From: Eucommia ulmoides
Taxonomy: Eukaryota > Streptophyta > Magnoliopsida > Garryales > Eucommiaceae
Direction: 5' to 3'
Assembly: GCA_016647705.1 (NCBI GenBank)
Contig: JAENRU010000487.1
Span: 310,001 to 374,000 of the forward strand
Length of the DNA stretch: 64,000 bases
Shown here: positions 1 to 64,000 of the stretch, piece by piece
How positions within the stretch are numbered: position 1 is the stretch's first letter
Layout of the letters: each line of letters begins with the position of its first letter
The notes under the pieces: generated by a model
Database searches by the model: none
Told to the model about the DNA's origin: nothing
What the model saw: only the letters and a program-made list of their open reading frames with translations
Program-made: the position numbers and the translations under genes

Positions 1-240
1 CTCATTACTCATCTGTTAAACAGTCGATCCAGAGAGTTTCACAACTTGACCTATCTATCGACCTATCGATTCAGAGAGTTCATCTTTTAGCCATAAGTCG
101 ACCTACCTGTCGACTGAAAGATTCAGAGAGTTTGTCTAATTTTCATAAGTCGACCTAGCTGTCGATCGAATAATTCAAGGATTGCTCAAACTCATTACCT
201 TCTCATCAGTTGACTAAACCACTTTTGTAGGTCGACCAAT
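1..240. repeat. Degenerate tandem repeat rich in GTCGAC
   Basis: About four copies of a roughly 60-bp unit built around 'ataagtcgacctacctgtcg' and 'gattcagagagttt'. The copies differ by substitutions and small indels. The array appears to start before the window edge. No coding potential is visible, and it resembles a short satellite or minisatellite patch. Confidence 0.6.
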
Positions 241-848
241 TGAGCTGGAACATTTTTTTCCTTAATTCATTTCTTCGACGTTTTTGTCCCTTTAACCGAT
301 TTCGTTTCTCAGTTAACTCCACTAAACTCTTAAATTCAATTATAATCAATTATGTTTCTTAAATCAATGTTTATTCTTCAATTACACGTAGGAGCAAATA
401 TGTTGGCTAATTAGAATCCTATTAAAAAACACACATAATTGTAAAAAATATTTTGTGTCGTGCGTGATCCTAATGAGGATACATTAAGAGTAAAAATTTA
501 ACCTAAGTTGTTTTCTCCTAGGTTCTTCAAATTTTTTGATCTCTTAACGTTGATCATCTTTGTCAGTGTCTTTAGCATCCATTAGCATTTTTCTCAACAT
601 CTTCATGATAAAATCTTTATTGAAACTAATAAACTGAAACACTCAATAAAACTGTTAGTTCCACTAAAAACATCAACATTTAATTATTCATCAAAATCTT
701 AGGATCAACAACATAAATCACAACGATTTGCCATTATTCTCTGCAACACATCTATCTTGTTTTGAATGCAAGTGGATTTTGGTCGACAGCTCTTCACTAC
801 TCGAAGTCTATGCCGCTCAGGAATAAGGATAAAAAAAGTAGGCTCCGG
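241..848. other. AT-rich spacer, nothing recognised
   Basis: Non-coding, AT-rich sequence between the GTCGAC repeat and the MULE relic. I see no open frame, promoter or transposon end that I can support. Part of it may be the 3' flank of the MULE. Confidence 0.5.
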
Positions 849-2700
849 CTAGTTGTTCTTGTGAATGGGCGGTTGAAAAGATGACTCCCAAGTTTTCAAC
901 AAGATCGTTATTCTGTACTCAGGCGCAATGTAGCGGAACACATCAATGCCATAAAACTCGGTCGCTGCAAGCATATGAGAGCATAGATATCTAAAAATTT
1001 TATACTTCCCACACGTATAATCAGGGTTATCCCTTAAAGTAACGACGTGTAAGAAAAAGCCCACCTGTCAATCTCTTTATCGTTTTCACATGGAAAACGC
1101 ATTCTCTCTAATATATGTATGTTATAAATTAGATAATGTGTTGAAGCACTTATATTTTATATATAAAAATTAAGTAAATAATAAATTGCAAGTTAAACAA
1201 TTTTAATGAATGAATATTTGGATTTCATGTGTTTTGAACTTGGCTTGAGAATTCTGAATTTTATCAATGACATATCTAACATACTGGTAATTGTTGGCTA
1301 AGTTTTTTAGAGATTCTTGTCAACCAATATCAAAGCATTTTACCAAGTATAAAAAGTAATAGAGACGGATACTGTAATTGGGGACATTCCTTGCACTCTT
1401 TAAATAGTTGTTAAATAATTTGGCGTAGTTGGCCATCGTCACGCTCCAACTTTTATCATTGTCGTGTGCCCTAATCTATCATTATGGTAGTTGTTGATCC
1501 AACTACCACTTCGCCTGATGATTTAATTTTTCAATCTCAACCATAATTGAATCGTACTTCCGAACTTGTGATGCAACACCTGTCTTCCAAACAAGATCTT
1601 GTAGCTGCTGATTTATGAATTTCGTGTTGAAATTGCTACAAAGGTTCCATGACAATATCGGTGATACCGAACATGCTCGTTCGATTGATGAAGCCATAAT
1701 CACCAACCACACTAAGAATGACATTGTCTCTGTTGGATATCAATGTGACCTCCAGATGATCTTGAACAATATGACACTTAAGCATGAAAATGAACCACGA
1801 TCAACAACGGTAGTCCTCCTACTGTGTGAAAGCAAAAGCCAAAAGAAAACACTTGTTTGATGGTATTATTCCAATGGTAATCAAGATCTTGCTGCTATAT
1901 TTACCCTACAAATGGATGCTATCAGCCATGACGACAAACAGACAATATTACCATCCAACAACTAAATGTTTGAATGCCCAAAATACCAAATCGAACATCA
2001 AATAACCAGGCTGAGCAGTCAGAATATGACTCCACTCAAGAATTATCTGTAAATTAAAGGTCTGCAATGCCAACATGAATTTTGGCAACTTCCGATACGA
2101 TTCATCCTAATCTCCGAATAAGGTCTCGATGGCATTAGATCTAGCTAACAAAACATTTTGGCTGGAGATGGTGAATCCCCTAGATTTCTTCACAGAACCA
2201 ACAATAGAACTTATCTTCAGTTCGACATCCTCTTTGACTTGTCCAAGTATTAAGTTAGAAATGCCAACTGATCTAAATTTTCATGATCCAAAACCGTATG
2301 ATTGTAGAAACATGTGTGCTACCCATTATACTACGTAATCTGAAACATGTCACGACTTTTTTTCAGAATAGCCCGCAACCTCCATCCGCATCTGTGCTTG
2401 CATTTAATCAACCAAACTTTTGGGTGCGTCTCCCCAACAGAATTATTTTTTCGTTTTTCATGACATGGTAATATTTCATGGCATTTTAGAGATGTTTTTT
2501 GTCCTTAATGACCATGCCGTTATGAAATTCGTCCATCTCTGGTGCCTAGAAATTCTTCCACAACTTTGGTTTATAGTTTTCCATGTCATTGTTATCACCC
2601 CATTCCAACTAATTATAGGATGGAATAAACCCGTGCAACTCGAATTTCTCACTTCTTTGCCCACTTGGCCCAACGTCTAAATCTTTTTTTTTTCATCCTC
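849..2700 (-). mobile_element. Decayed Mutator-like (MULE) transposase
   Basis: Read on the minus strand, several broken frames follow the order of a MuDR-type transposase. Near 2290-2680 there are pieces like the MuDR N-terminal DNA-binding region, with a 'GSTHVSTI' segment typical of the ...NGxHTC... motif. Near 1830-2010 a piece resembles the catalytic-core segment (FGI-type stretch followed by 'GKY'-like residues). Near 1503-1724 lies the downstream core. At 849-1064 there is a SWIM zinc-finger-like tail (TCGKYx5LCSH), in which the first cysteine of the CxC pair is tyrosine. Stops and frame changes occur throughout, so it is a pseudogene. I did not find convincing terminal inverted repeats. 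The short plus-strand open frames between 1615 and 2680 are shadows of this relic. The family is fairly sure from the SWIM tail and the order of pieces; the exact limits are not. Confidence 0.6.
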
Positions 2701-3620
2701 AACATTCTCATCTTCCTACAGCGTAACACCCCCATATAACTTTGTCTGTTCCACATCATAAAGACTATCAACTATATTTAACTCATCCTCCACCTCCCCA
2801 TCACACCTACTATAATATATTACTTGTGTTGTCATGCTATGGACTAGTTAGCGAATGATAATAATGTGAAGCGACAAAATTGGTGTCATAATCATGATCA
2901 ATCATACTATGGGAATGATATTGTTTTGGAATGTGGGGGGGGAGAGGCGGACGGTGTGATTGGATTGGATTGCTTGGGGATCCGACATGGGAATATTATA
3001 TCCGAAAAATTATCCGTCACACGCAGTATTATGAAGTTTAAAACTCCGAGCCTTTAATTAGGTAAAATGATCAGATTGGGAAAAAAAAAATTAGAACATG
3101 ATCAAATGTTCGTTCTATCTCAAAAAACACCTCAACAGCAAGAAGCGAAGGCATCATAAGAGGTAACTCAGGCACTTGGTCTAATGATGCCTTATCCCTG
3201 ATTGAAAACAACATATATCTAAAATTTCTTGCAATAAGAGCTATCGACATCCTACACTTTAACTTTAAATTTTTGTTAACCGCATCCTCAAGGACACACG
3301 ATCATGACATCCCAATCAATTCATTTAATGTAGTGCCCCGACAGACAACCAACGATTTTATCGCAAAGATACTATACGACAATCCGAACTCAATTCCTTC
3401 CAATATCCTACCACCCCAGTAGAAAAACAGCCAAACGTTCTCCATTTCAAACGACTATTATTTCACAAACCAAAACAAAATAAGAAAATATTATTATCAA
3501 TTATATTGAGAAACATTAAAAAGTTCAAATTGCGGATATTGTCAATTAAAACTAAATAACAACGGTTTAAATTATTTCTCATCCATCAAATCTCAAATTA
3601 ATGATACTACTATTTAAAAA
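2701..3620. other. AT-rich spacer beside the MULE
   Basis: No gene recognised. A short G-rich tract lies near 2934-2945. The sequence may include the 5' end of the MULE, but no inverted repeat or target duplication could be paired by eye. Confidence 0.4.
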
Positions 3621-3639
3621 AAAAAATCTACTTCCTTAA

Positions 3640-3940
3640 TCTATTTTCTATTTTTATCTTACCATCTTTTATATTTTTTCTAACCAACAACAAATTTTTA
3701 TTTATAACTTAAAATATATATCAAATTATCTTTTCTAATTTCATTTCTTAAATTATATATTACTTTAAGAAACTTACACTTTCTTCACCAATTTTCTATT
3801 TTTTTTTTTATCCTATCATCATCTATACATTTTCTAACAAATGACAAACTTTTATTTACACTTGATACCTTAAAAAATATATCAAATTATCTTTTGTAAT
3901 TTTATTTCTTAAGTTATATATAATAACTTTAGGAAATGTT
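3640..3940. repeat. Two-copy tandem duplication, about 150 bp
   Basis: Two adjacent similar units (about 3640-3770 and 3791-3937) share the order 'ttttctattttt', 'atatatcaaattatctttt' and 'atttcttaa.ttatatat'. They are AT-rich and non-coding. This is probably a local duplication in spacer DNA. Confidence 0.5.
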
Positions 3941-4071
3941 AGAGAGAACCTCATTTTTACCATTAAAATTAAAATAGGTCACTACTTGTAAGCCTATATT
4001 AAGAAAATACCACCTATATAGTTATTATTTAAAATAAACTAAAGTACATATTTTCTCACAACATCAATTGC

Positions 4072-4224
4072 AACATAATAATTGGGAGGATACAAATGTT
4101 ATTGCCCAACAAGAATATTAATAGCAACATAATGAATATGGGGATGCAAATGTTACTGCACAACAATAATATCAATATTAACATAATGAATGAAAGATGT
4201 AAATGTTACTGTACAATAAACAAT
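4072..4224. repeat. Three-copy 54-bp minisatellite
   Basis: Three head-to-tail copies of a 54-bp unit starting 'aacataat.a' and containing 'caaatgttactgcacaacaa'. Because 54 is a multiple of three, the array happens to stay open (4096-4284, plus strand), but the peptide is low-complexity and looks spurious. Confidence 0.65.
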
Positions 4225-4608
4225 TATCATATACCAATTGAGTTTTTCTATAAATTTAAATGGCTATATGGTTATAAGAATTAATTAATAATAGGCTTTG
4301 GGGCCCATGATAAAATACCCATTCCTTAAAAAAAATTACACTTTCTTGACCAATTACAACTAATTAGCAACATATTCAACAAACAGTTTACAACTAATTA
4401 AACACCATATATTACATTACATAATATCTACATTTAAGTAAAACAACCTCTAACTATAATTAAATCTTTATAGTTTTAACACAACATTTATTATATAACT
4501 ACATCATTATAACGAATTAACGTATGTAATAAAGTACCCTGGCTAAAAAAATAAAAAAAATAAAATTGGTTTCATAAACTTTATAACGGGGTTTGCAACC
4601 CCTGTTTT

Positions 4609-4611
<3 letters not shown>

Positions 4612-4653
<42 letters not shown>
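4612..4653. repeat. Poly(T) tract, about 42 nt
   Basis: An uninterrupted T run. It could be the reverse-complement poly(A) tail of an old retroposon or simple slippage. I see no SINE or LINE body next to it. The 370 bp that follow, up to 5020, are AT-rich with nothing recognised. Confidence 0.8.
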
Positions 4654-4657
<4 letters not shown>

Positions 4658-5025
4658 ACTGGAGAAAGTTGGGGTTCCCAACTAGGCTTGTAATTCTTCC
4701 ATAATTAAGTTTAAAAAAATTATTTTTCAAAAAATTATTATTTAAAATATAATTATTATGTAAACAACTCTTCTTTATTTATGACTTTATTCCTGCAAAA
4801 ATAATAAATTATATTATTACTAATTTAAAAATGATAAAATGACTAACAAATTTGTAAATTTAAGGTGGAAATTGGTATAAAATTTAGAGCGATAAAAAAC
4901 ACATGAATTTTCCGTAACCACTTCATTATTAAGTCTCGTAGCGTAACCATATATCTAAAATATTAGTTATGCAGTTAATATCCCAAAACCAAAATCAAAA
5001 TTATTTTAATTTTCAATTTCGAAAT

Positions 5026-5682
5026 TGATATAGTTAAAATTTTCAATCACGTGTCAATCTCCACACGCGCTAGAAAACCTTTCATCTTCCTTTTTGACCT
5101 GCAAAACTGGGAATTCTAATGGAGAACACCGGTGTGGTGTCAGCCAAAGAACCTCCGGCGTGAGAATAAGTTAATCTAAATATAGTGAGAATAAACAACG
5201 CACTAGAAAAATCTGTCCACATTACCTGTTACCTTCTTCCCTTTTATAGGGTGATTTGCTTGTTATTACTTGAATGAAAATATCATTCAATTATTCGTAT
5301 CTTCCTACCGTTACATATAATAGCCATTATCCCCGTAATAAAGGAAGAATATCTGTAACAGTCACCATTAATCATGGATTGTTACAATCAACTCAGACTT
5401 ATCTTAACGTATATAAGTTTTGATCCAAACTCTAAAATGATTGTTTCCTCTTTGACCTTTGACATTGTGGGCTTATTTATACCCAACTATAGGCCTTATC
5501 ATATGACAGCCCATATATTCATATAGATCACCTAACCAGTGTTTGAATCATGGGCTTATGATGCCCCTAGCCCATTTAACAGGCGGGCCTATCCAACTTC
5601 AATTCGGAGCCCATATAATGAATCCGACTTGTTTAGAATTTTATACTTAGGTCAGTTTGGGTTGGGAGTTTTACATATATCA
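5026..5682 (-). repeat. 3' LTR of the Tat element (left copy)
   Basis: A 657-bp LTR starting TG and ending CA on both strands. A minus-strand TATA box, TATAAAAG, lies at 5241-5248. The copy is flanked outside by GAAAT and inside by the polypurine tract. It matches 15579-16230 along its whole length. Confidence 0.9.
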
Positions 5683-5693
5683 TTTTTCCTCCT
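5683..5693 (-). other. Polypurine tract of the Tat element
   Basis: On the minus strand AGGAGGAAAAA sits directly against the 3' LTR. This is the expected plus-strand primer position and fixes the element's orientation as minus. Confidence 0.8.
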
Positions 5694-5820
5694 GACTTTC
5701 GCGACGATTTAGATGAAGAGAAACAAAAGATCACTTCTTCTTTGAGTAAGTTCTTCCTTGTACCCCTTCAATTCTCGACTTTTTTCTTTGCATTTTGAGT
5801 TGTTGTTCATTATTTTACAA

Positions 5821-8084
5821 AATGTCGTCAAATCAATTAATTAATTCCATCGAAGCAGGCTCATCGTAAAATCCTGCAATGGAACAGACGGCGACTGCCT
5901 CAATTCCTTCACATTCTAACCCTGATATAGATCTAAAAGCAAGTAAGTTTTCAATAGAATGGCTCTCAGCGTTTAGGGAACAATATAGAATCCATAATAT
6001 CTATGTCAATTAGGGTTCCATCTAAAGATGAACGTCCTTAGGATTCCAAGGAGAATGAGGTATGCCTTTACCTCCGGATGTTTGAGTATGGACTTACCCT
6101 TCATTTTTCCTCGTTTCTCCATAATCTTTTTTGCCAAATGGAAATTTCTCCAGCTCAGCTAACTCCAAATAGTTTTCACCAAATTATGGGAGCCATAACA
6201 CTTGCTAGGCGAAATAACATTACTCTTTCTGTTGATGCAATTAGAAGCATAAGCTAACTCAAATACCTTACCAAAATCGATAGGTATTACCTTTCTATCC
6301 CTAAAGAATTTTCATTTCTTATAGAGCTTCCAGCGAAAGTCAGAGACTAGCAGCCATGGTACCTCTTCTTTTCTGGAGATTAGGAATTCTCTTATGAGAA
6401 AATGGGACAGTCCTCAATGGTTCCAAAACGCTTTAACTCCCCAAGTAATGATACACCCAACAGTCTATTTCTTATTTGAAATTCTACCGAAGTGATTTTG
6501 ATCATATTTATTGATACAGGTGATAGTGCTTCTCGGAAAATCAGTCTTACTCCAAGACTTAAAGAAGAGTTGAATAAGCTTCTAATCCCCACAGACCACC
6601 TTTATAGAGAATTAACATATCGGCCATTCATCCGACCTCCAATGGATCCGTCTCGTCTTCAAGAATTAGCTGAACTTCAAATCACGACTCGAAAAAGAAA
6701 AAGACCGACAAAAAGACTCGCTAAAAAGAACGATCAACCGATACCCCGACTTCCTAACAATGCTGCTAGCAACCTAGCCATCCAACAAGTCATCTCTCTT
6801 AATGACCCTGAAACAGCAGTATCGGATGATGATTGCCAACCTTTCATCCTTCGCCGAAGAGGCGTTGTGCCAGTCGTAGTTCCATCATTGGTTCGCACTA
6901 CTGAACAAGCTCAAAGCAAACCATCTTCTTTTTCCAGATCAGCTTCGCTATCAAGATCAGCTAATGTCCTTACCACAGAGCCTACTGTTGCCGATCTTCC
7001 AGTTACTGATCCTCCAGTAACTAGTTGTCATTCCTCCCCAGTCCCTACTTCCAATCAAAGAACTGGTCAAGGAATGACTAAACAACAAATGTGCCAGCTC
7101 ATTGATGAAGTTGGCCCTTCTGTTCTAGGTCGTCACGCAATTTTCGATAATTCCATAAAGTTCTTTTATGATCAATCCTGAGACAAAGGCAAGAAAAGAA
7201 TTAAAGGTAAGAACAAACCCGAAATCTTCCAAATGGTGATCTGTGCCCTTTTCCAGGTACTTGCATCATTTTAGTCTATCCTTACTGAATAATCTGACTA
7301 CTTATCCTCATCTAATAATCATCTTACCATGTTAGTGTATGCATATGTCATCCGCTCTGGTCAATTGTGCTGAGGATGAGAACGAGCTAGATGCCCAACT
7401 GATGCATCAAATGATTGAGCTCAATAAGGTTGAAGCCAAGGTATAGGATCTGGAGAATGAAAAATTAAGGCTTGCTACTGATCGTGCCTTGTCTAGATCC
7501 TCTCAAGAATAGTTCAAGGCCGAATTACAGTTTGCCAACGAGCAAAGGGAAGCTCTCCAAAAGAGTAATGCACTTTTCTGTTCTGAGAATAGCAAGCTTA
7601 GAACATCGATCACTGCAATCAGAGAAGAATGCACGTCTCTAAGAGAAGAATCCTGAAATCCTTCTAAGGAACTGGCCTCAGCACGTCTAATAATTGACCA
7701 GAAGGATGTTGAGATAAAGGAAAAAGATGCTGCCTTTTAGAGAGATCATGATCAACTCTAAGAGAAAGAGGCTGCTCTTCAAAGGCTTCATTCCGAAAAG
7801 AAAAAATGTTTGTTGAGTTGTCTGCTACAAAAGAAAAAGCTAAAAAAGAAATTGACGACCTCTAGTCTTCCTTCAAGAAAGAATCAAAGAGGCTTCAAAA
7901 AGTGGGCTTTGCTTTCTGTCAAAGACTGGTGTCGGAGGAGCTTCCTGAAGCCGATCTCTCCTTCCTAGATCTTGATGACGAAACAGAAAAAGTAACTGAA
8001 GAATATAAAGATTTACCCAGTTCAGCAGACGAAGTTCCAGCAGAGAGCTCAACACGGAATGTTGCTACTGATCACGCTAACTGA
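5821..8084 (+). mobile_element. Antisense reading region 1 of the Tat element
   Basis: Lies on the strand opposite to gag-pol, starting about 140 bp inside the 3' LTR. It is broken, but its longest open stretch (6492-7181, 229 codons) has normal-looking codons and a proline/serine-rich, basic middle (RKRKRPTKR-like). The part before it (about 6010-6360) resembles the 'putative gypsy type transposon' domain (Pfam Transposase_28) found in antisense ORFs of Tat elements. The part after it (about 7380-8084) is rich in E, K, L and Q and looks like a coiled coil. The function in the family is unknown. It may instead be a captured host gene fragment. The family link is inferred from position and composition. 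Confidence 0.6.
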
Positions 8085-8365
8085 CCACTCAGCTAAATTT
8101 TGGTCAAAACAACTAATTGTTGTCGATCTGCCTTTTTTTTTTTTTTTTTTTTCTTTTCATCTATAATTTTCTATTGGTCTGTAATAACTTTATTAATGAC
8201 CGTATCTTTGATCATATGACCTGTAACTGAACAGCCACCACCGTTACAATTTTCAAGATTTTTTGCGATAATTACAGTACGTTTTTTACCAACGCATGTC
8301 ACTTCCTTATTTAATGCGTACTTTTTTTGACACTTTAATTATCTGTCCCCATTCCTCTTGCTTGA

Positions 8366-8377
8366 CTATTTAAAGGC
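8366..8377 (+). promoter_or_regulatory. TATA-like box before antisense region 2
   Basis: CTATTTAAAGGC lies about 85 bp before the first ATG (8462) of antisense region 2. The leader between them holds a 22-bp direct repeat (8403-8424 and 8442-8463), with the ATG inside the second copy. The role is inferred; only the motif and spacing are seen. Confidence 0.35.
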
Positions 8378-8461
8378 ACTACGGGTTCTTTATTTCTTCA
8401 AGAAACCCTTCTTTTAACAGTCATTTCTTCATATCTTCTAAAAACCTTTCTTTTAACAGTC

Positions 8462-8940
8462 ATGGGATCCACTTCCACCATATGGATTAACAGCCCATCT
8501 ACTTATTCATGAATCCAAAATGAGAAAAACAACGAGATCGAACTAGGAGAGCGTTTTCGTTCTTTGATGCAGACTGCCATGGACACCAAAGATGAGTATC
8601 CACGCCTTCGTGCAATAGAAGAAGCTTCTGCCATCTTTGCTACGATGGAATCGGCCTATTTCCAAGCCGTTTCTCTCTACCTCAAAGCGAAAGATGAATT
8701 GAAACATGCTGAAAGAAGCAAGAAAAATCTGGAAGTCAACTTCAACTATCAGAAGCTTTACGCTAATGCCATGAAGGCGAAGAAAGATACACTCCTGAAG
8801 AAGAACGAGGAGAATAGGGAAAAAATTCATGAACTAATCTGAAAACTCAACCAATACGAAGATCATGAATTTTTCCTTTCCAACCCTGACTCATGAGATC
8901 TTGACTCTCTTGCTTTTGTGGACTCAGATTGAAGTGCCTC
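8462..8940 (+). mobile_element. Antisense reading region 2 of the Tat element
   Basis: A second reading region opposite to gag-pol. The main open stretch (8564-8842, 92 codons) is highly charged and helical, with 'RLRAIEEASAIFATMESA' near its start and a KNEENREKI-type coiled-coil end. The same protein pattern (RLQAIENASALFASLDTA) recurs at 58555-59050 in a separate Tat-like fragment, so this is a family feature and not chance. It is not similar to gag or pol. A minus-strand open frame covering the same bases (8543-8830) is a shadow. Confidence 0.65.
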
Positions 8941-9309
8941 CTCCTCAACCCTGGATGAAGAAGAAGAAAAAGAAAAAAAAAATGAACCCCCCCTTTTTTT
9001 GGTAAGAACAATTTGTATCTGTTCATTTTTTTTTTTTTTTTTTGAAGAACCCATGTATCAATTTCCTTATAATATGAATGGGTTTTATAATAATACCTTA
9101 TCTATCTTCTCTACCCTCCTTCGTAACAAAATTAGGATACATAACTTAGTTACGAATCGTTGAACAAGTATAGGATAGTAGAAAGATAAACGCTGGATTA
9201 ATACCTCGCTTGCCCTCCATCTAAGTATGAAAGTGGATGACTTGTAGGGGCACAATATCTTTTTGTACTGAACTACCCAGCTTAATTAGAAAATATAAGT
9301 GTTTGTTGA

Positions 9310-10250
9310 GCCAATACTTCTTGATAGAATACTGAGAATAACTCAGTTATTTGCTGGGCTGAGGTGCCCGGTAGAATGCTGAGCTGATGTGCTTAGTTAA
9401 ATTCTAAGTTAGAGAACTCAGTTACCTACTTGGCTGAGACGCCCTGTTGAATGCTGAGCTGATGTGCTCAGTTAAAGTTTAAGTTGGAGAACTCAATTAT
9501 TTGCTAGGCTGAGGGGCCCAGTTGAATGTTGAGCTGATGTGCTCAGTTAAATTATGAGTTGGAGAACTCAGTTATTTGCTGGCTGAGGGGCCCAGTCGAA
9601 TGCTGAGCTGATGTGCTCAGTTAAATTTTGAGTTGGAGAACTCAGTGACTTGCTAGGCTGAGATGCCCAGTTGAATGCTAAGTTAATGTGCTCAGTTAAA
9701 TTTTGAGTTGGAGAACTCAGTTGTTTGCTGGGCTGAGATGCCCAGTTGAATGCTAAGCTAATGTGCTCAGTTAAATTCTAAGTTGTAAAAACTCAGTTAT
9801 TTGCTTGGCTGAGGTGCCCAGTTGAATGTTGAACTGATGTGCTCAATTAAACTCTGAGTTGGAGAACTCAGTTATTTGTTGGGCTAAGGTGCCCAGTTGA
9901 ATGCTGAGCTGATGTGCTCAGTTAAATTCAGAGTTGAAAAACTCAGTTATTTGCTGGGCTGAGGTGCTCAGTTGAATGTTGAGCTGATGTGCTCAGTTAA
10001 ACTTTGAGTTGGAGAACTCAGTTATTTGCTGGGCTGAGGTGCCCAGTTGAATGCTGAGCTGATGTGCTTTGCTAAATTCTGAGTTGGAAAACTCAGTCAT
10101 TTGCTAGGCTGAGGTGCCCAGTTGAATGCTGAGCTGGTGTGCTCAGTTAAATTCTGAGTTGGAGAACTCAGTTATTTGCTAGGTTGAGGTGCCCAGTTGA
10201 ATGCTGAGCTGATGTGCTCAGTTAAACTCTGAGTTGGAGAACTCAGTTAA
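9310..10250. repeat. 75-bp tandem array inside the Tat element
   Basis: About 12.5 copies of a 75-bp unit containing 'gctgagctgatgtgctcagt' and 'gagttggagaactcag'. The copies are mostly 85-95% alike. The unit is dense in CTGAG/CTCAG pairs, which gives several short internal palindromes. It lies between integrase and the antisense regions, as described for the Retand family of Silene. Confidence 0.9.
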
Positions 10251-10358
10251 AAAGAAACACAAATCTCATAAAATTAAACATTTATTAATTTCTTTAAAAA
10301 AAAAATGCCTTCAGGAGACAACTTATTTATAAAGAAACAGAGATTTAAGATAAAGAAC

Positions 10359-11285
10359 TCATACAAAATACTTCCGCAAATGGGAGATGTTCCAAGGTCT
10401 AGAAACGACAACTCCATCAAGTTCTTCAATCCAATAAGTTCTTGGTCTATTACCTTTAATGACGCGATAAGGGCCCTCCCACTTTAGAGCAAGCTTCCCC
10501 AGGCGAGCTTCTGGTCGGTGAGGCATTACCCGTCGAAATACCAAGTCTCCAATGGTGAAACTCCTTGGGCGAACTACATGATTGAATCTGCGTGCCATTT
10601 TAGTCTTGTAAGCTGTCATACGCATTAATGCCTCCTCACGCTTTTCTTCAAGTTGATCCAATTTCTCTCGTATGCAGCCTTCATTCTTCTTTAAATCAGC
10701 AGCAGCAACTCTTCTGGTTGGCAACCCAATCTCAACTAGAATGACAGCTTCAGTTCCATAAGTTAAAGAAAATGGTGTTTCTCCAGTTGTAGACGTCGGG
10801 GTGGTGCAATAGGCCTATAAAACTCTAGGAATTTCTTCTACCCATTTGCCTTTAGCATTATCTAGCCAACTTTCCCACCAGTAAATGGAGTTCCATTGTC
10901 GGATATTAGAACAGCAGGTATGCCAAAACGACAAATGACTTGTTTCCACAAAAAATTCTTTACTTCATTTTCACTCACTGTTACAAAAGCCTCTACTTCA
11001 ACCCATTTGGTGAAATAGTCTATCACCACCAACAAGCATTTTTGGTTTCCTGGAGCTGGAGTAAAAGGACCTAAAACATCTTTTTCCCACTGAGCAAATA
11101 GCCAAGGACTAGTGATTGGAGTTTGTTGCTGAGCTGGGACCTTTATATCATTAGAGAATCGTTGGCACTTGTCGCATTTTCGTACATACTCTGCTGCATC
11201 AGTGTGCATGGTTGACCAACAATATCCCACTCTCAACCCTTTATGAACCAATGACCTTCCCCTTTGATAATTACGACACACACCT
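10359..11285 (-). mobile_element. Integrase region of the Tat element
   Basis: The minus-strand stretch 10862-11281 has the zinc-binding CxxC part (KCDKCQRF) and the catalytic-core signature with 'VVIDYFTKWVE' and 'SDNGTPFTGG'. 10359-10724 carries the C-terminal part, with 'LVFRRV' and 'LKWEGPYRV' ending at 'WNISHLRKYF'. The short gap between these two stretches reads as core sequence in broken frames. The region is recognisable and broken. Confidence 0.85.
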
Positions 11286-11599
11286 TCATGTATCTCTTGT
11301 AGAACATAGCTCGCTTATTTTGGTCCTAAACACAGCAACAAAGGTTGGGAAAAAGATAGTCTTTATAATTTATTGTCGGATAGTACATACCTTGACGATT
11401 TATAAACAATTTTCCTAGTGTCATCTCTGTCATCTGGTAGGTCTCCTTTCTTCAGATACTGAACTATAGAAGTCTTCCAATCAATTTCTTCTTCCAGATG
11501 ACCTATACATGCACACTGAAGGGTTGGAGTGATCGATGGTTGATCTTGAAACTCAACCAGTTCAGACTTCTGATCTGATCTTTTTTTGCATAGAGGCGT

Positions 11600-11835
11600 A
11601 ATTTGTCTCCGTTTATAATAAACAAGCCATTGACCTACTTGATCACCACTTGAAAGTCTGAATTTACTTCTAGATGCTGAGCACCTAACTCTTTGGCCAA
11701 AGTTAGCCTGAGAACCACTATTTCATACTCTACTTCGTTATTGGAAGCTTGAAAACCTAACTGCACGGATTTTTCAAGTTGATCTCCCTCAGGTGTCTGT
11801 ATGATTATTCTCACTCCATATCCTTTCATGTTTGA
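11600..11835 (-). mobile_element. Second (archaeal-type) RNase H of the Tat element
   Basis: The open stretch 11635-11829 has the pattern 'ASNNEVEYEIVVLRL', then 'AKELGAQHLEVNSD'. This is the additional RNase H typical of Tat/Ogre elements, located between the ordinary RNase H and integrase. Confidence 0.8.
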
Positions 11836-11856
11836 GGCTCCATCAACCCATAACTT

Positions 11857-13240
11857 TCATTGGGCTGCAGAACAGGACGTTACTTCTTCATTAAATGAAT
11901 GAGTAAATTCAGCAATGAAGTCAACTAAAGCTTGCCCTTTGATTGTTGTTCTGGGTTTGTACTGGATGAAAAATTCACCCAGCTCTACAGTCCACTTCAT
12001 TAGATGTCCAGATGCCTCTGGTCTGTGTATAACTGCCCGGAGTGGGTATAAAGTCAACACGGTTACTACATGTGCTTGGAAATAGGGTCGGAGCTTCCTA
12101 GCAGCAATTACCAAAGATAATGCTAGTTTTTCTAACTCCGTATAACGGGTTTCAACTGAAACCAACGATTTGCTGACATAGTAGACCGGCCTTTGCCCTC
12201 CTGCGCATACTTGAACTAGTGCAACACTTACTGTCACCGGGGTTACTGCTAAATACAACTTCAACTCTTCTCTTGGGTATACCTTTGCCAATGTTTCTAT
12301 TGAGCCCAGATAATCTTTTATAGAATGAAAAGCACGCTCGCAGTCATCATCCTACTAAAAGGTCTTGTTCCCCTTCAAAACTTTGAAGAAAAGCACATAC
12401 CTATCAGTAAATTTTGAGATGAATCTGTTTAACGCTGTCAATCTTCCAGTTAACACTTGAACTTATCGTATAGTAGAAGGGGATTTTAGATTCTTGACAG
12501 CTTTTATCTGTCCTGAATCTACTGTAATGCCAAGCTGATTAACTACAAAACCAAGAAACTTGCCGGAAGTGACACCAAAAGCGCACTTTTCAGGATTCAA
12601 CTTCAAACTGAAAAAACTTCAGCTAGATGGGAGAGATGATCTGTTTGCTTAGAACTTTTGACCAACATATCATCTATATAAACTTCCATGGTGGTCCCAA
12701 TTTAATCTTGAAAAATGTGATTCACCAACCGCTGGTAAGTAACACCTGTATTTCTCAAACCGAAAGGCATTACCTTATAACAGTAAGTACCTTTTGGTGT
12801 GATAAATGATGTCTTTTCCTCATCTTGCTGATCCATGAAGATTTGATTGTAGCTCGAGTAAGCATCCATCATGGATAGGCGTTGGTGCCCGGCAGCAGCA
12901 TCAACCATCTGATCAATCCTTGGCATCAGATAACAATCCTTAGGGCATATTTGATTCAGATCGGTAAAATCCACACACATCCTCTATTTTCCATTCTTCT
13001 TTTTGACAAGAACTGGATTAGCCAACCATCTGGGGTATGTCACTTCCCTAATGTGGCCAATAGAAGAAAAAAAAATTCACTTCAGCTCCAATTACTTGTT
13101 CTTTCTCAGGGCTGAACGTTCTTATTTTTTTTCGAACTGAAGGATATGATCTGCAAATGTCCAAATGATGAATAGCAACATCAGTACTTATTCCTTTCAT
13201 ATCAGCCGGCGACCAGGCAAAAATATCCAAGTTCATTTGA
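11857..13240 (-). mobile_element. Reverse transcriptase and RNase H of the Tat element
   Basis: 13048-13236 matches the N-terminal lead-in (NLDIFAWSPADMKGI). 12702-12980 contains the palm start (VDFTDLNQICPKD) and 'SYNQI' and 'MPFGLRNTG' motifs. 11857-12291 carries the ordinary RNase H segment ('YYVSKSLVSVETRY', 'YFQAHVVTV'). Order and spacing match Ty3/Gypsy pol. The copy is broken. Confidence 0.85.
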
Positions 13241-13429
13241 AGCAGTTTCCTAATCTCCTCCTCCTAAGTCTGGCTTAATGATTCGCCAATCATAAGCTTC
13301 TAAGTACCGTTATTGAAAGTTATCTGTTTAACTTGCTCAGCAGGTTGAATAACACTAGAGTGCCCTCTGAAATCATCAATCACTCCCGCCGAGTCTACAG
13401 ATGAACCTGTTTCATGACCTTTCTTTGAT

Positions 13430-13830
13430 TGCTATAAAGGAGAGCTTTTGCCTTTCATAGCAATGGCAAAACAATGCCTTGAAGAGGCTTGATCTCTCCT
13501 TATAACTACCACTGAATCTCCTCTGGCATACTTCAAACATTTATTATACGTTGACGCTACAACTCTCATTGCGTGCAACCATGGTCGGCCCAGAATGGCA
13601 TTGTATAGCGATATAGAGTCTATCACCATGAACTCTGTAGCCTTAGTGTAACCTTGCTTCTCCTTATTAGAGGTGACTAACAAAATAATTTTACCACAAG
13701 GAGAAGTAAGCTCGCCATTAAATCCGACCATAACAGTCTGTGTCGAGCTCACGTTTGAGCTCGGCACTCCTATCTGTTTCAAAGTACTAACAAAGATAAT
13801 GTTTGTTGAGCTACCATTATCAATCAAGAT
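13430..13830 (-). mobile_element. Protease region of the Tat element
   Basis: The open stretch 13432-13827 begins with IDNGSSTNI, the aspartic-protease active-site region of Tat elements (usually D-S/N-G-S-S), and later has 'YNAILGRPWLH', another hallmark. Confidence 0.8.
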
Positions 13831-14053
13831 ATGTCGGACCTAGAAGCTTGAGATCCACAAAGATATGACTAAAGCATCTTCATGTGGGTGGACAATCCCT
13901 CTACAATCTCCCTCAGAAAAAAAAGATAATAGGGTCTGGCTTTGTCACTGTTAATGACTCCCCATAGTACCGTTCCAACGTCGTTTCACGAATTTTTTTT
14001 TCGTGCACTATTGGATTCCCTAGTATTCGGTCCGAAGGAATTTATCATAAAGA

Positions 14054-15560
14054 TTACCTCTCAATTTTCTTTAGGATGCTCTTCCTTTCGCTCTTTGTCT
14101 CGACATTCTTTTCCTCGGTTATCATTTCTGGGCCTCTTTTTGTCTCTGGGACGATCTCACATGTAGTCTCGCAATTGTCCCAAGTTCGCAAGTTGCCTGA
14201 TCTCCTTTTGAAGCTCCCAGCAATCGTCTGTATTGTGTCCATGATCTTTATAGAAATCGCAATACTTAGAACAATTCTTACGATTGGACTTAGTGGTTTG
14301 TCTGGGAGGCCATTGAATTTTATCTGATGTATGATTCTCCTGCAGGATCCGTGATATCGGTATGCGTAATCCAGGAAGGCCTGGTTCCTGGCAAACTGCT
14401 GGCTTGGAATTTGAATTGCTTGATTGGTCTTTACGCCGATCAGACGTGCCAATTTTAGCCTTGCCAATATCTTTCTCATGTTGTCGGGGATGATCACGAA
14501 ATAACCCCCTGCCTTCCTTAGCCAGTTTTACATCTTCTAGCTTCATGTAAGACTTGGATTTCTCCATTAGCTCCATCATCCTCCGAGGGCACTTTTTGGT
14601 TAAAGAATCTTGGAATCGGCCAAGACGCAAACCTGATGTAAAAGCATTAATAGCAAGGTTTGTATCACATCCCTCAATATAAGTCAGTTCCTTATTAAAC
14701 TGGCTCATATACTGATACAAAGTTTATCCTTTCTCCTGACGCAGAGCTAGCAGAAAATTTGGTCCTTTCATTAACCTCTAACAGGTTAATGAAACGGTTG
14801 ATGAATGTCTTTCCAAACTCATTAAATGACGTTATAGAGTTCGCGAGAAGAGAATGCAACCATTCAAGAGCTGGTCCCTTCAAAATGGTCGCAAAAGCTC
14901 TGCAAATGGTGGAATCGCTGGAATTATACAAATTCATAACATGTTTGAACTACTGGATATGGTCCACCAGATCAGTTCTCCCATCGTACTTTTCAAACTT
15001 CGTTGGATCGAACCTTTCAGAAAGTGGGATAACAAGTATTTCAAGGAAGAAAGGCATCTTAGTTCCCTTTAATAATGCATCCAGCTCGTCCAGAGGCCAA
15101 ACTCTCTCTACTTGACTCCTGATCTGTCGATGTGAATCAACAGTCTCAGTTTGAATAATGGTCCCTCGTTCTGGTTGATGACTGGCCTCTCCATGGGCAA
15201 GCCGTTCTTCATAAAATGGTAGATCAGTATACCGTGGAGTTTCCACATCCTCCCTGACTCCATGAGTGCTCGTATTGAACTGTGACTTGTTGTCGGCGAT
15301 TATGCTAGCCATGTACTTGATTATTTCTACCATCTCTATCATTTTCGCGTTGAGAGCATCTATCTTCGCATTCATATTTACTGCAGCAGATGACATATCA
15401 AACGGAATCTCTTCACACTGCTGCGAATGATCATCTTCGTGCCGTTCCTCAAGTACATTTAGGACTGAAGGTGGTGGTAAGTCATTATTACGACTAGTCA
15501 CCGGTGCCCTAGCTCGCAATTGCCTCATATCAGCAACGTAGTGTTTTTCATTATTTTTCC
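14054..15560 (-). mobile_element. gag region of the Tat element
   Basis: Three overlapping open stretches on the minus strand. 14950-15600 has the N-terminal part up to 'FDPTKFEKYDGRTD'. 14695-14937 has 'CRAFATILKGPALEWL'. 14157-14720 has the 'YMSQFNKEL' and 'TSGLR' motifs and ends with a zinc-knuckle-like CDFYKDHGHNTDDC. This is the typical order of a Tat gag. It is broken, and plus-strand open frames here are shadows. Confidence 0.85.
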
Positions 15561-15573
15561 ACAGACGGCACCA
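15559..15573 (-). other. Primer-binding site of the Tat element
   Basis: On the minus strand TGGTGCCGTCTGTGG lies 5 nt inside the 5' LTR. It begins TGG, as expected for pairing with a tRNA CCA end. I cannot assign the tRNA with certainty. Confidence 0.65.
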
Positions 15574-15578
15574 AATAA

Positions 15579-16230
15579 TGTAGTTAAAATTTTCAATCAC
15601 GTGTCAATCTCCACACGCGCTAGAAAACCTTTCATCTTCCTTCTTGACCGGCAAAACTGAAAATTTTAATGGGGAACACCGGTGTAGTATCAGCCAAAGA
15701 ACCTCCGGCATGAGAATAAATTAATCTGAATATAGTGAGAATAAACAACACACTAGAAAAATCAGTCCACATTACTTGTTACCTTCTTCCCTTTTATAGG
15801 GTGCTCTGCTTGTTATCACTTGAACGGAAATATCATTCAGTTATTCATATCTCCTTACCGTTACGTATAATAGTCATTATCCCCGTAATAAAGGAAGAAT
15901 ATCTGTAACAGTTACCATTAATCATGGACTGTTACAGTCAACTCAGACTTACCTTAACGTATATAGATTTTGATCTAAACTCTGAAATGACTATTTCCTC
16001 TTTGGCTTTTAACATTGTGGGCTTATTTATACCCAACTATAGGCCTTATCATATGACAGCCCATATATTCATATGGATCACCTAACCAGTGTTTGAATCA
16101 TGAGCTTATGCTGCCCCAGCCCATTTAACAGGCGGGCTTATCCAACTTCAATTCGGAGCCCATATAATGGATCCGACCCGTTTAGAATTTATACCTAGAT
16201 CAGTTTGGGGCGGGAGTTTTACACACATCA
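15579..16230 (-). repeat. 5' LTR of the Tat element (right copy)
   Basis: A 652-bp LTR matching 5026-5682. A minus-strand TATA box, TATAAAAG, lies at 15791-15798. It ends at CA followed by the GAAAT duplication (16231-16235). Confidence 0.9.
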
Positions 16231-16399
16231 GAAATTAAAATTATAACCAAAATCATTTAATCTATTTCAAAATTGAACTATTTTGTTCGATTTGGTTTAA
16301 TTAACTGTCGATTTCCTATTCTCTAGGCAAGCTGAAGGTACAATCCTCTGCCCATGCATTCAGAATTTTACGGGTGAAATATTCTATAACAAAATTAAA

Positions 16400-16692
16400 T
16401 CCAAGTTGACAAGCAGCTCCCATTAGTCAACGGACACCGAGGTTGGCTAAAATGCAAATCACACTTAATGAACATATTTAGTCGATCCACTACACTAGAG
16501 TCTTCATAGGCTAGCTCAATTCTTGCATTAAATTTCTGAAGAAAAAATTTGGTGATGAGCCTATAGAAATCACACTATCATTTTCTTCCAATCTCTTTAC
16601 ATGGGTCATTTCCATTTGAAAATCCGATCGCATCGCCGTTTACCCACTCCAATAAAAGCCTCCATCACCATGGCTGTGTTTTCTTCTAGCTG
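16400..16692 (+). promoter_or_regulatory. Upstream region shared by both receptor-kinase copies
   Basis: About 270 bp before the first ATG is clearly similar to 54925-55202. It shares 'cccattagtcaacggacacc', 'ggtgatgagcctatagaaat' and the leader up to 'tgatgagctcatc'. It is the promoter and 5' leader of the first kinase copy and shows the two copies arose by duplication of gene plus promoter. No clear TATA box was identified. Confidence 0.6.
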
Positions 16693-17094
16693 ATGAGCTC
16701 ATCGATGGCGTTCCTCTCTCTAGTTCTCGTCTTCCTAGCTTCTCTCTCCTTCTCCTCCTCCCCCTCTGTTGCGATTGACGTATTGGCTCAGAATCAAGCT
16801 CTCAGGGACAACGGCGAAACTATCGTCTCCGCCGGAGGGAAGTTCGTGTTGGGTTTCTTCAGCCCACCAAGCTCGAATGCTCGGTACGTCGGAATATGGT
16901 TTGGGAATGTCCGGCAGCAAACCATTTTCTGGGTTGCGAACAGGGACAACCCGGTATCGGATTCTTCCGGCGAACTCAATGTCACTTCCACCTGGGGCAT
17001 TGTTATCGGCAATAACCATGCCAGAGAAATCTGGTCTTCTAATTCCTCGTCGACCAGAGCAATCGATCCCATCACGCGGCTGTTGGATGGGAAT
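16693..17094 (+). pseudogene. S-domain receptor kinase copy 1, exon 1 fragment
   Basis: Starts at the same ATG as the intact copy at 55203 (MSSSMAFLSL). It encodes a hydrophobic signal peptide and most of the bulb-type lectin domain (FVLGFFSPPSSNARYVGIWF, then TIFWVANRDNPV). It is about 90% alike to copy 2 until about residue 130, then similarity stops at the insertion of a Tat-like LTR. The rest of exon 1 (S-locus glycoprotein region, EGF-like and PAN domains) and the transmembrane exon are missing from the window. Later exons of the same gene lie at 32438-32578, 49335-49344 and 50905-52795. The gene cannot make a receptor. Family: G-type lectin S-receptor-like serine/threonine kinase. Confidence 0.85.
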
Positions 17095-17754
17095 TGTTGG
17101 TGTTGAAAATTAGACCAATGAACTTTATGATCTCGTCATCTTTTGCGTGAAGAGCTGTGGAGAGCTGCGACTGATATGGAGTTGATCTACTTCCTTGCTG
17201 GAGTCTTCAATCCGAGCCGGACAGACGTTGTCTGGCCTGAGATCCTTGCTGGACAACCAAATCCTCCAGAGTTTGAGTCCAAGCCATTGTCCGGGCTGAT
17301 CTTCAGCCTGTCAACTACACATAGGACGGGCCGGGATGTTCTCGGTGTGTCCCCTCCGGCATGAGAATAAGAGCTTGGAGGAAAAGAAAATAGGTCGCTT
17401 GGAGAGATAAAGTTATTACCTCCACTTTTTTGGGTATTTACGCATATGAAAATGTGTTGGGGAAGCCTTCTATTTATAGGCGAGGAGGCGATTCGCATCT
17501 CGGAAAATTAGTCCCTTAACCTCGGTAATTCGCTAATTAGTCAGGCACGTAGGGAACACAGTGGATTAGAGCTATGGGCTCTTTGTATATTGATAGAGAA
17601 GCCATGGGCGCCAAGCCTATCAAGAGTGGCAGGTCGACCTAGACACCGAGGTTCAAGTCGAGCTGAACGCACCAACCTGACCTTCCTTGGCGATTATTTA
17701 AGAAGATTCTTGCTTGGCAACTGGTAAAGTCCTTTATTGCTACCGACTTGACAA
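17095..17754 (-). mobile_element. Tat-like LTR, first part (interrupted)
   Basis: Resembles the Tat LTRs at 5026 and 57361. It shares the segment 'cctccggcatgagaataag' at about 17355 and has a minus-strand TATA box, TATAAATA, at 17471-17478. It continues after a 12.5-kb insertion at 30257-30384. The start is placed near the point where similarity to the receptor-kinase exon ends, and is uncertain by about 10 bp. No other LTR or internal region of this element is beside it, so it behaves as a solo LTR or a remnant. Confidence 0.65.
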
Positions 17755-17939
17755 CAATGTTTTAAAAATTGGACCAGATAGGCTAGTTAAACCGGTTGAA
17801 CCTCCAACCGAGCTAGTTTCCGGTTCAGTTAACCTCTCAAAACCGTTTTAGATCAAAAACCGTTGAACCGTTGGTTCACACCTGTTCAACCGCCAGACCG
17901 TCAAACCGGAACGAGCCATAGAGAACAGGCCGGGTTTTT

Positions 17940-18300
17940 TCCACTTCTCATTTGTATAAATTGCTTTCCGAGAAAAATCCTAAATCCACAAAGATCGCCG
18001 CCGCGGCTTTGCTTCGTCTGTTTCTCTTCTCTCCCTCGTACAACCGTTCAGCAGAATCAGCTCCAATCTCTCTCTCTCAGCATCTCCGACGAAGTCTCCA
18101 GTCTCCGTTGCAGCCTCCGACGGAGACGGCGACAGCCGTCGGCACGGGAACGATCAGCATACGAACAAAGTGTTTTTTAAAGTCGGTAAACATTCAGTGC
18201 GCCAGAGAGCAAATAGAGAAGTGTGAGAATTTTAGAGAGAGAGAGTTTCTAGGAAATGGAAAATTTTCGGACCTGAAGAGAGATAAAGGTTCAGCCTGAA
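17940..18300 (+). other. GC-rich, leader-like segment inside the insertion
   Basis: GC-richer than its surroundings, with CT-rich stretches and a run of CCGACGGAGACGGCG-type codons. It looks like a 5' leader or first exon of a plant gene (open frames 17863-18180 and 17952-18299). The predicted proteins are serine/arginine-rich and not recognised. It may be a captured host fragment. Confidence 0.3.
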
Positions 18301-19370
18301 AGGAAAATGGAAGACAGGTCCTTTTGTTGTGATCGCAATAATTACCTCCATTCAATTCATTGAATTTTTTATTTATTTTATTTTTAAATTCATTCTTTAA
18401 AAAAAAGGAAGAAAAATTAACCCTTTTAAAAGGATAAATTTTCTATAATTAAGTATAAATCACATAATGTAAATTGGTATGTTACGATATTTCAATTCTT
18501 GTATATTAAAGAATAAAATGTTTGAATTTATGTTATTCACTATAAACAAATATTTTTTTAATATTTCATGAATTATTATACCAAATGTTATTGAATTCAC
18601 ACTAATCGAAATTAAATTATGCATAAAATATAGTAATTTAACGCATTCAAGAGTATAAATACTTCAGTAACGACAGTCTAGTGAAGAAATTGTGATAAAG
18701 TAGTCAATATCTGTACTTAATATTGTATAATTTTCATTTTCAACGTAATAGTCGAGAAAAATGAAATCTCCGATTAATAATAAGTATAAAGAGTTTTGTA
18801 AATATGTCTTAACCATTTTATTAGGTGTTTTAATATTAAAATGACAGTAAAAAGATTCAAATATATGTATCACGACGATAATTTAAATAAAAGTCTATCT
18901 ATATATTTAGTGATAAAAGATAACATGTATGTAATGTAATTTGAAAATATAATATTTTTCATTTTTTTTTTATTTTTTTTTTTATAAAAGTGGAGATATT
19001 AAAATATCTACAATTTTTCTAATTAAAACTATTTCAATTGAAAAGACAAAATCTATATCTAACGACAACAACCAAAAAAAAAAAATTTAAATTGAATACA
19101 TGTATTTTATGTTTATGGTGTTACATATTTTTAATAATTATTATAGTTTTTACTTTTTTACACATAATTGGACTATTTATTTTACACCACATGAGACTAT
19201 CTAGTTTGTGTGTGTATTGTTTGTTTGTTTGTTTTTTTTCTCTTTTTTTTTCCTTTTTTTTTTAATTCAAAAGGTAAACTTTAAAAACATATTTTCTTAC
19301 TAAAACATTAAAATAAAAGATTGTTTATACATATATTTAATTATTTATAACATACAGATATATTATATTA
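18301..19370. other. AT-rich stretch without recognised genes
   Basis: Very AT-rich with homopolymer runs. The open frames 18664-18873 and 19038-19265 are low-complexity, with no codon signal or known motif. Confidence 0.5.
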
Positions 19371-19379
19371 TTTTTCTCT

Positions 19380-20420
19380 CAAAATTTAAAAAAGTGCACT
19401 TTAAAGGAAATATTGATTTTATTTTAAAATTTTGAGCACTTTGTACAAATGAATAATAAATTAAACTTTTCCTTATACAAGGATATAGATATAGAGGGTA
19501 AATGATTTATTTATTTTTTAGAAATTTAAAAAAATTACGCATTAAGGGCAAATTGATTTTTTTTTTTAAATTGTCAAAAGTTCCTTGGTAATTATACTCA
19601 TGCAAATTAATAGAAAGCTGATTCTTCTTTTATATAAGAGTATAGAAAATTTAAAAAAATGTGGTTTAAATGATGAGTTAATTTTGCTTTTTAAAAGTTT
19701 TGCGGGACATTTTGGTATTTTTAATTATACAAATCAACAATAAACTAAATCTTCCTTTATATAAGAATGCACGTATATAGATGAAACTATTTCAATTGAA
19801 AGTTAAAATCTAAATTTCGTAACCAAAATAAATTATTTCAAATTGGATATATAAATATTTTTTTTATGGTGTTACATATTTTTCATAATTCTTTATATTT
19901 TTTTTATTTTTTATTTTTTTTATATATAGTTTAAGTATTTTTTAAACTAAATGAGATTATTTAGTTTTTTTTTCTTTTAAAAGGTAAAATTTAGAAGTCT
20001 TTTTTCTTATAATAAAAATATTAGTCAATTTGTATGCATATATTTAATCTATTTTTTTAATAAAAATAATAATCAATTTTTATGCATATAGTTAATTATT
20101 TATAATATGTGTGAACACATGCGCGCATTAAATAATTTTTCTTTAAACTTTTAAAAAAATATGTCTTAAAGAATAAGTTGATTTTGCTTTTAAAATTCTT
20201 AAGGATAATTTGGTAATTTTATATCAAATGAATAATAAACTAAATATTTCCTTTTATATAAGATTATAAATATAGATATAAATTATAATACATAAATATG
20301 TTAAATAATTTTTGTTTAAGAATTCGAAAAAGTTTTCTATAAAGAATAGTTTTTTTAAGGGTACTTTGGTAATATTACTTATACAAATAAATATTAAATG
20401 AAATCTTATTGAATAATGTT
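19380..20420. repeat. Degenerate repeat array, four or five units
   Basis: Units recur at about 19385, 19525, 19650, 20145 and 20325. Each reads 'aaattt.aaaaa.tg.. ttaaag', then 'ttgattttgctttt.aaa', 'ttt.gtaattttat.. acaaat.aataataaactaaa', then 'cctttatataag.at'. They are highly diverged and non-coding. Confidence 0.45.
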
Positions 20421-20879
20421 TTTAAATTTTTTTATATGAAAATAGAGATAAAAATATCAATATTTTTTTCCTAATCGAATGTACTTAAAAAAAACCCTAC
20501 TTCTAATAAAATTACTTAAATATCTATATTTATTTTTTGTGGTTACATATTTATTCAATTATTTTCACATTTTATTTTTATTAAATAGATCGAATATTTT
20601 CTTTTACATCAAATAGTATTGTTTTTAAGTGAACAATACAAAACTTTGTATATTATTTTTTTAATCGCTTAAATGCAATTTGTAAATTTACTTTGTGAAT
20701 AATTTTTTTTACAAAACAAAATATATTTATATTGCAATATAGATCTATGTAATAAAATAGGTCATCAACTATTTATATTGCAATATATACCACCACGAGC
20801 CATCACAAAACAATCATTATTCGCCCCACTATTTGATTTATTAAAATCTAAAATTTGTGAATTCCATAATCCATGTTTA

Positions 20880-21210
20880 ATTTTTTAGGATTAATTATAC
20901 TCGGCCCTCCTGTGGTTAAGTAGAATTGTACTTTGTACCCCTATGATATTTTAGTCACTACCTATACACCATGTGCGTAAGACTTAAGTGCAACGGTTAA
21001 ATTTTTTATTAACTTTAATAGTCAACGGGTAAAAGTCAACTAAAATCTATTAATTAATGTTAAATGACATATATATCTTTCAAATTTTTTAATATGGACT
21101 ATTTTTATACAATTTAAAAACTTAGGGGCTATTGTGTATTTTGTGAGGTTAAAACGTTTGACTTTTATAAAAGCTAATATGTGTAGAATAATTATAAATA
21201 ATAGGTAATA
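20880..21210. repeat. Dispersed repeat with 'actttgtaccc' and 'gacttaagtgcaa'
   Basis: Carries the same phrases as the tandem units at 49910-50900 ('gaattgtactttgtaccc', 'gcgtaagacttaagtgcaa') and the copy near 51285-51370. It belongs to a dispersed non-coding repeat family of this genome. Confidence 0.45.
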
Positions 21211-21329
21211 TTATAAATATATAATAATAAAAAAAAATAGTAGGTGAAAAGTGAATTTTTAGTTTTCAAAAATTTTAAGAGTAATTATGTAATTCTAATG
21301 AATAGTAACCCAAAACTTGTTTTTATATA

Positions 21330-21364
21330 TTAGACTATGGAAAGGTATGTGCTTTGCACGTACC
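21330..21364 (-). mobile_element. Helitron-like 3' terminus
   Basis: Read on the minus strand: a 21-nt hairpin (9-bp stem with one G-T pair and a 3-nt loop, 21344-21364), then a 10-nt spacer, then CTAA (21330-21333) followed by T. This is the canonical 3' end of a plant Helitron (hairpin, 10-12 nt, CTRR, host T). No 5' TC end or Rep/helicase gene could be located, so the size of the element is unknown. It would extend to the right of this point. Confidence 0.45.
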
Positions 21365-24300
21365 TGTTGGAGAAAATAGTTTATTATAACAACCAAAAAA
21401 TTTGATTTTAGAGTTTGGAGATATGCAAAAATATTTATGTTCTACAAAGAATAATTTTATAATCAAAATCAATTAATAATAAAAAAATTGTTCATAACTG
21501 ATAAAATATAATGATAACTTTCTTCCAGCCGCTTTGATTTAAAAACAAAATCACCTGTCTCCGAATAGCTTCTTTACTGTAAAAATCTTTCCTGGTAGAA
21601 ATCTTGCCCAACAAGATATCTGTCAACAAAACATAAAAAACATAGAATTACAAAGATAATTGGAAGCCATAACAATCAAATAGTTGTTCAAATAGAAGTG
21701 GTATAGTCAATCCAACTTGTGGTTTTTAATTTTTAGTTTGGTTCTTCGAAATTGGTAATAGACCCCAAGGAGACCAAATTAAACTTTAGATCTTCTTGAG
21801 AGAGAGAGGAAAAAGTAACGTAGGATATAGCGTATCTGAGTGTCATAAAAAAATAACACATCTAAAGAGTAATGGTCTCTAGTAGAAAAGGCATGAGCTT
21901 CTTGAATGTGCAGCCCAATCTCATAAATTAAGGACGTCAACTGTAGAAAGAAATAAACACAATTCAGAAATAGAATAAATTTAAGATTTACTTTTCTAAG
22001 AGAGAGTAGTCATAGGTAATGCCAAGTTTTTCTAATAGACATTGATGTGTTATAGCTTTTATATGGACATGCTGAACAGGCGAGTGCTCGAAAGTGCCGC
22101 CTATGATAAATACCCAAGACAGATTTAACGACATTGTGTTGTGTGAGTAGTGAGGTATAGGAAAATCAATAATATTGTATATCTAAGTACGTTTACGGGT
22201 TCAAAGTGAAATATAGACTTGCGCTGAGAAAAATAAGAATCTAGAAATGAAAATAAGGCCAACAGACTTTACTGAATTTGTCTTTTGGTTCTAGGAGGTT
22301 GAACTGCCCTAAGCTAGATACGCTCATTCTCCGTCAAAAACTTTTGCAAGAGCCTGCAAAAAAACAAGGGGAAGAAAAGACGAATTAGACCAGGTTGCAT
22401 CACATTGAAAGCATAACAATACTTCCAAAGTTGTTGCCCAACGTGCCATGATAACAAGTCAATTGCCCAAATACACATGCTTTTGTACAAGGGTGTGGGG
22501 TCAATTCAACTGCTACATCAATAGGTAAATAAATACCCTTAGTGCAACACGCTTTGAACGTGAGGGCCGAACATAAGACTAGACTAATTTGTAGATAAGA
22601 ATGTCAAAGGGCGTATTATTATTTTGTTCTCGCAACCATGGGTGAGCTACAAATGTAGAACCATAGGCTACAAATGTAGAACCATAATAACTTGGTAGGA
22701 AGAATGTCATTACAATACAAGAGAAGATATAAACGAAGCGTATAAGGTTGCGATTGGCTAGAGTTTTTATTCCTTCCTCCTTCATCTTTCTTTGTTTTCC
22801 CCCTTTTTTTACTTCGATTTCAGTGTTGGAATAAAAACAGGAAAATGTAAGCAAGAAAATATAAATATTTGTTTATGATCCCATAAATTTGTTCGGGCAT
22901 TTTTATAACAGGTCAGAAACATATTTGTTTTCAATTTCATTAGGTTTATTATCAACACTCTTGGGAATGTAAATTGGGAAGAAAAAAAAAATAGAAACAC
23001 GAGAAATAATGTTTGATAAGTTTAGTGTTTTCTTCCATAAATTTGCAACCCCAAAGTAAATGAAAAGAAACAAAGAAACCTAAATTGAGCAATAAGAAAT
23101 AGAAAAGAAGATATACCTCGGCTTACCCACAAATACAAGGTGGAAGCAATTGAAGTGTACGGATATCCGGACAAAAAGTAGATGGCAATAGAAAATGAAA
23201 TAGTATTGAAACTGAACCTGTTGCACGAACAACAGGTTTTTTTCCCTTTAATAGGTAGTGATATTTAAAGAGAATCTTAAAAAAATTATGGATCCAATTA
23301 AAATATTTTAAAGTTGTGATGTTGAATATTCACAATAATACAATTAGTATAAATATGTATTAAATGTTAAAAAAAAAAAACAAAAAAAAAAATATAAATG
23401 TGAATGTCGTTGGAAAAATGATTTTTCATAGATTAATTTTCAAAAACCATGAACATTCACAAAGTAGCAAAAAGTAACCTAAAAAATTAAAATTCATATC
23501 GTCAAAAAAAAAAAAATTCGTAGATTAATTTGGTGTATTTTTTTTTCAATTTCTATCAACGGTGAATAGCGTGAGATGATTTTGGTGATTTGGTGGGTTT
23601 TGAAAAAGTGAACACTCACATTTTTTAACAGAATGACATTAATTGCATGCGTCACAAAACATCCGCAATTGCAACTTGTCACTTGTCACGGTCATTGGCC
23701 ACTACAAATATAAGTTGTTTGCAAATTGGGATAGATTTGCTCTACTGTATGACTCGCATAACCAGAAATTTAGAAGTAGAATAAATAAAGAGTATGTAAT
23801 CTAAAAGAGTCGGTGAATTGCAAATGATCGTGTTAGTAGCCGTTGTAGTTGTAGTTCCACTAGGAACTAAGAAACGAAAAAAAATTGCCATTGAAATTTG
23901 CAAAATTACCATAATGACCGGAATTGGAAAACAAATAACGAAAATACCAAAACAAAAACGGGAAATTGGAAATGTAATTACGAAAATGCAACTCAATTAA
24001 GCAAGTCAAGCTCCTCACTCTCTCATTATTTAATCACAAAATATCAAATTATAAATACGTATATTAAATTTTTTTCAAAAAAAAATCAATGAAAAAATAT
24101 AGAATAAAAAAATTCTTAATTTGTTTAAAATAATTAATGGAAATCACTTCATGTAAAGAAATATCAAGATTATAGTTAATTAAACAATAGAAATTAAGTT
24201 AAATACAAACATTATGTTCTAAATTAAATAGAACGATCTTGTTCCTGGAATTCAGTTTCGATTTCATGTTTTCTAGGAACTGAAACATGTTGCAGTAACA

Positions 24301-24528
24301 TTAATAAACATAAACACCACCACATTTCTATTTTTGTTCCCAATATTCATGGAACAAAACACAACCTAAACAACGTCTCTATTTTCGTTTCTATAGACTT
24401 GGAACATAAACAAAAATTCTGAAATATCTTTGTTCAGGAGCCAAGCATGGAAATCTATTCTTCGTGCCGGACCAAAAAACATGCGTTGATTTTTTTGGGA
24501 AATGAGAATAGAAAGTTGGGAACAAAAA
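21365..24528. other. Non-coding stretch with exon-like scraps
   Basis: Mostly non-coding. Minus-strand scraps at 21548-21620 ('DILLGKISTRKDFYSKEAIRRQ', between AG and GT) and 22280-22360 ('LLQKFLTENERI') look coding, but I cannot assemble a gene. The first loosely resembles the start of DUF4283 proteins. Around 22816-22860 and 24230-24528 there are copies of a dispersed 'ggaacaaaaaca'-type repeat, common in plant genomes and probably MITE-derived. Confidence 0.35.
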
Positions 24529-24930
24529 CACTACAAGAAAAAAGACTTTATCACATTTAAAAATCATGATAAAAATATTTTTATCACCGTTTTTGGTCCA
24601 AAAATTAACTAAAATAGATGGAGGTGTAATTAAAAGTAAGTTTTTTTCTTTTTCTTTTCCATTTTTTTTTTTTTTTTTTTTTTATCACAGTTAAAAAACG
24701 AGATGTTAATTTTTTTTATCACAGTAAAAAACTAAGATGTTAAGTCCACCTACTATCTCAACTTTCAAATATGATTAAAAATATCATATATATGTATATG
24801 TGATAAAAGCAAAAAAATCTATGATTATTTGGACAATATTTATGTCAACTTTATATTAAATTGAGATATTTATCATCTTTTTAATCACATTTAAAAACTA
24901 TGATTGTTTATATTATTTTAAAAATAAAAT
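24529..24930 (+). mobile_element. CACTA (En/Spm) element, left terminus
   Basis: Begins CACTACAAGAAAAAAG, the classic plant CACTA terminal inverted repeat. It is followed by a series of short subterminal repeats in both orientations ('tatcaca.tt.aaaaa', 'atgattaaaaatatcat'), as expected for TNPA-type binding sites. The matching right end ('cttgtagtg') was not found, so only one end is called. Confidence 0.55.
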
Positions 24931-25119
24931 AAAATAAAAATAATATCCTACCATTCTATAAAATACTTTGTCAAAAATTAACATACATAAATTTCCTAAA
25001 GAGCTAAACTATTAATAACACATAGAATTTTACATCATTATAAAAAATTAAGATAACATTGTTTTACAATACAAAAATCATAAACATGCATTTCTATCGT
25101 GAATAAATGTCTAAAATGG

Positions 25120-28100
25120 TTATAGTATAATACCCATATCATCAACTTCACTTTCTTCTTCATCAAATGATCAGGTGCAATTAGCTGCAATTTTAAAAAA
25201 TCAACAATGAGAATTTCAAATTGCAAGTATGAAATCGAATTCAAAAAGAGAAACTAACAAGAACAAATCATCTAAATTAAGAAACAATTCCATTCTAAAC
25301 CAACAATTTGTTCTAAATACCAGGGGTCAGAACAGATTCTGTACAAAAATCTGGGAATAGAAACACTAAAAACTGGGCTTAATTATGATAATCATAACAC
25401 CAAACAAGAAGCCCAACCGAGTGATGAATAGAGAATTGAAGAAACAAACAATGCCTTACCTTGATATGCTCCGTGTTTTCGATTATATGGAAGTTTTCTA
25501 ACTTCAAGCATCTTCACAAGCTCATTAATTACCAGACTCTGATGCCCTTACAAATTCGCCTTTGATTTGCCATACGATTTAGTGTCACCAAAAGCCTTGG
25601 AACCGGGGCCGTTGCTCCAATCGCTGGAGATTTCTTCCTTGTTAACTACTTTCTTATTGACCATATGAAGCTCATACTCCAATGGATCATTCTCCCTTGG
25701 CGAAGGAACTGGTTTTCTATGATAAAGCGATACTTAATCGTTGCCTTTTGCCTCATCGGAAGCGATTCTGAACTGGTTCAAGATGAACCTGCAGAAGGCG
25801 AAAAAATAAATTATAACCTTCCTTCATATTTTGCGAAAGAGGATAATTGGTTAGGTCCATTATTTAAAATATGGTAAGAGCAATATTGTCCATATCATAT
25901 ACCATTGAATCACTTTCCACTCCTTATTTTCGTAGTTCAACAGAATAGGCACCTTCATAAAACTTGTAATTGAAAAAGAGGAATATTCCCTCATAGCTCA
26001 AAATATATACATCAAAATATCCAATGCTATAAAGTGGGACAATCTCATTGCTATGATGCTATCAATTCAAAATCACCCCCCAAGCACCTAAACTTGCATT
26101 GGTTGACTTCGTCGAAAAACTTGGCTATACTTTATGTTTCATCAATTGAGTAGATACCAAAAATGATAGAATATACAACAAGTAAATTAATGTAGAACAA
26201 TCTTCAAAATACAAAATGCTTTAAAAATAATGAGAACATAATTAATGGAACCACTTTTCCAATGATGTCGATGCGACATCTTAGAATTATGGTTGTTCTT
26301 TAATTGATTAACAATTTAGCAAATACATCACAAATGGGGGATAAAATGCATCTACTATCAATTAAATTATATCCACTTTCTTGATGTGGTTGTCGAGAGT
26401 GGCAACACAAATGCTCACATAAAAAGGGAAGCTCAGTGCAAGAAGGCTGCTGCCACTAATGTACACAGTCTTACTCCTGTATACAGATAGACTGTTTCCA
26501 AAATTTGAACTTGGGACCTCTAGGGCACAATGGAGTAACCTTACATTGTATCCAAAGCACACCCTCACATAAGAAAAAAGGTTAAGAAAAAAAAAAATGA
26601 GAGAGAGAAACAAGTTTACTCAAGGGACAAATGATTTTTCTATTTTTCATACTTGGTATTGTTTTCTCAATAAAGAGCAATCAAACAAGGATTCATATCA
26701 GTTAACGCTATGTTATCTAGTAGAACAAGCTTTGAGCTTTTACACAAACATCCAAATAAGTATTTACCTGAGGTGTATTCCCATCGTTAGACCTTTCATA
26801 TTTGCTCAAACATTCTTGCAACTGAAGAATCTACAAGAAATACAAAAGAATTTGATATCATTAGCCAAAACAAATGTGTGGGGAGAGGGGGGGAGGGGAA
26901 AATATTTGCCTCCCTTTTTTGGATCAAATAGTGATTGCCCTAAACAATGAGCTGAACCATTTAGTTAGCATCTATGTCTGGGAACAGAGGTTCATTTAAC
27001 GACATAAGCCCCCAACATTAAAAATCTTAACCATCAAAGGGACCAATCACACATATTGAAGCCGCTCTTTGCCCCTACTGATCTATGAAAACGGAAAATC
27101 CTATTGCCGTCCATACCAACATAAATATAAGCTATGAGCTGCAGTTGCATACGGCTGCCACTAACATCCTAGTTCTTTGTCACCAAATACCTCCTCACTT
27201 AGGAACTGAAGGTTCTCTCGCAGATACTGCAACAAATCCATTTGCTGATCAGAGAGTCAAACACCATCATGATACCTGTTGCAGAGAAGAATCATTGAGC
27301 ATAGTCTTGGAACAAAAACACCAAGGTAGCGTTTGTTTATGCTTCTGTTCACATATTTTTGTTTATGATCGCAATATGGAATCAAAACACGGAAAATAAA
27401 TGCTTCCTTAAACAGAGCAACCTAGACAATCCTTAGTGCATGATTTTTTTGAAAACTTACTTGTATTTCTGGTCAGGCCAAACCTGATTTCCAAGCCCTT
27501 TCTAAAAATACTTTGTTTTGCTGAACTAAGGCTCATCGGTCATAGCAAGAGCCAGAAGCTCTGCCGGAAGAAAATACACAAATTTCCAACTGATTCCCTA
27601 AATTTTCTTATCTTCTTTCTTCTCTGATTGGTCCCAACATCCAATAACTTGTGCCCTTTTCAAAATATTATCCATTTACCCAATTTCTGCAAAATTGATT
27701 TCATTGTTATGAAACAAGTTAGATGAAGATTGACAATCTTCCGTTGCTGTTTTTTTTTTTTTTTTTTTTTTTTTGAAGTTCCAAAGCATTGAAACAGTAA
27801 CAAAAGAACCTAAAAATAAATAAATCTTGTTTTGTTCCAATCCCAAATTTATTCTAAAAATTAGAGATGAGAGCATAAAAAAAATTTTGTTCCTATTTTT
27901 CCTAACCATTAAAAAAGCATAAAATGGTTGTCAATCTTAAAGATGTGGAAGCATTATAAGGAAAATGCTAAAATCCAAAAAAAAAAAAAAAAAAGAGGAC
28001 CGAATGCATTAAGTGATTGTACAATATGATTAACCATGCATTGAATACTTGTACTATACAACTACTCAATGCCTCTAGTCCCATTTTCATTAGGATAATT

Positions 28101-29951
28101 GTACCGATTCTAACCAATATCATACTCAAGATAGTGTTTGAAAATGGGGAATTGGAGCCTTGGAATTGGGAGAGAAATAGACGCATGCAAAAATATAAAA
28201 ATTTGCATGTGTTAATTTCCAATTCCATAGAACCAAACATTACCTAAACTGGTGAAACAACCTTCATTCAAAAAAATCTGTTTTGGAGCGATTCAAAGAA
28301 AATTAAGGTGGCATCTGTTTAGTGTTTTTAATTAAGATGGCATCCGTTTAGTGTTCTTAATTAAGCTAACATCTGTTTAGTGTACTTACGTTTTTGTTTT
28401 TATTCTCAGAAAACTTCGAACAAAAATATAAGTCAAGGAAATTTTATGTTATGTTCCTATAAATTTATTCCAAAATTTTGGGAGTAAACATAAACATTTT
28501 TCTTTGTTTTGGAAACTAATATGTGTGGGAACAAAAACACTAAACAAACCAGGCCTAAATAATACTTCATTAGAAATACATGATAAGGCATTGTCAGCAG
28601 AAATGCATAACCAAAACAACAAGAGAGAAAAATCTAGCATTCAGTGTCTGCTTGACTTATAATAAAAAAAACAGTTTCCCAACAATTCAAAAACAACTTA
28701 TCGAAATTCATATTTTCTCCATGAAAACACAGTTTGGATTGATTAAAAATAGGTTTTAGAATACATAAAAATCAAACAAACAGTTGGAAACCAAACCCTA
28801 GATTCTTCCAATATCGTACAGATTCATAGCACGAAAATTTAAGTTACAAGTACAAATTGTCAACAATTACGAGGTCTACCTAAAAGTTTGCTTCTTCACT
28901 ATTTTATGATAAAATAAATTCAAAGATGCAATAAGAAGTGATGGTGAGGGAAAAATTCGACGGTAAAAAAGATGACGAAGTGAAGGCACAATCCATTGTC
29001 CAAACGTCTTTTTTATTATTTATTTATTTTTATTTATTTATTTTTAATTATGGAGACAAACATATCACCCACCGCAAAACAAGGAAAGGGAAAGAGGGAA
29101 CATGTGAAGAAGATGTTTAATGGAACAAGGATGGAAAATGAAGTTCGAACTAACGAAACTCAGTTCAACATCCCGGTGTGGAAGATATTGTCACAGATCA
29201 AAGATGGACCATATTTTAAATGACCAAACCAAATGATGAAGACCCAAAATAAAGAACCACAACGAAGTGGAGCTCATACCACAGGAACAAGTTCTATCAA
29301 ACTAAAAATTGTAAGAGCTTGGGGCTGTATTTTGATGAAGTTTCACCAAAAAGGTCCACTTAGTCAGGGGGCACCCAAATTTCTGTAAAGAACTCAAATT
29401 TCAGAGATTTAGTAAAACTGGACACCTAAAAAGTAAAGATCCATATCCATACACATCATATGCACATACAGACACACACACACACACATGTGTGTGTGTG
29501 TGTGTATAATTAAGTGGGTGAAATACCTGGCAGATACTGTTCAGCGAATGGAAGAGGCTGAATTGAAGTTCACATATACTCCTGAATCAAAATTAGAGAA
29601 AGTTAGAGCCGTTGGCAAGGCAGATGAATAGAAGGAGTCGAAGAAGAAAAAACTCAGTTGAATTGTAAACCAAATTGTGATGTGATGAGAAGAAATTAGG
29701 GTTCTTACCAAGGTGGAAGCGCGATCTGGCAGGACACGATGTACGAGCTGAAGAATTGCATCTGCGAAGGCTTGAAATAGAGGAGGGGGCGACATGAACA
29801 TATGGGCTTCTGCTTTCCTATCACGGTACGCGGCACTGTAGTGCCTAAGTTTCAGTGTTTCTGCACACACCATCGACAATACGTGGGAAGCTGATGTTTT
29901 GGTGAAAGCTGAGGTAGAAGTGATAGGATTAGGTAGAAGGATTCGGTTCAT
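25120..29951 (-). CDS. Unrecognised multi-exon gene (or captured gene)
   Basis: Several minus-strand blocks look like exons with GT..AG borders: 29709-29951, 29527-29581, 27191-27275, 26768-26830, 25460-25716 and 25120-25184. The best support is the pair 27191-27275 / 26768-26830: the phase agrees, and together they give a charged helix ending 'LSEE' then 'ILQLQECLSKYERSNDG'. The 257-bp block contains 'ENDPLEYELHMVNKKVVNKE' and 'GSKAFGDTKSYGKSKAN'. The last block ends 'DEEESEVDDMGIIL' and a stop. Exon 1 could start at 29951 (MNRILLPNPI, serine/threonine-rich like an organelle presequence) or at an internal ATG. Some joins do not keep frame, and in-frame stops are seen in 27191-27275, 25460-25716 and 25120-25184, so it may be a pseudogene or have exons I missed. 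I do not recognise the protein. It lies wholly inside the hAT-like insertion. Confidence 0.35.
27770..28560. repeat. MITE-like dispersed repeats in the intron region
   Basis: Contains pieces common as short non-autonomous elements in plants: 'gtttgaaaatggggaattgg' paired with 'ccaattccatagaaccaaac' (about 28130-28245, inverted), and 'catctgtttagtgt' repeated three times (28310-28385). Homopolymer runs at 27750-27774 and 27977-27994. Non-coding. Confidence 0.4.
29472..29506. repeat. (AC)n-(GT)n palindromic microsatellite
   Basis: An AC run followed directly by ATGTGT repeats, so the two arms are perfect inverted repeats. It lies just beyond the second putative exon of the minus-strand gene, in the following intron. 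Confidence 0.75.
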
Positions 29952-30002
29952 GGTGAGGAAAAGAAACTCATGGGTGGGTTGAAGGGCATCTAGAGTGAGA
30001 TA

Positions 30003-30098
30003 TATAAATCAAGGTTGATGGAAAATATTATTATATATGAAGGATATTTTAATAAATGCACATGGCCTAATGAATAGTGCTCTCAACCTTGATTTATA
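30003..30098. mobile_element. Small foldback element, about 96 bp
   Basis: Perfect 16-bp inverted repeats 'tataaatcaaggttga' at 30003-30018 and its complement at 30083-30098, with an AT-rich middle. It sits about 50 bp upstream of the putative first exon (29951) of the minus-strand gene. No target duplication was assigned. Confidence 0.5.
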
Positions 30099-30256
30099 CA
30101 AGAGTAAAGGATATTTTTAATATTATATATATATATTAAATTATTAATTATGTAATTATGAAGTCATGGTTCAACCGCGGCTCGACTCGCGGTTGAACTG
30201 GTGACCCGTGATCCGGTAACTTTTCTGGTTCGATGTCTCCGGTTGTTAAAACATTG

Positions 30257-30384
30257 TCTGACAATCTATTTGTGTTGTCTATTCACCGGGCTCGTGAGAC
30301 CGTTTGATATTGTGGTATTGGTGACGTGACTTGTTTTGATTCAGGTGACAGACACGCGGAGGTGGCTGGATTTTACCCACATCA
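30257..30384 (-). mobile_element. Tat-like LTR, second part
   Basis: Continuation of the LTR at 17095-17754. It ends 'ttttacccacatca', matching the ends of the LTRs at 5682 ('ttttacatatatca') and 57988 ('ttttcctacatca'). No polypurine tract follows, unlike the other two, so the adjoining sequence is not the internal region of the same element. Confidence 0.6.
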
Positions 30385-31557
30385 AGACTCATTTTGGAGA
30401 ATTAAAAGATTGAAAGGGCTGTTTTTGGAATTAAAACAAGGGGATAGTAGCAAATTATAAAAGGAAACTTAAGTGGACATTTGACGATTTTGGCGTTCTT
30501 TTACACCGGGGATGCAAATGCCATTCATGGCCATTTAAGGCCATTTGATTGGCAATTAATGGGGGAATTGAAACCAAAATCGACAAAAAGAGATTTTGCG
30601 AGACAATATATGATATTCGGCCAGTAGATGTAGGGGACTCTTTTTTTTCTTCTTTTTCATTTTTGTTACTTTTTTTTTTTTCTCTTCTTTCTGTTCCTCG
30701 GCTGAAGTCCTCTTGGCTGGATATTTTTATTTTCACTTTCTTCTTCATCTCGGACCATTCTTGAACGTCTATTGGAAGAAAAATCCATGAACGGTTAAGA
30801 CAAAAAATCAAGTTAGGCTGGATTCGATCTAAAATTGTCATAATGTAGTTTTAAATTCTTATTCTATTTTACATGTATATAAGATTGTATGACAAGGAAT
30901 TCATGTTCTTACATTATTTATGAAATTAATTATTGTTTTTATCATTTTTAAATGTTAGAGATAATTATTGATGCCTGCAGGTTAAATCTAATACATTTGA
31001 TTTGGATGTAACTGTTATACAATTCATAATTATTGGAATCGATACGATTTGATAGGTTGAATTATACTTGGGGATTTATTCACCTTATATAGTAGGAATT
31101 GAATCCCGAAGATAGTCCATACCGATTAAATAGTCGATTAATCGATGTATTTGATAGAATGAATTATGCTTAGGAATTGGTTCACCATAGATTAGGAATT
31201 GAATTTCAAAGATAGTTCATTCCGCTTAAATAATCAAATTTTCGTTGTAATTTTTCTTGTAATTAAATTACTTCATTATACACAGAATCAAATAGATAAA
31301 GTATTAAAACACATTAGGATAATCGAAAGACGAATGCATGTCCTCAACTCGGTTATCTATCATTTAGTATTTTTAATTAATTAATTTTTTCTATTTTTAT
31401 AATTAAAAACTCAAAAACCATTTTTTGTTAAACTCAACTGAAAAATAAAAAAATAATTAATAATTACAATCCAATCCCTGTGGTTCGACACCCGTACTTA
31501 AGCATTATATTACGATATATTTTGCACTTAAACTGTGTATTAAATTTGAGCGATCAC
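30385..31557 (+). mobile_element. Probable LTR remnant, Athila-like, with TATA box
   Basis: Non-coding. It has 'attataaaagg' at about 30456 and an end that reads 'ccctgtggttcgacacccgt', 'tatattacgatatattttgc'. That phrase is typical of LTR 3' ends in Athila-type Ty3/Gypsy elements. The limits are uncertain. It abuts a truncated RT, so most of the element is gone. Confidence 0.4.
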
Positions 31558-32035
31558 TTGCATATCTCAACAAAGCGTGCCCGAAGGACTACTCTCGACT
31601 CCCAAAGGTTGACGTCATAGTAGATGCCGACGGTAGATTTGAGTTGCTCAGTTTCTTGGATGTGTTTTCAGGCTACAACCAGATAAGTATGTACCTCGCG
31701 GCAAGGAGAAAATTGTATTTATAACTGACAAAGGGTTAGGGCAACATACTAGAGACTAGTTAACAAGACATTTGTGGTTGCGCTCGATAAAACTATGGAG
31801 GTCGACGTTGATGATATGCTCGTCAAAAGCAAATTGGCAACCGAGCACCTGAAAGATCTGCAAGCGCACTTCAACATCCTTGGATAGCATGTGATGAGAT
31901 TGAATTCGAGTAAATGTGTCTTTGGGGTTGGAGCAGGGAAATTCCACTAGCACATGGTAACCGAGAGAGGAATAGAAGCAAGTCCCGAGAAGAAAAAAGA
32001 CATCCAAGACATGGTTTTACCGAGGATTATCCGAA
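31558..32035 (+). mobile_element. Ty3/Gypsy reverse-transcriptase fragment
   Basis: Starts within RT at 'LNKACPKD' and includes 'ELLSFLDVFSGYNQI', then 'VDVDDMLVKS' and 'LNSSKCVFGVGAGKF'. It is strongly Tat/Athila-like, with part of the palm missing, and broken. It is on the plus strand, unlike the Tat element at 5026-16230, so it is a different insertion. Confidence 0.75.
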
Positions 32036-32437
32036 AAGTATAGTGTTTGACCAAGTGCATCGCAATCATATTGTAAGATGTCTTTAAGCTACCAAACCTT
32101 CGGCAATGCCATTTATAGCAATATTCAGTTCAAACGTCAACTCTTGATGATTCAATTATTTTAGATAGCGTTCATTCAAAAACAATTGTTGTTTATTTAT
32201 GTTCCTTGAAAACTTTGAAGAAATTTAGGAACAAAAAATAATATTTTATCTTGTTCTTAGAAATTTTGTTCTAAAAATATGAGAACACAAGAAAAACCAT
32301 TTTTTCATCATATTTTTGTTTCCATTCAAAAATTCCTGAACATTTATCCTATGCTTTGATCATTATATGGATTTTCTAATTTTGTTCCATAGCTTTATTT
32401 GTGGCTGGATGATTTTCACTATTTTAACAACTGCTAG
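32036..32437. repeat. Spacer with dispersed 'ggaacaaaaa' foldback repeat
   Basis: 32170-32370 holds imperfect inverted copies of 'gttccttgaaaactttg' and 'gttccattcaaaaattcc' with 'gaacaaaaaataat'. The same family is scattered at 22.8, 24.3, 27.3 and 28.4 kb. The rest up to 32437 is probably the intron before the next kinase-gene exon. Confidence 0.4.
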
Positions 32438-32578
32438 ACATGATAATGAAACTGAAAACAACAGCCAAATCATAAGAAATGAGGAGCTAGAGTTGCCTCT
32501 ATTTGATTATTTGACTGTCTCTACTCCTACCAATGACTTCTCAATCACAAACAAGATTGGAAAAGGCAGATTCGGTCC
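32438..32578 (+). pseudogene. S-domain receptor kinase copy 1, juxtamembrane exon
   Basis: Reads 'NEELELPLFDYLTVSTPTND', then 'FSITNKIGKGRFGP', the juxtamembrane segment and glycine-rich loop start of S-domain receptor kinases (family form ELPLFDxxTIxxATNNFSxxNKLGxGGFGPVYKG). The Copia element splits the exon after GP. Its last bases, coding VYK, lie at 49335-49344 after the second copy of the target duplication (GGTCC 32574-32578, GGTCT 49330-49334), followed by a splice donor. The loop glycine GGFG is GRFG here. The acceptor at 32437 is a guess. Confidence 0.8.
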
Positions 32579-32794
32579 TAAAGGATACAGGAATAAAGGA
32601 GAAATATGTTGAAGAGAAAATATATTTCCTTATCATTTCATATTAAACAATTACATGTATATCCATAATCTATGGAACAATAAATAGAAGTAATTGAGGA
32701 GATAGTGGTTGAGGACATTAATGAAGGGTGGTTGGTACATTAATGAAATGTGGTTGAGGAGTTGTGTATTGATGATCCAAATTATATTTCAACA
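32579..32794 (-). repeat. 3' LTR of the Copia element
   Basis: A 216-bp LTR, alike to the split right copy. It starts TGTTGAAATATAA on the minus strand, directly after the polypurine tract. The far end is 'TTTA' rather than the usual CA. Confidence 0.8.
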
Positions 32795-32801
32795 CTCTCC
32801 C

Positions 32802-34720
32802 TCAAGTTGGAGCGAAGATGTTGATGAGTCCTAACTTGCTAATAACTGACTGAAGAAGAGATGGTCTTGTGGACTTGGTGAAAATATCAGCAGTCTGTTC
32901 CGAAGATGGGACAAAGGTAGATATAATTATTCCCGACCGAATCTTCTTATGGATGAAGTGGATATCCACCTCGATGTATTTCATCATTTTATTGAGGATT
33001 GAGTCCAAGGATAGCATTATAACAGATTTATTGTCACAGAACAGCTAAGATGAGTTTCTCACAGGAAGTCCCAGCTTGATCATAAGGGAACGAAGTCAAA
33101 GGAGTTCACACGTTCCCCATGCCATAGCAAGATACTCAACTTCAGCAGAAGACCGAGAGAAGAAAGATTACTTCTTTCTCTTCTACGAGATTAGGTGTTT
33201 CCCATGAAAGATGCACAGGCTAGAGGTTGAACATCTGTCGTCCTTTGATCCTGCATAGTCAGCATCTATAAAGCATGAGAGTCCCTTATGTACCTTTGTC
33301 ATATAAAATAGGCCAAGACTAAGACATGTTTTGAGGTATTGAAGGATATGGTAGATAGTATCCATGTGTTGCGTACGTGGTGAGTGCATAAAGTGGTTCA
33401 CAACACTGATAGCATATGTAAGAATCTAGCCTTGTATTAGCTAGATAGATGAGACGATCTACAAGTTGCTGATATACTGATGGATCTGATAATAATTCTC
33501 CCGATTCTACTATTAACTTAAGGTTCGAATCCATGGGAGTAGAAGCAAGTCAACATTCAAGCATCCCGGTGTCCTAAAGAAGATCAAGGGCATATTTTCG
33601 CTGGGATAGAAAGATGCCTCGCCGAGACCGAGCAATCTCAATACCAAGAAAGTAGCGGAGAGGGACCAAATCTTTGATGTCAAAAATCTATCTGAGATCC
33701 TTCTTTACCTGCTTAATGTCAGGGGTATCATCTCATGTTATAATAATGACATCCACATAAACTGAGATAATAATGCACTGTCCCTAGTGTTGGCGACGAA
33801 TGAAGTAGGTATGATCTGAGTGACACTTGGTCAACCCTATAGTAAGGATGGATTCGTTGAATCATTTGAACCATGCATTAGGAGACTGCTTAAGTCCATA
33901 GAGGGATTTTTGAAGTCGACAGATTTTACCCGAATACTCCTCTTAAGTCTGAAATCTCAATGGAGGCTCTATATAAATGGTCTCAGTGAGATCACCATTG
34001 AGAAATGTGTTCTTGAAATCTAATTAGTGCAGAGGCCAATCATAGGAGGTAGCTAAAGAAACGAAAAGACGGACAATAGTCAACTTAGCAACAGGGGCAA
34101 AGGTGGCTTCAAAGTCTTTGCCCAGAATTTTTGTATAGCCCTTAGTGACAAGACGATCTCTATATCGATCAATGGATTCATCCGTAAGAAATTTGACAAT
34201 AAAGATTTACTTACAACTAACTGGTCATTCACTTGGCGGCAAGTCCAGCAATTCCTAAGTCTGATTCTGCTGTAGGGCATCCATTTTTGCTTCCATAGTG
34301 GCTACCCATTTTGGATTTTGGAGGGCCTCATGTACTGAGCGAGGAATAACAATTGAATCAATCTATCCAATGAAGGATTTGTATTGATCCAAGAGATCCT
34401 GAAAAGACAAATACTTGGAAATCGGATGATTAGTAGAACAAGATAACAGGTAGCGAAAGGGTGGATGACGATCCCAAGTAGGGTAATGATAGAGAACAAA
34501 GTCAAAAATGACAGGAGATGGAGAGATACTTGATTTCAGAGAAGAAGTCGGTTGAGGCTGTGAAACACTTGGACAATGGGAATCTACTCGTAATGGTGCG
34601 GGTGAGGGGTTAGGCGGGAAGGGCCGTGTAGGTAGTGAAGATATATCAAAGACAGGAATAGGAAATGGAAGAAAGGCATAATTTGCAATAGTGGTTGCCT
34701 TGATAGGTGGAGAATGTATA
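32802..34720 (-). mobile_element. Copia reverse transcriptase and RNase H region
   Basis: Minus-strand pieces include 'TADIFTKSTRPSLLQSVISK' with 'LGLINIFAPT' (C-terminal end, 32802-33017), 'HGKHLIS' and 'DADYAGSKDDRCSTSS' (33183-33401, RNase H), 'VYQQLVDRLIYL' (33319-33534), and RT pieces up to about 34300. The order is that of a plant Copia pol. The region is broken. Confidence 0.8.
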
Positions 34721-34989
34721 GTATGTAAGACCCGGATTTTTTTAAGTCGTATCTTAAATGTTTCAAAAATAATGGGGTAGGTGACTTAATTTATTATTTG
34801 ATTTAAACGTTTTGGGGAAATTTGTAAATTTAAACAACATTCAATCCAAAATTGGCATTTAATTTTTGAATTAAAATTTTGTTGGGGTGGAATTGCAATT
34901 TAAGAAAATATTAAATGTAAAATTGAATCAAAAAAATGAGATTTTAAGAAAATTGGGGGAGGAAATGATATTTTGATTAAAAGAATTTT

Positions 34990-34994
<5 letters not shown>

Positions 34995-35075
<81 letters not shown>
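34995..35075. repeat. (AT)n microsatellite in the solo LTR
   Basis: About 80 bp of uninterrupted AT repeats. Apparent open frames here code only for Ile-Tyr repeats and are spurious. A poly(A) run of about 43 nt follows at 35396-35438. Confidence 0.9.
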
Positions 35076-35076
<1 letters not shown>

Positions 35077-35395
35077 TTATTGTATACGCCGCCGGAGACA
35101 GGGGGATCGGCAGTGGGCGACGTGGCGTGAGATGATCAAACCCAGCCATGCATATATATATGTGTAATTATTGAGGGGAGGACCTCAAAAGGAGAAATCA
35201 GGAAACCGAGAGGGAGAGGAGAAGGTTCGGGCGGTGGGTTCGGATCGACGTCATTGCTCCGCCATGAGTGTGTGTGTGTGTTGTCGCCGTCGATCAACCG
35301 GAGATCAACAGCGTGTGTGAGGGTGGTTCGTTGTGCGTAGGTGATTAGCTAAGGGGGTGTGTGTGTGTGTGTGTATGCCGGTGGATCCCAACCGG

Positions 35396-35446
<51 letters not shown>

Positions 35447-36642
35447 AGAGAGAGAAACATTCGTCGGCAAGGGGGTGTCGTCCAGCGTGGGTAGTGGCCC
35501 TGATCAAATTATGGGTACGTGATCGCCGTCGTTCGGTGAGTAGATGCATGCCGTTCGCCGTCGTGGTTGCTGTGGGGGGGGTGATTGAAGTGGGGTGATC
35601 GAAAAGTTAGAGAGAGAAGGTGGGTTCGGGTTGGTGAAGATACATTCCGGCATGGGTGTGTGTCACCATGCTAGATGAAGCAGAGCAGAAAACGGAAATG
35701 GTGGTGGCTACAGTGTGTGGGTGTGTGTTGATCGGCGGCGGATGAAGGTCACCGGCGACTGGCAGCTGGAACCAGACAAAACCGGGAAAAAAAAAAAACA
35801 AACAAAGAAGAAAGAAGAAAAAAGAAGGAAGAAAAGAGAAAAAGGAAAAAAAAATAAAAAATAAAAAATTTGCAGAAAACACCCCAGGAAAATCCAAAAC
35901 TCATTTCGTGATCGTCAAAAGGTTCGGAACAGGTGAAATTTCAATCGATTATTAATTTTCATTAAATTAAATTTTATTTAGTATTACAAATCATAAAATC
36001 GTAATAATTTCGTAACGATTAATTAATTTTAATTATATGGTACATAAAATAGTAACGATTTGAAATATAGGACCTATATTGCATGATTAGGATGTTTTAG
36101 ATAAGATATTAATTTAGGCTCTGTCACTATTAGGTTCGCAAGCATTGACGTCCAGATAGAGTATGGTCAGTGTCGGTTCTGCAAAACAGATATCGAGGTG
36201 AGTGTACTATCTTCTTACCAACCTATTTTTCTATATATATATATGAGATGACATTTGTAATTACCTAAACTGTATGAATTTATAAACGATATGGATTAAG
36301 TAGGATTTGAATGAATTGATAAACTGGACTTCGATAGATTTCAAAAAGAAGTTGGAAATGAATTTCCGCTGGATTTGGTGAAAATAGACGGTGTTTTTAA
36401 AAAGAGAAAAAGAAACATCTATTTTTCTAAAAACGTCTGGTTTTCTAAAAATAAGGGATGAAAAAGTGGTTTTGATAGAATCGGACGTTTTCTTTAAAAA
36501 GGAAATGCGAAATATGATTTTTGGATTTAAAAGTTGGTTTTGAGGAAAAGAGATAGACGTGGTGATATGACGATGTTGAGTAAACAATATTTATGGAGTT
36601 ATGATTCGATGATGCTATATTTGATTTTGACGATGCCATGAT

Positions 36643-36724
36643 TGTTCTCCCCGAAAGGGGTGTGGATTATATTTCTCCCCGTAAGGGGTGTGGATTATAT
36701 TTCTCCTCAAAAAGGGGTGTGGAT
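36643..36724 (+). repeat. Array of three GNRA-loop hairpins in the solo LTR
   Basis: Three units of about 29 bp ('ttctccccgaaaggggtgtg' type). The first two fold as CCCC-GAAA-GGGG and CCCC-GTAA-GGGG; the third is degenerate (CTCC-TCAAAAA-GGGG). The flanks ('gcgatgccatg' side and 'cgtaggaaggcat' side) match the flanks of the UUCG-type arrays at 41789 and 48442. Confidence 0.75.
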
Positions 36725-37543
36725 ATTTCGTAGGAAGGCATTCCTATGAATGTTACGGTACCGTTACAACTCCCGATCGTGAGGTTAAAACAATCACTAA
36801 GGCTGGCCAGCGTGTGTGTGTTTGAGAGTGGTGTTTTGAGATGTGGTATTTTGCTTATACTGGGTGATTCATTATTTATTATGGTGATTGGCATGACTCT
36901 TATACTACATGACTTTGCATAGAAAATATATATATTGTGCTTTATTCTCACTGTTAATATTAGGAAAACTTTTATGAGTTACGTGATGTTTATATATTTA
37001 AGTTTGATCCATTTAGATGTTGCAGAATAAATTATTATTATTATAAAAATATTTTACTAAGAATGCAGTACACTCGCAGGTGGAATAGCTAGCAGTCAGT
37101 CGGTCCACTGTTGGCGCTAAATAGAGTTATGTGGGTCATGCGAAGGAGTCTTTTGAGATGAGATATCAGAGATAAAATCTAAGAGAGGTTCAGGGAATTT
37201 GTTTGATTGTTTTATATTCAGGACGGTGTATCCCTACCAAATGAAATTACTATATGTGTTGTATAGATTTACTATATGGTTTTGGTGACGTATTAAGGTT
37301 GGCTAGTCAAGTGGGTGGTGTCATGTCTACGTCACGCCGGCCTCACAGGATGGGTGTTCGGGGTGGAGTGTGACATAGTACCTGAAAAATAGGGGACAAT
37401 TTTGAGAAACGTAACATCAAGAGAATGATACATATGACGAGTGATCAGATCATAGCACCTATATCCTTTAGACATTGTGGAATAGTCGAGAAAGATATAC
37501 CGAATAGATTTATCATCAACTTAGTTCTAGTGAGACTCGGATT

Positions 37544-38866
37544 CTAGACAAAACACGTATAGCCAAAGACATGGAGTAAGATAGAAAACAGAGTACAAGT
37601 AGGTTGTAGTACATAAAAAAGTGTTTTGCTTGCAAGAACATGACTCGGGGAGTAATTAATGAGATAGGCATCAGTAAGAACTACCATGTGCAAGTAAGAT
37701 TTCGCAACATTCATTCCCCGTAAGAGACAACGAACTATAGACATGAGGTGACGGTTCTTACGTTCTGCCACACCATTCTGTTTAGGAGTGTAGGGATAGG
37801 TAAGCTACTGAAAGATACTTTACTTATTAAGCTTGGCTCAAAAGTCATCAGATAAGTATTCCTTTCTGTTATCAGACCGGATATAGTACACAATTATTTT
37901 ATACTGGATTTTTATCATTTGGAGAAAGTAGGTAAAGTGAGTGTAGACCTCTGATTTGTGTTTCATCAGATAAACCCAAGTATACCGACTATAATCATCT
38001 ATGAAAATGACATAGTAACGGTGTTTGGAAATAAGTGTAATAGGAGAGGGCTCCCAAATATCAGAGTGGATAAGATCAAAGTCTTGGGATGCAAGGTGCA
38101 TGCGAGGAATGTAAGAGGTGCGTGTATGCTTAAACAGTTCACAAACCACACATTGAAATTTAAAGTCCCTGCAAGCTTTCCTAATAGATGGAAACAACCA
38201 ACATAGGTATAGAAGATTCGCATGTCCTAGACGAGCAAGCCACAAATCTAGACTTTTTAACGAACTTATAGGAGAATAAAAAACAGGTAATATAGAGGCG
38301 TGCATACTAGAAGGTAGTATGGGTGGATATGGATAATTCCCGAAGTAATAGAGACCATCGTGTTCATATCCTCTATCAACAATCTTCCTTGAAGTCAAGT
38401 CCTGTAAGAAGTAACGATAAGGTAAGAAAACAATGGCACAGTTAAGGTTCTTAGCAAGGAGACTAACAGATAGAATATTATAAGAAAATTTACGAACATA
38501 GTAAACAAAATAAATGGTGATATGGAGGGACAAATATGCATCTCCTTGGCAATGAATAGGGATAGAGGTACCATCTGCGATGCACACAAATTGATTGATA
38601 GATGAGACACGAGAAGTAAAGGTAGAAAGCTCATCAGTCATGTGAATATTAGTCCCGAAATCCAAAATTCAAGTTGGACGACCAGAATGACCATGAAGTA
38701 CAGTAGGAGTATATGAGGCAAGAGTAGCCGTGGAGTCAGAAGACAATGCTAGATTGGTGAACTAAGCCTGAAGGTGAGCAATATGGGCTTGAACTTGGGA
38801 AAGATCTAGATGGACTGATGGTGGATCTACCCGAACGATAATGATATCTTCTTTTCTGGATGCCAT
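37544..38866 (-). mobile_element. Copia GAG-pre-integrase and integrase region
   Basis: The open stretch 37838-38665 (275 codons) has the protease/pre-integrase start 'MDFGTNIHMTDELSTF', 'LWLARLGHANLLYL', the zinc-binding pair in 'CVVCELFKHTR', and the integrase core 'LIHSDIWEPSP', 'FIDDYSRYTWVYLMKHKS', 'IRSDNRKEYLSDDF'. 37544-37771 continues with 'MAERKNRHLMSIVRCLL'. A short piece ending at about 38866 begins MASRKEDII. Gag proper is not found. The region is broken. Confidence 0.85.
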
Positions 38867-38869
38867 GGG

Positions 38870-39841
38870 TACGCTGAGACAAGATTGTAGCAGTGAAACA
38901 ATCGAAAAGATGCTACAGATAATAAAGAGAAGAAACGGCCATGTATTTATGACATCCGGAACACCAACGGATGGAGAACAATGGCGACGAGCAAAGGAGA
39001 TTTACAAATAACGAATTATCCGCAAACTGCTGAGGTTAAGTTCGAGAAACCAGGCTGAAAATGATCTGGTTCGCAAGACTGGTAAAGTTGGTTCGTGAAT
39101 CGAGGCTCAACATTGAGGATGATGTTTTTTTTTCCAAAGACATGGGGCATAGTTTTTGTTTGTTTTCTTACCTTTCTCGCTAAAACAAATGTTGAAAGAC
39201 AAATTTCAAACAAATGGGGCCACATGTGTTGAAAAAACAAAGGTGGAAAAAATGTGAGGTGGTAAGTGAAATAATAGAGATATTGAGACACTTAGTTTTA
39301 AAAGGCTAGAGAGAGAAAAAGTAAGTGGACCTCTATTTCCTCTCTTTTGTAATGAATGCTTCTCTACAACCTCCACAAGCAGAAAGCAGAGAACTCAGCT
39401 GTGGTGGAGTAGTTGTGGCGACTGCTGGGGTAGAGATTGGACAGTGGTGGTAGAACGGTGGGACTGGATGGATGGGTAGATAGCAATGGTGATCTAGATG
39501 TATGGCGATGGCTGCGAGGCTGTACGAATGTGGTAAATTGGTGGCGACGACGACCAATGGTAGTCTTTGCGGCAACGACGGGTTAGGGTTTCAATCTAGT
39601 TTTTTTTTTTTTTTTTTTTGGCAATCTATTGGTCTTGATCATGGCTGGTGGAGGCTTGTGGATTAGGTATCGTAGTCGGACTTCGCGGGGGTGAGTTGGG
39701 TTTCATGAGCAAACGAGGCGACGAAGGGTAGAAAGCCTTGCAATCTGGCTTCGGGTTGTCAATGTGCGATCTGCAGTAGCTGGTGGTAGTGGTTGGCAAG
39801 GTTTAGGTTGGAAAAAAAAATAATAATGGCTCTTGATACCT
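38870..39841 (-). other. Copia 5' region, no recognisable gag
   Basis: Lies between the integrase start and the 5' LTR of the Copia element. It includes a T run at 39600-39619. Open frames 39016-39291 and 39333-39575 look low-complexity, and I see no zinc knuckle or gag signature. It may be leader plus eroded or replaced gag. Confidence 0.4.
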
Positions 39842-39929
39842 TAAAGAATATAGGAATAAAGGAGAAATATGTTGAAGACATAATATATTTCCTTGTCATT
39901 TCATATTGAACAATTACGTATATATATAT
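39842..39929 (-). repeat. 5' LTR of the Copia element, first part
   Basis: Matches 32579-32665 and is cut by the chromovirus-type insertion at 39930. The rest is at 49198-49329. Confidence 0.8.
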
Positions 39930-40209
39930 TGTAAGACCTCAATTGTAGCATGTGCGTCATTTTAGTGGTATTTTAGAGTAATTGTGAAAATTCGAGGTGA
40001 AACTAGGACAATTAAAAATTCAAATAAAAAGTCTAGGGGTCAAATTGAAAAATATGGAAACAGTAAATCCCAATTTAGAAAGGTAAATTGACATTTAACT
40101 TAAAATTAAAACTTTTAGGGGTGCAATCGCAATTTAAGAAAAAATCTTAAAAGTGGACCTAAACTAAAATGAAGATTTTAAGAAGTTAAGGGGAGAAAAG
40201 GGTAATTTC

Positions 40210-40313
<104 letters not shown>

Positions 40314-41788
40314 ATCGGGAACCACAGGCCGGAGCAGTGCATGAACAGTGACGTGGCAGGAGGAGGTTACTGCTTAATCCACTAGCTACATGCATATAAA
40401 TACTGACCTATGCATGTAATGATCACGAAGAAATAATTCTCGAAACAGGAACCGCAAACCAGAGAAGGAAAAGAGAGAAAGCAAAGAGAGAGAGAGTGGT
40501 CTGCCGGCGGTGGGGTGCAGTCCGGCGTGGGTAGTGGCGGTTCGTTCGGTCTGTTTTGTGTGTGTTTGTGTGCGTTGAGTGTGCGTGGGTGTTCAATTGT
40601 GCGAATATGGGTTGTGTTACTGTTCACCGACGGTTGGGGGGGGATGCTCTGCTCGGTTACAGTTTTCGGTATGGGTCATTGGCGGGGATGGTGGTCAGGT
40701 GGTGTGGCGCTACCGTGGGCATGTGGGCTGTGTGGGCTGTGTGGGTTGCTGCTCGTCGTCCGGTGCCGGCGCATGTATGGGTTTGTGTTGCCGGAAGTTT
40801 CGGAGCAGGCGTGTGGCTGGTTTTCTCATCCAAAGTGGGTGTTGTTGGGTGTACCTGTGTGTACGGGTATTATTCGGCCGGTGGTGTTGCCATGCAGCGA
40901 AGTGTGTGTGTGTGTATAAGACCGTCGGAGTTGGAGAGAGAAGAAGGGAGATGTCGGCCGGGAATGCAAACCGGAAAACAGAAACGAAAAAAAAAAAACA
41001 AAAGGGGGAAATTGCAGAAACCACCTCAAGAAAATCCAAAACCCATCTCATGGGCGCCAAACGTTTTGGAAATAGGTGAAACTTCAATCGATTATTAATT
41101 CTCGTTAAATTAAATTTTAGTTAGTGTTACAAATCCTAAAATCATAATAATTTCGTGATGATTAATTAATTTTAATTAGTAACAATTCGGAATATAGGAT
41201 CCGCATTGCATGATTAGGATGTTTTAGATAAGATATTAATTTAGAATCTGCCACTATTAGGTTCGCAGGCACTGGCGTCCAGATAAAGTGCGGTTAGTGT
41301 CAGTTTCGTAAAACGGATATCGAGGTAAGTGTACTATCTTCTTGCCAAACTGTTTTGCTATGTATATATATGATGAAATAGATGGTTATTTAAATCGTAT
41401 GAATTTATAAATGATATAGATCAAGCAGGATTTGGGTGAGTTGGTAAACTGGATTTTCGAAAGATTTCGATGGTTTCGAAACGAAATTGAAAATGATTTT
41501 ACTTTGAATTTGGTGAAATCGGACGGTGTTTTTAAAAGAAAATAGAAAACCTCTGTTTTGCTAAAAATGTCTGGATTTCTAAAAATAAAAGGTGGAAAGG
41601 TAATTTTGATAAAAATCAGACGTTTAAAAAAAAAAAAAAAAAAAAGAATTGTGAAATATGATTTTTAAATTTAAAAGTTGATTTTGGGGAAAAGGGATAA
41701 ACGTGGTGATTTGACGATGTTGAATAGACGATATTTATTGGGTTGTGATTTGATGATGTTGTATTTGATTTAACGATGTCATAGTATT

Positions 41789-41928
41789 CATCTGTTTTGG
41801 TAGAGTGATATTATCCGTTTCAGCGGAGTGATGTTATCCACTACGGCGGAGTGATGTTTATCTGCTTCGGCAGAGTGATGTTAGACGTTTATACTGCGCA
41901 GTGATTATCTGCTTCGGCGGAGTGATGG
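41789..41928 (+). repeat. UNCG-loop hairpin array in the 5' LTR
   Basis: Six units of about 24 bp ending 'gagtgatgtta'. Units include CTGC-TTCG-GCAG and CTGC-TTCG-GCGG, a TACG-loop unit (CACTACGGCGG), and weaker ones. Unit ends are joined by the conserved spacer 'agtgatgttat'. Confidence 0.75.
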
Positions 41929-42539
41929 GTGTTCGTAGGAAGGCATATCCTATGGATGGTACAATACCGTTGCAAACTCCCGATCGTAAGGTTAAAACGA
42001 TCACTAGGACTGGCCAGTGTGTGTGTGTTGGAGGTGTGTGTTTGAGATTGGTGCTTGAAATGTGGTGTTTTACGTATATTGGTTGATTTGATATTATTTA
42101 TTATGATAATTGGTAGGATTTTATATTAGATGGAATTTATCTATATCGCTTTATTGTCATTGCTTATATACTTGTACTTGATCCATACTAGATTGTGGAA
42201 ATATTTAGAAAGTATTAATATTTTAGAAATATTTTACTAAGAAGGCAGTACACTCGCAGGTACAACAGCTAGGAGTCGGTCTCCTACTGGCACTAGGTAG
42301 AGCTATGTGATGGAGTCATGTGGACGATTGAGAGAAGCTGTCAAAGGCGAACCTAAGAAGGTTCATGGATAAATACTTTTAGTTAGTAAAACTTCGGGTC
42401 GGGTGCGCCCCCATAATGGATGTATGTATTATACAGTGGGTGTATATTTTCATTTCTATCAGGTTGTTTGGGTTTTGGTGATGTCATGCTGTAGTTATGC
42501 CAGCCCCGGGATGATGGGTGTCCGGGACGGGTTGTGACA

Positions 42540-45500
42540 ATTTTGGTGTCAGAGCCTAGGATATAGATTTTGTAGACTTGTCAGGAGATGTGTCAGTAAA
42601 AGGTTATGAGGTAGGAGGATGTGCCAGTCATCTATTCAGTAGGGGACATGAGATAGGGCGTTAATAGGTGAGCTTGGTATGAGGGTGTTAGGTTTTTATT
42701 TCATAAAGTTATGCATTAGCATGGTGCGTGAAGGGTCATCTTTTTGGCAGACAACGATATGACCACGTGGTGATATTACTAAGAGGGATGTCTTCCACGG
42801 GATAAGAAGACTAAGTTAGACAAACAACAAATTACGTTGTTATCAATATACTAGATGATATGGCAGAACACACGTAAGTTGAAATAAGAAATAATATTCA
42901 AAGGGAGTAAATCGCTTTCTAGACAATTTGAAAGGAAATTGTAATATTACTGGACAAGAATTTAATTTGGTAGCACTTTTTAGATTGATTAATAGACGAA
43001 ATAATAGTTGTGGCATGTAGCAAGGTAATAGGAAATGATATATAAGAAGTAGTCGAGGATTATGGATCTAAGAGGATAGTAGGTGCGTGTAGATATAATC
43101 CATTTGAATAAGTAATATAGAGTTGCGGGTGGAGTCAAATTTGGGATAAATAAAAATATGTAATGTTGGAAAGGCATATCTACTACCTCAGTTAGTCTGA
43201 TAGTGGGTTTAGGAGGTTAGCAAAGGGTTAAAGAAAGGATATCACAAATCAGTACGCATATGCTGTTCATACAAATTCTGGCAGTGGATATTGTAATAGC
43301 TAGGGATCTTCCCTATGTAGTTTCTAGAATGGACAGGGTGCTGGTAAGCGTGATTGGTAACCGTGATTACTATTAAATAAGTTCCATAATGATAAAGAGG
43401 GGAACGTTCGGCACATAAGTTGGTTAGGTATACTGGTGTTAATGAATGTGGAAAATTGAGATTTGAAATTATAGTTTTGGGACTTTAAAAGTGATTGTTA
43501 TGTGATAGGAAAAAATGAGTGGATTAATTTAACTCGATGATGGATTGCATTTAGTTGAATTTAAATAATTTTGGGTGAAAATAAAATAAAATAAAAATAA
43601 TAAAAAATAAAATAAATTAATCGTTGGATATTGGGGGATTGGAGTAAGTTTGTTTGCAGTTTAGGAAATTTTAATAGAAGAAGAAGTCGTCACAATAAAT
43701 TAGAATATCAACTAATGATTTAGGTAAACCTGGTGTGTGTTTCCATAAGGATTTGGTGTTTATGACGTAAAAACTAGAATGTGTTACTAAGGCGGTGACT
43801 AGTGCAGTAAATATGACTAGTACTCTTAAGGCATAGCATTCAAGTGAATCCAAAGGAAGCCGAAGTGATGGATTGACGGAATATGGAGAAGGCCAAGAAC
43901 ATGTGACCGGAATTCGAAACTTTTTGGAACTAGTAGAGATTGTATTCGTTCTAACGTTTAGTGACATCTCCTGTATGGCGGAATTTGTGCTTTAAGTCGG
44001 AAATTGGAAAAAAAAAAAAAAAAAAAAGCGGGGTTGCGCATATTTGGGTTATTCATACTAATGTCAAATAGAGATCTTTGTAAGTCTATTAGGTAATCGG
44101 TCAGGTGACCACTCAAATGGAGCTGGTAGATATGAAGTTGACATTTAGCGATTATAGGGTAGAAGGGCAGAAGTAGATGTCCAATTGGAAACGATAAGAG
44201 TAGAAGGGAATGATGATGGTCACAGTGCTGACTATAGCAAATATTTCGGGTCAAAAATTGGTGAGTTGATTGTTCATATTAACTTATGGGTTAAGTTAAG
44301 TCCCTTGTAAGTTTAGTGGGCGGCTGATCAGATGGTAATGCTGTTTGGTATTGATTTTTACCGTGGTGTAGACATGTAAAGGTCGGATGTCCAGCTAAGA
44401 AGGTTTAGCGAGACAGTGAAAATTGACTATCGAGCTGATCGGCGTGTCTGAAGGAACGATGAAGTTTGGAAATTTGAATTAAAATGCATAGGGTTGATAA
44501 TGTCAATTTATAGATGAGATCTTGAAGAAAAAAAAATGCATGGAATAAGATATGCAATACCCCAGTAATATTAACTATACTGTAATGGCATGGGCATGAT
44601 TAGTAGATTGAGAATGGAAATGGAAAATCACGGCATTTGTTATCCGGTGATTTGTTAGTCAAGTTAAGGTCAAGAAGTAACGAAATCTCTAGGTGGGCTA
44701 TTGTAGCCTTTACCTATACCAAAAAGAGAAGAGAGAGGAGTTCGAGGAGTGTTATCCTGATACGTACGTCCAATATATATATTGATAGGATTGTTCAATT
44801 GCGTGATGCACCAATTTAATGCAAATATTAAAAATTAAGTTGGCATAAGATATTTTTTAAAAATTAAAAGGGACAAGGATTAGTAATTCTAGGAATTTTA
44901 TTAACTGGTTATTCGAAATCTTGGAACTGAAATTCTGAAATCATAGATGTTATCGCCGCATGGTGATCTGAATAATAATTGTTATCAAAGTGAAATAAGT
45001 CGTCAGTATATGAACAACCCCTTGAGGGAAAACTGTAGTGTCAGGAGCTGATGGTTATTTGAACATGCGGGTTAAAATTTTCCATACTCCTTTAGTTGTC
45101 CAAGTGGAAGTTGATACCTTGTAAATACGATTCAGGTGTTAGAAGATATGTTGAGCGATTGTGTCGTGGCAGTTTCTGGTAAGGGAGATGATTGTGCAAT
45201 GTTAATAAAATCTGTTTATTCTAATAATTATCTTGTCATTAATCATGGTGGCATCGCATAAAGTGTTATATGAAAAGGATACAGGATTCCGATCTGATAA
45301 ACTGAACTGAGATAGGAAAACGAAACTTTTGCTGGATTTAGAATAGTCGATGTGACTACTTTCTTTTACTGGAAATTAGAAGTTATTGAGATGTTACAGG
45401 ACAAGGAGAATTTAAAATATCCTTGAGCTGATATGTAAACATGATATAATATTTTACAGTTAGTAGCTAATAATTATCAGAAGGTATCGATTTCGTTGTG

Positions 45501-46203
45501 ACTGGGGTGCACCTATGTACTTCGAGTCGTATACATACGTGGATATATGTTTGAAGCATGTTAGGCTAGTGGAAACAAACCTGAAACGCGTGACCATGTC
45601 AAGGACTTGGTAAAATGTGGGAGCATGAAAGGATTTCTTGTAGGTTGTTTGTTTGATATTTATTGGAGTTGTAGTTATGAGAGTTGGTTATATTTAGGTA
45701 TTAGGAAAGATATCGATATAAGTATTAAAGGGTTGCGATAGGTATCGAGGTTGATGATAGTTGAGTTATCTGTGCCTATGAGACTGGTAGCAATTATTAT
45801 TAGGTTAAATATGGAATGGAATGGAAAATATTGTTGCGACAGGCGACTAGGAAATGTCGGATGAAATGGATAAGTGTCGGTTACGACAGGTTGAAATAAA
45901 CTCACCGTACCAAAATATTTTATGCATATAGTGTTGTTACTGATTTTGATTTTATTAGAGTAGTGCAGTGGAAGCAGTTAGAAACATAAGATCCTTTGAC
46001 GGAGAGTTATCCGTGTTAAGAGTAACCGACCAAGTGCACTTTGTTTGTGGGATGGTTATGATTTAACGAAAAGTTGTTGGTTGTAAATTTTGGACGATTT
46101 GGGGTGATGAGACCATATATGGGAAACAATTGTTCTAAAAGCACATGAGACGAGTATAACTTTGTGATGCAACTTTGACATATTAGTATCCTGACGGAAA
46201 TTA
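42540..46203 (+). mobile_element. Internal region of the chromovirus-type element, degraded
   Basis: No open stretch of useful length on the plus strand. Faint pol-like phrases can be suspected (for example around 43840-43950), but I cannot support domain calls. A short A run is at 44009-44027. The sequence is best described as degraded or non-coding internal DNA. Confidence 0.5.
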
Positions 46204-46600
46204 ATGACGTTTAGGAAGAAAGGGAAGTTAAGTCCAAGGTACATCGGACCATATGAAATTTTAGATGGGATGGGCACGACAGCGTATGGACTTGCGTTAT
46301 CGCCAGAATTATTTCGACTACATGATGATCTCTATGAATCGATGCTCTGGAAATACATGTCAGACCCTTCTCATGTGTTGATTTCGCAGCCGATCGAGTT
46401 GGAAACAGATTTGACCTACGGGGAAGAGTCAGTTCAAATCATAAGCTATAAAGGTCAGGTGTGCGAATGAAAATGATTATGTTAGTCAAGGTGTTATGGC
46501 GCAATTATGCAGTGGAAGATACGACATAATAGCGAGAAGACGAGATGAGGAATAGATACCCACATTCATTCGACTAAGGTAATAAAATTTCGGGACGAAA
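46204..46600 (+). mobile_element. Chromovirus integrase C-terminal piece
   Basis: The open stretch 46204-46470 reads 'RKKGKLSPRYIGPYEIL', later 'DPSHVLISQPIELETDLTYG' and 'EESVQI'. This is the hallmark end of Del/Tekay chromovirus integrases. Chromodomain-like residues follow in a poor frame. Confidence 0.85.
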
Positions 46601-46621
46601 TTTCTTTTAGGAGAGAAGAGT

Positions 46622-49192
46622 TGTAAGACCTCAATTGTAGCATGTGCGTCATTTCAGTGTTATTTTCGAGTAATTGTGAAAATTTGGGGTGGAACTAGGA
46701 CAATTAAAAATTCAAATAAAAAGTCTAGAGGTCAAATTGAAAAATATGGAAACAGTAAATCCCAATTTAGAAAGGTAAATTGACATTTAACTTAAAATTA
46801 AAACTTTTAGAGGTGCAATCGCAATTTAAGAAAAAATCTTAAAAGTGGACCTAAACTAAAATGAAGATTTTAAGAAGTTAAGGGGAGAAAAGGGTAATTT
46901 CACAAAAAATATATATGTGTGTGTGATCGGGAGCCACCGGCCGGAGAAGTGCATGAATAGTGACGTGGCAAGAGGAGGTTACCGCTTAATCCACTAGCTA
47001 CATGCATATAAATACTGACCTATGCATGTAATGATCACAAATAAACAATTCTCGAAACAGGAACCACAAACCGGAGAAGGAAAAGAGAGAAAGCGAAGAG
47101 AGAGAAAGAGGTCTGCCGGTGGTGGGGTGCAGTCCGACGTGGGTGGTAGCGGTTCGTTCGGTCTATTTTGTGTGTGTTCATGTGCGTTGAGTGTGCATGG
47201 GTGTTCAATTGTGCGAATATGGGTTGCGTTACTGTTCACCGACGGTTAGGGGGAGTGCTCTGCTCGGTTACAGTTTTTGGTATGGGTCATCGGCAGGGAT
47301 GGTAGTCGGGTGGTGTGGCGCTGCCGTGGACATGTGTTGTGTGTAGGCTGTGTGCGTTGCTGCTCGTCGTCCGGTGCCGGCGCATGTATGGGTTTGTGTT
47401 GCCGGCAGTTTCAGAGCAGGTGTGTGGCTGGTTTTCTCATCCGAAGTGGGTGTTGTCGGGTGTACCTGTGTGTACGAGTGTTGTTCGGCCGATGGTGTTG
47501 CCGTGCGGCGAAGTGTGTGTGTGTGTATAAGACCGTCGGAGTTGGGGAGAGAATGAGGGAGATGTCGGCCGGGAATGCAAACCGGAAAACAGAAACGAGG
47601 AAGAAAGAGAAAAGAAAGGAAAAAAAAAAAGAGAAAAAAGAGAAAATTGCAGAAACCACCTCAGGAAAATCCAAAACCCATCTCGTGGGCGCCAAACGTT
47701 TCGGAAACAGGTGAAACTTCAATCGATTATTAATTCTCGTTAAATTAAATTTTAGTTACTGTTACAAATCCTAAAATCATAATAATTTCGTGACGATTAA
47801 TTAATTTTAAGTACATGGTACATAAAATTAGTAACAATTCGGAATATAGGATCCGCATTGCATGATTAGGATGTTTTAGATAAGATATTAATTTAGAATC
47901 TGCCACTATTAAGTTCGCAAGCACTGGCGTCCAGATAAAGTGCGGTCAGTGTCAGTTTCGTAAAATGGATATCGAGGTGAGTGTACTGTCTTCTTGCCAA
48001 ACTGTTTTGCTATGTATATATATGATGAAATAGATGGTTATTTAAATCGTATGAATTTATAAATGATATGGATCAAGCAGGATTTGGGTGAGTTGGTAAA
48101 CTGGATTTTCGAAAGATTTCGATGGTTTCGAAACGAAATTGAAAATGATTTTATTTTGAATTTGGTGAAATCGGACGGTGTTTTTAAAAGAAAATAGAAA
48201 ACCTCTGTTTTGCTAAAAATGTCTGGATTTCTAAAAATAAAAGGTGGAAAGGTAATTTTGATAAAAATCAGACGTTTAAAAAAAAAAAAAAAAAAGAAGA
48301 ATTGTGAAATATGATTTTTAAATTTAAAAGTTGATTTTGGGGAAAAGGGATAGACGTGGTGATTTGACGATGTTGAATAGACGATATTTATTGGGTTGTG
48401 ATTTGATGATGTTGTATTTGATTTAACGATGTCATAGTATTCATCTGTTTTGGTAGAGTGATATTATCCGCTTCGGCGGAGTGATGTTATTCGCTACGGC
48501 GGAGTGATGTTTATCTACTTCGGCAGAGTGATGTTAGACGTTTATACTGCGCAGTGATTATCCGCTTCGGCAGAGTGATGGGTGTTCGTAGGAAGGCATA
48601 TCCTATGGATGGTACGATACCGTTGCAAACTCCCGATGGTGAGGTTAAAACGATCACTAGGACTGGCCAGTGTGTGTGTATTGGAGGTGTGTGTTTGAGA
48701 TTGGTGCTTGAAATGTAGTGTTTTACGTATATTGGTTGATTTGATATTATTTATTATGATGATTGGTAGGATTTTATACTAGATGGAACTTATCTATATC
48801 GCTTTATTGTCATTGCTTATATACTTGTACTTGATCTATAGTAGATTGTAGAAATATTTAGAAAGTATTACCATTTTAGAAATATTTTACTAAGAAGGCA
48901 GTACACTCGCAGGTACAACGGCTAGGAGTCGGTCCCCTACTAGCACTAGGTAGAGCTATGTGATGGAGTCATATGGACAATTGAGAGAAGCTGTCAAAGG
49001 CGAATCTAAGAAGGTTCATGGATAAATACTTTTAGTTAGTAAAACTTCGGGCCGAGTGCGCCCCTATAATAGATGTATGTATTAGACAGTGGGTGTATAT
49101 TGTCATTTCTATTAGGTTGTTTGGGTTTTGGTGATGTCATGTTGTAGTCACGCCAGCCCCGGGATGATAGGTGTCCGGGACGGGTTGTGACA
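46622..49192 (+). repeat. 3' LTR of the chromovirus-type element
   Basis: Partner of 39930-42539. TATA box TATAAATA at 47007-47014. Hairpin array at 48442-48580. It is followed by the duplication TATAT. Confidence 0.9.
48442..48580 (+). repeat. UNCG-loop hairpin array in the 3' LTR
   Basis: Same array as 41789-41928 with several substitutions. It includes CCGC-TTCG-GCGG and CGC-TACG-GCG units. Compared with the other LTR, several changes fall in the stems and loops of the units. Confidence 0.75.
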
Positions 49193-49197
49193 TATAT

Positions 49198-49329
49198 ACA
49201 TAATCTATGGAACAATAAATAGAAATAGTTGATAAGATAGTAGTTGAGAACATTAATGAAGAGTGGTTGGTACATTAATGAAAGGTGGTTGATGAGTTGT
49301 GTATTGATGATCGAAATTATATTTCAATA
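49198..49329 (-). repeat. 5' LTR of the Copia element, second part
   Basis: Completes the LTR started at 39842-39929. It ends TTTCAATA before the duplication GGTCT, then the kinase-gene exon resumes. Confidence 0.8.
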
Positions 49330-49334
49330 GGTCT

Positions 49335-49344
49335 CGTCTACAAG
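49335..49344 (+). pseudogene. S-domain receptor kinase copy 1, end of split exon
   Basis: 'cgtctacaag' codes for the VYK of the conserved GPVYKG loop. It is directly followed by a GTACTA splice donor at 49345. Together with 32438-32578 it is one exon split by the Copia element. Confidence 0.75.
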
Positions 49345-49434
49345 GTACTAATTGTAGTATTTTTGTAAGCATTTAATCCCTGTTGTGGTCCAGAGTAACC
49401 CGCAATGGTTAAATATTTCGTAACATTGGGCAGA

Positions 49435-49735
49435 AACTATCAATTTAAAGATAATTTTTTTTTTCATTTTTCAACAACTAATTGAACAGGGACTATTTAA
49501 ACACTTATCCAAACTTCAAGGGTCAAATATATATTTTTAATTTTTTTTTTCTTTCTTTTTCCTCCCATTAACCAACGAAAGTGGTGGCAACGGTGACAGC
49601 AACGACATTTGCTGGTTGACGGGAAGAAGAAAGAAAAAGAAAAGAATACACTTTTGACCCTTGAATTTTGAATGAGTGTTTAAATAGTCACAATTGAATA
49701 AGTTGAATGGTAATAATTGTCAATTAATATTACAG
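49435..49735. mobile_element. Foldback (MITE-like) element in a kinase-gene intron
   Basis: Imperfect inverted arms of about 60-90 bp. 'gggactatttaaacactt' with 'cttcaagggtcaaa' on the left pairs with 'ttttgacccttgaa' and 'gtgtttaaatagtcac' on the right. The middle has a GAAAGAAAAAGAAAAG run. Non-coding. Confidence 0.5.
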
Positions 49736-49909
49736 ACCTTATTAATTTTGACTTTCTAAGTTTAACTATTAACTTTGAAAATATAACCGTTGTACTTTAT
49801 TTTTTATCACAGATAAAATGTACTTATATCCAAATTATTTGATCTTCCGTGGCTCGGGTCAACACAAGTAGTAATAGAGTTTACAATGTAACCTTTAAAA
49901 TCAAGATTA

Positions 49910-50900
49910 ATTACACTTGCACCCATGCAGTTAGATTGAATTTCACTTTACACCCACGTATTATTTTCATCAGCATTTACACCTTTTGTGCTTAAGAGCT
50001 AAGTGCAAGAAATAATAAATACTCCTTTTAAAATTATATACTAATTCCAGAACTAATAATAATAATTTAAAGGATTAGACTGAATTCTGCTTGGTACCTG
50101 TGTGTGTCATTTTTATCAGCACTTACATCCCCGTGCTTAAGATTCAGTGCAAGAAATAGTGAATATCTCAAATTATATACTAATTTTAGAACTAATAATA
50201 ATAAATTAAAAAATTAGACCAAATTGCACTTTGCACCCGTGTTTTATTTTCAGCAGCACTTAAATTCTCCATACTTAAGACTTAAGTGCAAAAAACAGTA
50301 AATACCCTTTTTAAAATTATATACTAATTTCATAACTAATAATAACAAATTGCAGGATTAGACCAAATTGTATTTTGTACCCGTGCGTTATTTTCATCAG
50401 AACTTACACTTCGTGTGTTTAACACTTTTATGCAAGAAAGAGTAAATACCCTTTTTAAAATTATACTAATTCTAGAAAGGGTTAGACCGAATTGAACTTT
50501 GCACGTGTATGTTATTTTCATCAGCACTTACATCCCTATGCTTAAGACTTAAGTGAAAGAAATGGTAAATCCCCAAATTATATACTAATTCCATAACTGA
50601 TATTAATAAAATAAAGAATTAGACTAAATTGCACTTTGCAGTCGTGATTTATTTTCGTCAGCACTTAAATTCCCTGTGCTTAAGACTTAAGTGCAAAAAC
50701 CAGTAAATACCCTTTTTGAAATTATATAATAATTTCAAAACCAATAATATCCAACTGTAGGACTGAACCGAATTGAATTTTGTACCTGTGTTTTATTTTC
50801 ATTGTAACTTACACTTCCTGTACTTAAGATTTTTGTGCAGGAAATAGTAAATACCCCTTTTAAAATTATATACTAGTTCTGGAACTAAAAACAATAAATT
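49910..50900. repeat. Tandem array of about 145-bp units in the intron
   Basis: Six or seven diverged units, each with 'gcactttgcacccgtg', 'ttattttcatcagcactta', 'gcttaagacttaagtgcaa', 'agtaaatacc' and 'ttaaaattatatactaattt'. It fills almost the whole intron before the kinase exon at 50905. Related single copies lie at 20880-21210 and near 51285-51370. Confidence 0.75.
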
Positions 50901-50904
50901 TTAG

Positions 50905-51112
50905 GGTATGCTGTCAAGTGGACAAGAAATAGCGGTAGACTCTACAAAAAAATCAAGACAAGGCGTGAGGGAGTTCAAGAATGAGGTGATCTTGATCTCC
51001 AAACTTCAGCATAGAAATCTGGTTAGACTTCTTGGGTGCTGCATCCATGGAGATGAGAGGATGTTGATCTATGAATACATGCACAATAAAAGTTTGGACT
51101 TTTTCATTTTCA
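50905..51112 (+). pseudogene. S-domain receptor kinase copy 1, kinase N-lobe exon
   Basis: Follows TTTTAG and ends at a GT donor. Reads '[11 protein letters not shown]', then DSTKKSRQG, '[20 protein letters not shown]' and '[20 protein letters not shown]' with KSLDFFIF. The family has IAVKRLSKxSxQG. Here the ATP-binding lysine of the VAIK-type motif is aspartate (AVDS), while the helix-C glutamate (FKNEV) is kept. Even without the insertions this kinase would probably be inactive. The exon itself is open. Confidence 0.9.
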
Positions 51113-51654
51113 GTAACTCTTTCTCCCGCTCTAGGATTTTGTTAAATTTTTTCTTAAAAAAAATCCTTAAGAACGTGTTTGCAAGAGTTATTTAAGAAAC
51201 AAACAAAAAATAATAATAAAATAAAATAAAATTGATCTAAAAAAAAAAAGGATTTATAATTTTTGAAGGCAAATATTTCGAGGCGTTAAATTATACTTTG
51301 CCCCATCTAGTTTAATTGAATTGTAATTTACACATCTGTGGTATTTTCTGTTAAAGTTAACGGTTAAACATATAAAAAAAATTAAAAAATTCAAAATTAA
51401 TAAATTATTTAATATTAATTGAGGTTAGGCTTTGGTGTTGGGTCTGGTAGAATAATATCCATTTGTCTTTTTAGTTTTGGATCAGGTTGGGTGTAGAGCG
51501 TAATTAGGCAAGAGTAATTAGGCCATAAGGTTACATTTTGCACATAAGTGCACCTTTAAAATTAGAGTTAATTAGAATTTGCAAGCAAGTAGTAATAGAA
51601 TCCAAATGCCCCCTAAATTTTGTTTAGTTTCTATCTCAATCTAAATTTCGTTTT

Positions 51655-51881
51655 TATACATTACGTGATTGGAAAAAGCAATTCGACATAATAGTGGGAA
51701 TCGCTCTAGAAATTCTCTTCCTTCATTGAGACTCAAGATTGAGAATAATACATTGAGATCTAAAAGCAAGCAACAATCTTTTAGATAGCCACATGAATCC
51801 AAAGATATTGAACTTTGGATTGGCAAAAACATTTGGAAATGACCAATCGAAAGAAAATACGAAGAGAGTGATGCGAACTTA
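51655..51881 (+). pseudogene. S-domain receptor kinase copy 1, catalytic-loop exon
   Basis: Similarity in one frame: 'RDWKKQFDIIVGIALEILFL', then H-stop-DSRLRIIH, [14 protein letters not shown], then [20 protein letters not shown]. The arginine codon of HRD and an earlier glutamate codon are both TGA, and DFG is NFG. It ends with a donor GTAAGT after the ACTTA that would complete T-Y with the next exon. The acceptor was not fixed. The dead catalytic loop confirms pseudogene status. Confidence 0.85.
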
Positions 51882-52087
51882 GTAAGTACATTTTTCTTTA
51901 TATTTTTTGCTCTCTAATTAAATATAAATGTTGAATTCCACATCACTTGTGTCACCTAAACCTGAACTATATATAAAGTTCAAGACAATTCTCCTCTTAC
52001 AAGGCATCGTTTGAGAATGAGTGAGGCATGTTGGGTTTCTAAGATAATCATAGCTCATTTGCTATTTTTTTTATTTTTTTTTTGGAG

Positions 52088-52238
52088 TGGTTATATGTCT
52101 CCTGAATACGCGATAGATGGTTTTTTTTCGATGAAGTCTGATGTCTTTAGTTTTGGCATGCTGGTTTTGGAAATAGCAAATGGAAAACGAAATCGAGGAT
52201 TTTCTCATCCTGATCATGACCTCAACCTTTTGGGACAT
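52088..52238 (+). pseudogene. S-domain receptor kinase copy 1, activation-segment exon
   Basis: After an AG acceptor it reads '[20 protein letters not shown]' and '[20 protein letters not shown]', ending LLGH before a GTGAGT donor. This is the APE-type motif (SPEYA) and helix F of S-domain kinases. It is open in this exon, and the phase fits both neighbours. Confidence 0.9.
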
Positions 52239-52289
52239 GTGAGTAAAAATTGAAAGCTTTTTGTCATTTATTTACATATTCACATATAT

Positions 52290-52400
52290 TGTTGTCTTTA
52301 ACTAGGGGTGTTCATGGACTTTGAACCGCCCAACATATTAGACCGGACCCTAAAAATTTTAGGGTTCGGGTGGTTTGTTTAAGCCATATGGCCTGGTTTG
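52290..52400. repeat. Dispersed repeat in the intron
   Basis: 'aggggtgttcatggactttgaac...ggaccctaaaaattttagggttcgggtgg' is a frequent plant dispersed repeat and contains a small inverted pair (gaccctaaaattt / aaattttagggtt). The family is not assigned. Confidence 0.35.
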
Positions 52401-52507
52401 GACCATATATTTTAGCTTTTAATCAATACTGTTTGTGAAAATCAATTAAAAAGTATTAGAATCCAGACAATTTGTTAATCTAAAAAGTGGTTTGGGGATT
52501 GTTTTAG

Positions 52508-52795
52508 GCATGGAGATTCTGGAATGGCGAAAATCCATTAACTCTATTCGATGCTTCGATCAAGAGTTTAGTATCTGAATAAAAAGTGTTGAGATGTATT
52601 CAAAGCGGTCTATTATATGTTCAGCAAAGACCAGAAGACAAACTGGCAATGTCTGTAGTTCTGTTAATGTTAGACAGTGAGAATTCAACATTACCTCAGC
52701 CTAAACAACCTGGTTTTTACACTAAGAGGTTCCTTTTCGAGCGAAATCATTGTCGACGGAGAAAAAATCTATGGCCTCAAATGAAATTACAATAA
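52508..52795 (+). pseudogene. S-domain receptor kinase copy 1, last exon
   Basis: Begins AWRFWNGENPLTLFDASI, the start of the last S-domain kinase exon. It continues '[20 protein letters not shown]', '[20 protein letters not shown]' and PGFYTKR. One in-frame stop is seen (SLVSE-stop-KVLRC). Near the end the usual tail NEITIT is found in another frame, which implies an indel shortly before it. The stop in the main frame is at 52793. Confidence 0.9.
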
Positions 52796-53262
52796 CTTCG
52801 GAACACAGTAGAAAAGTTAAATAAATAAAAATTACCTTTTTTTTTTTAAAGGCGAAGAATTTTTGCCATGTATTTCTTCTTTTTTGATCTATAAATGAAT
52901 AATTTAGGTATACTTAACGGGTTTTTATACTTTGTATCCTTGAAGTTTTGGATAAATTTTACTCTTGTCCTTGTACTTTCAATTTAAGCACATTAAACTC
53001 TGAATTATTCAAATCTGAATTATTCAAATCGTGCTAAGTAAGTTTGAATCGATAACTCTGTTATTTTTTATGACGAAAATCAACCACGTGTTAGATATAG
53101 AATTACTCACGTAGATGAATTCCGTCATAAAAAATTATGGAAGAATTGACTTGACACGATTTGAACATTTTAACGCTTATTATGTTCAAATTGAAAGAAC
53201 AAGGGGTTAAAGTAGGATTTCTCTAAAACTTCAAGGGTGCTTTTAAACTAAACTTGAGGGGA

Positions 53263-53314
<52 letters not shown>

Positions 53315-53315
53315 A
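52796..53315. other. 3' flank with (TTA)n microsatellite
   Basis: Non-coding. It includes an imperfect inverted pair ('ttattttttatgacg' near 53062 and 'cgtcataaaaaattatgg' near 53125) of a dispersed repeat, and (TTA)n at 53263-53313. Confidence 0.55.
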
Positions 53316-53742
53316 CTACAAGTATCTATTAAAGGTTTCCAAATTTATTTTCAAAAACAAAAATTTAAACTCTCTACATTTGAGTCCTATGTTGGCGAGG
53401 TAGTCAACACATTTGATGTCCTCACAAGGCACAAGTTGGATATTGAAGACGTTGGCCTTCATCATCCTCTTGTAGTCCTCAATCCAAGCTTTGAATTTAT
53501 GAGGGGGGGGGGGGGGGGGGGCGTTCCTCTGTGATGAGTTTGACAACCTCCGCCTCATCCGTCTCGATTGTAACTCTAGGATAGCCTTCATTCACTGCCA
53601 CTATCATTCCTTTATGCCTTTGATTTCTATCTCCATGTTTTTGCAATTGGGTAGAAAGCCACAAAATCCAAATTGTTAAACCTCGAGATGATCTCGCAAC
53701 AAGCCTTCGAAACCTCCTTGTCCCGGGTTCCCCTTCGCACAT
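53316..53742 (-). pseudogene. RNase H-like (RVT_3) domain remnant
   Basis: The minus strand reads 'MIVAVNEGYPRVTIETDEAE' with VVKLITEERP before a C run. After it come 'HKFKAWIEDYKRMMKANVFN', IQLVPCED and 'KCVDYLANIGLKCRE'. The D in TIETD and the D in VDYLAN fit the RNase H-like fold of RVT_3 proteins (plant LINE-type or single-domain 'putative ribonuclease H' genes). The two halves are in different frames on either side of a 19-nt G/C homopolymer (53503-53521), whose length is easily miscalled. No RT or endonuclease piece is beside it. It is likely a fragment. Confidence 0.65.
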
Positions 53743-53841
53743 TCGTCGGTATCAAGCTTGAAAAGACTTTTCATACACTTGTAACTGTACATTGTAAAAA
53801 ATTACATTTTAAAGTTTAATGAAAAAAAAAATTATACTTTA

Positions 53842-54316
53842 TGTCACACCCCACCCCGGACACCCGTCACCGTGGGGCCGACGTGACGTCAACATGACAT
53901 CACCTGACCGTCAAACCAACTCATAAAAAGACAATATACATAAAACAATATAAAATTATCTATACAACATATACAAAATTTAGTGCTATAGGGACACACT
54001 CGTCCCAAAAATAAGAACAATAAAATAAATCTCATGAACCTCTCTTAGGTTCACCTCCGACAGCTCGTCTCAAAATACTCTCATATTACTCCATTGCATG
54101 ACATGCATAACTCTAACTAGTACTAGTAGGGGACCGACTTTTTAAATTTGCTCCACTTGTGAGTGTACTATCTTCTTAGTAAAAATATTTTATAATAATA
54201 ATTTATATCCACAACATATAAATGGATCAAGCGTAAGTATATAAACAACATGTAGCTAGTAAAATTCTCTAAAATGCAACTATTAATGACGTATATGCTA
54301 CGATTGGGATCTTACA
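53842..54316 (-). mobile_element. Short solo LTR, chromovirus type
   Basis: Starts TGTCACACCCCACCCC and ends 'gggatcttaca'. On the minus strand this is the same start (TGTAAGATCCC) and end (GTGACA) as the 2.6-kb LTRs at 34724 and 39930. Only 475 bp remain. A perfect duplication CTTTA flanks it (53837-53841 and 54317-54321). It shares the 'gtgtactatcttctt' and 'cctctcttaggttc' segments. It lacks most of the middle, including the microsatellite and the hairpin array. Confidence 0.85.
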
Positions 54317-54329
54317 CTTTACCCCCCAT

Positions 54330-54924
54330 AAACTTTTACGAAAGCACATTTTATGAGTTGTTTACATAAAAAATATAAATTAAAAATTTAATTTATGGCG
54401 CATTCATCGTGTTCATGAGTATGAGCATAAGGAGTTCCGAGAGGGTATAAGGTTAGACATGTGGCGGCATCAAAAAGGTTACGCCTTTCACCCAACTTCT
54501 AAGAATAGCCTTTTTTACCTTATTGATTTTGCTATGATCCCATTGCGTAAATGCTTGGAGGTCTCAAAAGTCAAAGAGAAAGGTACTTCGGAGGGCTTTG
54601 ACCTTTTCCGAGGTGTAAGTTTATGCAAGGGTTTTCCTCTGTCCCTTTCTTTCTCCGACTCTCCCGCTTCTTACAAGCCTACCTGGCAAAATTGTCTTTT
54701 TCTAGAGATTTTAAACTTATTTACCAAGGTAACTAAAACCGGGTATACACCGGCATTAAATAAATAAAAAGTCAAAACCGAGGTAACTAAAACCGGGTAT
54801 ACAGCCGGCCCCACAAACTCGGGGATCCGAATCCCGGGTAGCACTACTTATGTAAATAAGTTGAAAAACGTTCTATTTCAGTAATTTTTTTAAAAAAATA
54901 TATTAAAAAATGTAAAGTACTCGT
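54330..54924. other. Unrecognised spacer, GC-richer middle, short direct repeat
   Basis: 54440-54840 is GC-richer than its neighbours and has one open frame (54459-54767, 102 codons, plus) with no motif I know. 'ggtaactaaaaccgggtata' occurs twice, about 50 bp apart (54729 and 54781). The composition suggests a foreign or organellar piece, but I cannot identify it. Confidence 0.35.
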
Positions 54925-55202
54925 TGATAAGTAGCTCCCATTAGTCAACGGACACCGAGGTTGGTTAACATATGCAAGTCACGCTTAATGCCCAAATTTA
55001 GTCGGTCCCGTACGCAAGAGGCTCTTCAATAACGTGCTCAATTCTTGCATTAGATTTTTAGAGGGAAAAAAAATGGTGATGAGCCTATAGAAATCACACT
55101 ATCATTTTCATCCAATTTCTTTAAATTTGAAAGTCCAATCGCGTCGCCGTTTCCCATCTCCAATAAATGCCGCCATCGCCATGACTGTGTTTCTTGTAGC
55201 TG
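54925..55202 (+). promoter_or_regulatory. Promoter and leader of receptor-kinase copy 2
   Basis: Matches 16400-16692 before copy 1, including 'cccattagtcaacggacacc' and 'atggtgatgagcctatagaa'. It ends directly at the shared start codon. Function is inferred from position and shared sequence. Confidence 0.55.
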
Positions 55203-56478
55203 ATGAGCTCATCAATGGCGTTCCTCTCTCTAGTTCTCGTCTTCCTAGCTTCTCTCTACTTCTCCTGCTCCCCCTCCGTTGCGATCGACGTATTCGCTCA
55301 GAATCAAGCTCTCAGGGACAACGGCGAAACCATCGTCTCAGCAAACGAGAAGTTCGTGTTGGGTTTCTTCAGCCCGCCGAACTCGAATGCTCGGTACGTC
55401 GGAATATGGTTTGGGAATGTCCCGCTGCAAACGGTTTTCTGGGTTGCGAACAGGGAGAACCCGGTACCGGATTCTTCCGGCATACTCGCCGTCACTTCCA
55501 CCGGGAGCATTGTTATCGGCAGTAACCAGACCAGAGAAATCTGGTCATCTAATTCCTCGTCGACCAGAGCAATCGATCCAATCATGCGGCTGTTAGGTAA
55601 TGGAAACCTCGTTCTGATGAACAGAGGCGATGAAATTAGCTCAGGTAACTATCTATGGCAGAGCTTCGATTCTCCAGGTGATACTCTGATTCCGGGGATG
55701 AAGCTTGGGTGGGACTTCCGTACGAATCAGGAGTGGTACTTGAGGTCTTGGAGGAGCTCACAGGACCCAGGCTCCGGCGATTACACTTACAGATTTGACC
55801 GGAGTGGCCTCCCGCAGGTAGTTCTCCGGGAAGGATCTCAGATCAAGTACAGAGGCGGTCCGTGGAACGGCGTCAGTTTCGGAGTCGACCTTCCACCTCG
55901 TAAAAACAAGTTGTTTAACCCGATTTTCGTCATGGATTCGGACAATATGTACTACAGATTTGAGAACGTCGACGATACGACGGTGTTGAGATTCGTCGTG
56001 AACCAGACGGGGCCGATTCAGTACCTATGGTGGAGTGAAAGGACCGGGGAGTGGATCATTTTTGGAACCCTACAGCGCGATACATGCGATGTATATGGAA
56101 CTTGTGGGTCTAATGGCGTCTGCACCAATGTCAATCCGTTGTCCTGCTCTTGCCCAGATGGGTTCGTGCCGAGATCGCCGGAGGAATGGGCGAGGTTTGA
56201 TAGGTCCGACGGATGTGTTCTCCGGACGCCGTTGAATTGCAGCACCGCCACCGATAGGTTCCGGAGAGTTTCCAGCCTGAAATTGCCGGACGCGTCGCAT
56301 TGGTTGGGGAACGGCAGCGAATCCTGCGAGCAGACTTGCCTGAGGAACTGCTCGTGCGTGGCCTATACTGCAAACGCCATGATCGGCTGTGTGCTGTGGT
56401 TCGGAGATATGGTCGACATGAGAGAGTCCAACGGACGTGGATCGGAGATGTTCGTTCGAATGGCGGCTTCTGAATTCG
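55203..56478 (+). CDS. G-type lectin S-receptor-like kinase copy 2, exon 1
   Basis: An open exon of 425 codons plus one base, encoding the extracellular part of a plasma-membrane receptor kinase. Signal peptide about 1-27 (hydrophobic, ending SVA). Bulb-type lectin domain about 28-150 (FVLGFFSPPNSNARYVGIWF; VFWVANRENPVP). S-locus glycoprotein region about 205-290 (GGPWNGVSF). Cysteine-rich EGF-like segment 295-317 (CDVYGTCGSNGVC). PAN-like domain about 345-420 with spaced cysteines (ESCEQTCLRNCSC). Many N-glycosylation sites (NSS, NCS, NGS). The start at 55203 is shared with copy 1. The donor GGTAAGC at 56479 is followed by the transmembrane exon with matching phase. Family members sense ligands in defence, symbiosis or pollen recognition; the ligand here is unknown. 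No break is seen in this exon. Confidence 0.92.
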
Positions 56479-56568
56479 GTAAGCCAACATCAAAAAATTC
56501 CATTTATTAAACGTTGATTTCAATGATTTCGTTCATTAATTTGGTCTGTTTTCTGATACAAATTGAAG

Positions 56569-56679
56569 ATTCCGCCAACAATTCGAGAAGAACAGCAATC
56601 ATTGCATCAGTTTCTGTGATTTCCGGTGTTACTGTATTGGGTTTAATCGTCTGGATCGTTTTTAGTAAGAGGAGAGAAG
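56569..56679 (+). CDS. G-type lectin S-receptor-like kinase copy 2, exon 2
   Basis: A 111-bp exon after AATTGAAG, ending at GGTAAAT. Reads DSANNSRRTAIIASVSVISG, then VTVLGLIVWIVFSKRREG: a single transmembrane helix followed by a basic stop-transfer stretch. The phase with exon 1 makes an aspartate at the junction. The kinase exons are expected next but are not in this window; a Tat-like element begins at 57361. The gene may be truncated, or may continue beyond 64000 across a very large intron. Confidence 0.9.
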
Positions 56680-57360
56680 GTAAATAACATCGAAGTCAAA
56701 TTATTTTCTCTTTTCAATATTGCCCCCCACGTGTTTGGAAAAATGACTAGCTGAGAAAATAAGGCCTACAACATAAACTATACATTGTTTTTAATTAAAA
56801 TAAAGAAGATAAAAGAAGGTAAAACAAATTTGAGAATTTGCACAATAAACATCTCTTTTTATTAAGGGTGTGTTTCGGTGGAGGTATTTTATTTTACTTT
56901 TAATTTTAAAAAAGTTTTTTATTCAATTACAACTCATGTTTTAGTCCGAACAATAAGAAATTATAGAACGCCCAACACACGCGACTATACCCTAGCAATT
57001 GTATTGAATAAAAACATTTGTTACATGTATTTAGTTTGTACGTAAAATATTTGTTAGATATAATAAATATTACATAAATATATGTAATATAGTTACATGT
57101 GATTTGTAATTACGTGTAACTAATATTACACAAATACATATAACTAATACACAAGTATATTCAATATAGTTCCATGTAATTTATAATTATTAAATTGTAA
57201 CTAATTTTAATTATATATGACTAACATTCACTCACCAAACTCTCTTTACGCTCCACACCCAATGCGTGAGCACACACGGAACTAATATGCAACTAAAAAG
57301 CAGTTTAAGGAACTAAATCTAAACTTATGTTTTAAATAGGACAAATAATATATTACACTC
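56680..57360. other. Intron or 3' flank of receptor-kinase copy 2
   Basis: AT-rich. There is a locally repetitive 'atgtaatatagttacatgtg' segment at 57080-57230, and no exon-like kinase sequence. It ends at the start of a Tat-type LTR. Confidence 0.5.
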
Positions 57361-57988
57361 TGATGTTGCAAAAAAATCTCCAGTACGTGCAATAACTCCT
57401 CACATGCCAGAAAATTTCGCAACCTACAATCCAACCTGTAAAACCAGTTAGTCCTGAGGAGGACACCGGTATGATATTTACCAAAGAATCTCCAGTATGA
57501 GAATAAGATCAGACTGTTTTTTTATAGATAAAAAAGCTTAAGACTGTAATATTCAGAGTTGTGTGTATGATACAAGTTTCCCCTGCATATATTCGAGCTG
57601 GTTTACCTTTTAACAGCCATTTCCATGATTCTTTCCATGCTCCATATTTACCTGTAGTGAATGTTGTCCATGCTCCCATTACAGGTTGTCACGATGATCA
57701 CGCCAGTAAGTATAGGGGGGAGGTAGGTAAGGTAACAATTCTCGTTGATCTGCCATTCTTAGAGTTGATAATCAGGCCTCTACTAGAAGGCCTCGTTCTA
57801 TACCGGTTCAGCCCATGCATGTTTGGTCTTCCTAGGTCGGCCAAAGGTTTTTATATTTGGGCTATTAACACGATCGACCCATGATTGGTTCTCAGACTTC
57901 TTCTTTCGGGTTGGGTTTTATTGACTAACCCAACCCGACTTTTCAACATCGATTTCCGCAATTTATGAGTGGGAATTTTCCTACATCA
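57361..57988 (-). repeat. LTR of the second Tat-like element
   Basis: A 628-bp LTR starting TGATGTTGCA and ending 'ttttcctacatca'. It shares 'caccggtatgatatttacc', 'agaatctccagtatgagaat' and the 'actttcgtgacgg' downstream segment with the first element. It is clearly diverged from it, so it is not a recent sister. Confidence 0.75.
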
Positions 57989-58554
57989 TTTGCTCTTCTG
58001 ACTTTCGTGACGGTTCATCGAAGCGAAGCGAAACGAAAGATCATTCTTCTTCTATTTTTGGAAACGCCTCGTGCTCAATGTGAATTTTTCTGAAGTTGCA
58101 ATTTTGACCTTATTCAACCTGAACTTCAGACTTTTCGATTGAGTTAAATTTGGTGAAGACCGATCTGGTTATGAGGTTTAATGCTCTGCCAGCCAAGCTA
58201 AGGCAACAATAGGGACGTTGGCAGCTGTGTGTAGAACTCTTGGGCTCTCTAGTTAGGGTCAGCTTACTCCAGATCACGTTCAACTCAGCTCTGACCAAAT
58301 TTGGCTCAACTTTGATTGAGGTCAATTCATTCCTGACCATGCTCGTACCCCGCCTAGTGAATTGGCTCCGGTGCCTGTCGAACTTCACGTCGCACCTCTG
58401 CTGGGCAACGCAGATTGGCTGAGCTCTGTTTGATTAATCGACCGTCTTTTCCACCTTTAGTCTTATCAGTTTTGCAATGATGGCACTTTGTAGTTATGAC
58501 TGGCTTTAAGCATCTGTCATAATCACTGGTTTGGATATTTTAAGCTAAACCTCC

Positions 58555-59050
58555 TTGAGGTTTCTTTACGATCTTTCTTCTGCAAATCTCCTATGTTCTT
58601 CTTCCTTCTATCTTTTTTCCTACTCAATGGCCTCGTTATCATCTACTTCTGATATTTTCGACGCCATTCAGGTAGAAAGGAAGAAGAAAGTGAGGTTGGG
58701 GTATCGCTCCCGCGAACTCATGATGATAGCCAAGATCCTCGATGAAGGGCACCCTAGGCTTCAAGCCATCGAGAATGCTAGTGCCCTCTTCGCCTCCCTT
58801 GATACCGCCCATCTCTGTGCAATATCCCAGCTCCACGAACTTGGTGGTTAGTTGAGGCTGGCAGAGAAATAAATTGAAGAGCTGCAAGCCCAAGTACATT
58901 TCCATAAAACTCACAATGGCGTGCTAAAGACAGATATAGAAAAGATTCTGGACAAGAACGAAGAGAAAAATGTGAAAATACGCTCCTTGGTTCTAGTACT
59001 AGACTAGTATGAAAAGCACGACTTCTACCGCTCGAAATCGGATTCTTAAG
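58555..59050 (+). mobile_element. Antisense reading region of the second Tat-like element
   Basis: The open stretch 58555-58851 contains 'GHPRLQAIENASALFASLDT'. Downstream broken frames continue with 'ILDKNEEKNVKIRSL', then YEKHDFYRSKSDS. The same order is seen at 8462-8940 (EYPRLRAIEEASAIFATMES; KNEENREKI; YEDHEFFLSNPDS). The likely start is ATG at 58627 (MASLSSTS). Confidence 0.65.
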
Positions 59051-59769
59051 ACTTAGGATTTTTACCTTCTCCTAGATTGGAGTAGGGTTTTTTTTTTTTT
59101 GAAAAAGCCTCAAGAGTATTTTTTGAACAGTACATGCTTATTAGTCACCAAATAAGCCCCTATATATGTAACTCCCTTTTCCAGTCCGAACTCCATGGTA
59201 AGAAGTAATGAGTTCAAGACTGGAAAAAAATAATATTTTGAGAAGGATTCCTGTGATAGTAAAATCTTATTTATATAATTACGTTTATTTTGTATCGACT
59301 CCGTGATAAGAAGTGATAAGTTCAAGATTTTTTTTTCTTTTTTGATTGGAATAACATATCCGTTGTTTATAAGAAATCGTCGAACTTCATATGTTGTGTG
59401 TTAAACAAAATTCCAAAATAATATGCGGACTAGAATGGAGCATTTATCGTTCAGACATAGAGTATGGATTCCCAAACATCACATTTAAGAATAAGCAAGG
59501 TTTGGATAAATAGGAGTAAGTTCTCCGATCATAATTTTAATAAGGGTAAATCCTCGCCCGTGAAGGTGATTAATCGGGGTCCAATAAGAAGTATATTCAT
59601 GTTTCTCAAGAAATATATTCTTATTCTTTCTCTGCCTTTCTCCATATCAAGTTTAAATAGTAAACACGATGTGGACTGTATGAGTCTCAACAGACTAATA
59701 GGAATAACGTATTTATTGACTTGAAATGTGATAACTAGTCGCACATTAGCTCTTGAATGACTTGTTGCA
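59051..59769. other. Spacer between antisense region and repeats
   Basis: AT-rich and non-coding, with T runs at 59090-59100 and 59330. The open frame 59464-59724 is unremarkable. It corresponds to 9050-9300 of the first Tat element. Confidence 0.4.
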
Positions 59770-60130
59770 AATAGCTCAGTGTCCTTGCTAGGTCAATCTG
59801 AGCAGCTCGACATAAGCTTTGAGATTTGGTGATTTGTCATTAAGCGTTTACTGAGTGGACTGATCAGAACAGCTTGGCTGGTGCGTTGAATTGATCTCAG
59901 CGGTTCGATCAATTTGGTGAACTAATGAGCTGATCTTCGAAGATCATTTTGATTGGTGAACTGATTTAGGTAGTTGGTCAATGAGTTGATCTAGGCAACT
60001 CAGTTGGTTGATAAGTTGATCTTGTCAGCTCAGATTATGAATGAATTGATCTAGGTAGTTCAGTTTGATTAATAAGCTAATCTTGGCGTCTCCGTTTATG
60101 AATGAACTAATGAACTTATCTTAGCAGCTT
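59770..60130. repeat. Diverged tandem repeats, about 50 bp
   Basis: Repeats of 'agctgatcttggcagctcagtttgattgatga' type, with much variation. They lie in the same place as the 75-bp array of the first Tat element and share the CAGCTCAG/GCTGA flavour, but have a different period. Confidence 0.55.
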
Positions 60131-60839
60131 TTTTAATTCTCCATAATACTCCGATACGTATGCCACAGCGTCCACCGTGTGTCCGTGTCTAAAACGTATC
60201 TAACATGTATACGATAACCCTCCGGTATGTATCCATGTTTTCTAAGAGATTATCTAAAGATCCGAGTCCAGGTATCATTTGATTGGTACCATTTGTGAAA
60301 ATACTTTATCGTTTTTCATACTTTCAGAAATTTTATGGTCACTCTCCTATCCTGCATCATGACTAGTGATCAAGAAACAAAGAGACATCAGATTCATACC
60401 ACGAATCTGGGTGTTAGCCCATTCAATAAATTCTATTCATTGATGTTGGGATTAACGAGGGAGATGTGAGATATCTCACAAAGGAATCTCCAAAGTATTT
60501 AACAACTTAATGGGAAAACTCAACTGCCACAGTTGCCGCAAGGTTGTGTGCCTCCTTACAGCGAGCGAGGCACAGGCCATTATAAATGAAGGTTGAAAAG
60601 CCTAACGAGAATATTGTTAGGAAGAAGAGTCAAAGAGAGAGAAACAAAAGATGAGGCTCTAACTTGAATGGTTTCAGAGACAACGAGAAGAACTTCGACA
60701 TGCAAATCCCGCGGCCCCGAGATAAGCAAAAAGTCCCACACCACAAGCAATCAACCAGCTTCCATTTCAGGCTTGGTTAACGGGTATAACTTGCTCAGTC
60801 TTAAGAAAATAGGAGTCTCACACTGAACAACGTCACAGC
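60131..60839. other. Possible LTR remnant before the gag relic
   Basis: From about 60443 ('tgttgggattaacgag') the sequence looks LTR-like, with 'attataaatgaagg' at about 60580 as a possible TATA box. No partner LTR or primer site was found. 60131-60440 is unassigned. Confidence 0.3.
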
Positions 60840-61790
60840 CCCTGCGAATGCCCAAGCAGGTAGTTGAGCCATCGATCTATCTCCCGATGACTATCCCTAC
60901 TCGGAAGAAGCATCCTCGGGGTCCTAGTCAAGACCTTACAGATCGGAGAGACCGATGAGGAAACTAAAATCTTTGTGATCAAGTTAAAGCCGTAAATGAA
61001 AAATTGGTACAGATGGAAAGTGTGAACCCAACATTTAGGATATAGTGAAGAGGATCGCAATGTTTTTTACTGCTCGGGTGCTCAAGGAGAGGGTCTAACC
61101 AATTTTAAGCTTGTCATCTTTGATTGTTACCTATCATAGTATAACTTATCCTAGAGAGCACCTCGATTCACACCTTACCAACATGGATCTACGCGGGGCA
61201 TCCGACTTTGTCAAATGTCAGGCATTGTAGGTAATACTCGTTGAATTGCTAAGAATTAGTATAAGACCCTAATACTAGGGGAATTTAATTCTTTTGAATT
61301 TGTAAGTACTATTTTTGTTAATTGATTTGTCAGCAACAAAAAATAGGCAAAAAATCCTTCTCATCTGCTTTCAGTCAGGCAGAGGAAGAAAAAGAGTATC
61401 AATGCTTATCTGGAAAGATTCAAGCAAGAGTCTGATAAAGTAAAAGATCTTGATGAGAAAATGGTCGTAGCAACCTAAATTAGTGGATAGTGGAGTAAAG
61501 AAATGGGTCGTTTCCTTATGAAATAGCTCAGACCTCGCCCAAGACGTTGGTCTTGGCCCTTGCCTTGTCAACTGAGTTCATCTCGGCTAAAGACATCTAC
61601 AAGGGCCTAGTAGAAGAAAAAGATGATTGAAAAGAAAAGTGCAATGTCGAGGAGTCAACATATAACAAATAAGGTCAACATGAATCCCAATTGCAAAACT
61701 AGATGACTGAGATTGTAAAGGGTTTGATAAGTAGCCTAGGAGACCAAAATTTCCTCTTTGATACTCGAACTACACATCGTTGAATGGACC
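60840..61790 (+). mobile_element. Ty3/Gypsy gag relic
   Basis: Plus-strand pieces read 'DQVKAVNEKLVQMESVNPTF', 'REHLDSHLTNMDLRGASDFV' with KCQAL, and 'INAYLERFKQESDKVKDLDE'. These are the standard order of a Tat/Athila-like gag. It is broken, and on the opposite strand to the neighbouring Tat fragment, so it is another insertion. Confidence 0.65.
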
Positions 61791-61794
61791 ACTA

Positions 61795-63213
61795 GGGCCA
61801 GTTGGTAGCGGAATTATTCGTCGCTACTTTTACTGCAAGTGTACGGGTCAAGTTTTAATAGAATTGTGATGATTAGGGTTATCGTATCCATAGGGATTAG
61901 ATTAAATTGTCATTAAGTACCGCGATTATCGTAACCGAACTTTATTTGGGTGATAGAATTTTTAGGGTTTTTGTTATAAGATAAACTAAACTAAAATTAT
62001 AACTAATTAAACTACAATACTAATAATGACGCTTATGGGAATAGATTATCTAGGGATTAACTTCGTTCACTTAAACGTGTTTGAATTAGTCTAGTTTACA
62101 TTAACGGTATTCAAACTATCCGACAATCTAGGTTTTGAAAACTTACTCACTACCTCTCCCGAGTGTAAAGTGAATGAATATACGACTCGTGTCAACACTG
62201 ATATCCCTATTTAGTATCTAAACGATCACATGAGTCTCATACCAACCTCATGGATTGCACACTTTCTAGTAATCTCCTGATTCATTAGATCATCGCGTTG
62301 TGTTTAAATCATACTCCGAATCCAGGGTTACCTCTCCCAAGTGTCAAATCTCGTATTCTCAAACCAATCACAATATCATAACAAGCATATAATGGATGTA
62401 ATAAAATAGCAAAAGCAATTGAATGCAAACGAACAACCGTTAACGAAACAACAATTCAAACAAACATAGTTTTCATGAACTAATTCATTCCCTAGACAAT
62501 AGATACTTAGCTACTCATGATCATAACCACATATTCAATATTACATGAGAATAATATCATCATACAATCTACAAAATTAAAGAACAAAGAGAGAAACAAA
62601 GAATGGAAAGAAAATCTGTGAAGTGAGTGGTTCTACTTCCACGAAATCGACTTCAAGAATGTTTCCTCTTCTCCTCTTGATGATCTCTCCTCTTGGTTCT
62701 TGATCTTGAGCTCCCAAATATTTCCAAAAATGTTCCCCAAAACATGCATAGGATGTTGGGAATGAGGGGATATTAAGACAAATCCAAAATATCTAAAAAA
62801 ATATCCCAAAATATCTTTGCCAGGTAGTGCTGGGTAGCTGCAGCGATAGGGGGCATCGTTGCAGCGGTGGAAATGGTCACTGCAGCGATGGTCAAGGCAG
62901 TGCCGACATCTGGTTCTTCTTTTAGCCATAACTCTTTTGTTCAAACTCCGATTGAAGTGATTCAATAATATATGAAAAGATAAAACGGAGATCTACAACT
63001 TCCATGTTTTGCATTTTTCCAATATCGAATTGTATCATGTTCAAAATTGGTCTTAACGTTATTTCACCTGTACTGAATTTGCATCTTTTCACCCATTTAT
63101 TCAAAAACCTATAAAATAATACAAAAATACATTAAACTAACAAAAGTGCTTGAAAACGCATAAATATTTAAATCTAAACGTACTTGATTTGTTGGTAAAT
63201 AAATCACTCATCA
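61795..63213 (-). mobile_element. Athila-like LTR (3' LTR of an element extending right)
   Basis: On the minus strand it starts 'tgatgagtgatttatttacc' and ends with 'ccctatggatacgataaccc', then 'cttgacccgtacacttgcag', phrases typical of Athila-type LTR ends. Just outside its start (63214-63260) lies 'cttgagaacaagcaaac..tttgagttttggggtat', like the purine-rich stretch before the 3' LTR of these elements. So the internal region continues to the right, off the window. Open frames inside (62633-62965, 62922-63104) are not genes. Confidence 0.5.
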
Positions 63214-64000
63214 AATACCCCAAAACTCAAATGTTTGCTTGTTCTCAAGGAAAAGCAAAAGAAAATAAAAGAAAATAAATTACTACAACAAAATAATGAA
63301 CACAACTATTAAAAAAGAAAGACATAAACGAACTAAAAATAACGACATGTGAGTTTTGAATTTCAACTAATCAACCAAAAAGTTTTCCCTCAATGGCCCT
63401 CAATCATATTGAGTTTAAGAATAAAATCGTACAATGTGGTGTTCTAGAATTTCAACATTCAATAATGGTAAACATCATTCTAGATCCTTTTCAAGTGTGT
63501 GTGCGAAAACTCAATTATACAACCATCCAAAGACCGAATTAGATTATCCACCAACAAAGTTCATGACTTAAAACCGATAAGGTATAGGATTTCCATATGC
63601 CAGATTGGGTTCCACTCTCCACTAATGTAGGCTAAGCAGTTCAAAAAGATGAAAAAGACTTGGTTCGGTTTTTATCAACTAGCCAAGGTTATATCGAGAA
63701 GGGAAAAGTATATTTTAAACCCTCTAGGTATTGACACATTTCTAAATAGTCTCTCTCCATTTGAGCATTTAATTTTAAACTTTCTAAGTATAAGTACATT
63801 TTTTGTCCTTCCGTGAGAAATTTCAAAATCGTCATTTTATATTTTTTTTTTCATTTTTTAATCACTTTTCAATCTTTTTTTTTTTTTTTCATTTTTTTTT
63901 TGTTTGACTTCTCTCTCTTTCTCTCCCATTCAACACTCTCTCTTCCTCATTTCTTTTATCTCTCTCCGTCTCTCTCTCTCTCTCTTCTTGTTTCCCTCTT
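63214..64000. other. Internal part of the Athila-like element, then simple sequence
   Basis: 63214-63700 is probably non-coding 3' internal sequence of the element on the minus strand. 63700-63830 resembles the dispersed 'aaaccctct.. tttgtccttc' spacer repeat. 63840-64000 is pyrimidine-rich (T runs, then (CT)n). No gene seen. Confidence 0.4.

Follow-up and report, generated by a model that had tools for sequence, protein, structure and literature searches.

A hypervariable hairpin minisatellite in LTRs of Eucommia ulmoides, possibly formed during reverse transcription

Two unrelated short tandem arrays occupy one slot in related LTRs of Eucommia ulmoides, one built from hairpins with GNRA loops and the other from hairpins with UNCG loops. 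The hairpin pattern is real and goes beyond plain chance in two independent cases. There is about an even chance that such an array is a hypervariable LTR minisatellite that arose during reverse transcription at stable hairpins; here we infer both the generation of the repeats by reverse transcription and the driving role of hairpin stability in it. The array is predicted to belong to the leader that is transcribed from a Ty3-type LTR, where it may well be enclosed in an intron. All positions refer to the window, i.e., the whole stretch of 64,000 nucleotides that was analysed, and the features are collected in Table 1.

Table 1. Positions of the LTRs, arrays, hairpin units and candidate transcript signals in the window.
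Feature	Position	Strand	Remarks
Solo LTR hosting the GNRA-type array	34724..37375	+	5-bp TSD TAGTA on both sides, TG...CA ends
Candidate TATA box region, solo LTR	35147..35165	+	matched by eye with those of LTRs A and B
Candidate LTR leader intron enclosing the array, solo LTR	36198..37079	+	donor GAG/GTGAGTG, branch-like TACTAAG, acceptor CGCAG/G; sequence signals only
Counterparts of the candidate leader intron	41325-42259 (A), 47977-48912 (B)	+	likewise
GNRA-type minisatellite	36645..36724	+	28-bp unit, 2.8 copies; TRF, 90% matches
Hairpin unit 1, CCCC-GAAA-GGGG	36649..36660	+	sequence
Hairpin unit 2, CCCC-GTAA-GGGG	36677..36688	+	sequence
Third unit, degenerate, without GNRA loop	36705..36718 (around)	+	sequence, folding
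5′ LTR (A) of the related element	39930..42539	+	2610 bp; TSD TATAT; followed by PBS-like TGGTGTCAGAGC
UNCG-type array, LTR A	41783..41931	+	~23-bp units, six units, one too degenerate to score
Integrase C-terminal SH3-like remnant	46195..46470	+	PF24626 (SH3_Tf2-1), E 2.4e-13; internal region otherwise decayed
3′ LTR (B) of element 39930-49192	46622..49192	+	2571 bp; TSD TATAT
UNCG-type array, LTR B	48436..48584	+	length as in A, 7 transitions relative to A

The host of the GNRA-type array had been taken for a solo LTR in a sequence-only reading of this DNA, and the TAGTA TSDs that bound it bear this out. The two CCCC-GNRA-GGGG units described there are present as well, although their spacing, judged from their starts, is 28 bp and not about 29 bp. 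The third, weaker unit also exists; its loop is lost, and its pairing is limited to CUCCU/AGGGG, including one U-G pair. GNRA loops (GAAA or GTAA) are found in two of the three solo units. The arrays in LTRs A and B do carry the UNCG loops ascribed to them, as TTCG or TACG is present in seven of the 10 scored units, the remaining loops being TTCA, TTTG and TTTG. One degenerate unit per LTR (41887-41900 and 48540-48553) was excluded from this count. The stem on a loop of one of these classes is repeated in both types of array.

Between the solo LTR and LTR A, BLAST similarity stops at 36639/41782 and resumes at 36727/41932, i.e., at the array edges. Identity in the longer flanks is 78-80% upstream and 70% downstream, and the nearest 100-column flank blocks are 86% and 84% identical. 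The flanks are thus common to the solo LTR and the LTRs with UNCG arrays, as had been noticed from the letters, and so is the place, the slot being present in all three LTRs. The sequence is not shared: homology of the 28-bp and 23-bp units was undetectable, their score being equalled in 229 of 1000 shuffles and in 353 of 1000 hairpin-preserving shuffles. What is found is a subfamily-specific tandem array in a conserved slot, for two subfamilies only. LTRs A and B terminate one and the same element, so that the number of independent arrays is two, not three. A fourth LTR of the family, at 53842-54316 on the minus strand, is an internally deleted solo LTR of 475 bp with TSD TAAAG; it was rejected as a third array source, since its array region is deleted.

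Tekay/Del-type chromoviruses are characterized by long LTRs, TG...CA ends, a 5-bp TSD and a tRNA-Met-like PBS. The LTRs described here measure 2.57-2.65 kb, have TG...CA ends and 5-bp TSDs (TAGTA and TATAT), and LTR A is followed by the PBS-like TGGTGTCAGAGC, which we take to be tRNA-Met-like. The host LTR family is Ty3-type and probably Tekay-like, and the element at 39930-49192 is likely a chromovirus. A Pfam match was obtained for one of the eight internal ORF pieces scanned (out of 23 listed), i.e., the integrase remnant of Table 1. Frame-broken pieces resembling a chromodomain tail were noticed by eye. No relative was confirmed when the integrase piece was used for a protein search of viral contigs. 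The stretch at 32579-32792 matches both flanks of the element (39842-39925 and 49193-49327) and is an apparent empty-site relative, pointing to a local duplication of flanking sequence. Elsewhere in the window, two stretches of a lectin-type receptor gene (16690-17106 and 55200-56510) are related, with 91% identity over 300 bases. Their open frames encode 138 aa and 436 aa, respectively; the domains of the 436-aa ORF (B_lectin, S-locus glycoprotein, PAN) suggest plant DNA.

The two LTRs of the element show what happens to an array after insertion. Both UNCG arrays are 149 bp long and differ by seven substitutions and no indel; all seven are C/T or G/A differences, and four of them are at a CpG of one copy. 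Divergence between A and B is 4.7% in the array and 4.7% over the whole LTR, with 3.4% in the conserved LTR part. The UNCG arrays have undergone no length change in the chromosome, nor do they look protected. Four units differ between A and B, compensation is found in none of them, and three of the eight unit copies concerned carry a mismatch. These differences are post-insertion and inform on decay, not on earlier selection.

Whether the array enters RNA was judged from candidate promoter signals. LTRs A and B contain CATGCATATAAATA near 40393 and 47005, the solo LTR contains CATGCATATATATA near 35150, and a purine-rich stretch follows each of them. The starts implied by these boxes, near 35184 (solo), 40425 (A) and 47037 (B), would place the array 1456, 1358 and 1399 nt downstream, respectively, i.e., at about 1.4 kb. 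More TATA-like runs are present; in the solo LTR, two of them (36927 and 36991) follow the array. With a TATA-like box about 1.4 kb upstream, the presence of the array in RNA, as proposed before, is probable. Transcripts of LTR elements extend into the 3′ LTR copy as far as the poly(A) site; because of this, a transcript start downstream of the array would not wholly remove the array from RNA.

The array is enclosed by a candidate leader intron in each full-length LTR. The donor motif AGGTRAGT occurs three times on the plus strand of the window, once per full-length LTR (36196, 41323 and 47975), and once on the minus strand. The branch/acceptor motif TACTAA[CG]-N5-30-CAGG likewise occurs three times on the plus strand, once per full-length LTR, and is not found on the minus strand. 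Shuffling LTR A 1000 times produced the donor motif in 150 cases and the branch/acceptor motif in four; by itself, the donor motif is a weak signal. Among the 30-column windows of the alignment of the three LTRs, the acceptor window ranked second best (29/30), and the donor window (27/30) was equalled by six others among those listed. The stretches from donor to acceptor measure 882, 935 and 936 bp and have a GC content of 32-34%, compared to 42-47% on either side and 36% in the window. Their T content is 36%, and 59 of the 631 windows of 900 bases examined were at least as rich in T. The distance from donor to array is 442, 458 and 459 nt in the three LTRs, and that from array to acceptor 353, 328 and 328 nt. 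No polypyrimidine tract is evident at the candidate leader intron; in the deleted fourth LTR, TACTAAG is kept and the acceptor reads CACAAG. Altogether, the array may be part of a leader intron in the LTR and begin some 1.4 kb from the transcript start. As it would then lie between splice sites, the translational role once suggested for it, i.e., in translating the spliced mRNA, is weakened, and a role in unspliced RNA only becomes possible.

The rarity of the hairpins bears on whether they could be a coincidence. On the plus strand of the 64 kb, 18 strong hairpins with a four-base loop were counted; four of these have GNRA or UNCG loops, and all four are inside the arrays. The minus strand has 18 as well, one of which is of the GNRA/UNCG type and lies outside the arrays. 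Shuffled units of unchanged composition yielded a strong GNRA/UNCG hairpin in only 0.058% of 60,000 trials for the 28-bp unit and in 0.103% of 60,000 for the 23-bp unit, figures that overstate the surprise as the hairpin definition was set after viewing the sequence. It is very unlikely in view of these counts that two ordinary minisatellites hold short GC palindromes whose loops carry well-known names by chance, even though a loop-blind test allowing any loop of 3-8 bases gave p=0.122 for the solo unit hairpin and the GNRA and UNCG classes together make up 12 of the 256 loops. An Rfam gathering search of the window gave no matches. The exact array patterns had no match in viral or genome contig collections, which do not include plant genomes as such. 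Among the listed titles and abstract openings, with few subscription papers, no published description of a hairpin, tetraloop or palindrome array in a plant LTR was found.

Selection on RNA structure, the main suggestion of the sequence-only reading, was addressed with covariation and folding tests. For the UNCG-type units (10 units, nine distinct; low power), the covariation score was 0.328 against 0.275 in shuffles and was reached by 73 of 500. Standard pairs fill 93.3% of the cells against 91.1% after shuffling, a value reached by 134 of 500 (the same units), and a double-sided change is present at one of five pairs, which was reached by 347 of 500 shuffles with nine distinct rows only. Compensatory evolution among units was not supported in this small sample, in which covariation does not stand out from shuffles. 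In a control in which the partner was slid, pairing of the UNCG-type units fell to 28-53%, which indicates that the stem is real and nothing more.

When the full-length arrays were folded, the z-scores of the MFE were -1.53 (solo), -2.05 (A) and -2.41 (B), with 14, 5 and 4 of 200 shuffles being as good; the antisense strand of the solo array gave a z-score of 0.04, with 99 of 200 shuffles as good. The row of small hairpins that had been imagined does not survive as the lowest-energy fold: one of the two GNRA hairpins is retained in the solo array, three of the five scored units in A and none of five in B, the remainder pairing across units. When pairs are restricted to within 20 nt, the folds lose about 8 (solo), 23 (A) and 26 kcal/mol (B). 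Under this limit, z-scores for the three arrays in the same order are -1.42, -1.08 and -0.39 in sense (22, 49 and 104 of 300 shuffles as good) and -1.81, -2.92 and -2.38 in antisense (13, 1 and 9 of 300). With pairs within 30 nt, they are -1.05, -1.84 and -1.60 in sense and -1.05, -1.90 and -1.91 in antisense; with no distance limit, -1.29, -1.79 and -2.17 in sense and 0.09, -2.40 and -1.51 in antisense. A fold excess specific for the sense strand was rejected, since the short-range excess of the antisense strand is equal or greater. In a scan along the LTRs with pairs within 20 nt, the solo array is overlapped by the three lowest-energy of 103 windows; among the 101 windows of A and the 99 of B, some outside the array equal it or have an even lower energy. 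The loops were additionally ranked on their own stem among all 256 loops (Turner 2004). GAAA or GTAA is beaten by 20 loops, TTCG by 58 and TACG by two, and the antisense counterparts are beaten by 143 to 190. The sense loop is more stable than the antisense loop in all five units compared, so that the modelled ranking favours a property of the sense RNA. The strand-unspecific fold excess and the ranking of the sense loops point in opposite directions.

Known systems offer several parallels. In retroviral packaging signals, tetraloop hairpins stand next to one another beyond the splice donor. Tnt1, with its tandemly repeated BII boxes, is of the Ty1/copia type, and BARE belongs to the copia superfamily in barley. 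Like the retroviral signals, the array consists of neighbouring small hairpins after a donor, here a predicted one, and would be present only in unspliced RNA. Unlike in those signals, its hairpins are tandem copies of one unit. Ogre/Tat elements have hypervariable tandem repeats, for which a strand-transfer hypothesis exists (PMC7004042), and Retand elements have tandem arrays (PMC11963269). These share with the arrays described here that short tandem repeats occupy a fixed slot of a Ty3 element and vary in sequence between families (PMC7004042; PMC11963269). However, their slot is between pol and the 3′ LTR, whereas all three arrays here are inside LTRs, and the present arrays are short (2.8 to about six units) and made of GC hairpins with GNRA or UNCG loops. 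Tnt1/Retrolyc elements similarly combine a subfamily-specific LTR part with otherwise conserved LTR sequence (PMC1838419; PMC3316501). In Tnt1, though, it is U3 that varies, which precedes the transcription start, and the array probably follows the start. A division into spliced and unspliced transcripts that differ in fate, predicted here, is also reported for BARE, where splicing leads to a Gag-only subgenomic RNA and not to the LTR leader splice proposed here (PMC3735527).

In the favoured reading, an origin in reverse transcription, a stable hairpin in the sense RNA would cause reverse transcriptase to stall, after which the nascent cDNA could slip or jump to a neighbouring unit or a co-packaged template, thereby adding a tandem copy. 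The slot would thus be rewritten between subfamilies and its flanks retained. As the most stable sense hairpins would stall best, the surviving units would lean to GNRA and UNCG loops with no function needed. Such an origin would account for the fixed slot, the full turnover, the bias to stable sense loops, the absent covariation signal and the equal length after insertion. Two unrelated arrays in one slot, A and B arrays of equal length and covariation no higher than in shuffles count in its favour, as do the palindromic minisatellites with other loops elsewhere in the window, and the superiority of the sense loops in every unit compared fits what is predicted for a process with an RNA template. 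Against it, both independent arrays fall in two classic classes of stable tetraloops, with most variants true to class. Retention of the class is not demanded by mere slippage, unless stability itself drives slippage. Moreover, the published parallels are located between pol and the 3′ LTR and not within the LTR.

Surveys of the window for minisatellites gave 17 array rows after filtering. A hairpin p<0.05 was obtained in six of these, including 9340-10251 and 59972-60055; the six come from four loci, LTRs of a single element accounting for two. The minisatellite at 9340-10251, with 25/75-bp units, has stems of 5 to 7 bp and sense loops such as CTCC among the eight commonest of 43 listed, and the 30-bp minisatellite at 59972-60106 contains a single perfect stem of 7 bp, which closes a loop of 7 bases. 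GNRA and UNCG loops are absent among the loops listed for them, i.e., the eight commonest of 43 and two of two, respectively. The former minisatellite adjoins an integrase-like end at 10359-10814 (SH3_Tf2-1 below its cut-off), which belongs to an element on the minus strand whose direct repeats are at 5023 and 15573, and the repeats of the minisatellite resemble the published Retand-type repeats between pol and the 3′ LTR. Antisense to this element is a 233-aa ORF (6480-7181), in the position where Retand antisense ORFs have been reported; it has no Pfam match at E 0.01.

It is rather doubtful that the array is instead a selected RNA element, i.e., a row of hairpins kept in unspliced genomic RNA as a signal for packaging, nuclear export or splicing control. 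The place between a donor-like and an acceptor-like site would make it absent from spliced mRNA, and the similar distances to both sites in the three LTRs count for such a signal, as do the separate RNA pools for translation and packaging, one of them spliced, reported for BARE (PMC3735527). Different sequences with GNRA or UNCG loops in one slot, loop variants that mostly stay in class and the low local energy at the solo array speak for selection too. These points are offset by covariation no higher than in shuffles (in a small sample), by the few unit hairpins retained in the MFE, by short-range folding that is not unusual on the sense strand and is more unusual on the antisense strand, by other windows in LTRs A and B that fold locally as well or better, and by the fact that only two independent arrays are available. 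The earlier interpretation is upheld in part: the common place, the unshared sequence, the sense loops of the GNRA and UNCG classes and a probable presence in RNA are supported, whereas for selection on structure neither covariation above shuffles (at low power) nor compensation between A and B was found. The few copies in the window are compatible with a selected RNA signal as well as with a by-product of copying. As a more specific and decidedly improbable version, the slot in the leader intron might require a row of ultra-stable tetraloop hairpins of any sequence. This row, spliced from the translated mRNA, would single out the unspliced genomic RNA to be packaged or exported, and by swapping UNCG and GNRA arrays, subfamilies would stay independent of each other or of host silencing.

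Alternatively, the inverted repeats could be transcription-factor sites in DNA and the array an enhancer, like the BII boxes of Tnt1. This is an improbable explanation, although inverted repeats are strand-symmetric, defence-induced factors bind the BII boxes (PMC3316501) and Tnt1 subfamilies differ chiefly in U3 (PMC1838419). Given the TATA-like runs that follow the array in the solo LTR, the array might sit in U3, but the TATA-like box common to the three LTRs argues that it is probably outside U3. In addition, a four-base spacer that mostly stays true to a tetraloop class is unexpected for a DNA site.

If the structure is selected, a plant Ty3 LTR would contain an RNA signal that does not depend on sequence, in a part of the leader that is spliced out, and this signal would provide a handle on how packaged and translated RNA are separated in plant retrotransposons. 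If it is not, the arrays suggest that stable hairpins can seed minisatellites in LTRs and that stable-loop arrays alone are no evidence of function.
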